Below are positions 1 to 37,256 of a stretch of DNA of 37,256 bases, one piece after another; within the stretch, counting starts at the first letter, position 1, and every line of letters begins with the position of its first letter. Position numbers and translations under genes: made by a program. The stretch covers positions 1 to 37,256 of the forward strand of contig CALYAJ010000016.1 of the NCBI GenBank assembly GCA_944393485.1, read 5' to 3'. A model generated the notes under the pieces. The model was not told the DNA's origin. It saw nothing but the letters and a program-made list of their open reading frames with translations, and ran no database searches. The stretch is from an uncultured Clostridia bacterium. GTDB lineage: Bacteria > Bacillota > Clostridia > TANB77 > CAG-508.

Positions 1-215
1 TAATTATATAAATAAAACAAAAAAATGTCTTAAAATTGATTTTAATGAGTCATAAGAATATTAATATAACAGTAATACAAAAGATTATAAGATAATGGAT
101 ATAAAACAAAGAACTAAAGATATATAAATGAATATTAGTATGCATAAAACAGCTAAAAGCCTTGAAACAACAGAAGTGTAGTATTATAGCCAATATATAT
201 TTACTCCTATCTCTT

Positions 216-243
216 ATTGCACAAAACTTTGATTTTGTGCAAT
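216..243 (+). terminator. Perfect 11-bp hairpin, possible terminator
   Basis: ATTGCACAAAA and TTTTGTGCAAT pair perfectly around a 6-nt loop. On the + strand a T run follows about 11 nt later (255-260). That is late for a textbook terminator, and no + strand gene is seen upstream, so the role is uncertain. Confidence 0.35.
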
Positions 244-600
244 GTTATATATAACTTTTTTACACTTTAATTCTAATTGTTCTTCTCTTCTCCACCACTA
301 TTATCATTAATTAAATTAATATTCCGCTCTATAGCTTTATTACAATTTTATTTATTATTTAATATTTTTTTATTCACTCTATTTCTTTATAATATAATTA
401 AAAAAATTTTATATAAATAAATTTATGAATTCATTTATATAATTATAATACAATTATAGAGAAAGCATTTTGTAGAAATTAAATAAAATTTCTCCCCTAT
501 TTCGTTATTTAAATTATTATACATTTGCATTTTAGATTTGTCCATTATTTTTATAAATATTAATAATCAAAACTTACTAATCTTATTCTTATCTAATATA

Positions 601-640
601 AAAAAATTGAGGATTCCAAACTGTATAGTTCAGAATCCTC
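601..640 (-). terminator. Rho-independent terminator of the small orphan gene
   Basis: GAGGATTC (609-616) pairs with GAATCCTC (633-640), and the inner AACT/AGTT extends the stem. Read on the minus strand it is followed by a run of six T (601-606). It lies about 60 bases past the stop of the gene at 699-932. Confidence 0.85.
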
Positions 641-698
641 TTACTAACATTAGTTAGCCATTTTCCATATTTTATTCGGACGTCTCTTCTTCACGACT

Positions 699-932
699 TT
701 ACTCATCAAACGGATCTTCCACTTCTTCCAAAATTGAGTTCCCCACAGAAATGATTTCGTGTGGTTTCACACGATCAAAGACCGTCTTATTTGACCTAAT
801 GTGTGTTTCTACTAAATTCAGCTCTCCAACTTTTGTGGCATAAACTGCCGATCCTTCAATCCGAATGTTTTTTACCAAGGAAAGAGTTATAGAGTTACCG
901 CTACATAGTGTAAGAATATAATATTTTTTCAT
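699..932 (-). CDS. Small hypothetical protein, 77 aa
   Basis: I do not recognise this protein. It is small, acidic at the C-terminus (ending EEVEDPFDE) and predicted soluble, with no signal peptide or membrane segment. The N-terminal half looks beta-rich (short alternating hydrophobic stretches such as YYILTL and IRIEGSAVYA). A strong ribosome binding site (AGGAGGT) lies seven bases before the ATG, a good promoter lies upstream and a terminator follows, so it is almost surely expressed. It stands alone as a single-gene unit divergent from asnS. Its base composition is visibly less AT-rich than the flanking DNA, which suggests an accessory or acquired gene. Function unknown. Confidence 0.7.
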   Translation of the reverse strand: MKKYYILTLCSGNSITLSLVKNIRIEGSAVYATKVGELNLVETHIRSNKTVFDRVKPHEIISVGNSILEEVEDPFDE

Positions 933-976
933 ATTGTTACCTCCTAGTAATATGGTTTTACGGTTATATCTTTTAT

Positions 977-1005
977 ATTATAACATAAACAAGATTATTA
1001 TGTAA
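977..1005 (-). promoter_or_regulatory. Sigma-A type promoter for the 77-aa gene
   Basis: On the minus strand TTACAT, a 17-base spacer and TATAAT are present, and TG one base before the -10 makes it an extended -10 promoter. The transcript would start about 40 bases before the AGGAGGT site. Confidence 0.65.
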
Positions 1006-1194
1006 GGTTTGTGAGTTAAACTATATGAAAATTTATCTAAATACATTAAATATATTCTATAAATCCTGAAATTCCTTTATTTTCTAAGCATTCAAGATAC
1101 GGCGCGTGAGAATCGATTCTAAGCCATTTTATTTAAAAAGCTATATAACTTTATGCCTAAAAATAACCTATTTTTACTAATTTTAATATTTTAA

Positions 1195-1223
1195 TTGAAT
1201 TAATATATAAAATGTCATATAAT
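1195..1223 (+). promoter_or_regulatory. Sigma-A type promoter for asnS
   Basis: TTGAAT (1195-1200), a 17-base spacer and a perfect TATAAT (1218-1223) lie just ahead of the ribosome binding site AGGAGG at 1247-1252. The leader would be about 30 nt, too short for a T-box. Confidence 0.75.
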
Positions 1224-1257
1224 ATTGAAAGATTTTATATATTTTTAGGAGGACAAT

Positions 1258-2649
1258 ATGGAAAAAGTAATTATAAAAGATCTATATAGACAAAAAGAAA
1301 AATATGCTGACAAAAATATTTGTATTGAAGGTTGGGTTCGTACTATAAGAGATTCAAAAACATTTGGTTTTATAGAATTAAATGATGGTACTTTTTTTAA
1401 GAATGTTCAAATAGTTTTTAATGATACTTTAGCAAACTTTAATGATATTTGTAAATTAACTATTAGTTCTACAATTAAAGTTGAAGGAAAATTTATATTA
1501 ACAGAAAATGCTAAACAACCATTTGAAATTCAAGCAACTTCAGTAGAAATAGAATGTTTATCAGATAATACATATCCACTTCAAAAGAAAAGACATACAT
1601 TTGAATATTTAAGAACTATTGCTCACTTACGTCCAAGAAGTAATACATTTAATGCAGTATTTCGTGTTAGAAGTGCTTTAGCATATGCAATACATAAGTT
1701 CTTCCAAGAAAAAGGATTCGTATATGTAAATACACCTCTTATTACAGCAAGTGATGCAGAAGGTGCTGGAGAAATGTTTAATGTAAATTCATTTGATTTA
1801 AATAATATTCCAAAGGATGATAAAGGAAATGTAGATTTTTCGCAGGACTTCTTTGGTAAACCTGCACATTTAACTGTTAGCGGACAATTAAATGCCGAAA
1901 CTTTTGCAGAAGCATTTTGCAATGTATATACATTTGGACCTACTTTCCGTGCTGAGGATTCTAATACAGTAAAACATGCTGCAGAATTTTGGATGGTTGA
2001 GCCAGAAATATGTTTTGCTGATTTAAAAGATGATATGGATTTAGCCGAAGAAATGATTAAATATATCTTTAAATATGTTATAGATAACTATCCAGAAGAA
2101 ATGCAATTCTTTAATAATTTCGTAGATAAAGGTCTTTTAGATAGATTAAATAATGTTATAAATTCAGATTTTGCTAGAATTACTTATACAGACGCTGTTG
2201 CCGAACTGGAAAAACATAATGATGAATTTGAATATAAAGTTAGCTGGGGCGTTGATTTGCAAACAGAACATGAAAGATATTTATGTGAGAAAATCTTCCA
2301 AAAACCTGTATTCGTAACAGATTATCCAAAAGATATAAAAGCATTTTATATGAAATTAAATGATGATGGAAAAACAGTTGCAGCAGCAGATTTGCTAGCT
2401 CCTGGAATTGGAGAAATAATTGGTGGAAGTCAAAGAGAAGACGATTATGAAAAGCTTTTAAATAGAATAAAAGAATTAAATATGCCAATTGAAAATTATG
2501 ACTGGTATTTAGATTTAAGAAAATATGGAAGTTGTAAACACGCTGGATTTGGACTAGGATTTGAAAGAGCAATAATGTATTTAACAGGAATGCAAAATAT
2601 TAGAGATGTAATTCCATTTCCAAGAACACCAAATAATTGTGAATTTTAA
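1258..2649 (+). CDS. asnS: Asparaginyl-tRNA synthetase
   Basis: Charges tRNA(Asn) with asparagine in the cytoplasm using ATP. The 463-residue length is normal for bacterial AsnRS. The N-terminal ~110 residues form the OB-fold anticodon-binding domain ([19 protein letters not shown]). The rest is a class IIb catalytic core: motif 2 with the FRAED segment near residue 230, and motif 3 with [15 protein letters not shown] near the C-terminus. The sequence ends in [16 protein letters not shown], the usual family C-terminus. The ATG is set by AGGAGG six bases upstream. It is transcribed alone from its own promoter and ends in a strong terminator at 2684-2720, convergent with rho. An AspRS/AspRS2 identity is less likely given the close match to AsnRS motifs and length. 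Confidence 0.97.
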
Positions 2650-2683
2650 AAAGAGCAAATGTTCGCTTTAAAAAAATATATAC

Positions 2684-2720
2684 ATCCCCTATCTTTATAT
2701 TATTTAAGATAGGGGATTTT
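2684..2720 (+). terminator. Terminator of asnS
   Basis: ATCCCCTATCTT (2684-2695) pairs perfectly with AAGATAGGGGAT (2706-2717) around a 10-nt loop and is followed by TTT. It sits 35 bases past the asnS stop. Confidence 0.9.
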
Positions 2721-2734
2721 CGTAAATTTCACAC

Positions 2735-2753
2735 AAAATTGCACTGCAATTTT
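2735..2753. repeat. Perfect 9-bp inverted repeat between asnS and rho
   Basis: AAAATTGCA and TGCAATTTT flank a single C. It lies between the two convergent terminators and is explained by neither. It may be a relic or a small operator. Confidence 0.5.
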
Positions 2754-2788
2754 GGCGAACGAACAAAGACGGGACATATAAGTTATTT

Positions 2789-2814
2789 AAAAGGGCATAA
2801 ATCATGCCCCTTTT
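2789..2814 (-). terminator. Terminator of rho
   Basis: AAAAGGGCAT and ATGCCCCTTTT pair with one bulged base. Read on the minus strand the stem ends in a T run, 14 bases past the rho stop. Confidence 0.85.
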
Positions 2815-2827
2815 GTTCTATTTCCTA

Positions 2828-4138
2828 TTATTTAAATCTTCTTAAATATGTATCAATTTTATCTAAAAATTCATCATTACTTTTAGTTGTAACCATTTGA
2901 GAAATTATGTTTTCTGTAACATCTGCAACAGGTAAATTATTTAATGCTTTACGCAATGCATATACAGTCTCTATTTCTTTTTTAGAAAGTAATAAATCTT
3001 CTCTTCTAGTTCCTGATTTATTTATATCTATAGCTGGGAAAATACGTTTTTCTGATAATTTTCTATCTAAATGTACTTCCATATTACCTGTTCCTTTAAA
3101 TTCTTCAAATATTACATCATCCATTCTGCTTCCCGTTTCTACTAATGCTGATGCAAGAATTGTTAAACTTCCTCCATTTTCAATGTTTCTAGCTGCACCA
3201 AAAAATTTCTTTGGTTTATGTAGTGCATTAGGATCAAGTCCACCAGATAAGGTTCTTCCTGAAGATGGGATTACTAAGTTATACGCTCTAGCAAGCCTTG
3301 TAATACTATCTAGTAAAATAACAACATCTTTTCCTTGTTCTACTAATCTTTTAGATCTTTCTATAACCATTTCAGCTACTTTTACATGGTGTTCTGGTAA
3401 TTCATCAAATGTTGAATATATAACTTCACCACTAATAGAACGTTTCATATCTGTAACTTCTTCAGGTCTTTCATCAATTAATAGTACAATTAATTTTATT
3501 TCAGGATTATTTGTAGTAATACTATTAGCAATTTTTTTAATTAATGTAGTTTTACCAACTTTAGGTGGTGCTACAATCATACCTCTTTGACCTTTACCTA
3601 TTGGACTAATTAAATCAATCATTCTCATTGCATATTCAGTAGGTTCTGTTTCTAATTTAATTCTTTCTGTTGGATATATAGGAATTAAATCATCAAACTT
3701 TTTACGTTTATATGCAGTTTCTGGTGGCTCACCATTAACTTCACCTACAAATATTAGTGAAGGGAAACGTTCTCCTTCCTTTGCCATTCTAGAGATTCCT
3801 TTAATATAATCACCAGTATCTAATTTAAATCTTCTTATTTGAACTGGAGAAATATATACATCATTAGGTGTAGATAAATAATTATCTCCTCTTAAAAATC
3901 CATATCCATCAGGTAAAACCTCTAATATACCTTCTGAAATTTTATCATCATCATTAGTTAATTTGTAAGTAGTTTTTCCTTCAGAAACAATATCTACATG
4001 TTCTTCATTATTAGTTTCTTTTCCATCGTCATTTAATAGTTTTATTAATTCACTTTTCTTGTATTTTGAGTATCCTTTAATATTTTTGTTTTTTGCAAGC
4101 TCTCTTAATTCACTCAAGCTAAACTCTTCTAAGTCCAT
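2828..4138 (-). CDS. rho: Transcription termination factor Rho
   Basis: Hexameric RNA-dependent ATPase that terminates transcription. Domains in order: Rho N-terminal helical domain ([20 protein letters not shown], about residues 7-35), then the cold-shock-like RNA-binding domain ([20 protein letters not shown], about 75-130). The ATPase core follows with Walker [10 protein letters not shown], the catalytic segment [13 protein letters not shown], the Q-loop region and [15 protein letters not shown]. An in-frame TTG lies 18 bases further upstream, but it would overlap the ribosome binding site. AGGAGGT immediately precedes the ATG at 4138, giving 436 residues starting MDLEEF. Transcribed alone from the promoter at 4189-4216. 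Confidence 0.97.
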
Positions 4139-4188
4139 AAAATACCTCCTATTCAATTTATTATCTTTATATGGGGAAATGTATAAAA

Positions 4189-4216
4189 ATTATAAAGAAA
4201 AATTTTTAAATTTCAA
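4189..4216 (-). promoter_or_regulatory. Sigma-A type promoter for rho
   Basis: Minus strand TTGAAA, a 16-base spacer and TATAAT, about 50 bases ahead of the rho ATG. Confidence 0.65.
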
Positions 4217-4351
4217 AAGAAAGTTGTTTGATTAAAAATAAAATTATTTATATATAAGTAGTATAATTGTATAAACTTATATATGATAGTAAAAAATTAT
4301 TTGGGATTACTTAAAGATAAATTTAACAAAAATTATAATTTAAATTAAAAT

Positions 4352-4379
4352 TAAACCTTAATTTATAGATTAAGGTTTA
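4352..4379 (-). terminator. Terminator after the divIC-like gene
   Basis: TAAACCTTAAT and ATTAAGGTTTA pair perfectly around a 6-nt loop, followed on the minus strand by a T-rich tract. It closes the yabP-yabQ-divIC unit. Confidence 0.8.
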
Positions 4380-4396
4380 TTAAACAAAAATAGTTT

Positions 4397-4681
4397 TTAT
4401 TTATTTGCATCAACATATACTCTTTCATTAGGTAAATACATATTTAATTTATCTCTTGCAATTTGTTCTATAAATTCATCTGAATCTATATTGTTTTGCA
4501 TGTTTGCAAGTTTTTCTTTGTATTCTTCTTGTTCCTGAATTTGATCTGAAACATATTCTTGTTCTGAATTATATGAATTTAAAGTTTTTTGTTGACTAAA
4601 TAAAACATAAGCAAAATAAACCAATATTGCTAGAATTATAATTATTTTATAAATTTTTTTACTCTTAAATAATTTTCTCAT
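4397..4681 (-). CDS. Septum formation initiator (DivIC/FtsB-like) protein
   Basis: Small bitopic division protein: a short basic cytoplasmic tail (MRKLFKSKKIYK), one membrane helix (about residues 13-31, IIIILAILVYFAYVLF), then an extracellular coiled coil (about 35-65). The C-terminal motif IARDKLNMYLPNERVYVD is typical of FtsL/DivIC family proteins. In this family the protein pairs with FtsL and DivIB at the septum. An upstream GTG at 4699 would give 100 residues, but the GGGAG purine stretch lies between it and the ATG at 4681, so I use the ATG (94 aa). It follows yabP and yabQ, matching the yabP-yabQ-divIC order known from Bacillus subtilis. Confidence 0.85.
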   Translation of the reverse strand: MRKLFKSKKIYKIIIILAILVYFAYVLFSQQKTLNSYNSEQEYVSDQIQEQEEYKEKLANMQNNIDSDEFIEQIARDKLNMYLPNERVYVDANK

Positions 4682-4715
4682 AAGTATTTTCTCTCCCACA
4701 ACCTATTCGTTAACA

Positions 4716-5133
4716 TTATACATTAAAATTATTTTTTTGTATAGTTTTTTTTAATTTATTTTTACATTTTTTTATTTTTTCTATTATAAAAACAAATGGT
4801 ATTTTAATTATACTCAAAATTTTACATATAATATTTTTTATTGGTAAAATAATATTTAGTAATATTTTATTAATAAACTTACTGATTAATATTAGATATA
4901 TTATAATTCCTAAAAATATACCTATAAATAAATATAATCGTAATTCTCCATCATTATATTTAAATATACTAAATAATAAAATTAAACCGTGTAATTAACC
5001 AAAATAGTATATCTTCAATATATGTAAAAAAATCATTTGTTTTAAACACTTTTCGCAATATTCTAAATAAATCATAGATTAATGCTGTTAACATTCCTAC
5101 CAAAATAAAAATAAAAAATGTATATAATTGCAT
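4716..5133 (-). pseudogene. yabQ: yabQ, spore cortex protein, interrupted by a +1 frameshift
   Basis: I translated this stretch by hand. From the ATG at 5133 the frame reads MQLYTFFIFILVGMLTALIY, then DLFRILRK and DILFWLIT, and hits TAG at 4971. If one base near 4989 (the C in ACACGG) is skipped, the frame continues GLILLFSIFKYNDGELRLY and on through hydrophobic helices to a TAA at 4716. The joined product (about 138 aa) has the YabQ pattern: an N-terminal membrane helix, a conserved DLFR, and the helix with LFW followed by the GELR(L)Y motif. YabQ is needed for spore cortex formation. The position between yabP and divIC supports the call. Either the gene is inactivated or the base is a sequencing or assembly error. 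Confidence 0.85.
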
Positions 5134-5144
5134 AATAAATCCTC

Positions 5145-5441
5145 TTATCTAAATATTTTACTAAATAAACTATCACCTTTCTTATCTTCTGTATTTTGAC
5201 TATATGATATATTGTTTATATTTCCTTCAACTTTTATCTCACTTTCATCAATATTTAATTTATTAATTTTTAATTCTTCTCCTTTAATAGTTAACATTCC
5301 AAGCTCAGTAGATAAAATTATTACTTGGTCATCAAAACTTAAAACATCATTAATTCCTGTAACATTAAGTTTTTCTCGATTCTCTAATATAATATTTTGC
5401 ATTACTCCAATATTAGAATTAATTTTTCTATCATCTATCAT
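5145..5441 (-). CDS. yabP: Sporulation protein YabP
   Basis: A 98-residue YabP/YqfC family protein, tied to spore coat and cortex assembly in the mother cell. The family pattern is clear: NREKLNVTGINDVLSFDDQV (about residues 21-40), then the beta-rich ILSTELGMLTIKGEELKI and KVEGNINNISYSQ. No signal peptide is seen. The ATG is set by GGAGG nine bases upstream. It is the first gene of the yabP-yabQ-divIC group, and yabQ starts 11 bases later. Confidence 0.9.
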   Translation of the reverse strand: MIDDRKINSNIGVMQNIILENREKLNVTGINDVLSFDDQVIILSTELGMLTIKGEELKINKLNIDESEIKVEGNINNISYSQNTEDKKGDSLFSKIFR

Positions 5442-5506
5442 AAAGATAAACCTCCAATTTTAATCTCTTTTTAATATATATATTCAAATAATGTACAACT
5501 TATGCA

Positions 5507-5536
5507 AAAAAAGACTCAATATTTTGAGTCTTTTTT
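5507..5536 (-). terminator. Terminator of the DnaB-like gene
   Basis: AAAAAAGACTCAA and TTGAGTCTTTTTT pair around TATT. The T run on the minus strand lies seven bases past the stop of the upstream gene and isolates yabP from it. Confidence 0.92.
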
Positions 5537-5542
5537 GAAATA

Positions 5543-7372
5543 TTATTCAATATTAGAAATTTTATCTTCATCATGTTGTTTTAATTTTAAGTATCCTAAT
5601 TCTTCCCAACTATTATATGCTAAATTTAATCTGAATAATAATTTAGGTTTAGCACCAGCTCTGTTTTTGTCTACAACACATGCATAATATCTAACATTTG
5701 GATCATTATATTTAACCAAATTATAACATTTTTCATCCATTTCTTCTATTGAATATTCATAGTCTTTATAATTTTCTCTATTTATTTGTTTAACTAAACA
5801 AAGAGTATCAAGAACTTCTTTTACTGTTCTACTTGATTGTAAATCATTAATAGTTAAATTTATAGGCCATGTTGCTGTTTCAGTTAATTGTAATGTTGAA
5901 AAAATAAACATATTAAAGTTTTGGGCTAGGTTTGAAAGTATAGTTGCAGTTTTCTTTACTTCTTCCCCATTTCCTATGTGTTCTGTATCAGTTTTTAATG
6001 TATCATAAAATACATATTCAATATGCTTCATGTAGTAATAATTCATTATAACTTTTTGTAATTCATCATTAGTATGATCTGTTATATTTATAAAATAAAT
6101 ATAATTATTTACCTCTTTTTCCATCCAATCTGTAACAGCAATAGTATCTCTAAATTCTTTTGAAATTCTAGCTAATCTTTTAACAAATTCTTCTCTTGTT
6201 TCTCCTTTTTTTTGAATAATGAATCCATCTTCATCTTTTTCGACATCAGAACCTTCATCTGCTCTAAATTTGAACTCTAATAATTCTCCTTCAGTTTTAT
6301 GCAAATTTTTTCCGTGTAATTTTTGAATTTCTGGATTATTAATAATTGTTGTCATTAAACAAAGTTTCATCTTTTCTTCTGACATCTCATTGGATATTAC
6401 TAATACTCTTTTTTTGTAAAGTAATGATAAGTTTGCAACCATATAAATTGTAAATCTACTTTTTCCTGAGTTTGAAGGCATAGAAACAGCCATTGTTTCT
6501 CCTTTTCTTAATCCTTTAAATTCACGTGTTAAACGTTTAAAGGGTAAAGGAATTCCAGTTGTTAAGTTGTTTTCTCCTCTTTCTAAGAATTCTGTTAATC
6601 CCTGATTCAAAATTGCTCTTTTAAATTTTTCAGTTGCAGTTACTTGTTCAACAGCACTTTCTACTTCTGGTACAGACATTTGCTCATATAATTCGTAATT
6701 TTTTATCTCGACAACTTTTTCTTGAATATTTTTAATAGGAATTTTTAAGTACCACTTTCTTAAAATAAATAATTTTTTTAAATCTATATATACTTTTTCT
6801 ATTTTAACATTTCTTTGTAATTTAATGCGTGTTACCAATTGTTTCTTTAAATCATAAACTTCACGCGTTGTTTTAGCAAAATTAAAATTTCTTTTTACTG
6901 CTTCTGGCGCGTATTTTTCTCCTTCTGTAAATATAACACTTTTATACAAATTTAACATTTCATCACTTTGAAATGCAACTTCATCATATAGAAAATTATA
7001 ACTTACTATATATCTAGGATCATATAATAATAAACCAATATAATCCATTTCTAAATCTATGTCACGTAATTCCGGTGGAAAGGTTTGTACTTCGTCTTCA
7101 TTAACTTGCTCTGCTTCAAATTGTTTTTTTTCTTCTTCTATAATATTTTGTTTTTCTAGTTTCTTTTTATTTTCTCGTTGTTTTATTTCTTTTTTCTTGT
7201 TTTTAATAGCTTCATTTAATTCTTTTATTCCTTTTAATGCTTTTGCTAAATCATTATTCCCAATAGCTTCTTTTATTTCTTGTATTTGTTTCGCATTTCC
7301 TTTTGTTACAGGAATATGATTTAATAAGTCATATAATTGTGATACACTATCATTAGATCCGTTTGTTCCCAT
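5543..7372 (-). CDS. DnaB-type RecA-fold ATPase, non-canonical (609 aa)
   Basis: A RecA-superfamily ATPase close to the DnaB helicase core but not the housekeeping DnaB. Residues 1-100 are charged and coiled-coil-like (rich in K, E, Q around 45-95). About 105-165 resembles the DnaB N-terminal domain. The ATPase core shows Walker A at 297-306 (SMPSNSGKSR), the DnaB motif NEMSEE at 328-333, a Walker B-like strand ending in D457 (EYVFYD) and a sensor Q495 (STLQL). It ends with a late NRAGAKPKLLF motif at 570-580 like the KNRxG element of DnaB. About 75 charged residues (350-425) are inserted between the NEMS motif and Walker B. The usual length of replicative DnaB is about 450. The start is set by AAGGAG before the ATG. 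Role unknown; a phage-derived or specialised helicase/ATPase is possible. Confidence 0.75.
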   Translation of the reverse strand: MGTNGSNDSVSQLYDLLNHIPVTKGNAKQIQEIKEAIGNNDLAKALKGIKELNEAIKNKKKEIKQRENKKKLEKQNIIEEEKKQFEAEQVNEDEVQTFPPELRDIDLEMDYIGLLLYDPRYIVSYNFLYDEVAFQSDEMLNLYKSVIFTEGEKYAPEAVKRNFNFAKTTREVYDLKKQLVTRIKLQRNVKIEKVYIDLKKLFILRKWYLKIPIKNIQEKVVEIKNYELYEQMSVPEVESAVEQVTATEKFKRAILNQGLTEFLERGENNLTTGIPLPFKRLTREFKGLRKGETMAVSMPSNSGKSRFTIYMVANLSLLYKKRVLVISNEMSEEKMKLCLMTTIINNPEIQKLHGKNLHKTEGELLEFKFRADEGSDVEKDEDGFIIQKKGETREEFVKRLARISKEFRDTIAVTDWMEKEVNNYIYFINITDHTNDELQKVIMNYYYMKHIEYVFYDTLKTDTEHIGNGEEVKKTATILSNLAQNFNMFIFSTLQLTETATWPINLTINDLQSSRTVKEVLDTLCLVKQINRENYKDYEYSIEEMDEKCYNLVKYNDPNVRYYACVVDKNRAGAKPKLLFRLNLAYNSWEELGYLKLKQHDEDKISNIE

Positions 7373-7410
7373 TTTATTTCTCCTTTATTAAAAGTTTTAT
7401 TAATAGTTAA

Positions 7411-7439
7411 ATTATATCAATAATATATTTTTTTTAAAA
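7411..7439 (-). promoter_or_regulatory. Probable promoter of the DnaB-like gene
   Basis: TATAAT preceded by TGA gives an extended -10 on the minus strand. The -35 (TTTTAA, 17-base spacer) is weak. AAGGAG and the ATG follow about 35 bases downstream. Confidence 0.45.
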
Positions 7440-7464
7440 GTATTTAATATAAAAATTTTAAAAG

Positions 7465-7526
7465 AAAAAAAGACGGTGTTATTCGAGGCCACTTTTTCAG
7501 CAGACTCGTATCATTCGTCTTTTTTT
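7465..7526 (-). terminator. Large terminator-like hairpin after lemA
   Basis: AAAAAAAGACG and CGTCTTTTTTT close a 40-nt interior that itself folds (CGAG with CTCG, flanked by further pairs with mismatches). T runs border it on both strands. It follows lemA by about 60 bases. The large structured loop is unusual compared with the compact hairpins elsewhere in the window. Confidence 0.7.
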
Positions 7527-7584
7527 CTTGACAATCTATTTATAATTTCAAATATTGGCAGATAATAACATATCTTTATCTATA

Positions 7585-8121
7585 TTAAATATCAGCTTTT
7601 TCATTTTCTCCTTGAACTGCTCTATCTTCAAGTTCAAATAATTCTCCTTCTTTAAATCCAAACAATTTAGCAATTATATTAGAAGGAAAAACATTTAACT
7701 TAGTATTATACTTTGTTGTATCAGTATTATATATTCTTCTTGCAGCTTGAAGTTCATTTTCAACTTTAATTAAGCTTTTTTGTAATTTTAAGAATTGTTC
7801 ACTTGCTTTTAAATCTGGATAATTTTCAATTACAAGCATTAAATTATTATATTCATCATTTAATTTATTTAAAGAATCTTTATCTTTATTTTGATTATAT
7901 GATGTTCTATATTCTGTTATTTTTGTTAATATATCCTTTTCATAATTTGCATAACCTTTTGTAACTTCAACTAAATTTGGTATTAAATCAAATCTTTTTT
8001 GAAGATAGACATCTATAACACTATATGAATTATTCATCTGTTTTTTTAGTTTGACCATGCTATTATATTCAATTATTACAAAAATAATTAATATAGCTAA
8101 AATTAATGCTAAAATAATCAT
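7585..8121 (-). CDS. lemA: LemA family protein
   Basis: A 178-residue LemA family protein: an N-terminal membrane helix (about residues 1-18), then a long helical cytoplasmic or surface domain. Family motifs are clear: RFDLIPNLVEVTKGYANYEKD near 43-63, YPDLKASEQFLKLQKSL near 101-117, and AARRIYNTDTTKYN then FPSNIIAKLFGF. The precise biochemical role of the family is not settled. GGGGGAG lies just before the ATG. A near-consensus sigma-A promoter drives it. It is divergent from a DUF3137-like gene, a partner often found near lemA. Confidence 0.93.
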   Translation of the reverse strand: MIILALILAILIIFVIIEYNSMVKLKKQMNNSYSVIDVYLQKRFDLIPNLVEVTKGYANYEKDILTKITEYRTSYNQNKDKDSLNKLNDEYNNLMLVIENYPDLKASEQFLKLQKSLIKVENELQAARRIYNTDTTKYNTKLNVFPSNIIAKLFGFKEGELFELEDRAVQGENEKADI

Positions 8122-8158
8122 TTCTCTCCCCCACGTTTTCTTTTATACTATATTTTTT

Positions 8159-8187
8159 AGTATAAACTTTTTTAAATAAAATGTCAA
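8159..8187 (-). promoter_or_regulatory. Strong sigma-A promoter for lemA
   Basis: Minus strand TTGACA (perfect), a 17-base spacer and TATACT, about 35 bases before the lemA ATG. Confidence 0.8.
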
Positions 8188-8204
8188 AATATTTTACTTT
8201 TATA

Positions 8205-8233
8205 TTCTATGAAAAGTTAAATTATGGTAAAAT
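8205..8233 (+). promoter_or_regulatory. Weak candidate promoter for the DUF3137-like gene
   Basis: TAAAAT (8228-8233) has TG one base upstream, giving an extended -10. The -35 TTCTAT is poor. AAAGGAG and the ATG follow. Confidence 0.4.
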
Positions 8234-8255
8234 ATTCTTATGAAAGGAGTTTATT

Positions 8256-9239
8256 ATGATAATTTTTGAAATTTTAGTTATTTTAATGTTAGCATTTTTA
8301 GTTTATAAAATTATTTTATTACCTTCTTTTTCTAACAAAAAAATTAATCTTAACTTTGAAGGCTTTAATGAGATATATAATAATTTTGTATCGAAAGATT
8401 TTTCAGAAATTAAAGAATGTAGAAAAAAGATATTAACATTTTTACTTTTAAGTGTTTTATTTTTTGTTATAACATTTTTTATTTTTTATATTTCAGTAAT
8501 GGAAAATATTTCAATAACATATACATTTATAGTATTATTATTTCTTTTATGTTTTATAGCATTATTTTTTAAATATTATATGAAGTTTAAAAAAATGTAT
8601 CCAAATGTAATTTATGAATTTTTAAAGAATATTAATGAAGATATAAAATATAAAAATTTACCTTTTCCAAAAGAAGAAATACTATATAAAGAAGCAAAAT
8701 TCGACAATTTAAAGATTGTTTCTTTTTGGGGAAAAGATACAATTCAACTTAATTTATTTGATATCTCAAATATTAAAGTAAAAACAACAAATAATGAATT
8801 TAATGGTATTTTTACAGTAATTTATTTAGATAAGAATATTCCATCTTATACAAAAATTAATACTGAAAATCTAGAAAGAAATACCACCTATACACTAGGA
8901 ATAACAAGTCATGATTTAAAATATATTGAAACAGATAATGCAAGTTTCAACAAAATACTACATGTATATTCAAATAATAAAATTAATGCAATGGAAATAT
9001 TAAGTTCTGATATTTTAGATTATTTAGTGGAATTTTATAATAACTATAATGTTAATTTTCAAATAGTTTTTAATGGAAACAAAGTTTATATTAGATTTTT
9101 TATAAATCAATTATTTGAGCCATCAATTATTGGTAATATTTTTAATAAAAGTAACTTCGCACTTTGTTATATAATTATGGACTTTACTTTAAAACTAGCT
9201 GAAAAACTTTCAAATAATATGACTAATTACGAAGAATAA
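8256..9239 (+). CDS. DUF3137-like membrane protein
   Basis: A 327-residue protein with three predicted membrane helices (about residues 3-20, 60-80 and 88-106), followed by a soluble domain. That domain has the DUF3137 pattern: FNGIFTVIYLDK near 183-194, then a stretch around SFNKILHVYSNN, a later segment with VYIRFFINQLFEPSI, and a C-terminal helix. DUF3137 proteins often neighbour LemA proteins, and here the two genes are divergent from a shared intergenic region. Function is unknown; a LemA-linked envelope role is inference. AAAGGAG precedes the ATG. The recombinase gene follows after 19 bases, so the two are probably cotranscribed. Confidence 0.65.
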   Translation: MIIFEILVILMLAFLVYKIILLPSFSNKKINLNFEGFNEIYNNFVSKDFSEIKECRKKILTFLLLSVLFFVITFFIFYISVMENISITYTFIVLLFLLCFIALFFKYYMKFKKMYPNVIYEFLKNINEDIKYKNLPFPKEEILYKEAKFDNLKIVSFWGKDTIQLNLFDISNIKVKTTNNEFNGIFTVIYLDKNIPSYTKINTENLERNTTYTLGITSHDLKYIETDNASFNKILHVYSNNKINAMEILSSDILDYLVEFYNNYNVNFQIVFNGNKVYIRFFINQLFEPSIIGNIFNKSNFALCYIIMDFTLKLAEKLSNNMTNYEE

Positions 9240-9258
9240 AAATACATAGGAGGAAAAA

Positions 9259-10242
9259 ATGATTTCACGTGAAATGAATCCAGATTACTTAAATTCATTT
9301 TTGGATTATTTAGTAACAATTTTAAATAAATCACCTAATACGGTAAAAGAATATAATTATGATTTAGCAATGTTTTTAAAATTTATAGTATACCATTTTA
9401 AACTATCACCTGAAAAAGATTTTAAAAATATTGTTATAAAGGATTTACCATTAGATGTAATTAAAAAGATTCAATTAAATGATATACATGCATTTTTAGC
9501 ATATCTTACAACTACATATCATAGTAAAGCAGCTACAAGAGCACGTAAAGCAAGTAGTATTAGAGTATTTTTTAATTATCTTTCTCAGAAAGCAAATTTA
9601 ATTGAAAAAAATCCTGCTCAAAATTTAGAAACACCAAAAATTGAAAAACGTATGCCTAAATATTTAAGCTTAGATGATAGTAAAAAGTTACTTACTGTTA
9701 CAAGTGATGAAGAAAGAAATAAAGAACGTGATTATGCTATAATTACATTATTTTTAAATTGTGGTTTACGTCTTTCTGAATTAATTGGTATTAATATTAA
9801 TGATATATCTTTTGATGATGCAAGAATGACTGTAATAGGTAAAGGTAATAAAGAAAGAACTATTTATTTAAATAAAGCTTGTCTTAAAGCAATTAAAGAT
9901 TATCTTGAAGTTAGACCTAAAATTGGAATAAAACCAGATTCTGTTAAAGCTTTATTCTTAAGTGAACGTAAAGAACGAATTAGTAAAAGAACTGTTCAAT
10001 ATGTTGTAGATAAAGAATTAAGACGTGCAGGACTTGATACAAAAAAATATTCTACACATAAATTAAGACATACCGCAGCTACTCTTATGTATCAATATGG
10101 AAATGTTGATATAAGGGCTCTTCAAGAACTATTAGGACATGAAAGTATTTCAACAACAGAAATATATACGCATGTCGCAAATGAGCAAGTTAGAAATGCT
10201 GTTGATGTAAATCCTCTTTCAGATTACTCAGCGAATAATTAA
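9259..10242 (+). CDS. Tyrosine recombinase, XerC/XerD type
   Basis: A site-specific recombinase that cuts and rejoins DNA through a phosphotyrosine link. Residues 8-110 form the SAM-like core-binding domain (NTVKEYNYDLAMFLKFI). The catalytic domain carries the complete set: R171 (GLRLSELIG), K195 (IGKGNKER), H267-x-x-R270 (THKLRHTAATL), H294 (LLGHESISTTEIYTH) and the nucleophile Y303. The length of 327 residues is slightly above the ~300 of XerC/D. No phage or transposon genes flank it, and it sits behind a housekeeping-looking gene, so chromosome-dimer resolution is likelier than an integrase role. Which Xer it is cannot be told from one copy. AGGAGG precedes the ATG. Confidence 0.9.
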   Translation: MISREMNPDYLNSFLDYLVTILNKSPNTVKEYNYDLAMFLKFIVYHFKLSPEKDFKNIVIKDLPLDVIKKIQLNDIHAFLAYLTTTYHSKAATRARKASSIRVFFNYLSQKANLIEKNPAQNLETPKIEKRMPKYLSLDDSKKLLTVTSDEERNKERDYAIITLFLNCGLRLSELIGININDISFDDARMTVIGKGNKERTIYLNKACLKAIKDYLEVRPKIGIKPDSVKALFLSERKERISKRTVQYVVDKELRRAGLDTKKYSTHKLRHTAATLMYQYGNVDIRALQELLGHESISTTEIYTHVANEQVRNAVDVNPLSDYSANN

Positions 10243-10246
10243 AGCC

Positions 10247-10279
10247 AAAGTCACTAACTTTAAATTGTTAGTGACTTTT
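10247..10279 (+). terminator. Terminator after the recombinase gene, likely bidirectional
   Basis: AAAGTCACTAAC and GTTAGTGACTTT pair perfectly around an 8-nt loop. It sits four bases past the + strand stop and 15 bases from the end of the convergent minus strand gene. Confidence 0.88.
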
Positions 10280-10293
10280 AATGTGAAACTAGA

Positions 10294-10524
10294 TTATTTC
10301 GATAATGCAGTCTTTACATCATCTAATTCGTGATAATGGTATAAGAAATCATATATTTCTTGTAATAATTTGGCAAGATTTGGATTACTAAAGTAAACAT
10401 TCTTAAACCAAACTTTTGATGTAAACAGCTTAGCCGGTTCTCCAATAGAATTTATTATTTCTTTTAATTGAGATGGTTCAATCATGAAGATATTATAAAA
10501 CCACTTATACATTATGTCAATCAT
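10294..10524 (-). CDS. Small hypothetical protein downstream of dpaB, 76 aa
   Basis: I do not recognise this protein. The dpaB stop TAA is followed directly by this ATG, so translation is probably coupled; the upstream SD-like sequence is weak. An internal ATG (residue 14, MIEPSQLKEII) is an alternative start. The product looks helical, with an aromatic N-terminal stretch (MYKWFYNIF) and two amphipathic helices. It has no signal peptide or metal motif. Its place suggests a link to dipicolinate synthesis or transfer, but that is inference from position only. Confidence 0.6.
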   Translation of the reverse strand: MIDIMYKWFYNIFMIEPSQLKEIINSIGEPAKLFTSKVWFKNVYFSNPNLAKLLQEIYDFLYHYHELDDVKTALSK

Positions 10525-11103
10525 TTATCCAATTAATGGTTGTAGTTGCTTATTTTTTAAAGCTTCTTTAATTGTTGGTATTAAGTAATCAAATTTAAAT
10601 ACTAAAGATGTAGGTTTTGTTATCGGATTATCTTGTGTAAATGGAACAAAATAATAATTCTTTCTATTTAAAAGCCTTCCTATGTTTTCTGCTGAGCCTG
10701 AAAGACCATCATTTGTCGAAATCCCAATTACAAGTGGTTTTTGATTTCTTAAATGTGATTTAATTGCCATTACTGCAGGTGTATCAATTATTGCATTTGC
10801 AAGTTTTGCTATAGTATTTCCTGAACAAGGAGCAACAACCATAATATCTGTTAAACCTTTTGGGCCTATTGGCTCTGCTCCCTGTATTGTATGAATAATT
10901 TTATTACCTGTTATATTTTCTATTTCATCTATAAATTCTTTAGCTTTTCCAAATTTAGTATCCAAGTTATAGCTATTATAAGACATAATTGGTATTATAT
11001 TTGCACCTAAATCTTTAAGTTCTTTTATTTTTGGTATAACTTTTTTAAATGTACAAAAAGAACCTGTCATCGTAAATCCTATATTTACATTATCAAAATC
11101 CAT
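10525..11103 (-). CDS. dpaB: Dipicolinate synthase subunit B
   Basis: Flavoprotein-fold subunit of dipicolinate synthase (SpoVFB/DpaB), which makes the spore-core chelator dipicolinic acid in the mother cell. The 192-residue length and the motifs fit: the N-terminal GFTMTGSFCTFKKVIPKIKEL, then GANIIPIMSYNSY, and the flavoprotein-type segment DIMVVAPCSGNTIAKLANAI with TPAVMAIKSHLRNQKPLVIG. AAAGGAGG precedes the ATG. The usual partner gene dpaA is not next to it: upstream is pta-ackA on the same strand with a terminator between. A sigma-K-like promoter is visible at 11133-11161. Other flavoprotein (UbiX-like) functions are possible but less likely. Confidence 0.88.
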   Translation of the reverse strand: MDFDNVNIGFTMTGSFCTFKKVIPKIKELKDLGANIIPIMSYNSYNLDTKFGKAKEFIDEIENITGNKIIHTIQGAEPIGPKGLTDIMVVAPCSGNTIAKLANAIIDTPAVMAIKSHLRNQKPLVIGISTNDGLSGSAENIGRLLNRKNYYFVPFTQDNPITKPTSLVFKFDYLIPTIKEALKNKQLQPLIG

Positions 11104-11132
11104 AAATTTCCTCCTTTCATACTATCTTTATA

Positions 11133-11161
11133 TATAATATGAAATTATGTTAATTATGGTA
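11133..11161 (-). promoter_or_regulatory. Possible sigma-K promoter for dpaB
   Basis: Minus strand TACC, a 16-base spacer and CATATTATA match the sigma-K pattern (AC at -35, CATANNNTA at -10), about 30 bases before the dpaB ATG. Sigma-K control of spoVF is known in B. subtilis. The region is AT-rich, so a chance match cannot be excluded. Confidence 0.45.
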
Positions 11162-11195
11162 TTTTAAATTAATTAAAAGTATAAATAAGAAAAAC

Positions 11196-11222
11196 AAAAG
11201 CAGTTAAAATTCAACTGCTTTT
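11196..11222 (-). terminator. Terminator of pta-ackA
   Basis: AAAAGCAGTT and AACTGCTTTT pair around a 7-nt loop, with a T-rich tract on the minus strand, 54 bases past the ackA stop. Confidence 0.88.
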
Positions 11223-11276
11223 GCAAACTGTTTTAAAGTCCTTTAAATGGAGATTTTCCATAAAGTTTAAAATTTC

Positions 11277-12467
11277 TTATTTTATTAATTCCAATGTTTG
11301 TTTAGCTATCATTAATTCTTCATCTGTAGGTATTACATAAACCTTTATTTTAGAATCATCAGATGAAATTAGTCTTTCTTCTCCTCTAACATTATTTCTT
11401 TCATCATCTATTTTAACTCCTAAAAATTCTAGATTCTCACAAATACCTTTTCTAATATTTTTTTGATTTTCACCAATTCCTGCAGTAAATAGCATTACAT
11501 CAAATCCATTCATTGCAACTGCACATTTTGCTATTTGAGCAGCAATTAAATAATTATGTATTTTAATTGCAAGCTCTGCTCTTTCGTTTCCTTCTGCAGC
11601 TGCAGCTTCCATATCTCTACAATCTTGTGTAACTCCAGATAATGCTAATATTCCAGATTCTTTATTTAAAATACGTTCCATTTCATCAGGTGTTAATCCT
11701 TCTTTTTTCATTATAAATGTAACTACTGATGGATCAATATCTCCTGAACGAGTTCCCATTGGTATTCCAGCAAGTGGTGTAAGTCCCATACTTGTTTCTA
11801 CAGATTTACCACCTTGTACAGCACATATACTTCCACCTTGACCTAAATGACAAGAAATAATTCTTAAATCTTCTATAGGTTTTCCTTCTAATTCTGCTAC
11901 ACGGTTTGAAACATATTGATGAGATGTTCCATGGAATCCATATTTTCTAACACCATATTCTTCATAATATTTATATGGTATAGGATAAATATAATGTTCT
12001 TTTGGCATTGTTTGGTGAAATGCTGTATCAAATACTGCAACCATTGGTTTATTTTGCATTAATTTTTCAGCTGCTCTTATTCCCATTATAGCTGCTGGAT
12101 TATGAAGTGGTGCTAAACTCGCACAATCTTCAATTGCTTTTATAACTTCTTCTGTTATAATTACAGGTTTATTAAATTTTTCTCCACCATGTACAATTCT
12201 ATGTCCTATTGCATTTATTTCATCTAATGAATTAATCACTTTATAATCTGGCTTAACTAATTGATTTAGCGAGAATTCTAAAGCCTCCTCATGGTTTTTA
12301 ACTGGTTTTTCTAATCTATATTTTTCTCCATTTACTTTATGTGTTAAAAATGAATTAGGTTGTCCTATTCTTTCAAAAGTTCCTTTTGCCATAACTTTTT
12401 CTGAAGCCATATCTATTAATTGATATTTTAATGATGAGCTTCCACAATTAATAACTAAAATTTTCAT
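11277..12467 (-). CDS. ackA: Acetate kinase
   Basis: Interconverts acetyl phosphate plus ADP with acetate plus ATP, the ATP-yielding last step of acetate fermentation. The 396-residue length is standard. Family signatures: the N-terminal phosphate-binding VINCGSSSLKYQL (residues 4-16), GHRIVHGGEKF near 88-98, VFDTAFHQTMP near 145-155, and YGFHGTSHQYV near 176-186. GGAGG lies six bases before the ATG. It follows pta by 17 bases, so the two form an operon driven from 13524-13552. Confidence 0.98.
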   Translation of the reverse strand: MKILVINCGSSSLKYQLIDMASEKVMAKGTFERIGQPNSFLTHKVNGEKYRLEKPVKNHEEALEFSLNQLVKPDYKVINSLDEINAIGHRIVHGGEKFNKPVIITEEVIKAIEDCASLAPLHNPAAIMGIRAAEKLMQNKPMVAVFDTAFHQTMPKEHYIYPIPYKYYEEYGVRKYGFHGTSHQYVSNRVAELEGKPIEDLRIISCHLGQGGSICAVQGGKSVETSMGLTPLAGIPMGTRSGDIDPSVVTFIMKKEGLTPDEMERILNKESGILALSGVTQDCRDMEAAAAEGNERAELAIKIHNYLIAAQIAKCAVAMNGFDVMLFTAGIGENQKNIRKGICENLEFLGVKIDDERNNVRGEERLISSDDSKIKVYVIPTDEELMIAKQTLELIK

Positions 12468-12484
12468 ATTAAACCTCCAAAAAA

Positions 12485-13492
12485 TTATTTATCTTGTTCT
12501 TGTGCTTGTACTGCAGTAATTGCAATAACACCTTCTATATCTTTACTACTACAACCTCTTGATAAATCATTAACAGGTTTTGCTATACCTTGACATAGTG
12601 GTCCATAAGCTTCTGCATGTGCAAGTCTTTGTACAAGTTTATAACCAATATTTCCAGCATTTAAATCTGGGAATATTAAAATATTAGCTTCGCCTTTTAG
12701 TGGGCTTCCTTTTGCTTTATATTCTGCAACTTCTGGAATTATAGCTGCATCTAGTTGTAGTTCTCCATCTACTAATAAATCTGGTGCTTTTTCTTTAACT
12801 AAATTTGTAGCTTTAATAACTTTTTCTGTCAATTCTGATTTAGCACTACCATGTGAAGAATATGATAGCATTGCAATTTTAGGAGTTTTTCCTGTTAAAA
12901 GTTCAAAACTTTTACTTGATGATATTGCTATTTCTGATAATGCATCACTATCAGGATTTTCATTAAGTCCACTATCTGAAAATAGGAATACTCCATTTTC
13001 TCCATATGCACAATTAGGCACAATCATCATAAAAAAAGCAGATACTAATTTTGTGCCAGGTGCTGTTTTTAATATTTGAAGTGCTGGTCTTAAAGTATCT
13101 GATGTAGAATGAATAGCTCCAGAAACTAAACCATCAGCATAACCTTGTTTTACCATCATCATTCCAAAATAAATATTGTCTTTCATGAATTCTTTTGCTT
13201 TTTCAATTGTCATACCTTTATTTTTTCTTAATTCATAAAATTGTTCAACAAATTCATCATATTTATCAGAATTATTTGGATCAACAATTTCTACTTCATC
13301 TAAATTATTTAAATTTAGTTCTTTTGCTCTTTTTAATATTCTTTCTTTATTTCCTATTAATATTATTTTTGCAAATTTTTGTTTTAATACTTCTGATGTG
13401 GCATTTAATGTTCTGTCATCATCTGATTCTGGAAGTACTATTTTTTTTATATCTTGTTTTGCTCTATTTTTTATTTCATCTATAAAAGCCAT
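12485..13492 (-). CDS. pta: Phosphate acetyltransferase
   Basis: Converts acetyl-CoA plus phosphate to acetyl phosphate plus CoA, feeding AckA. At 335 residues it is the short Pta form with only the PTA_PTB domain. Typical segments are KKIVLPESDDDRTL near 15-28, YADGLVSGAIHSTSDTLRPAL near 118-138, and the C-terminal NILIFPDLNAGNIGYKLVQR and AEAYGPLCQGIAKPVNDLSRG. AAGGAGG precedes the ATG. It is the first gene of the operon. Confidence 0.97.
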   Translation of the reverse strand: MAFIDEIKNRAKQDIKKIVLPESDDDRTLNATSEVLKQKFAKIILIGNKERILKRAKELNLNNLDEVEIVDPNNSDKYDEFVEQFYELRKNKGMTIEKAKEFMKDNIYFGMMMVKQGYADGLVSGAIHSTSDTLRPALQILKTAPGTKLVSAFFMMIVPNCAYGENGVFLFSDSGLNENPDSDALSEIAISSSKSFELLTGKTPKIAMLSYSSHGSAKSELTEKVIKATNLVKEKAPDLLVDGELQLDAAIIPEVAEYKAKGSPLKGEANILIFPDLNAGNIGYKLVQRLAHAEAYGPLCQGIAKPVNDLSRGCSSKDIEGVIAITAVQAQEQDK

Positions 13493-13523
13493 TTTTATCC
13501 TCCTTATATATTTATCAAATGTT

Positions 13524-13552
13524 ATTATATATTAGTATTTTTTTATTGGCAA
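13524..13552 (-). promoter_or_regulatory. Sigma-A promoter of pta-ackA
   Basis: Minus strand TTGCCA, a 17-base spacer and a perfect TATAAT, about 30 bases before the pta ATG. Confidence 0.75.
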
Positions 13553-13562
13553 GGAAAATATA

Positions 13563-14225
13563 TTAATTTATAAACTTTACAAAATTATCTTCATTTTCAG
13601 TAATAATACTAATATCATTATCTATAATTTTTAGTGCTTGTAAATTCTTAAGTCCAACACCTTTTACATCTTTAGTTTTTTTCATTATTCTATCTAATTC
13701 CTCTTCTCTTCCATCTAAATTATAGTGAGGACATACTAATAAATCAACTAATCCAATACCATGAACTTTTGTTAGCTTAAATTCTTTGTATTTTCTTGCA
13801 TCAGATAAACCATATTTACAAATAGCTATTGCACCAGCACTAAGTCCACAAATAACTTTTCCATTATTATATGCCTCTTCTATAAGAGAAATCATATCAA
13901 ATTGTTTTAAGATACGCATTAGCTCTAATGTATTTCCTCCACCAATATAAATTATATCAGCATTATTAAATCTCTCTAAAATTAATTCTCGATTGTTTAA
14001 TTCTTTTTTTAGAATAGTTTTACAAGTGCAACCTAGGTTTCTATAATTTCTCTTTATTACTCTAAAATAAGATTCAATATGGTTTACATTAGCAAAACCT
14101 AAAAGCAAAAAGTTGGGCGATTGTTTGTTCGCAAGTTTTACAATTTCTTTATCTATATTTTGTGTTTCATAATCTGTGCCTTTTCTTCCAATTTCTCCTC
14201 CACCAATTATAACTGCCTTATTCAC
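13563..14225 (-). CDS. Peptidase S51 (peptidase E-like) family protein
   Basis: A class I glutamine-amidotransferase-fold serine peptidase of the dipeptidase E family. The sheet-strand motif IIGGGEIGR is at 6-13. The oxyanion turn IIYIGGGNTLELMRIL is at 91-106. The nucleophile elbow CGLSAGAIAICKYG is at 126-139 with Ser129. A likely catalytic His167 lies in VCPHYNLDGR. The 220-residue length fits. The start is GTG: GGGAGATGATA just upstream is a good ribosome binding site that overlaps the stop of the preceding gene. It ends the trmB-ispG operon. Substrate unknown; dipeptides or cyanophycin-type peptides are the known uses in the family. Confidence 0.85.
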   Translation of the reverse strand: MNKAVIIGGGEIGRKGTDYETQNIDKEIVKLANKQSPNFLLLGFANVNHIESYFRVIKRNYRNLGCTCKTILKKELNNRELILERFNNADIIYIGGGNTLELMRILKQFDMISLIEEAYNNGKVICGLSAGAIAICKYGLSDARKYKEFKLTKVHGIGLVDLLVCPHYNLDGREEELDRIMKKTKDVKGVGLKNLQALKIIDNDISIITENEDNFVKFIN

Positions 14226-14229
14226 ACTA

Positions 14230-15165
14230 TCATCTCCCTGTAGGTTCTAATTCTTTTAATCTACCTTTAATTTCACTTTTTAATAATTTAACTCCAAATT
14301 CTTTGCCTTGAATACCAATTTTTAATCCTTGTTCTTCTAATTCTGGAATTTTTTCTAAAGCGACTTTCATATATCTTTTATTTTTCTCAGAATAAATAAA
14401 TGCTTGTTTATAAGATTTATCTTTAACATATATAATGCTAGTATAATCATCCTTCATTTTACATGGAATTAAAAATACTTTTTGCCACATATTTCCTTCA
14501 AAATTTTTGTCAATCATTTTATAAAAAAATGCATATTTTTGCATAAATTGTGTATCTTTAGTCATTCCTATTATGTCAGGATTACTTAACAATTTTTCCA
14601 TTTTATCAGGTATTACCATGTCAGCAATACGCTCTTCGACCTCTACTATTTTATCATCATTATATTTTCCATCTTTATTAGGATATCCTATATTTCTATC
14701 TATTTGTTTTTGAATATCTTCAGGAATTACATAAAACCAAGGTGCATCTGAATCAAATTCTCCAAAAAATCTAGTTTTCCTTCCAGTTTGAATATATTCT
14801 AAATCTTTCTGTAAATCAAGTTTGATACTTCTTCCACTATGTAATCTTAAAGAATTAAATACATGATCATCACCTGTATGCTCTACTTTACATTCATAAC
14901 CTAATTCAGTAAATAAGAACTGACACTGCCTTGCTAAAGAATAACATATTATAGTTCTTTCATCAGCTTTATCTGCTGTTTTTATTTTTTTTCTAGATAA
15001 ACTATATATTTTTTGTTGAGCTTTTGTATTTCCAAAATAATATACTGGACTAAAAGTTCTATTTAGTCCAATTTCTATATATGCTTTTTTTATCATACTT
15101 AATTCATCTAAACTAGTATATTCTGGATCTTCATTTATTCTTTTTAATAATTCTTTTATTTTCAA
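14230..15165 (-). CDS. Transglutaminase-like domain protein, function unknown
   Basis: I do not recognise a named family, but the middle of the protein looks like a transglutaminase-like cysteine fold. The segment RTIICYSLARQCQFLFTELG puts a Cys at the head of a helix, followed by HTGDDHVFN and then a strand with SIKLDLQ. That gives a possible C-H-D triad (Cys79, His106, Asp122 counted from the TTG at 15180). The C-terminal ~130 residues are charged and unassigned. No ATG is in frame near the start. A TTG at 15180 overlaps ispG and lacks a ribosome binding site, while a TTG at 15165 has GAAGG eight bases upstream, so I use 15165 (311 aa). It follows ispG directly in the operon. Confidence 0.7.
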   Translation of the reverse strand: MKIKELLKRINEDPEYTSLDELSMIKKAYIEIGLNRTFSPVYYFGNTKAQQKIYSLSRKKIKTADKADERTIICYSLARQCQFLFTELGYECKVEHTGDDHVFNSLRLHSGRSIKLDLQKDLEYIQTGRKTRFFGEFDSDAPWFYVIPEDIQKQIDRNIGYPNKDGKYNDDKIVEVEERIADMVIPDKMEKLLSNPDIIGMTKDTQFMQKYAFFYKMIDKNFEGNMWQKVFLIPCKMKDDYTSIIYVKDKSYKQAFIYSEKNKRYMKVALEKIPELEEQGLKIGIQGKEFGVKLLKSEIKGRLKELEPTGR

Positions 15166-15169
15166 TAAT

Positions 15170-16234
15170 CTAACCTTCAATCATTTTTAATATTTCTTCT
15201 TTCAATTCTTTAACTATATTTTCTTGTGGGATTTTTCTAATTATTTTGCCTTTTTTAAATAATAGCCCTTCTTTTATACCACCAGCAATACCAATATCTG
15301 CATTACTTGCTTCACCTGGCCCATTAACTGCACATCCCATAACTGCAACAGTAATATTACTATTAATTGTTTGTAAGAAATCTTCAACCTCTTTTGCCAT
15401 TGGTATTAAATCTATTTGCGTTCTTCCACATGTAGGACAAGAAACTAAAGTAGGTACATTATTGTATAAATTACAATCTTTTAAAATCTCTTTTACAACT
15501 TTAATTTCTTCTATAGGATTGTCTGATAAAGATACTCTTATAGTATCACCTATTCCCTCTCTTAATAAAATACCAAGACCAATACTAGATTTTATGGTTC
15601 CGCTAAAAGCTGTTCCTGCTTCAGTTATTCCTAAATGTAAAGGATAGTTAAACTCTTTTGCAGCTTCTTCATAGCTCTCTATACATAAATCTAGATTAGA
15701 AGCTTTTAGAGATATAGCTATATCATAAAAATCTAAATCTTCTAAAATTTTAACATGTCTTTTTGCACTTTCTACCATAGCTTTAGCGGTTGGCTTTCCA
15801 CCATATTTTTCTAATAAATCCTTTTCTAAAGAACCTGCATTAACACCAATTCTAATAGGTACATTATATTCTTTACATTTATCAACTACTGCTTTTACTT
15901 TTTCTTTACCGCCAATATTTCCTGGATTAATTCTAACTTTATCTACTCCAGATTCTATAGCACATATTGCTATTTTATAATCAAAATGAATATCTGCAAC
16001 AATTGGAATATGTATTTGTTTTTTAATTTTTTTAATTGCTTTTGCATCATCCATATCTAAACAAGCAACACGAATTATTTCACAACCTGCTTTTTCTAAA
16101 TCTAAAATCTGTTTTACTGTTGCATCAACATCTTTTGTTTTTGTATTTGTCATTGATTGTATTATTACTTTGTTTTGTCCACCAATTTGGATACCACCAA
16201 CATTAATAGATCTAGTTTCAGTTCTTTTATACAT
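15170..16234 (-). CDS. ispG: 4-hydroxy-3-methylbut-2-en-1-yl diphosphate synthase
   Basis: Iron-sulphur enzyme of the MEP isoprenoid pathway that reduces MEcPP to HMBPP. The N-terminal TIM barrel has [20 protein letters not shown] near 24-43, [11 protein letters not shown] and RINPGNIGG. The C-terminal domain holds the 4Fe-4S ligands in [11 protein letters not shown] and [22 protein letters not shown]. About 354 residues is the usual length of the two-domain bacterial form. An upstream ATG at 16246 would overlap trmB, but GGAGG sits between it and the ATG at 16234 (MYKRTET), which I take as the start. Second gene of the trmB operon. Confidence 0.97.
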
Positions 16235-16245
16235 ATTTTCCTCCA

Positions 16246-16905
16246 TTATTTTAATTTAGCAATTAAAGCTTTAATTTTTATTCCTTTTTCAGAGAACATC
16301 TTTTCGTGTTCTGTTTGAATATCTTCCCAGTCTGTTTCTGAATGCAAATCATAAGTTAATTTTACAATTTCAAAATCTGATTCTTTAAAATAATTTATAC
16401 TAGATTCAAATAAATCATCATCATCAGTTTTAAAATGTATTTCTCCACCTGGAACTAGAAATTCTTTATATTTTTCTAGTTGTCTTGTATGTGTTAATCT
16501 TTTCTTTCTGTGTTTTCCTCTTGGCCAAGGATTACAAAAATTAATATATATTCTTTCAATTTTATCATTATTATTCATTATTAAAAGAATTCTTTCTATA
16601 TCAAATCTAGTAAGAATAACATTATCCGGTTCTCTATTATTTTCTTTAAATTCTTGTTCTACATTTCTTTTAGCTAATCCAAGCATTGCATCTACTAAAT
16701 CAATTGCAATATAATTTATATCTGGATTTTGAATAGCTATTTGAGATATAAAATTTCCTTTTCCACATCCAAGTTCTAAATGTATTGGATTATTTGGATT
16801 TTTAAAAGCAGTTTTCCATTTTCCTTTATAGTCTTCAGGATTATCTATATAAAATTTACATGCTTCAAGTTCTGGTCTAGCCCATGGTTTAAATCTAATT
16901 CTCAT
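16246..16905 (-). CDS. trmB: tRNA (guanine-N7-)-methyltransferase
   Basis: Methylates G46 in the variable loop of tRNA with S-adenosylmethionine. The 219-residue product has [15 protein letters not shown] at the start. The SAM-binding [11 protein letters not shown] follows near 43-53, then [14 protein letters not shown], the family motif [19 protein letters not shown], and the C-terminal [22 protein letters not shown] with the T-E-x-E signature. GGAGG precedes the ATG. It is the first gene of the operon trmB-ispG-(transglutaminase-like)-(S51 peptidase). Confidence 0.96.
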
Positions 16906-16992
16906 TTTATTCCTCCAATTATTGATTTAGGAACATTCCAAAAATTCCTTTATTATTTTAACAATTAATATTATAACTCATATAAATAGAAA

Positions 16993-17024
16993 AAGACAAC
17001 CAAAACATAAGTTTTAGTCGTCTT
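16993..17024 (-). terminator. Terminator of the DUF6514-like gene
   Basis: A 14-bp stem (with G-U pairs in RNA) around ATAA, followed on the minus strand by TTTT. It touches the stop codon of the gene at 17024. Confidence 0.82.
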
Positions 17025-17332
17025 CATCGCCTAGGTGTAATCTCATATTTCATATCTGCTATAACATCTCCCATTACAACTGGTGTAACATAATACTTTT
17101 TTAATTTTTCTATTATTCTTAAAACATCATCTTCTTTTTTAGATATATCTATAATATTACCAACTTCTCTTGTTATCTTAGAATCTTCATTATGCTGAAT
17201 TTTTACAATTTCAATACCAAAATACTCATCTTTCTTTGTTATATAATAAAGTAAACTTACTGGGTGATCTATTCCTAATTCTATCATTATCTTCGGATCA
17301 TAAAATATACCTCCACAAAATTTCTTACTCAT
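17024..17332 (-). CDS. Small protein resembling DUF6514, 102 aa
   Basis: Soluble protein of unknown function. The core YFGIEIVKIQ near 42-51, followed by a helix and the end pattern IEKLKKYYVTPVVMGDVIADM (about 74-94), resembles the DUF6514 family found in clostridia. That match is from memory of the family pattern and is moderate. AAAGGGG precedes the ATG. Two Spo0A-like boxes lie about 100-130 bases upstream, so expression at the onset of sporulation is possible. It is transcribed alone between two terminators. Confidence 0.6.
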   Translation of the reverse strand: MSKKFCGGIFYDPKIMIELGIDHPVSLLYYITKKDEYFGIEIVKIQHNEDSKITREVGNIIDISKKEDDVLRIIEKLKKYYVTPVVMGDVIADMKYEITPRR

Positions 17333-17405
17333 TTAAATTACCCCTTTCTTTTGTTAAATAGTACCTTAATTTTTTAGGTGCTCTTATCACTTTATACCTC
17401 TAATA

Positions 17406-17464
17406 ATTTAATTGCAAGTGTTTTCGTTCGTCAATTTTTGTGGTTTTAGACCTTTTTCGACAAA
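17406..17464 (-). promoter_or_regulatory. Promoter region with two Spo0A-like boxes
   Basis: On the minus strand TTTGTCGAA (17456-17464) matches the Spo0A box TGTCGAA exactly, and TGACGAA (17427-17433) matches TGNCGAA. They are 29 bases apart in the same direction. The second box overlaps a -35-like TTGACG, which is followed after 17-18 bases by an AT-rich -10 (TTAAAT or TAAATT). Controls the 102-aa gene by inference. Confidence 0.5.
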
Positions 17465-17469
17465 ACAAT

Positions 17470-17513
17470 AACCCATGCATTAATTTTAACTATTAATAAT
17501 TAATCCATGGGTT
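17470..17513 (-). terminator. Terminator of the peptidase-MA-like gene
   Basis: AACCCATG and CATGGGTT pair, continued by ATTAAT/ATTAAT inside with one mismatch. A T-rich stretch follows on the minus strand. Confidence 0.82.
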
Positions 17514-17519
17514 TTATTT

Positions 17520-18134
17520 TTATCCAACTTCTTGATAATAATGTATAATTTTGTTGTTAATTTCTTCATCTGAAGCATCTAATATTCTATTATAATTTTT
17601 TGATTTCTTATATAATTTTATAATTTTATTTATACCATATATATTTATTAATGATAATGTTATAAAATATGCATCACTAAAACTTGTTACATTATTTATA
17701 TTTAGCTTTTTATAGGAATAAGTTGTTTTTGAATCATTTAATCCAAATAAATATGTTGTAATATCTAACCAATCTGGTATATCATCAAAATTATCATTTA
17801 ATATTATATCTGCAATTGATTTTTGTGCAATTTTCATTATATCACTATATGAATGTACATTACCTGGATTTAAAGGCGTTACTAGTTTTAAATTACCATG
17901 TCCATCATCAAGTGCAACTTCCCATTCTTCTCTGTTTTCTCCAAATACGTCTTGATGCAATTCTTCTACACTATTATATAAATATATAATTATTTTCCTA
18001 TCATAATTTTTTAGTTTAAATAAATTTGTAATGGTTTCATATGCAATAAGTGCCTGATTCATAAGTTCGAGTACACACGGCTCATTCTCGTCACTATATT
18101 GTATTTCTATGTTACCATCAGTAAATACTTTCAT
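17520..18134 (-). CDS. Peptidase-MA-like protein, probably catalytically dead
   Basis: A 204-residue protein that resembles gluzincin peptidase-MA domains: an N-terminal beta-rich part with RKIIIYLYNSVEELHQDVFG, then a helix, then the IPDWLDITTYLFG segment. In active members the helix carries HExxH and the later segment reads lP-W-(x)EGlA-Y. Here the helix is KIAQKSIADIIL (101-112), with no HExxH and no third zinc ligand that I can see. It therefore looks like a pseudo-peptidase. No signal peptide or membrane helix is seen. GAGGAG lies about 12 bases before the ATG. Family call is moderate. Confidence 0.6.
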   Translation of the reverse strand: MKVFTDGNIEIQYSDENEPCVLELMNQALIAYETITNLFKLKNYDRKIIIYLYNSVEELHQDVFGENREEWEVALDDGHGNLKLVTPLNPGNVHSYSDIMKIAQKSIADIILNDNFDDIPDWLDITTYLFGLNDSKTTYSYKKLNINNVTSFSDAYFITLSLINIYGINKIIKLYKKSKNYNRILDASDEEINNKIIHYYQEVG

Positions 18135-18215
18135 TAAATATAATCACTCCTCATTTTCTTACTTTATCTTTATTATATATTATTTTATTTTGTCTGTCTA
18201 CTTTTAAATAATAAA

Positions 18216-18246
18216 AAACTAACCCACTTATAATGTAAGCTAGTTT
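18216..18246 (-). terminator. Terminator of tsaC/sua5
   Basis: AAACTAACCCAC and GTAAGCTAGTTT form a 12-bp stem in RNA (several G-U pairs on the minus strand) around 7 nt, followed by TTTTTT on the minus strand. It is about 77 bases past the gene stop. Confidence 0.75.
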
Positions 18247-18322
18247 CTTTAATATTGCAAACTTAGTAATTAAATCTAAAATCACTATTAAAAATAGGGA
18301 TTTTAGGACCATCCCCTCATAC

Positions 18323-19354
18323 CTATATTTCTAGATAATTATATTCACATGCACGTAATAGTCTATTATTTAATGCTAAACCTAATCCTTCTTTTTCCAT
18401 TCCTTCTATTATTACTAAATCTACATTATATTTGTCTACTTTTCTTAGAATTGAAAATATATTATGAGCAATTTCTTCTAAAGTATTTCCCATTTTGATT
18501 TTATATTCTACATTATATTTGTCATAGTTTTTATCTCTACATATAATTAATGTATTTTTACTTTCTGAAATCTCTCTTATCTTTTCTATCATCTTTTCTG
18601 TATTTTTGCTATATATCATCATACATTTAGTGTTTGGAGCATAATGACGATATTTCATTCCTGGAGATAATACTTTCTCTTTACCGTCATATTTTCCAAG
18701 TATATTTTTATCAATTTCTACTTTAAATCCCAATTTTTCTATATCTTCTTTTGTTATTTTGCCCGGTCTTAGTATTCTTACTTTATTATTAATAACTCTT
18801 ACTACTGTAGATTCTAATCCAATATCTACCATTCCAGAATCAATTATAACAGTTACTTTTCCATCAAATTCATTTTTTATATCTTCTATGTTAGTTCCAC
18901 TTGGCCTTCCAGAAATATTTGCACTTGGAGCAGCAATTGGAACTCCAGCATATTCTATTAATTTATTTGCAACTTTATTTGATGGCATTCTAATTCCTAC
19001 AGTATCTAATCCAGCAGTTACAGATTTAGGAATTATATCCTTTGCTTTTAAAATAATTGTAAATGGACCTGGGCAAAAAGCATTTATCAAATTCTTTTCT
19101 ATATCATTAGGTTCTTCCACAATTTGTTTTATCATCTCTAAATTATTTACGTGAACGATTAATGGATTATCTCCTGCTCTTCCTTTTGCTTTAAAAATAT
19201 TCTTGCAAGCTTCATCATTTAATGCATTAGCACCTATTCCATATACTGTTTCAGTTGGAAATATTACTAGATTTCCATTCTTTATTTCGTTTGATGCTTC
19301 ACATATTTTATTTTCTTCAATTTCTTTTTTTAAATCTATATATTTTGTTTCCAA
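18323..19354 (-). CDS. L-threonylcarbamoyladenylate synthase (Sua5 type)
   Basis: Makes threonylcarbamoyl-AMP from threonine, bicarbonate and ATP for the t6A modification of ANN-decoding tRNAs. The YrdC domain (about residues 10-200) shows NGNLVIFPTETVYGIGANAL, KAKGRAGDNPLIVHV and APSANISGRPSGT. The linker SPGMKYRHYAP (about 231-241) and a C-terminal Rossmann-like domain make it the two-domain Sua5 form; 343 residues fits. The start is TTG, supported by AGAAGGTG just upstream and no better ATG. Transcribed alone. Confidence 0.95.
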   Translation of the reverse strand: METKYIDLKKEIEENKICEASNEIKNGNLVIFPTETVYGIGANALNDEACKNIFKAKGRAGDNPLIVHVNNLEMIKQIVEEPNDIEKNLINAFCPGPFTIILKAKDIIPKSVTAGLDTVGIRMPSNKVANKLIEYAGVPIAAPSANISGRPSGTNIEDIKNEFDGKVTVIIDSGMVDIGLESTVVRVINNKVRILRPGKITKEDIEKLGFKVEIDKNILGKYDGKEKVLSPGMKYRHYAPNTKCMMIYSKNTEKMIEKIREISESKNTLIICRDKNYDKYNVEYKIKMGNTLEEIAHNIFSILRKVDKYNVDLVIIEGMEKEGLGLALNNRLLRACEYNYLEI

Positions 19355-19499
19355 AATTACACCTTCTTATTATTTTTCCTACAATATTATAGCATTTTTT
19401 ACGTAAATATCAAGTATAGCTTCTTTCATAAAAATCTAATTTCCTTTATATCAAAAGCATTTGGCCTAGTATCTCTTTGAACTAATTAAAATAAGAGAA

Positions 19500-19528
19500 A
19501 ACACCCAAGCAAATGAGCTTTGAGTGTT
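19500..19528 (-). terminator. Terminator of the 114-aa accessory gene
   Basis: AACACCCAAGC and GCTTTGAGTGTT pair with one bulge, followed by a T-rich tract on the minus strand. Its core shares 16 identical bases with the terminator at 19995-20014. Confidence 0.82.
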
Positions 19529-19541
19529 CCGTCTGTAAATA

Positions 19542-19886
19542 TTAAATTTTTGATAATTGATCCTTCACAAAATCTAGTAATGTATTTCTAGAGCTAAATT
19601 TCCGATCATTTAATACTTGGCGAAATGTTTCATCATTTTGATGACCTTTGTATCGTCCAGTAACTAATTCTTGTTTCAAAGATAATAGGGCTTTCTTGAA
19701 GCTATCATTATGTTCTATCACATGAATATGAGTTAAATAAACCTCATATTTGATGTGATAAACAATGGATAAAGCATCAGTAGGAATTTTTCTATCGCCA
19801 GAAAAAATCTTTTCTGCGATTTCCCGAGCCTTCTCATCATTTGTCACTAAATATAGCCGTTTTCCTCCGATTAATTTTTCTTCCAT
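19542..19886 (-). CDS. Hypothetical accessory protein, 114 aa
   Basis: I do not recognise this protein. It is soluble and looks alpha/beta: a first strand-helix unit (KRLYLVTNDEKAREIAEKIF), a middle part with YHIKYEVYLTHIHVIEHNDS that includes H-x-H, and a helical C-terminus (NTLLDFVKDQLSKI). AAAGGAG precedes the ATG, and a near-consensus promoter and a strong terminator frame it, so it is a single-gene unit. Its codons are less AT-biased than the flanking housekeeping genes. Together with the next gene it forms a small foreign-looking island. Confidence 0.65.
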   Translation of the reverse strand: MEEKLIGGKRLYLVTNDEKAREIAEKIFSGDRKIPTDALSIVYHIKYEVYLTHIHVIEHNDSFKKALLSLKQELVTGRYKGHQNDETFRQVLNDRKFSSRNTLLDFVKDQLSKI

Positions 19887-19930
19887 AAGTAAAATCTCCT
19901 TTCGCCTTCTTCAAAACATTAATCTTAAAT

Positions 19931-19959
19931 ATTATACATTATTATACATGATTTTTCAA
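19931..19959 (-). promoter_or_regulatory. Sigma-A promoter of the 114-aa gene
   Basis: Minus strand TTGAAA, a 17-base spacer and TATAAT, about 45 bases before the ATG. A second TATAAT lies inside the spacer. Confidence 0.72.
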
Positions 19960-19994
19960 ATTCTGAATTTTTTATATTTCTGTAAAAGAAAAAA

Positions 19995-20014
19995 GCCAAG
20001 CAAATGAGCTTGGC
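19995..20014 (-). terminator. Terminator of the 243-aa accessory gene
   Basis: GCCAAGC and GCTTGGC pair around AAATGA, followed by TTTTTT on the minus strand. Confidence 0.9.
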
Positions 20015-20063
20015 ATGTATTCACAGGTTTAAGACTAATGAAATCTTTCCCCTGAATGAGAGA

Positions 20064-20795
20064 TTAATTCGAGTTACATGCTTCCCAGCGCATTTTAAGC
20101 GTCGGGTCGACAAGAACTTCACCGTTTGAAAGTGGAACATAATGTTTCTTCCTGCGGTATCCCGCTGCTTTCAGTGCATTTACCAGATCCCAGTTTTTGG
20201 TTATGTAGGTCTTTCCATCACTACACAGGAAAATGCACACGCCGTTATTTGTATCATATGTTCCCATATATTCAGCAACGACGCTGTCAAAGAAAGAACC
20301 ACCAATTGGAGCAAAGATTTTGTCTCCTTCAAGCGGATGGTGAGCCTTCATACCGATTGCCGGGATCTGCATAGCCTGCTTAAGAAGATCGTCGGATATT
20401 TCACCGATTCCATTCTTTTCGCAGAACTCTGCACAGTCTTTAATGAACTGCTCCTTGCGACTCCGATCCTGCTCAGCTCTTAAAGATTCCCACTTTGCTT
20501 TATACTGCAAAGGGAAATCTCCGTTGGAAAACGGTACATAAAAACTAGCTTCACAGAAGCCTTCGTCCTCCAACAACTTGTAGGCATTCCACATTGCAGG
20601 TATTACAAATACCTTTCCTTCATCAACGAAATAAATCGTTCCGTTGTTCCAGGAATACTTGTGTTCGTATCTCTCAGGAATGTCCCCTAGCGAAAGCCGT
20701 TCAGGTCTGATATACAAAGGCCATGAGATCTGAAGTCCCGTAAAGACCTCTACTGCATCGTTCCGAAGCTCCATCATATTTTTGTATTCTTTCAT
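20064..20795 (-). CDS. Accessory protein with an internal duplication, 243 aa
   Basis: I do not recognise this family. The protein is built from two copies of a ~58-residue module, at 47-104 and 181-239. Each has NNG and a hydrophobic strand, a short D/E-G-K turn with a strand, a helix with W and L-x-x-x-G, then YVPFSNGD or YVPLSNGE, and a final basic helix ending K-x-x-W-E. A helical linker (105-150) joins them. The product is soluble with no signal peptide. The base composition is strikingly richer in G and C than every neighbour, which speaks for recent transfer. AAGGAGG precedes the ATG. It has its own terminator and an inverted repeat just upstream. Confidence 0.7.
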   Translation of the reverse strand: MKEYKNMMELRNDAVEVFTGLQISWPLYIRPERLSLGDIPERYEHKYSWNNGTIYFVDEGKVFVIPAMWNAYKLLEDEGFCEASFYVPFSNGDFPLQYKAKWESLRAEQDRSRKEQFIKDCAEFCEKNGIGEISDDLLKQAMQIPAIGMKAHHPLEGDKIFAPIGGSFFDSVVAEYMGTYDTNNGVCIFLCSDGKTYITKNWDLVNALKAAGYRRKKHYVPLSNGEVLVDPTLKMRWEACNSN

Positions 20796-20820
20796 CTCTC
20801 ATTCCTCCTTTTCTTTTATT

Positions 20821-20847
20821 TTTATACAGCATTTTTAACTGTATAAA
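20821..20847. repeat. Inverted repeat upstream of the 243-aa gene
   Basis: TTTATACAG and CTGTATAAA pair perfectly around 9 nt, about 30 bases before the start of the gene. Position and symmetry suit an operator or a leader hairpin. Confidence 0.5.
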
Positions 20848-20927
20848 GAGATGAAAATACTATTGTGCTACGTTATAATTACACCATATTTACATAAAAT
20901 TGTAAATATAATCCTAATTTTCTACTT

Positions 20928-22376
20928 CTACACATTTTTTATGTTCCTCTTCTTAAAAGTAATAATAGAACAAACTAGCATTATTACAAAATATATAGCA
21001 CAGATCGTAATAGAAAATTCTACACTCATATTACTAAATAAAGGTGTTCCTCCAAATAAATATTGACTTAAGTCCCAGTTAGGAGTTACAAAATATTTAA
21101 TCCAATTCCATCCATAAGAAACAGCTATTAAATTAATCATTTCACTTCCCATATATCCAAATATAGGTAATGCAATAGCAAGTGGTGAATTTAATGATAA
21201 TGTACTTAAGGCAAAAGCAAGAGTTCCAATTAATATTAATATAGGTAATTTACATACAAAAATTAATCCTAAATATGCAAATATATTCATAGTAACTATA
21301 GAGCTTGATGTTAAATCAAATTGTACAACATTCATAAAATATGTGCTAAATCCATAAACAAATCCACCAATTATTAATTGTAATAAAATAATAAGAAGTG
21401 TTGTAATAAACATTGTTATAAATACTGCAATTAATTTGGACATAAGTATTTTTGTTCTACTATAAGGTCTTACTAATAATAACTTAATTGTTCCTTTGTT
21501 AAATTCCTCACTTATCATTACTCCTGCAACAATAACAATTACTAGAACAATTATAACAATATATGTTCCAATAGAATTTTGCAAAGTATAATTAGCTGTT
21601 GCTGGATTTTGATATTCTTTATCATTTTCTATATCATATTTATATAAATTTGCTTTTTGTAAATAATTATTCATTTCAGATTTTTCATCTTCAGTAATAT
21701 TTTTTTCTTGTGCATATCCATTATAATTTGTCATATACATTTCGTAATTTTGCATTGCTTGACTTTTATAAGTTTCTGAACCATATGGTATATCTTTATC
21801 TAATCTTAATGTAATAACTTCTTTTTGAAAATTTAAATTTTGTAATTGATTTTTAATATCTTCATTTTCATTATCAGTTTCAAGCATTTTATTTAATTCA
21901 TCAATACTTTCATTCTTTTCTTCTAAATCTTTATTGGCAAAATATTTCCAATCATTACTTAACGCCTTTACCATTTCATCATATTCTTTTTGAACTTCAT
22001 TTAAACTTTCTTCATCTTTTTCTAAATATTTATAATTATTTATTTCAGAAATAACTGGTGCAATAAATTTTTGAATTACGTCTGCTTGCCAGCTTATATC
22101 AGTATATTCTTTTCCTAATTTTGCTACATCTAATTCTGATTTTGTTTCAACATAGTCATTTACATCTGCAGGATTATTTGCATCCAAACTTTTTAGTTCC
22201 TCTTCTAAATAAGAAACATATGAATTAGAATATGCTGAATAGGAACCTGAGATTTCTGCTCCTTTTTTATTTAAAACATTAAAACCAATTACAACAACAA
22301 GTATTATAATAGCCATTACAATTGTACTCTTCTTAGCTAATATTTTTACTAATTCATTCTTTATTAACTTATTCAA
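20928..22376 (-). CDS. ABC-2 type transporter permease
   Basis: Membrane half of an ABC-2 exporter, 482 residues. One membrane helix lies at about 18-34 (IVMAIIILVVVIGFNVL). A large extracellular, charged, helical domain follows (about 40-265), then a cluster of helices: IGTYIVIIVLVIVIVAGVMI, AVFITMFITTLLIILLQLII and further ones to the C-terminus. The SEEFNKGTIKLLLVRPYSRTK segment between helices is typical of ABC-2 permeases. It starts 8 bases inside the end of the ATPase gene, so the two are translationally coupled. Substrate unknown; bacitracin/lantibiotic-type or sodium exporters share this layout. Confidence 0.88.
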   Translation of the reverse strand: MNKLIKNELVKILAKKSTIVMAIIILVVVIGFNVLNKKGAEISGSYSAYSNSYVSYLEEELKSLDANNPADVNDYVETKSELDVAKLGKEYTDISWQADVIQKFIAPVISEINNYKYLEKDEESLNEVQKEYDEMVKALSNDWKYFANKDLEEKNESIDELNKMLETDNENEDIKNQLQNLNFQKEVITLRLDKDIPYGSETYKSQAMQNYEMYMTNYNGYAQEKNITEDEKSEMNNYLQKANLYKYDIENDKEYQNPATANYTLQNSIGTYIVIIVLVIVIVAGVMISEEFNKGTIKLLLVRPYSRTKILMSKLIAVFITMFITTLLIILLQLIIGGFVYGFSTYFMNVVQFDLTSSSIVTMNIFAYLGLIFVCKLPILILIGTLAFALSTLSLNSPLAIALPIFGYMGSEMINLIAVSYGWNWIKYFVTPNWDLSQYLFGGTPLFSNMSVEFSITICAIYFVIMLVCSIITFKKRNIKNV

Positions 22377-23280
22377 TTACATTACCCCCTGTCTTTTTCA
22401 AAAATGCATCTTCTAAACTTAAATTCTCTTCTGAAGCACTATATACTTTTACATTCCTTAAAATTAATTCTTTTAATAGAAGAGGTACATCTTCTTTTTC
22501 TATATAAACTCTAACTTCTCTTTCTGTTAAAATATCCATCTTATAATTTATAATAGAACCAATTACACTACTATCTTCTACTTCTAATATATAACAATTA
22601 TTTTTAGCATCTTTTTTGAATGTATCAATATCATTTGTTTCAACTATCTCACCATTTTTTATAATACAAATCTTATTACAAAATGTATCTAATTCTGCTA
22701 AATTATGACTTGAAATTAAAATTGCCATTTTCTCCTCTTTTGCTAATTTTTTAAGTAATGTTTTAACTTCTTTAATTCCTTCTGGATCTAAACCGTTTGT
22801 AGGTTCATCCAATATTAAAAGTTTAGGTTTATGAAGAATGGCTTGTGCAATTCCTAATCTTTGTCTCATTCCTAATGAGTATTTAGAAACTTTATCTTTA
22901 ATTCTATTTTCTAATCCAACTAATTTTACAATTTCATCAATTCTTTGTTTATCAACATTTTTATATAGATTAGCAACTAATTTTAAATTATCATATCCTG
23001 ACATATACATATATAGATCTGGACTTTCTACAATTGTTCCTACATTTTCTATTGCCTTAGTAAAGTCTGTTTCTATATCATATCCATTTATAAATACTTT
23101 GCCTGATGTAATACTTTGAAGACCTAACATTAATTTTATTGTGGTTGTTTTACCTGCACCATTAGGTCCAATAAAACCTAATATATCTCCTTCCATAAGT
23201 TTTAGAGAAACGCCTTTTAAGATTTCTCTTTGGCCAAAATTCTTTTTTAGATTTTCACATCTTAAAATAACTTTTTGCAA
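22369..23280 (-). CDS. ABC transporter ATP-binding protein
   Basis: Energising subunit of the ABC-2 exporter, 303 residues. Walker A is GPNGAGKTT (38-46), the signature is SKYSLGMRQRLGIAQAIL, Walker B is LLILDEPTNGLDPEG, and the H-loop lies in ILISSHNLAELD. A C-terminal extension of about 80 residues (VEVDSS-type beta region and RNVKVYSASEENLSLEDAFL) is common in drug and peptide exporters. The start is TTG, set by GGAGGGG just upstream, with no better ATG. First gene of the pair, divergent from the deacetylase gene. Confidence 0.92.
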   Translation of the reverse strand: MQKVILRCENLKKNFGQREILKGVSLKLMEGDILGFIGPNGAGKTTTIKLMLGLQSITSGKVFINGYDIETDFTKAIENVGTIVESPDLYMYMSGYDNLKLVANLYKNVDKQRIDEIVKLVGLENRIKDKVSKYSLGMRQRLGIAQAILHKPKLLILDEPTNGLDPEGIKEVKTLLKKLAKEEKMAILISSHNLAELDTFCNKICIIKNGEIVETNDIDTFKKDAKNNCYILEVEDSSVIGSIINYKMDILTEREVRVYIEKEDVPLLLKELILRNVKVYSASEENLSLEDAFLKKTGGNVIE

Positions 23281-23387
23281 AATATTCCCCTCCTCAAATT
23301 ATTCTTTTTATTATGCTCAAATATTAGCACATAATTATTAAGGAAAAAGTATACAATTTATTAAGAATTTATTTAGGAGGTTTTTAA

Positions 23388-24236
23388 TTGAATATAAAAG
23401 TGATTAAATTCTCTCATATTTCGGTTATATTTTTTATACTATTAATTTTACTTAGTATGTTAATTTCTTTCGTTACAGCCAATTCTGAAGAATATGTAGA
23501 GGTTCCTATAATAATGTATCATAGTGTTTTAAAAGATATTTCTAGATCAAATAAATATACTATTACACCTTCTACTTTAGAAGAGGATTTAAAATATATT
23601 AGTACTAATGGATATAATACAATAACAATTTCTGATTTAATTTCTTATGTATATGATAATAAAGAATTACCAGAAAAGCCTATAATAATAACTTTTGATG
23701 ATGGACACTATAATAATTATGGCTATGTATATCCTCTAATTGAGAAGTATAATATGAAGGCTGTAATATCTATTGTTGGTAGTTATACAGATAAATTTTC
23801 CGAAACAAATGAAGCAAATCTTAATTATAGTTATTTAAGATGGAAAGATATTAATGAATTAATTTCCACTGGTAGAATTGAATTTCAAAATCATACTTAT
23901 AATTTGCATAATAACACACATGGAAGAATTGGAGCTAAAAAGAAAAAAGGTGAATCTGATGAAGAATACAAAAAAATATTAGAAGAGGATATTAATAAAC
24001 TCCAAAATGAATTTAAAGAAAATACTGGATATACTCCTACATGTTTTACATATCCATTTGGAGGTATTAGTAATTCATCTATAGAAATAATAAAAGAACT
24101 AGGATTTAAAGCTAGCCTTTCTTGTGAAGAAGGCATTAATAAAATTACTAAAAATCCTAATTCTTTATATTTGTTAAAAAGATATAATAGGCCAAGTTTT
24201 ATGAGTACTTATAATTTTTTTCAAAAATTTAATTAA
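23388..24236 (+). CDS. Polysaccharide deacetylase family protein, secreted or anchored
   Basis: A NodB-fold metal-dependent deacetylase acting on cell-wall or surface glycans outside the membrane. An N-terminal hydrophobic segment (about residues 9-31) is a signal anchor or signal peptide ending near TANS. NodB motif 1 is TFDDG (102-106, metal ligand D105). Motif 2 is H169 and H174 in QNHTYNLH. A later motif is CFTYPFGG. The front segment PIIMYHSVLKD is typical of the YadE/PgaB-like group. The start is TTG, supported by AGGAGG seven bases upstream. Its stop overlaps the end of the convergent DUF362 gene by 8 bases, leaving no space for a separate terminator. Confidence 0.9.
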   Translation: MNIKVIKFSHISVIFFILLILLSMLISFVTANSEEYVEVPIIMYHSVLKDISRSNKYTITPSTLEEDLKYISTNGYNTITISDLISYVYDNKELPEKPIIITFDDGHYNNYGYVYPLIEKYNMKAVISIVGSYTDKFSETNEANLNYSYLRWKDINELISTGRIEFQNHTYNLHNNTHGRIGAKKKKGESDEEYKKILEEDINKLQNEFKENTGYTPTCFTYPFGGISNSSIEIIKELGFKASLSCEEGINKITKNPNSLYLLKRYNRPSFMSTYNFFQKFN

Positions 24237-25359
24237 CTTTTATAATTTCATATTCTCTAGTACCTAATCCAATTTTTTCTGCGTGTTCTAAACAAGATTT
24301 CCATTCACTTTGTGGAGTTGTATTTTTGAAATGATCATGATGATCTTCAAAATCTTTAGAATGCATCTTATCATCTAATAAACTTCCTGGAATAGGTTTT
24401 TGTGCATTACATGCATCTGCACAAGCTTGATCTAGTGCAACTGGATCAAAACTTGCAAACATTCCAATATCAGGTAAAATTGGAACATCATTTTCAGCAT
24501 GACAATCACAATATGGTGATACATCTAATACTAAATTAATATGAAAATTTGGTCTTCCATCTAATACTGCTTTTGAATATTCTGCCATTTTTTTATTTAA
24601 TAGTTCGTTTGCATGTGAATTATTATTATATATTGCATCAAAATTACATGCGCCTAAACATCTACCACATCCAACACATTTATCATGATCTATATATGCT
24701 TTTCCATTTTCATCAAATGAAATTGCTCCATGAGCACAGTTTTTAGCACACAAATGACATTTTTTGCATTTTTCTGTATCTACTGATGGTTTTCCAGAAC
24801 GGTGTTGTTCCATTTTTCCTGCTCTACTTCCACATCCCATTCCAATATTTTTTAAAGCTCCACCAAAGCCTGCTGCTTCATGACCTTTAAAATGGTTAAG
24901 TGAAATAAAAATATCTGCATCCATAATGGCTCTACCAATTTTTGCGGTTTTTACATATTCTCCACCTTCAACTGGTACTTCAACATCATCAGTTCCTTTT
25001 AATCCGTCACCTATTATTACATGACAACCTGTAGAAAATGGACTAAATCCATTTTCATATGCAGCTTCTAAATGATCTAATGCATTTTTTCTTTGTCCTA
25101 CATATAAAGTATTACAATCTGTTAAAAATGGTTTTCCACCTAATTTTTTAACCAAATCAACTACAGTTTTTGCATAATTAGGTCTTAAATATGCTAAATT
25201 TCCTGGTTCTCCAAAATGAATTTTTATAGCTACAAATTTATTTTCAAAATCAATGTTTTCAATTCCTGCTTTTTTCATTAGTTTTGTTAATTTTTGTTGT
25301 AAGCTTGTACCTGGTAAAGCTCTAAAATCTGAAAAATATACTTTTGCTTTTTCTTTCAT
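24229..25359 (-). CDS. DUF362 domain protein with two 4Fe-4S clusters
   Basis: A 376-residue redox protein: DUF362 domain at the front (FVAIKIHFGEPGNLAYLRPN; LTDCNTLYVGQRKNALDHL; FISLNHFKGHEAAGFGGALK), then a bacterial ferredoxin module. Its cluster ligands are C198, C201, C204, C208 and C228, C231, C234, C238. After that the DUF362 domain resumes (PILPDIGMFASFDPVALDQA). No membrane segment is seen. The biochemical function of this group is not established. GGGGG before the ATG is the ribosome binding site. Last gene of the 27807-24229 operon. Confidence 0.92.
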   Translation of the reverse strand: MKEKAKVYFSDFRALPGTSLQQKLTKLMKKAGIENIDFENKFVAIKIHFGEPGNLAYLRPNYAKTVVDLVKKLGGKPFLTDCNTLYVGQRKNALDHLEAAYENGFSPFSTGCHVIIGDGLKGTDDVEVPVEGGEYVKTAKIGRAIMDADIFISLNHFKGHEAAGFGGALKNIGMGCGSRAGKMEQHRSGKPSVDTEKCKKCHLCAKNCAHGAISFDENGKAYIDHDKCVGCGRCLGACNFDAIYNNNSHANELLNKKMAEYSKAVLDGRPNFHINLVLDVSPYCDCHAENDVPILPDIGMFASFDPVALDQACADACNAQKPIPGSLLDDKMHSKDFEDHHDHFKNTTPQSEWKSCLEHAEKIGLGTREYEIIKVN

Positions 25360-25370
25360 TATAATACCCC

Positions 25371-26075
25371 CTATAAATTTTTAAATACATTTCCTAAACT
25401 ATCATTTATAACAATATTTGCTATTTTATCATAAGGTGTCTTATCTTTATTAATTAATATTAATTTATTACCTTTGTAAAATCTTATAAGACCACTTGCA
25501 GGATAAACAGTAAGTGATGTCCCTCCAACAATTAATGTATCACAATTAGCAATTTGCATAATTGCCTCTTCTAATATATCATCTTTTAAGCTTTCTTCAT
25601 ATAAAACAACATCTGGTTTTACAATTCCACCACATGAACATTTTGGAACTCCCTCTGAATTAAATACAAATTCTGCATTATAAAATCTACCACATTTCAT
25701 GCAATAATTTCTATGTACACTTCCATGGAGTTCTAATACATTTTTAGAACCTGCTTTTTGATGTAATCCATCAATATTTTGAGTGACAACAGCTTTAAGT
25801 TTTCCTGTTTTTTCTAATTCAGCAAGTTTAATATGTGTAATATTTGGTTTATATTTTAAAGAATTCATTTTATCTTTATAAAACTTATAAAATTCTTCTG
25901 TATTATTCATAAAAAAAGTATGGCTTAAAATTTCTTCTGGTGGATATTTATATTTTTGATTATATAGACCATCTTTGCTTCTAAAATCAGGGATTCCACT
26001 TTCTGTAGAAACTCCTGCTCCACCAAAGAAAACCACTCTTTTACTTTCGTTTATAATTTCTTTTAAATTTTCCAT
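25371..26075 (-). CDS. NAD-dependent protein deacylase, sirtuin (Sir2/CobB type)
   Basis: Removes acyl groups from protein lysines using NAD. All signatures are visible: FFGGAGVSTESGIPDFRSKDG (about 16-36), TQNIDGLH (98-105), catalytic H117 in ELHGS, and zinc ligands C125, C128, C146 and C148 (CxxC and CxC). IVGGTSLTVYPAS follows near the C-terminus. The 234-residue length is normal. AGAGG precedes the ATG. It directly follows a GNAT acetyltransferase gene in the same operon (9 bases apart). Confidence 0.96.
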   Translation of the reverse strand: MENLKEIINESKRVVFFGGAGVSTESGIPDFRSKDGLYNQKYKYPPEEILSHTFFMNNTEEFYKFYKDKMNSLKYKPNITHIKLAELEKTGKLKAVVTQNIDGLHQKAGSKNVLELHGSVHRNYCMKCGRFYNAEFVFNSEGVPKCSCGGIVKPDVVLYEESLKDDILEEAIMQIANCDTLIVGGTSLTVYPASGLIRFYKGNKLILINKDKTPYDKIANIVINDSLGNVFKNL

Positions 26076-26084
26076 ATTTGCCTC

Positions 26085-26498
26085 TTATATATCTAAAATC
26101 ATTCCTTCTCCTAAACCAGCATCTTTCCTAGTAATAAAACCAAATCTTTTATAAAAATTTTCTACACCTTTTGAAGGTCCAATATATGCTCTTAAATTTG
26201 GATTTACTACTTTATAATCTTTTATTCTATCTATAATTTTATTAATAATTTCAGTACCAATTTTTTGATTTTGAAATTCTGGTATAACCATAATATCTTG
26301 AATATGTACAAACATAGATTTATCACCTATAATTCTTCCATATCCTATTATCTTATCTTTATTATATGCACAAAGAGAATATAATGTATTAGTTAAAGCT
26401 ATATCTATAATATTTTTATCAATTCTTCCCCATCCAACTGACTCATATAAAAAATTAAATTCTTCTGGAGTTGGTATCTTTTCAACATAATCAATCAT
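26085..26498 (-). CDS. GNAT family N-acetyltransferase
   Basis: A 137-residue acetyl-CoA dependent transferase. The acetyl-CoA site is seen in IMVIPEFQNQKIGTEIINKI (about 71-90, with Q-x-x-x-G in place of the common R/Q-x-x-G-x-G/A). The C-terminal FYKRFGFITRKDAG is the usual beta6-alpha4 part. Substrate unknown; small molecule or protein lysine are both possible. GGGGGG precedes the ATG. Cotranscribed with the sirtuin gene next to it. Confidence 0.9.
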   Translation of the reverse strand: MIDYVEKIPTPEEFNFLYESVGWGRIDKNIIDIALTNTLYSLCAYNKDKIIGYGRIIGDKSMFVHIQDIMVIPEFQNQKIGTEIINKIIDRIKDYKVVNPNLRAYIGPSKGVENFYKRFGFITRKDAGLGEGMILDI

Positions 26499-26509
26499 TT
26501 TAATCCCCC

Positions 26510-27439
26510 CTAATGGTTAAAAGAAAAAATTTTTCTAAAAAACTCTAAAATTTTATTGCTATATCTTATGGCTATAGCGTTCTTTTTTGTAGATTTAGAT
26601 AAATCTACTTCTTTTCTATTTAATTTTTCTAAAATTTTATCTTTTCTCTCTACAAAGTCCTTGTCTTCTTCTATAACACCTCTTAATGTTTGAAGTTCTT
26701 CTAATTTATCCTTTGCTTCTTTTATTTTATCTAAATTATTAATATTTTTTAATAAATAATTAAAGCAATAATCCATTATTTCATTTTGTAATTCAAAATA
26801 TAATGCCTTTATTTTTTTATCTACTTCATACATATCTTCATTAGTATAATAATCAATTTGATATTCATAAAGCATGTTGAATTTTTTAATAAGATTTTCA
26901 GTAAAGCCTCCAAAAACTTCTTCTAATTTATCCCAATATTCGTCATTCCCAAATATTGCACTATTACCACATTCTTTTAAACCAATTAAAAAGTTAATTT
27001 GCATTATTAGATTAACTAAAAGAGCATAATTTCCTTCTATAAGAGAAACTATAAATATATCATGAATTTCCATTCTTTCTTTTAAATCTTGCATCAATAA
27101 TTTTGTAATATATAAATTTAGTGCTTCTTTAAAAGGTGCAGGATTAATTTCATTTGATAAATAATGCAAATATTCTAAAATTAAATTTGGATTTAAAGAA
27201 TTAATATACATTTTACTAGAAAAATATAATGTATTATTATTTGAATAATGTGTTACCTCTTCATTTGCAAATTTAACAATTATAATTTTTGCTTTCTCTA
27301 ATTTTTCTAGTATTTTAATATATTCCTCTTCTGTTTTTTTAAAAACATTTACTATCCTTCTTGCAACTTCATTTGCTATTTTATTTACTTTATATTGTGG
27401 TATTTCTTCTATTATTTCTTTTATCATTTGCTCTTCCAT
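26510..27439 (-). CDS. Uncharacterised helical protein, 309 aa
   Basis: I do not recognise this family. The protein is nearly all helical, with coiled-coil-like stretches at the start (about 35-50, EEEYIKILEKLEKAK) and near 240-275. There is no clear membrane helix or signal peptide. The middle part, with LILEYLHYLSN followed by FKEALNLYITKLL, vaguely recalls the paired helices of gluzincin peptidases without HExxH; I hold that only as a weak idea. It ends in a basic C-terminus (FFRKIFSFNH). AGGAG precedes the ATG. Second gene of the five-gene operon, 11 bases from both neighbours. Confidence 0.7.
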   Translation of the reverse strand: MEEQMIKEIIEEIPQYKVNKIANEVARRIVNVFKKTEEEYIKILEKLEKAKIIIVKFANEEVTHYSNNNTLYFSSKMYINSLNPNLILEYLHYLSNEINPAPFKEALNLYITKLLMQDLKERMEIHDIFIVSLIEGNYALLVNLIMQINFLIGLKECGNSAIFGNDEYWDKLEEVFGGFTENLIKKFNMLYEYQIDYYTNEDMYEVDKKIKALYFELQNEIMDYCFNYLLKNINNLDKIKEAKDKLEELQTLRGVIEEDKDFVERKDKILEKLNRKEVDLSKSTKKNAIAIRYSNKILEFFRKIFSFNH

Positions 27440-27450
27440 ATTTACTCCTA

Positions 27451-27807
27451 TTAATCTCTTGTAATTAATAATTTTATAATATAATTTTCTTGCTTACCTA
27501 TTACATATAATGCTTCTCTTTTCTTTATAAACCAAGATGTTAAATCATTATACTTTTCTCCATCTATAATTATTCCATTAAAATCTTCTGGATTTCTAAC
27601 TCTATATTTTTCACTTTCTAAATCTATTATTGTAGTTTTAATTATTCCTTCTTTTTCTAATTTTTCTAGTTCTTCCATTCTTGCTTTACTATCTTTTGCA
27701 AGTTTATTATATTGTAAAGTTTTAATTATATAAATAATTGCTTTAAATGCAATAATTGTAATTGTTGCTAGTATTGCACTTACTAAAATTATCTCATCAT
27801 TACTCAT
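27451..27807 (-). CDS. Uncharacterised single-pass membrane protein, 118 aa
   Basis: I do not recognise this protein. One N-terminal membrane helix (about residues 6-30) is followed by a charged coiled coil (KDSKARMEELEKLEKEG) and a small beta-rich cytoplasmic domain (YRVRNPEDFNGIIIDGEKY; EALYVIGKQENYIIKLL). An ATG four codons upstream exists, but GGAGG lies between the two ATGs, so the start is at 27807. First gene of the operon that continues with the helical protein, GNAT, sirtuin and DUF362 protein. Confidence 0.7.
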   Translation of the reverse strand: MSNDEIILVSAILATITIIAFKAIIYIIKTLQYNKLAKDSKARMEELEKLEKEGIIKTTIIDLESEKYRVRNPEDFNGIIIDGEKYNDLTSWFIKKREALYVIGKQENYIIKLLITRD

Positions 27808-27821
27808 AAAAACCTCCATTC

Positions 27822-27836
27822 GAGCAATTGGTGCTC
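27822..27836. other. Small hairpin ahead of the five-gene operon
   Basis: GAGCA and TGCTC pair around ATTGG, just upstream of the GGAGG site of the gene at 27807. It is short and could be a leader stem or chance. Confidence 0.3.
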
Positions 27837-27960
27837 TAACAAAATGTAATTATAAAATATTTAATCGAATTATATCATAATAAATAAAAAAAAAATATAA
27901 ATTATATAATTTTTATTTACAATTTTATAAAAAATAATATATCATTATTTTGGTGGTAAT

Positions 27961-29559
27961 ATGTTTAAATTGTTAAAATTATTAAATAGAAAAATGTATT
28001 ATGTTTCTATCTTATTAAGTATTACTTATTCAGTAGCTGAATATGGAGTTTCGTTTGCATTAGCTTATTTTGGTACATCTCCTTTTACTCTAGATAAAGC
28101 TAATTCACTTTTGTATACAGTAATAATATTATATTCTATAACTCTAATTACACATTATATAGAATTAAAAATTGATGGAATTGTTTATGGGCTTTACGAT
28201 GTACAAATTCAGGAATATTACTTTAATAAAATACAAAAAATGACTCCTAAAAAAATTTCGGATACACATACTGGCTATATTTTTAATTTAATAAAAGATA
28301 CATCTACTTTGTTTATTGATTTACTTTGGCTTATAAAAGATACATTACTTCCTTTAATAATAGGAGCAATAGCATTTGCATATATGGCATTTAGTCAAAA
28401 TATAATTATAGGAACTATATGTATATTAATTTCTATATCAGCTATAACAATTAAATATATATTGATGAAGCGAATGAATAAATATGAAAAAGATACAAGA
28501 GATAAACATTCAAAATTAACGGGAATTTTAATTGATTTTATTCAAAATATTTTTACTGTAAGAAAATTAAATATTGAAGATTTCTGTACTAACAAATTAA
28601 AAGAAAAGGAAAATGATTATAAAAAATCATTAATAGTTACAGAGAATAAACATGCTTTTAGAAATTCATCTTTCCATTTTCAAATGGATTTAATATATAT
28701 TATAGTTGTATTTTCAGTTATACTTATAATTAAAAATGGTTCTGATGGATTACCTTATTTATTATTTTATTTTACTTTATTAAATAATATTTACACAAGA
28801 ATAAATGGTGCTTCTAGATTAGTAGATACCAACGTTAAATTCAATATTGCCAAAAATCAATTAGAAAGTTTTCTAGAATCAAATATTACATTAACTCCTA
28901 TTCCTACATGGAATAAATTAGAAATTAAAGAAGGAATTTTTCAATATAGTTCATCAAAGACAAAAATTTTAATTCCTGAATTTATATTACATAAAGGAGA
29001 TAAAATTAGTATTATGGGAGAATCTGGACAAGGAAAAAGTACAATTCTTAATATTCTATCAGGAACATATTTATTAAAGCATGGATCTTTTATTGTAGAT
29101 AATAAAGAATGTACCAATTCCAAAATAGATGTAGTGTTTGTATCACAAGAAGTAGACTTATTTGATTTAAGTATTAGAGAAAACTTATGCCTTGGAAAAG
29201 ATATTAAAGAAGAGGAAATTTTAAAATTATTTGATGATGCTGGTCTTATGGAATGGTATAAAACTCTTCCAGATGGTTTAGATACAATTGTTGGTGAAAG
29301 AGGTGTCAAATTATCAGCAGGTCAAAAACAAAGATTAAATATTATAAGAGGAATTCTAATTGATAAAGATGTATATTTCTTTGATGAACCCACATCAAAC
29401 TTAGATTCTGTATCAGAACAAAAAATTACTGAGATGATTGACAAATATTTAAAAGACAAGACATATATCATTGTTACACATAGACCTAGTCTTAAAAACT
29501 TATGTAATAAACATTATTTATTTGAAAATCATATGATAAAAGAAGTTACTACTATTTAG
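27961..29559 (+). CDS. ABC transporter, fused membrane and ATPase domains
   Basis: A half-size ABC exporter of 532 residues. The membrane domain (about 1-300) has five or six helices, for example YYVSILLSITYSVAEYGVSF, LLPLIIGAIAFAYMAF and LIYIIVVFSVILII. The ATPase domain follows (about 325-532): Walker A GESGQGKST, Q-loop FVSQEVDLFD, signature LSAGQKQR (A for the usual G), Walker B VYFFDEPTSNLD and H-loop IVTHRPS. It probably works as a homodimer. GGTGG precedes the ATG. Single gene with a terminator overlapping its stop. Substrate unknown. Confidence 0.92.
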   Translation: MFKLLKLLNRKMYYVSILLSITYSVAEYGVSFALAYFGTSPFTLDKANSLLYTVIILYSITLITHYIELKIDGIVYGLYDVQIQEYYFNKIQKMTPKKISDTHTGYIFNLIKDTSTLFIDLLWLIKDTLLPLIIGAIAFAYMAFSQNIIIGTICILISISAITIKYILMKRMNKYEKDTRDKHSKLTGILIDFIQNIFTVRKLNIEDFCTNKLKEKENDYKKSLIVTENKHAFRNSSFHFQMDLIYIIVVFSVILIIKNGSDGLPYLLFYFTLLNNIYTRINGASRLVDTNVKFNIAKNQLESFLESNITLTPIPTWNKLEIKEGIFQYSSSKTKILIPEFILHKGDKISIMGESGQGKSTILNILSGTYLLKHGSFIVDNKECTNSKIDVVFVSQEVDLFDLSIRENLCLGKDIKEEEILKLFDDAGLMEWYKTLPDGLDTIVGERGVKLSAGQKQRLNIIRGILIDKDVYFFDEPTSNLDSVSEQKITEMIDKYLKDKTYIIVTHRPSLKNLCNKHYLFENHMIKEVTTI

Positions 29560-29570
29560 TAACTTCTTTT
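29538..29570 (+). terminator. Terminator shared by the ABC exporter and amidohydrolase genes
   Basis: AAAGAAGTTACTA and TAGTAACTTCTTT pair perfectly around CTATT with T and A runs on both sides. It overlaps the + strand stop codon (29557-29559) and abuts the minus strand stop. Confidence 0.88.
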
Positions 29571-31113
29571 AAGCTTTAAATATAGTTTTTCCTTCTTTTA
29601 TTGTTTCTAAAATCTTTATATTTTTAATATCATCTTTATCTATTTTTAATGGATTTTTATCTAAAATAACTAAATCAGCCTTTTTACCCTCTTTAATACT
29701 ACCTTTTAAATTTTCTTCTCCATATTGATATGCAGAATTAATAGTAACAGCTTTAATTGCTTCAAGAACTGGAATCTGTTCTGTTTCTCCTAGTACTACT
29801 CCTTCTTTTGTTTTTCTATTTACAGCACACCAGATTGTTTCAAACATATTTGGAATTGTTACAGGAGTATCTTGATGAAATGTAAATAAAATATTTTCTT
29901 TTAAACTTGAACCTGCAGGACTAATATGCTCTGCTCGCTCTATTCCTAAGTTTTTTATATGAATATCTCCAAAATAATATACATGTCCTATAAAAAATGA
30001 TGGAATTATATTATATTTCTTTATATCTTCTAATTGATCTAATCCCAAAATTTGTGCATGTATCATAACAGGTCTTTTTAGATTATTAACTTTTTTAATT
30101 GAATCTATATATTGTTCTATTGCCTTATCTCCATTACAATGTGCCAAAACCTGTAGGTCTTGATTTTTAGCTTGAAGTAAAATACTTTCTAATTTATCAT
30201 CTGATAAAATTCTATAACCTGAGTATTCTTGTTCACCTTCATATGGAGTTCTAAGCCATGCTGTTTTAGCTTGTGGTGAACCATCCAAAAATATTTTTAT
30301 TCCTCCAATTTTAAAATTTTTATTATATTTTAATAAATTTTCTTTAAATAATTCTTCAATTTTATTTACTGATTTTTCTTCCATATATGCAACAATATCT
30401 AAAAATAAATCATTATTATCAACTAATGATTTATAAACTTTAGCAAGTTCTATTGTCATACAACCTTCTTGTGCAGTTGTTATCCCATAAGATGCATATG
30501 TTTCTTGTGCTTTATTAAAAGCTTTTTGAATATTTTCTATTTTTGGAAGAGGAACTTTTTTAAGAGAATTAATAAATGCTGATTCCTCTAAATATCCTGT
30601 TTCATATATAATTCTTCCACCTTCTGGATTTTTTGTTTTTTCGCTTATTCCTAATTTTTCTAAGGCTTTACTATTTGCTATTCCATTATGTCTAGATTTG
30701 TTTTCAATAATTACTGGAATATCAGGAAATATTTCATTAAGCTCTTGTTTTGTTATATGTCTTTTTTCTTTTAATTCATTAATATCATATCCATTAATAA
30801 TTATCCAATCATCTGTTTGGTTGTGCTTTTTATATTCTTTTAACTTATTTTTAATATCAGTTATACTTTTAGCATCATCTATTGAAACTTCTAAAAATTG
30901 TTTTGCCAATCCAAATATATGGCTATGTGCATCTATAAAAGATGGCATCATTGTTCTTCCTTTTAAGTCTATTACTTCAGTATCTTTATCTACTAAGTTT
31001 AATACTTCATCTTTATTGCCTGTTTTTAAGATTTTATCATTTTCAATTACAACGCCCTCTATTTCATTTTTTTCTAATGTTATAAAATCTCCATTTATAT
31101 AAATTTTTTTCAT
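29569..31113 (-). CDS. Amidohydrolase, YtcJ-like
   Basis: A 514-residue metal-dependent hydrolase of the amidohydrolase-3 group (YtcJ / N-substituted formamide deformylase-like). The N-terminal beta domain leads into the metal motif DAHSHIFG (H63, H65). Further ligands are likely in QVLAHCNGDKAIEQY and RPVMIHAQI, with a late Asp/His region around FTFHQDTPV. The C-terminus returns to the beta domain (KKADLVILDKNPL). Substrate unknown. The ATG has TTACCTCC on the complement, that is GGAGGTAA, as its ribosome binding site. Transcribed alone. Confidence 0.9.
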   Translation of the reverse strand: MKKIYINGDFITLEKNEIEGVVIENDKILKTGNKDEVLNLVDKDTEVIDLKGRTMMPSFIDAHSHIFGLAKQFLEVSIDDAKSITDIKNKLKEYKKHNQTDDWIIINGYDINELKEKRHITKQELNEIFPDIPVIIENKSRHNGIANSKALEKLGISEKTKNPEGGRIIYETGYLEESAFINSLKKVPLPKIENIQKAFNKAQETYASYGITTAQEGCMTIELAKVYKSLVDNNDLFLDIVAYMEEKSVNKIEELFKENLLKYNKNFKIGGIKIFLDGSPQAKTAWLRTPYEGEQEYSGYRILSDDKLESILLQAKNQDLQVLAHCNGDKAIEQYIDSIKKVNNLKRPVMIHAQILGLDQLEDIKKYNIIPSFFIGHVYYFGDIHIKNLGIERAEHISPAGSSLKENILFTFHQDTPVTIPNMFETIWCAVNRKTKEGVVLGETEQIPVLEAIKAVTINSAYQYGEENLKGSIKEGKKADLVILDKNPLKIDKDDIKNIKILETIKEGKTIFKA

Positions 31114-31169
31114 AACTTACCTCCATGTTAATTCTCTATAAGTATTTCCATATTCACAAAAATTAAACC

Positions 31170-31201
31170 TTTTGAACTTTAGGGACGGTCCTTAAAGTTC
31201 A
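31170..31201. repeat. Left copy of a 32-nt inverted repeat (near-palindrome)
   Basis: The core GAACTTTAGGGACGGTCC plus TTAAAGTTC (31174-31200) is almost self-complementary: 8 bp GAACTTTA/TAAAGTTC, then GGGAC/GTCCT with one mismatched pair. An exact reverse-complement copy, including TTTT before and A after, lies at 33562-33593. The two bracket the methyltransferase-like pair. Confidence 0.9.
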
Positions 31202-31212
31202 TAAACATGGAG

Positions 31213-31242
31213 AAAGCGGAAGAATTAAACTTCTTCCGCTTT
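31213..31242 (-). terminator. Terminator of the second DUF3419-like gene
   Basis: AAAGCGGAAGAA and TTCTTCCGCTTT pair perfectly around TTAAAC, 11 bases past the stop. No T run follows on the minus strand beyond the stem. Confidence 0.8.
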
Positions 31243-31252
31243 GATTTACATG

Positions 31253-32281
31253 TTACTTAAGTTTTAATGCAAGTACAATATCAGTTGGTGTATTGTATGC
31301 AATAAAACCATTTCCTGTTTTTACAGGTATAATTTCAACATTAAATGTTTTTAACAGTTCTGTATAAAGAATCATCGTAAAAACGATTTGTTGTTGAACT
31401 CCCTGCATAAGAAGTTGGTTTCCTGCAAAATAAGCCATATTTAGATCTGTCTCACATAACTTAATTCTGTCAGATCCTGCCTTTGTTGCTTCAAACCAAT
31501 CTTCCTTCATTCCGATGCAGTATAAAATCATTACTCCATCTTTTTTTAGAAATTTGCTTAATTTCTTTATATTTTCTGCATATTCTTCTGGTAGATAAAA
31601 ATTATGCAGATTTGAAAGATGGATTAAATCCATACTTCCTTCTGATACCTGAACATCAAAAATATCTTTTTCTTCGATAAAGATATTCGATTCATTCAGG
31701 GCTTTTCTTGCCTTTCTGAATCGCATTTGATCCGGGTAATCGAATCTAATTATTCTTTCTGAGCGATGTTTAATGTAATTTCTTTCACTCATAAGATAAT
31801 TTAGACGAATGTCTAAAGGATCTTTCTCCTTATAGACGCTTTCCCAGAATTCTTTTTCCGGACAAGACTCAGTTTTAGATAATATACTTTCCATTATTTC
31901 TCTTGAAAGCATATTATTTCCCTTTGTGCTAAGCACAAACTTCTGAAACTTTCCAGGTGTCAAGTTTAAAACAGACTGATATTTCAGCCAATCCACCGGA
32001 AATTGTAGTGGATTAACATCTACTGCATAGATGTTTCTTGCTCCATATAAAGCCATATCAATGATATGGTCAAAACTTCCCGCAATCGCCAAAACGTCAG
32101 CACCATTTTTTATAATCCGTGACATATAACTACTATTTTCGTTAGATGTCCAAGATGGCGCCATTGTTTTGTAGGAATATCCATCATCTTTAGTTGTAAC
32201 TTGAGATGATGAAACTACCTTGCTATTGTAAAACATCCTTACCAATTCTTTTACACTTTTTTCATTATTAATTTTCAACAT
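31253..32281 (-). CDS. DUF3419-like SAM-dependent methyltransferase-type protein, copy 2
   Basis: A 342-residue protein with a Rossmann SAM-binding core like the DUF3419 family: motif I VLAIAGSFDHIID (63-75), acidic strand end YAVDVNPLQ (85-93), and a later segment DLIHLSNLHNFY. The GSxD and D-x-N-P-x-Q pattern is the family signature. It is a clear paralogue of the upstream gene: both share APxWTSNEN, the motif I region, ESNIF/ESTIY, LSNLHNFY, YCIGMK/YFIGMK and the C-terminal PVKTGxGxxxYNTPTD. Some DUF3419 proteins transfer the 3-amino-3-carboxypropyl group of SAM instead of methyl. Substrate unknown. It has its own promoter and GGAG site. Less AT-biased than neighbours. Confidence 0.8.
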   Translation of the reverse strand: MLKINNEKSVKELVRMFYNSKVVSSSQVTTKDDGYSYKTMAPSWTSNENSSYMSRIIKNGADVLAIAGSFDHIIDMALYGARNIYAVDVNPLQFPVDWLKYQSVLNLTPGKFQKFVLSTKGNNMLSREIMESILSKTESCPEKEFWESVYKEKDPLDIRLNYLMSERNYIKHRSERIIRFDYPDQMRFRKARKALNESNIFIEEKDIFDVQVSEGSMDLIHLSNLHNFYLPEEYAENIKKLSKFLKKDGVMILYCIGMKEDWFEATKAGSDRIKLCETDLNMAYFAGNQLLMQGVQQQIVFTMILYTELLKTFNVEIIPVKTGNGFIAYNTPTDIVLALKLK

Positions 32282-32324
32282 GCTTTTTCTCCTTTATTCT
32301 GCATTTTTTTACTGTACAATAAAT

Positions 32325-32353
32325 ATTATATCATGTTAACATAATTTAATCAA
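32325..32353 (-). promoter_or_regulatory. Sigma-A promoter of DUF3419-like copy 2
   Basis: Minus strand TTGATT, a 17-base spacer and TATAAT, about 40 bases before the ATG. Confidence 0.72.
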
Positions 32354-32398
32354 TAATAAATATTTTTTTCTAATTATGTATATATTTAACAGAAGAAT

Positions 32399-32427
32399 AA
32401 CAGGAGAAATTACATCTTCCCCCTGTT
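32399..32427 (-). terminator. Terminator of DUF3419-like copy 1
   Basis: AACAGG and CCTGTT pair, extended inside by GAA/TTC-type pairs with a mismatch, and a T-rich tract follows on the minus strand. Confidence 0.65.
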
Positions 32428-32448
32428 ATAAATACGCATATAACAATT

Positions 32449-33468
32449 TTATTTTGATTGCAACACCAATATGCAATCAGTTGGAGTATTATAGAACATG
32501 TAACCTTTCCCAGTTTTTACTGGCAAAAGTGAAACCTTAAAATATTTTTTTATCTTTTTATAAAGGTTTCCTGTATCATAAATTTGCTGTAAAACTCCCA
32601 ATTTCTTAATTCCATCTTTGATATATGCTCTGTTCAGATCTTTTTCCTCTACATCTGGGAAAAGATCTTTATCCCAGGAATCAAACCACTCTGGCTTCAT
32701 TCCAATGAAGTACAATACAATTCTTCCATCTTTTTTTAGTTTTGATGAAAGCTCTCTTAATTTTTCTACATAATAATCTATTGGATAGAAATTATGCAGA
32801 TTTGACAAGCAAACCACATCAAAAACATTTTCGGGAATATACATATCAAATATATCTTCCCTTTCAAGATATATTGTACTTTCATTTAATGCTTTTCGAA
32901 CTTTATCCCAGTTCTCTTTTTTTACGTATTCAAAATTTATACGCCTTCCTTCCCCTGTTCTTAAATAATATGTTTCATTTGCGAAATATTTTAATCGCAT
33001 TTCTAAAGAAGTATTTTCCTTATAAACAAGTCTCCAGAACTTATTTTCTTCAGAGATTTCTGTGCGATCTAATATTTTGCCTGCGAGCCTGTCAGATAAT
33101 GCAAATATTGACGCATCAATAACAAAGCTTTCAAACTCGTAATAATTATCTAACTTAGTTAAAGCATAATACTTTAACCAGCAAATTGGAATTTGAACCG
33201 GGTTGACATCAACAGAGTATATATTCCGAATGCCATGTAATGCCATATCAAAAATAGCATCCATGGAACCGCCAATAGTTAGCACAGTATCTGATGGCTT
33301 TAACATTTGGCGTATATACTGCCCATTTTCATTTGATGTCCATATTGGTGCAACATGATTATAAGGGCTCTTATCTCTTACGTCATGAAAGAACATTACA
33401 TCATGACGTGTATTATAAAAATGGTCCCGTAAAGCCTGAGCATTTTTTTGATTTTTTGTTATTAGCAT
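32449..33468 (-). CDS. DUF3419-like SAM-dependent methyltransferase-type protein, copy 1
   Basis: A 339-residue paralogue of the next gene. Motif I is VLTIGGSMDAIFD (62-74), the acidic strand end YSVDVNPVQ (84-92), then a long helical insert with FWRLVYKE, and the late segment VVCLSNLHNFYPIDYY. The C-terminus reads PVKTGKGYMFYNTPTD. No signal peptide or membrane helix. The two proteins are alike over the whole length but clearly diverged, so the duplication is old or they arrived as a pair. Its promoter is a perfect TTGACA-17-TATAAT. GGAGGA precedes the ATG. Each gene has its own promoter and terminator despite the tandem order. Confidence 0.8.
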   Translation of the reverse strand: MLITKNQKNAQALRDHFYNTRHDVMFFHDVRDKSPYNHVAPIWTSNENGQYIRQMLKPSDTVLTIGGSMDAIFDMALHGIRNIYSVDVNPVQIPICWLKYYALTKLDNYYEFESFVIDASIFALSDRLAGKILDRTEISEENKFWRLVYKENTSLEMRLKYFANETYYLRTGEGRRINFEYVKKENWDKVRKALNESTIYLEREDIFDMYIPENVFDVVCLSNLHNFYPIDYYVEKLRELSSKLKKDGRIVLYFIGMKPEWFDSWDKDLFPDVEEKDLNRAYIKDGIKKLGVLQQIYDTGNLYKKIKKYFKVSLLPVKTGKGYMFYNTPTDCILVLQSK

Positions 33469-33501
33469 ATTTTCTTCCTCCTACTTATTTTAATCTATAA
33501 G

Positions 33502-33530
33502 ATTATATTACTTTTCAAGTATTATGTCAA
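33502..33530 (-). promoter_or_regulatory. Consensus sigma-A promoter of DUF3419-like copy 1
   Basis: Minus strand TTGACA, a 17-base spacer and TATAAT: a perfect match to the consensus, about 30 bases before the AGGAGG site. Confidence 0.88.
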
Positions 33531-33561
33531 TTAGGCAGATGCTAGTAGTCTACATAATTTT

Positions 33562-33593
33562 TGAACTTTAAGGACCGTCCCTAAAGTTCAAAA
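33562..33593. repeat. Right copy of the 32-nt inverted repeat (near-palindrome)
   Basis: Exact reverse complement of 31170-31201. Core GAACTTTAAGGACCGTCC plus CTAAAGTTC at 33563-33589. It marks the right border of the 2.4-kb methyltransferase pair. Confidence 0.9.
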
Positions 33594-33600
33594 AAAGTGA

Positions 33601-33642
33601 AAAATGAGATTGCAACGTTATTTTACGTCACAATCTCATTTT
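33601..33642 (-). terminator. Terminator of the 48-aa gene
   Basis: AAAATGAGATTG and CAATCTCATTTT pair perfectly; inside, ACGT/ACGT adds a second short stem. It lies four bases past the stop of the small gene, with a T-rich tract on the minus strand. Confidence 0.82.
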
Positions 33643-33645
33643 ATG

Positions 33646-33792
33646 TTATGGTCTTTTTTTCAGAGCTTCATTTTCATGAGCCAATCTTTTGTCTCTTTTG
33701 GTCATTAATTCCCAGTTGCCATTGTGAGTTTTTGTCCACAACAGTTTATTTTTATTAGGATTTGCAATTTCTCTCCGTTTTTTTCTTCCCAT
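33646..33792 (-). CDS. Small basic protein, 48 aa
   Basis: Read by hand. AGGAGGT, eight bases of spacer, then ATG at 33792 opens a 48-codon frame starting MGRKKRREIANPNKNKLLW and ending LAHENEALKKRP. It is strongly basic (K and R rich), has two Trp and no hydrophobic segment, so nucleic-acid binding or a ribosome-linked role is possible but unproven. An extended -10 (TGATATAAT, about 33819-33826) lies upstream and a terminator follows. A second ATG seven bases earlier opens only a 30-codon frame. It lies immediately outside the right palindrome and on the same strand as the methyltransferase pair. Confidence 0.65.
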   Translation of the reverse strand: MGRKKRREIANPNKNKLLWTKTHNGNWELMTKRDKRLAHENEALKKRP

Positions 33793-33844
33793 AACATTTA
33801 CCTCCTATATTTTTGTATATTATATCATAGTTTATAAATTTATA

Positions 33845-34837
33845 CTATTTATTTTGTGGAATAATATAATCTCTATTTTTAGCTATATGTATTCTTGCAT
33901 CTTTAATATCAGCTGATTTTAATTTCATTGCCATTTCACCAATCTTTTTTAGTATCTGATCATCAATTAATAAATTATTAACATTTATATTTGCCTCACC
34001 ATTTATATATCTTAATCTGCCATTATGAATTCCATCTTTAATTAAAGCAATTCCTTCTTCCTCATTCTTAGCATTTTTAATGTTATTACCTTCATTTGTT
34101 AAATTAATATCACAAAAAATTTGATTATGTCTTACAAGATCTGTAACATCTCTAATTACTACTGGTTCTCCTATAACTTGCTTCTTATCATTTAAATCTA
34201 CTTCTTCATTTGAGACCCATTCATCATCAAATATAAAATGCGGATAACCTTCACTATCTTTTCTAATAGCAACTACTGGCAGAAATTTTAGAGGACTAAT
34301 TAAATATGCATAATTTGGTTCTCTTAAATATACATGATTATTTCCTTGCTCATCTTGTTCCACTATCATATTATCTCCACCAAAAACATAGTCGTTCTCT
34401 TTAGTAAATTTTATTATTCCTTCAGGCTTTCTTGCAATATAAATATTAGTACCATCAACCGGTAAAGAAGATGCAAATACCCAATCATCTCTCTCATCTT
34501 CATATTGATTTAAAGCTTTAATAGATCTTTTTATTTTTCCATCTTGCATATTTTCTGGAGGGACTTCTGAAATATGTGTAAGAACTTCTCCATTTTCAAT
34601 TAATATATCTCTTATACCTATTTTATATTGATTAATTAATTCGAAAATCTGCGCTGTATCTTTATCCATAGCTTTTAAATCTATTCTAACAGTAGAATGC
34701 TCATCTTCCTGACATAAACCATGATAATAATTTAAAATTCTTAATGCATCTTCTATTGCTTTATGTGATTGAGATTTTAATCGTTCAGTATATTGTTTTT
34801 TTAATTCTTTTAACTTTTCATTTGTTGTTTCTTTCAT
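33845..34837 (-). CDS. Uncharacterised protein, 330 aa
   Basis: I do not recognise this protein. It opens with a charged helix (about residues 1-40), then mixed alpha/beta sequence. Segments that stand out are DWVFASSLPVDGTNIYIARK, YAYLISPLKFLPVVAI and the C-terminal KSADIKDARIHIAKNRDYII. No signal peptide, membrane helix or metal motif is seen. An upstream start at 34867 would give 340 residues, but AGGTGAT lies just ahead of the ATG at 34837 (MKETTNEKL), which I prefer. It follows pfk with a degenerate palindrome between. Confidence 0.7.
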   Translation of the reverse strand: MKETTNEKLKELKKQYTERLKSQSHKAIEDALRILNYYHGLCQEDEHSTVRIDLKAMDKDTAQIFELINQYKIGIRDILIENGEVLTHISEVPPENMQDGKIKRSIKALNQYEDERDDWVFASSLPVDGTNIYIARKPEGIIKFTKENDYVFGGDNMIVEQDEQGNNHVYLREPNYAYLISPLKFLPVVAIRKDSEGYPHFIFDDEWVSNEEVDLNDKKQVIGEPVVIRDVTDLVRHNQIFCDINLTNEGNNIKNAKNEEEGIALIKDGIHNGRLRYINGEANINVNNLLIDDQILKKIGEMAMKLKSADIKDARIHIAKNRDYIIPQNK

Positions 34838-34858
34838 TCTATCACCTACATATAAATA

Positions 34859-34899
34859 TAAGGACATCCCTTAAAAATAAAAGAGTGTCCCTAAAGTTC
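34859..34899. repeat. Degenerate copy of the GAACTTTA palindrome
   Basis: GTCCCTAAAGTTC at 34887-34899 is identical to the last 13 bases of the right repeat, and TAAGGAC at 34859-34865 matches the other arm. About 21 bases separate them. It looks like a decayed or interrupted member of the same repeat family. Confidence 0.6.
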
Positions 34900-34902
34900 T
34901 AA

Positions 34903-36045
34903 TTAATCACCTAAACAAATTCCAATATCTCTTGCTGTTTTTACTAAATCATCATCCATTGTAACATATCTAACATTACTTTCTGCTGTACCACCTTGAA
35001 CAGCACCAATCTCTTTATTTTCTCCAACAACATCTTCTAATGAAACATAATCTAATTTTCCATTTTTTATAACTGTTAAAACTCCAAATTTTCCTTCCAT
35101 TGCAAGTTCCATTGCTTTCGCTCCATATTTTGTAGATAGAACTCTATCATAAGCAGTTGGAGTTCCTCCTCTTTGCATATAACCCAAAATTGTACATCTA
35201 GAATCTAAACCTGTTAATTCTTTAAGTTCTTTTGCAACTCTATTTCCTTCTCCACCAAATTTTACACTTATTCCAGCTTTGCTATCTATTCCTTCTGCTG
35301 CATGTGTTGTTTGTTCTGCATTTATTGGATGTGCTCCTTCTGATACAACAACAACACTAAATCTTTTTCCATTTTCTTTTCTCTTATTTATTGCTTCTGC
35401 CGCTTTATTAATATCATATGGTATTTCTGGAATTAAAGCTACATCTGCTCCACCAGAAATAGCAGATTCTAATGCAATCCATCCTGCAAATCTACCCATA
35501 ACTTCAAGAACCATAATTCTGTCATGTGTTTCTGCAGTTGTGTGCAATCTATCTATTGCTTCTGTTGCAACATGTACAGCTGTATTATATCCAAATGTAA
35601 TATCTGTACACGCAACATCATTATCTATTGTTTTTGGAACACCTATTGTATTAATTCCTTTTAAAAATAAATCTCTTGCAGATTTTTGTGTACTATCTCC
35701 ACCTAATGTAAATACACAGTCAAATCCTGCTTCTTTTACATTTTTTACACATTGATCTGATAAATCTTCATATGTAACTGTTCCATCTTCATGTTCTACT
35801 TTATAGTGGAATACTATTGCATTTGTAGATGAACCTATAATAGAACCACCTTTTGTTAATATTCCTGAAGCTTTTTCGCTTCCATCTAAACGTATATAAT
35901 TATTATTTACTAAACCTCTATAACCATCAATATAACCATAACATTCAATTCCATTTGTTTCACAAGTTTTCTTAATTGCTCTTATAACAGCATTAAAACC
36001 TGAACAATCTCCACCATTTGCTAAAATTGCTACTTTTTTAATCAT
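34903..36045 (-). CDS. 6-phosphofructokinase, group III-like
   Basis: Phosphorylates fructose 6-phosphate in glycolysis, with ATP or pyrophosphate. The 380-residue length and text match the 'mixed-substrate' group III PFKs: ILANGGDCSGFNAVIR (7-22), GGDST (115-119), IGVPKTIDNDV (134-144, catalytic D141), FGYNTAVHVATEAIDRLHTT and VMGRFAGWIALESAISGGAD. The residue at E. coli position 104 is Ser118 (Gly in ATP enzymes, Asp in PPi enzymes) and position 124 is Lys138 (Gly in E. coli, Lys in PPi enzymes), so the phosphate donor is not obvious. GGGAGG precedes the ATG. It follows trmL in an apparent two-gene unit. Confidence 0.93.
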   Translation of the reverse strand: MIKKVAILANGGDCSGFNAVIRAIKKTCETNGIECYGYIDGYRGLVNNNYIRLDGSEKASGILTKGGSIIGSSTNAIVFHYKVEHEDGTVTYEDLSDQCVKNVKEAGFDCVFTLGGDSTQKSARDLFLKGINTIGVPKTIDNDVACTDITFGYNTAVHVATEAIDRLHTTAETHDRIMVLEVMGRFAGWIALESAISGGADVALIPEIPYDINKAAEAINKRKENGKRFSVVVVSEGAHPINAEQTTHAAEGIDSKAGISVKFGGEGNRVAKELKELTGLDSRCTILGYMQRGGTPTAYDRVLSTKYGAKAMELAMEGKFGVLTVIKNGKLDYVSLEDVVGENKEIGAVQGGTAESNVRYVTMDDDLVKTARDIGICLGD

Positions 36046-36086
36046 TTAAAAAACCTCCCTAATTAATTAGCCATTATAAACTCGGC

Positions 36087-36590
36087 TTAATTTTCCAATA
36101 ATCTTTCACTTGTTTCTTTTAAGTGATCAAAATTAGTATGTCTTAAAACTTCATATGCAAGTATTGCAACAGCATTAGATAAGTTTAAACATCTAATTCC
36201 ATCTATCATTGGAATTCTCATAGTTTTATCAATATATTTTTTCATTATATCTTCTGGTAAACCTTTTGTTTCTTTTCCAAATAATAAAAATACTTCATCC
36301 ATATCTTCATATTTTGGTTCATCATATCTATGTGTACCTTTTGATGTAATAAAAAACATATTTGTTTGTAAAGGATCATATTTTTTAAGAAATTCTGTAA
36401 AAGAAATATGTTTTTCTATTTCTAGTTTATCCCAGTAGTCTAAACCTGCTCTTTTTAAATATCTGTCTGATATTTGAAAGCCTAATGGTTCTACTAAATG
36501 TAATTTTGCACCTGTTGCAGTACAAGTTCTAACAATGTTTCCTGTATTTTGTGGTATTTCTGGTTCTACTAGTACAATATTTAATTTCAT
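36087..36590 (-). CDS. trmL: tRNA (cytidine(34)-2'-O)-methyltransferase
   Basis: SPOUT-class enzyme that 2'-O-methylates the wobble base of tRNA(Leu). The 167-residue product has the N-terminal VLVEPEIPQNTGNIVRTCTAT (6-26) and LHLVEPLGFQISDRYLKRAGLDYW. The knot motifs are LLFGKETKGLPEDI and the C-terminal MRIPMIDGIRCLNLSNAVAI. Length and motifs fit TrmL closely. Ribosome binding site AAGGAGG. First gene ahead of pfk, about 41 bases apart, from the promoter at 36616-36644. Confidence 0.95.
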   Translation of the reverse strand: MKLNIVLVEPEIPQNTGNIVRTCTATGAKLHLVEPLGFQISDRYLKRAGLDYWDKLEIEKHISFTEFLKKYDPLQTNMFFITSKGTHRYDEPKYEDMDEVFLLFGKETKGLPEDIMKKYIDKTMRIPMIDGIRCLNLSNAVAILAYEVLRHTNFDHLKETSERLLEN

Positions 36591-36615
36591 TTATATGCCT
36601 CCTTATGCAAATTCT

Positions 36616-36644
36616 ATAATATCAATTATGTATTTTTATTTCAA
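36616..36644 (-). promoter_or_regulatory. Sigma-A promoter of trmL-pfk
   Basis: Minus strand TTGAAA, a 17-base spacer and TATTAT, with TG one base upstream of the -10. Confidence 0.7.
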
Positions 36645-36729
36645 GTGTTTTGGAATATTTTTTTGATTTTGTATAATTCCAGTATATTTTTTAGTTTATA
36701 TAAAATTCTATTCTATATAAATTAAAAAA

Positions 36730-36750
36730 CGGAGGTCTAAATTACCTCCG
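36730..36750 (-). terminator. Terminator of the small membrane protein gene
   Basis: CGGAGGT and ACCTCCG pair perfectly around 7 nt, followed by TTTTTT on the minus strand. Confidence 0.92.
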
Positions 36751-36776
36751 ACTTTCTCTTGCATTATTTTTTTTTA

Positions 36777-37076
36777 TTAACCTTTAATCTTTTTTGGATT
36801 TGACTCCCAAAAAAGTTCTTCAGCCACATTTGCAATTAATATGCAAAATGCTATTGTGAGCAATAAGAATTTTACTCCATAATTGCTCATTTCGATGTAT
36901 TTGTTTAAATACATCAAAAACATTTTTGCCATGCACATTCCTCCAAATGCACATGAAATGCCGGTCATAATAGCTGAAAATGCTCTTAATCTCCGGCTGT
37001 AGCTTTCAACATACGATGCATAGAATGCATAGTACATTATAAAAGATGCTATAACTAAAATAATTGTATTTTTCAT
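36777..37076 (-). CDS. Small membrane protein, 99 aa
   Basis: I do not recognise this protein. Three predicted membrane helices: about residues 3-21 (NTIILVIASFIMYYAFYASY), 32-55 (AFSAIMTGISCAFGGMCMAKMF) and 66-85 (VKFLLLTIAFCILIANVAEELF). It has short loops and a basic C-terminus (NPKKIKG). An upstream start at 37103 is possible, but GGAGGGG lies between it and the ATG at 37076 (MKNTIIL), which I use. Single-gene unit with its own promoter and terminator. Less AT-biased than neighbours, so possibly accessory. Confidence 0.7.
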   Translation of the reverse strand: MKNTIILVIASFIMYYAFYASYVESYSRRLRAFSAIMTGISCAFGGMCMAKMFLMYLNKYIEMSNYGVKFLLLTIAFCILIANVAEELFWESNPKKIKG

Positions 37077-37136
37077 TAATTGCCCCTCCATTTTTCTATG
37101 CAAGAGAAAGATTTTGTGTTTACGGGTTTCTATTGT

Positions 37137-37165
37137 ATTATATCATTTTATGTAACATTTTTCAA
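37137..37165 (-). promoter_or_regulatory. Sigma-A promoter of the small membrane protein gene
   Basis: Minus strand TTGAAA, a 17-base spacer and TATAAT, about 55 bases before the ATG. Nothing else is seen from here to the window end. Confidence 0.75.
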
Positions 37166-37256
37166 ATTGCTTAAAAATACGATAGTGTCAATTTATTTCG
37201 GGAAAATTATTTAAAAATTTTTCACCCTCAAAATTGCTCTATAAATAAACTGTTCT

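Follow-up and report, generated by a model that had tools for sequence, protein, structure and literature searches.

The window analysed here, a stretch of 37,256 nucleotides, is the entire contig C16 of an uncultured Clostridia assembly (genome G000; 1.8 Mb in 104 contigs). Two copies of a 32-nt near-palindrome, TTTTGAACTTTAGGGACGGTCCTTAAAGTTCA at 31170-31201 and its exact reverse complement at 33562-33593, enclose two ORFs, D1 and D2, and no others. Both ORFs are on the minus strand and are paralogues. The palindromes are referred to as REPs, in the orientations L and R, and an L and an R that face each other are called an inward pair. The features of the locus are as follows:

31170-31201, plus strand: left REP in orientation L, a 32-nt near-palindrome with core GAACTTTAGGGACGGTCCTTAAAGTTC
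31210-31250, minus strand: terminator-like hairpin 3' of D1 (DNA fold z -7.9)
31253-32281, minus strand: D1, a divergent DUF3419-type predicted SAM-binding protein of 342 aa with a predicted class I methyltransferase fold
32325-32353, minus strand: promoter-like site of D1, TTGATT-17-TATAAT, TG-extended
32397-32429, minus strand: terminator-like hairpin 3' of D2
32449-33468, minus strand: D2, paralogue of D1, 339 aa, 45% identical
33502-33530, minus strand: promoter-like site of D2, TTGACA-17-TATAAT, 12/12
33562-33593, plus strand: right REP in orientation R, exact reverse complement of the left REP
34871-34902, plus strand: third REP, right half only (GTCCCTAAAGTTC), a relic beside the PFK gene; genome G008 has a full REP there

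The 27-nt core pattern of the palindrome was matched twice in the window and not once in 100 shuffles. Both 32-nt copies fold as hairpins, beating nearly all of 200 shuffles, and no match was obtained when the window was searched against Rfam. The promoter-like site matched at all 12 positions for D2 and at 10 of 12, with an extended -10, for D1; promoter-like matches in general were no more frequent than in shuffles. Each gene is followed by a hairpin, terminator-like for D2 and strong for D1. The exact inverted palindromes, the paralogous pair alone between them, and the separate promoter and terminator of each gene had all been described in an initial annotation made from the letters alone, and each of these descriptions was borne out. 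The same annotation had remarked that the codons of the two genes are less AT-biased than their surroundings. The GC content at the third codon position was 0.26 in D1 and D2, whereas almost every other gene in the window had 0.06-0.13. Hence, the foreign codon use of the pair is real and, judged by composition, the D1-D2 stretch appears to be horizontally acquired. The half-repeat relic adjoining the PFK gene had been overlooked.

Two other parts of the window deserve mention. A 243-aa ORF at 20064-20795 has a third-position GC of 0.46, far above every neighbour, and is likely a recent import; near it, similar repeats (CAAGCAAATGAGCTT..) occur at 19492 and 19983, about 490 bp apart. G000 also contains about 20 copies of another interspersed repeat, which is unrelated to the REP and reaches about 146 bp (for example, window 2723-2818 and C20:8829-8974).

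D1 and D2 scored 31.9 and 42.9 bits, respectively, with the Pfam DUF3419 profile (PF11899), both above the gathering cut-off of 28.2, and they have a D-x-N-P-x-Q stretch in common with that family. The matches are, however, partial and very diverged. A structure model of D1 (pLDDT 77.5) shows a class I SAM-dependent methyltransferase fold with an extra helical part. When compared with the PDB, the model matched generic class I methyltransferases at Z of about 12, none of them prominent, and no BtaA-type structure was among the matches listed. Searches with the D genes against PADLOC and PHROGs gave weak methyltransferase-like matches only. Some DUF3419 members are known to transfer an aminocarboxypropyl group from SAM, and we take D1 and D2 to be comparable to the BtaA-type aminocarboxypropyl transferases. 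Going by family membership, D1 and D2 would move a methyl or an aminocarboxypropyl group from SAM onto a small molecule or a lipid. Among the genomes searched, the D family was found in this genus only: a GTDB scan returned four genus members only, a class-wide sample of 291 genomes contained no relatives except G000 itself, and none was found in phage, plasmid or viral collections.

The core palindrome occurs at 51 places in G000, while a reversed control gave none, so the ends of the D1-D2 stretch are of the REP type, as had been proposed. In the genus, whose other members are assemblies of uncultured Clostridia, the family is present in 9 of 14 genomes, and four of these, including G000, have at least 32 copies. 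The copies are mostly intergenic and are arranged as close inverted doublets (46-48 nt apart), noncoding units of 150-280 bp, gene-sized inward pairs, and solitary copies, the last being numerous at gene ends. The loop of the palindrome varies with the species (GGTCC, GGACC, GTTCC, GGAGC). It was also observed that the REP often supplies the TGA stop codon of the abutting gene, or lies directly 5' of a GGAGG ribosome site (L022:10362-10391; L128-L131), which suggests that gene ends may be preferred as targets. At C7:47990-48074 of G007 the palindrome is extended and includes an inner hairpin (CCACTCTAGAAATTTTTAATTTCG..GAGTGG); G000 has the 27-nt form at that site. The two ends carried an inner motif, ACATAA/TTATGT, in opposite polarity in all six classifiable short units and in only three of six gene-bearing units by an automatic rule; this was set aside as evidence.

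The initial annotation had noted that movement of the stretch would need a transposase supplied in trans, and a candidate exists. The single Y1_Tnp gene of G000, at C50:4204-4971, lies inside an L..R pair at C50:4143-5088. Its product matched the NCBIfam model for REP-associated tyrosine transposases (RAYT) with an E-value of 4.8e-17 and 62 bits, below the cut-off of 80, and contains the motifs NHAHF and YIHNNP. Orthologues in G005, G003, and G004 share its QueH-glycosyltransferase locus and its flanking palindromes, so that the RAYT is bracketed by two inverted copies in all four genomes. Distant RAYTs, of 36-41% identity, are found at other loci in G002, G011, and G006, and as a second gene in G005, with a different palindrome on either side (TAGGGATTT...AAATCCCTA); the RAYT of G013 has a third palindrome type. 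Repeat type and RAYT type therefore change together in the genus, and the REP palindromes are presumably made by the RAYT with the same inverted ends. Three RAYT types, each with its own palindrome, in one genus (L149-L156) are a set fit for a study of coevolution. At the QueH-glycosyltransferase site G007 and G006 have half-REP relics only, the RAYT unit being gone. No RAYT is left in the G007 assembly, though G007 shares the D1-D2 tract described below. Next to the RAYT unit of G004, two copies of the right end in direct orientation flank a RhuM gene (L131:2440-3640), as though the gene had come in together with one REP.

These arrangements resemble the known REP/RAYT systems (REPtrons, REPINs; Nunvar 2010, PMC2817692; Bertels 2011, PMC3116915): a single-copy IS200-like HUH gene flanked by a pair of inverted REPs occupies a conserved locus, palindromes number in the tens per genome and often form close inverted doublets, and repeat and RAYT types change together, a behaviour described for REPs and RAYTs (PMC2817692). 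The present system differs from them in its Clostridia-lineage host, in ends that also bracket 0.5-2.4 kb of other genes, and in the foot of the hairpin, where the listed flanks have no unpaired GTAG. By the last feature it sits closer to the TIRtron class (TIRtrons/TIRYT; Di Nocera 2013, PMC3733652). There, too, a RAYT-like gene lies between long inverted repeats without GTAG, and in some genomes the repeats are themselves repeated and arranged as dimers (PMC3733652). The G013 palindrome type carries GGGGACAG, which fits the TIRtron motif GGGGWSAS (PMC3733652). Gene cargo between the ends, in contrast, is not among the TIRtron features described in the text consulted (PMC3733652).

A search for other loci with the same ends and different cargo had been suggested, and inverted pairs around other genes were indeed seen. 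In G000 nine inward pairs 300-2600 bp apart were observed, compared with 0.78 expected at random placement (P <= 5e-5). At spacings of 300-3500 bp, G000, G008, and G004 together had 19 inward pairs and one outward pair; a few of these are shared by descent, and not all are independent. Among the cargo were a His phosphatase, a TetR regulator, a DUF2383-like protein, TspO, the RAYT, and several unknowns. Two of the longest inward pairs of G008 (2.6-2.9 kb) enclose core genes, pyrH and the por operon, and are probably due to chance. These figures bear on a reading by coincidence, in which the D genes came otherwise and the two REPs were inserted later and independently, as ordinary intergenic REPs, perhaps terminators. 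Such a reading draws on the G008 pairs around core genes, on the many solitary REPs at gene ends, and on cargos that are found without REPs: a 77% copy of the His phosphatase gene at another G008 locus, the 367-aa gene of G008 described below, and the D genes of three relatives. Independent insertion leaves unaccounted for both the ratio of 19 inward pairs to one outward pair and the excess of close pairs, and we consider it rather unlikely.

The cargo at a given site turns over between species. Between FtsZ and AddB, a His phosphatase gene lies between the REPs in G000, and an FtsX-like protein with an ABC ATPase (an ABC transporter) in G008; G003 has one REP there, and G004 and G010 have nothing. 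At a site adjoining a tyrosyl-tRNA synthetase-like gene, G007 has a sel1-repeat gene beside a 144-aa module that is inverted relative to G000. Different gene modules between the same conserved genes, with short palindromes nearby, are likewise found in the minimal mobile elements of Neisseria and their dRS3/NIME repeats (PMC3898611). Those elements are defined by recombination alone, without a dedicated enzyme (PMC3898611), whereas a cognate RAYT exists here and the breakpoints, as will be seen, are at palindromes.

Four genomes (G000, G005, G007, and G008) have a 367-aa gene at the rnpB-RluD site; G003, G006, G010, and G011 lack it. When G005 was compared with the empty site of G010, the edges of the insertion coincided with the outer REP edges, giving a clean empty site flush with the ends, and no target duplication was seen. 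In G008 the gene is at its usual site without REPs. The REP-edged insertion would suit a true composite transposon, in which the RAYT, acting in trans, carries REP-cargo-REP units to new sites. The identity of the RAYT ends with the ends of the cargo modules agrees with this, as do noncoding MITE-like units of 247-276 bp (C15:13961, C21:14034) that are absent from the matching spots of G007, though with junctions that are not base-clean. Against it, every cargo compared was at orthologous sites, none being seen with REP ends at two unrelated loci, and the RAYT itself occupies one constant locus in four species. Transposition of this kind is improbable. Separately, a solitary L at C12:5625, where G007 has an extra 0.9 kb, was considered as a cassette excision and ruled out, the difference being a deletion inside the gene next to the REP.

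The D1-D2 locus was compared with the same site, between the amidohydrolase and PFK genes, in the relatives. In G007 the module is found again in the corresponding position. Over an 8-kb alignment of G000 with G007, the best-fit tract of raised identity was 31176-33596, at the edges of the REPs, with 3-log-likelihood intervals of 31076-31281 and 33551-33661 for the two breakpoints. Within the tract there are 16 substitutions in 2420 bp (99.3% identity), noncoding parts included, while outside it the identity falls to about 94% on the left and 78-96% on the right. The noncoding spacers match as closely as the genes do, so constraint on the proteins is not the reason for this identity. In the 168 kb of G000-G007 alignment, from a comparison that covered about 370 kb of G000 and 930 kb of G007, just one other stretch was equally similar. 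Since the best-fit breakpoints are at both REPs, the D1-D2 stretch was probably exchanged as a REP-delimited block, and recently, between the two sister lineages. This REP-edged exchange is the strongest new point of the analysis. The other stretch, on C28 (L036:14783-18672), is 3.9 kb long and 99.2% identical to G007, and contains a REP doublet inside; it is another recent exchange, not REP-ended as far as seen.

The position of the breakpoints also bears on two of the alternatives. Independent insertion of the two REPs does not account for a tract that ends at both of them. If homologous recombination in conserved flanking genes exchanged whole-gene modules at fixed spots, with the REPs as bystanders, as in a minimal mobile element, the breakpoints would be expected inside the flanking genes; at the one locus tested they are at the REPs. 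The fixed spots between conserved genes and their species-dependent content speak for such swapping, to which we nevertheless give little credence.

The other relatives carry a different message. G006 has both D paralogues at this site in swapped order and without REPs, and G002 and G011 have one DUF3419-like gene each, again without REPs. In the tree, the split between D1 and D2 is older than that between G000 and G006. In view of these REP-free copies and the early split, the D genes probably occupied the site before the present REP-bounded version. G003 and G004 carry no gene between the flanks, and the spacers there have diverged too far for a joint to be recognised. An empty site with one repeat left, anticipated by the initial annotation, was not found for the D1-D2 pair. 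The mobilised cassette that it had proposed is thus upheld in part: the REP-bounded stretch has a history different from that of its flanks, as the comparison with G007 indicates, but D genes are at the same site without REPs in three relatives, and this comes near to what had been named there as counting against a cassette.

Taken as a whole, we consider it reasonably probable that a REP/RAYT system is at work, in which inward ends delimit gene modules and D1-D2 is one such module, recently exchanged as a REP-ended block. The two 32-nt palindromes are REP ends, matching the inverted ends of a RAYT, an HUH, IS200-like single-strand transposase encoded elsewhere. At fixed spots in between conserved genes, where the gene content turns over from species to species, facing pairs of these ends would mark off modules of gene size, and the D1-D2 stretch would have been horizontally acquired and then exchanged between sister species, ending at the REPs. 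The REPs may guide the exchange by either of two routes: the RAYT could cut at the hairpin feet and move a single-stranded block, or recombination could take place between REP copies. A bolder version, which we hold to be unlikely, is a gene-cassette exchanger, in which REP-bounded genes, singly or in growing rows (L-gene-R-gene-R), would be cut and joined at REPs through single-stranded intermediates, an integron-like capture built on a domesticated HUH transposase.

Few repeats are as common in bacteria as REP palindromes. If blocks of gene size that pass between species are also bounded by REP ends, as the favoured reading has it, RAYTs would take part in accessory-gene turnover. This genus, in which at least six sites vary and one sister pair is close, is a direct test ground for this idea.
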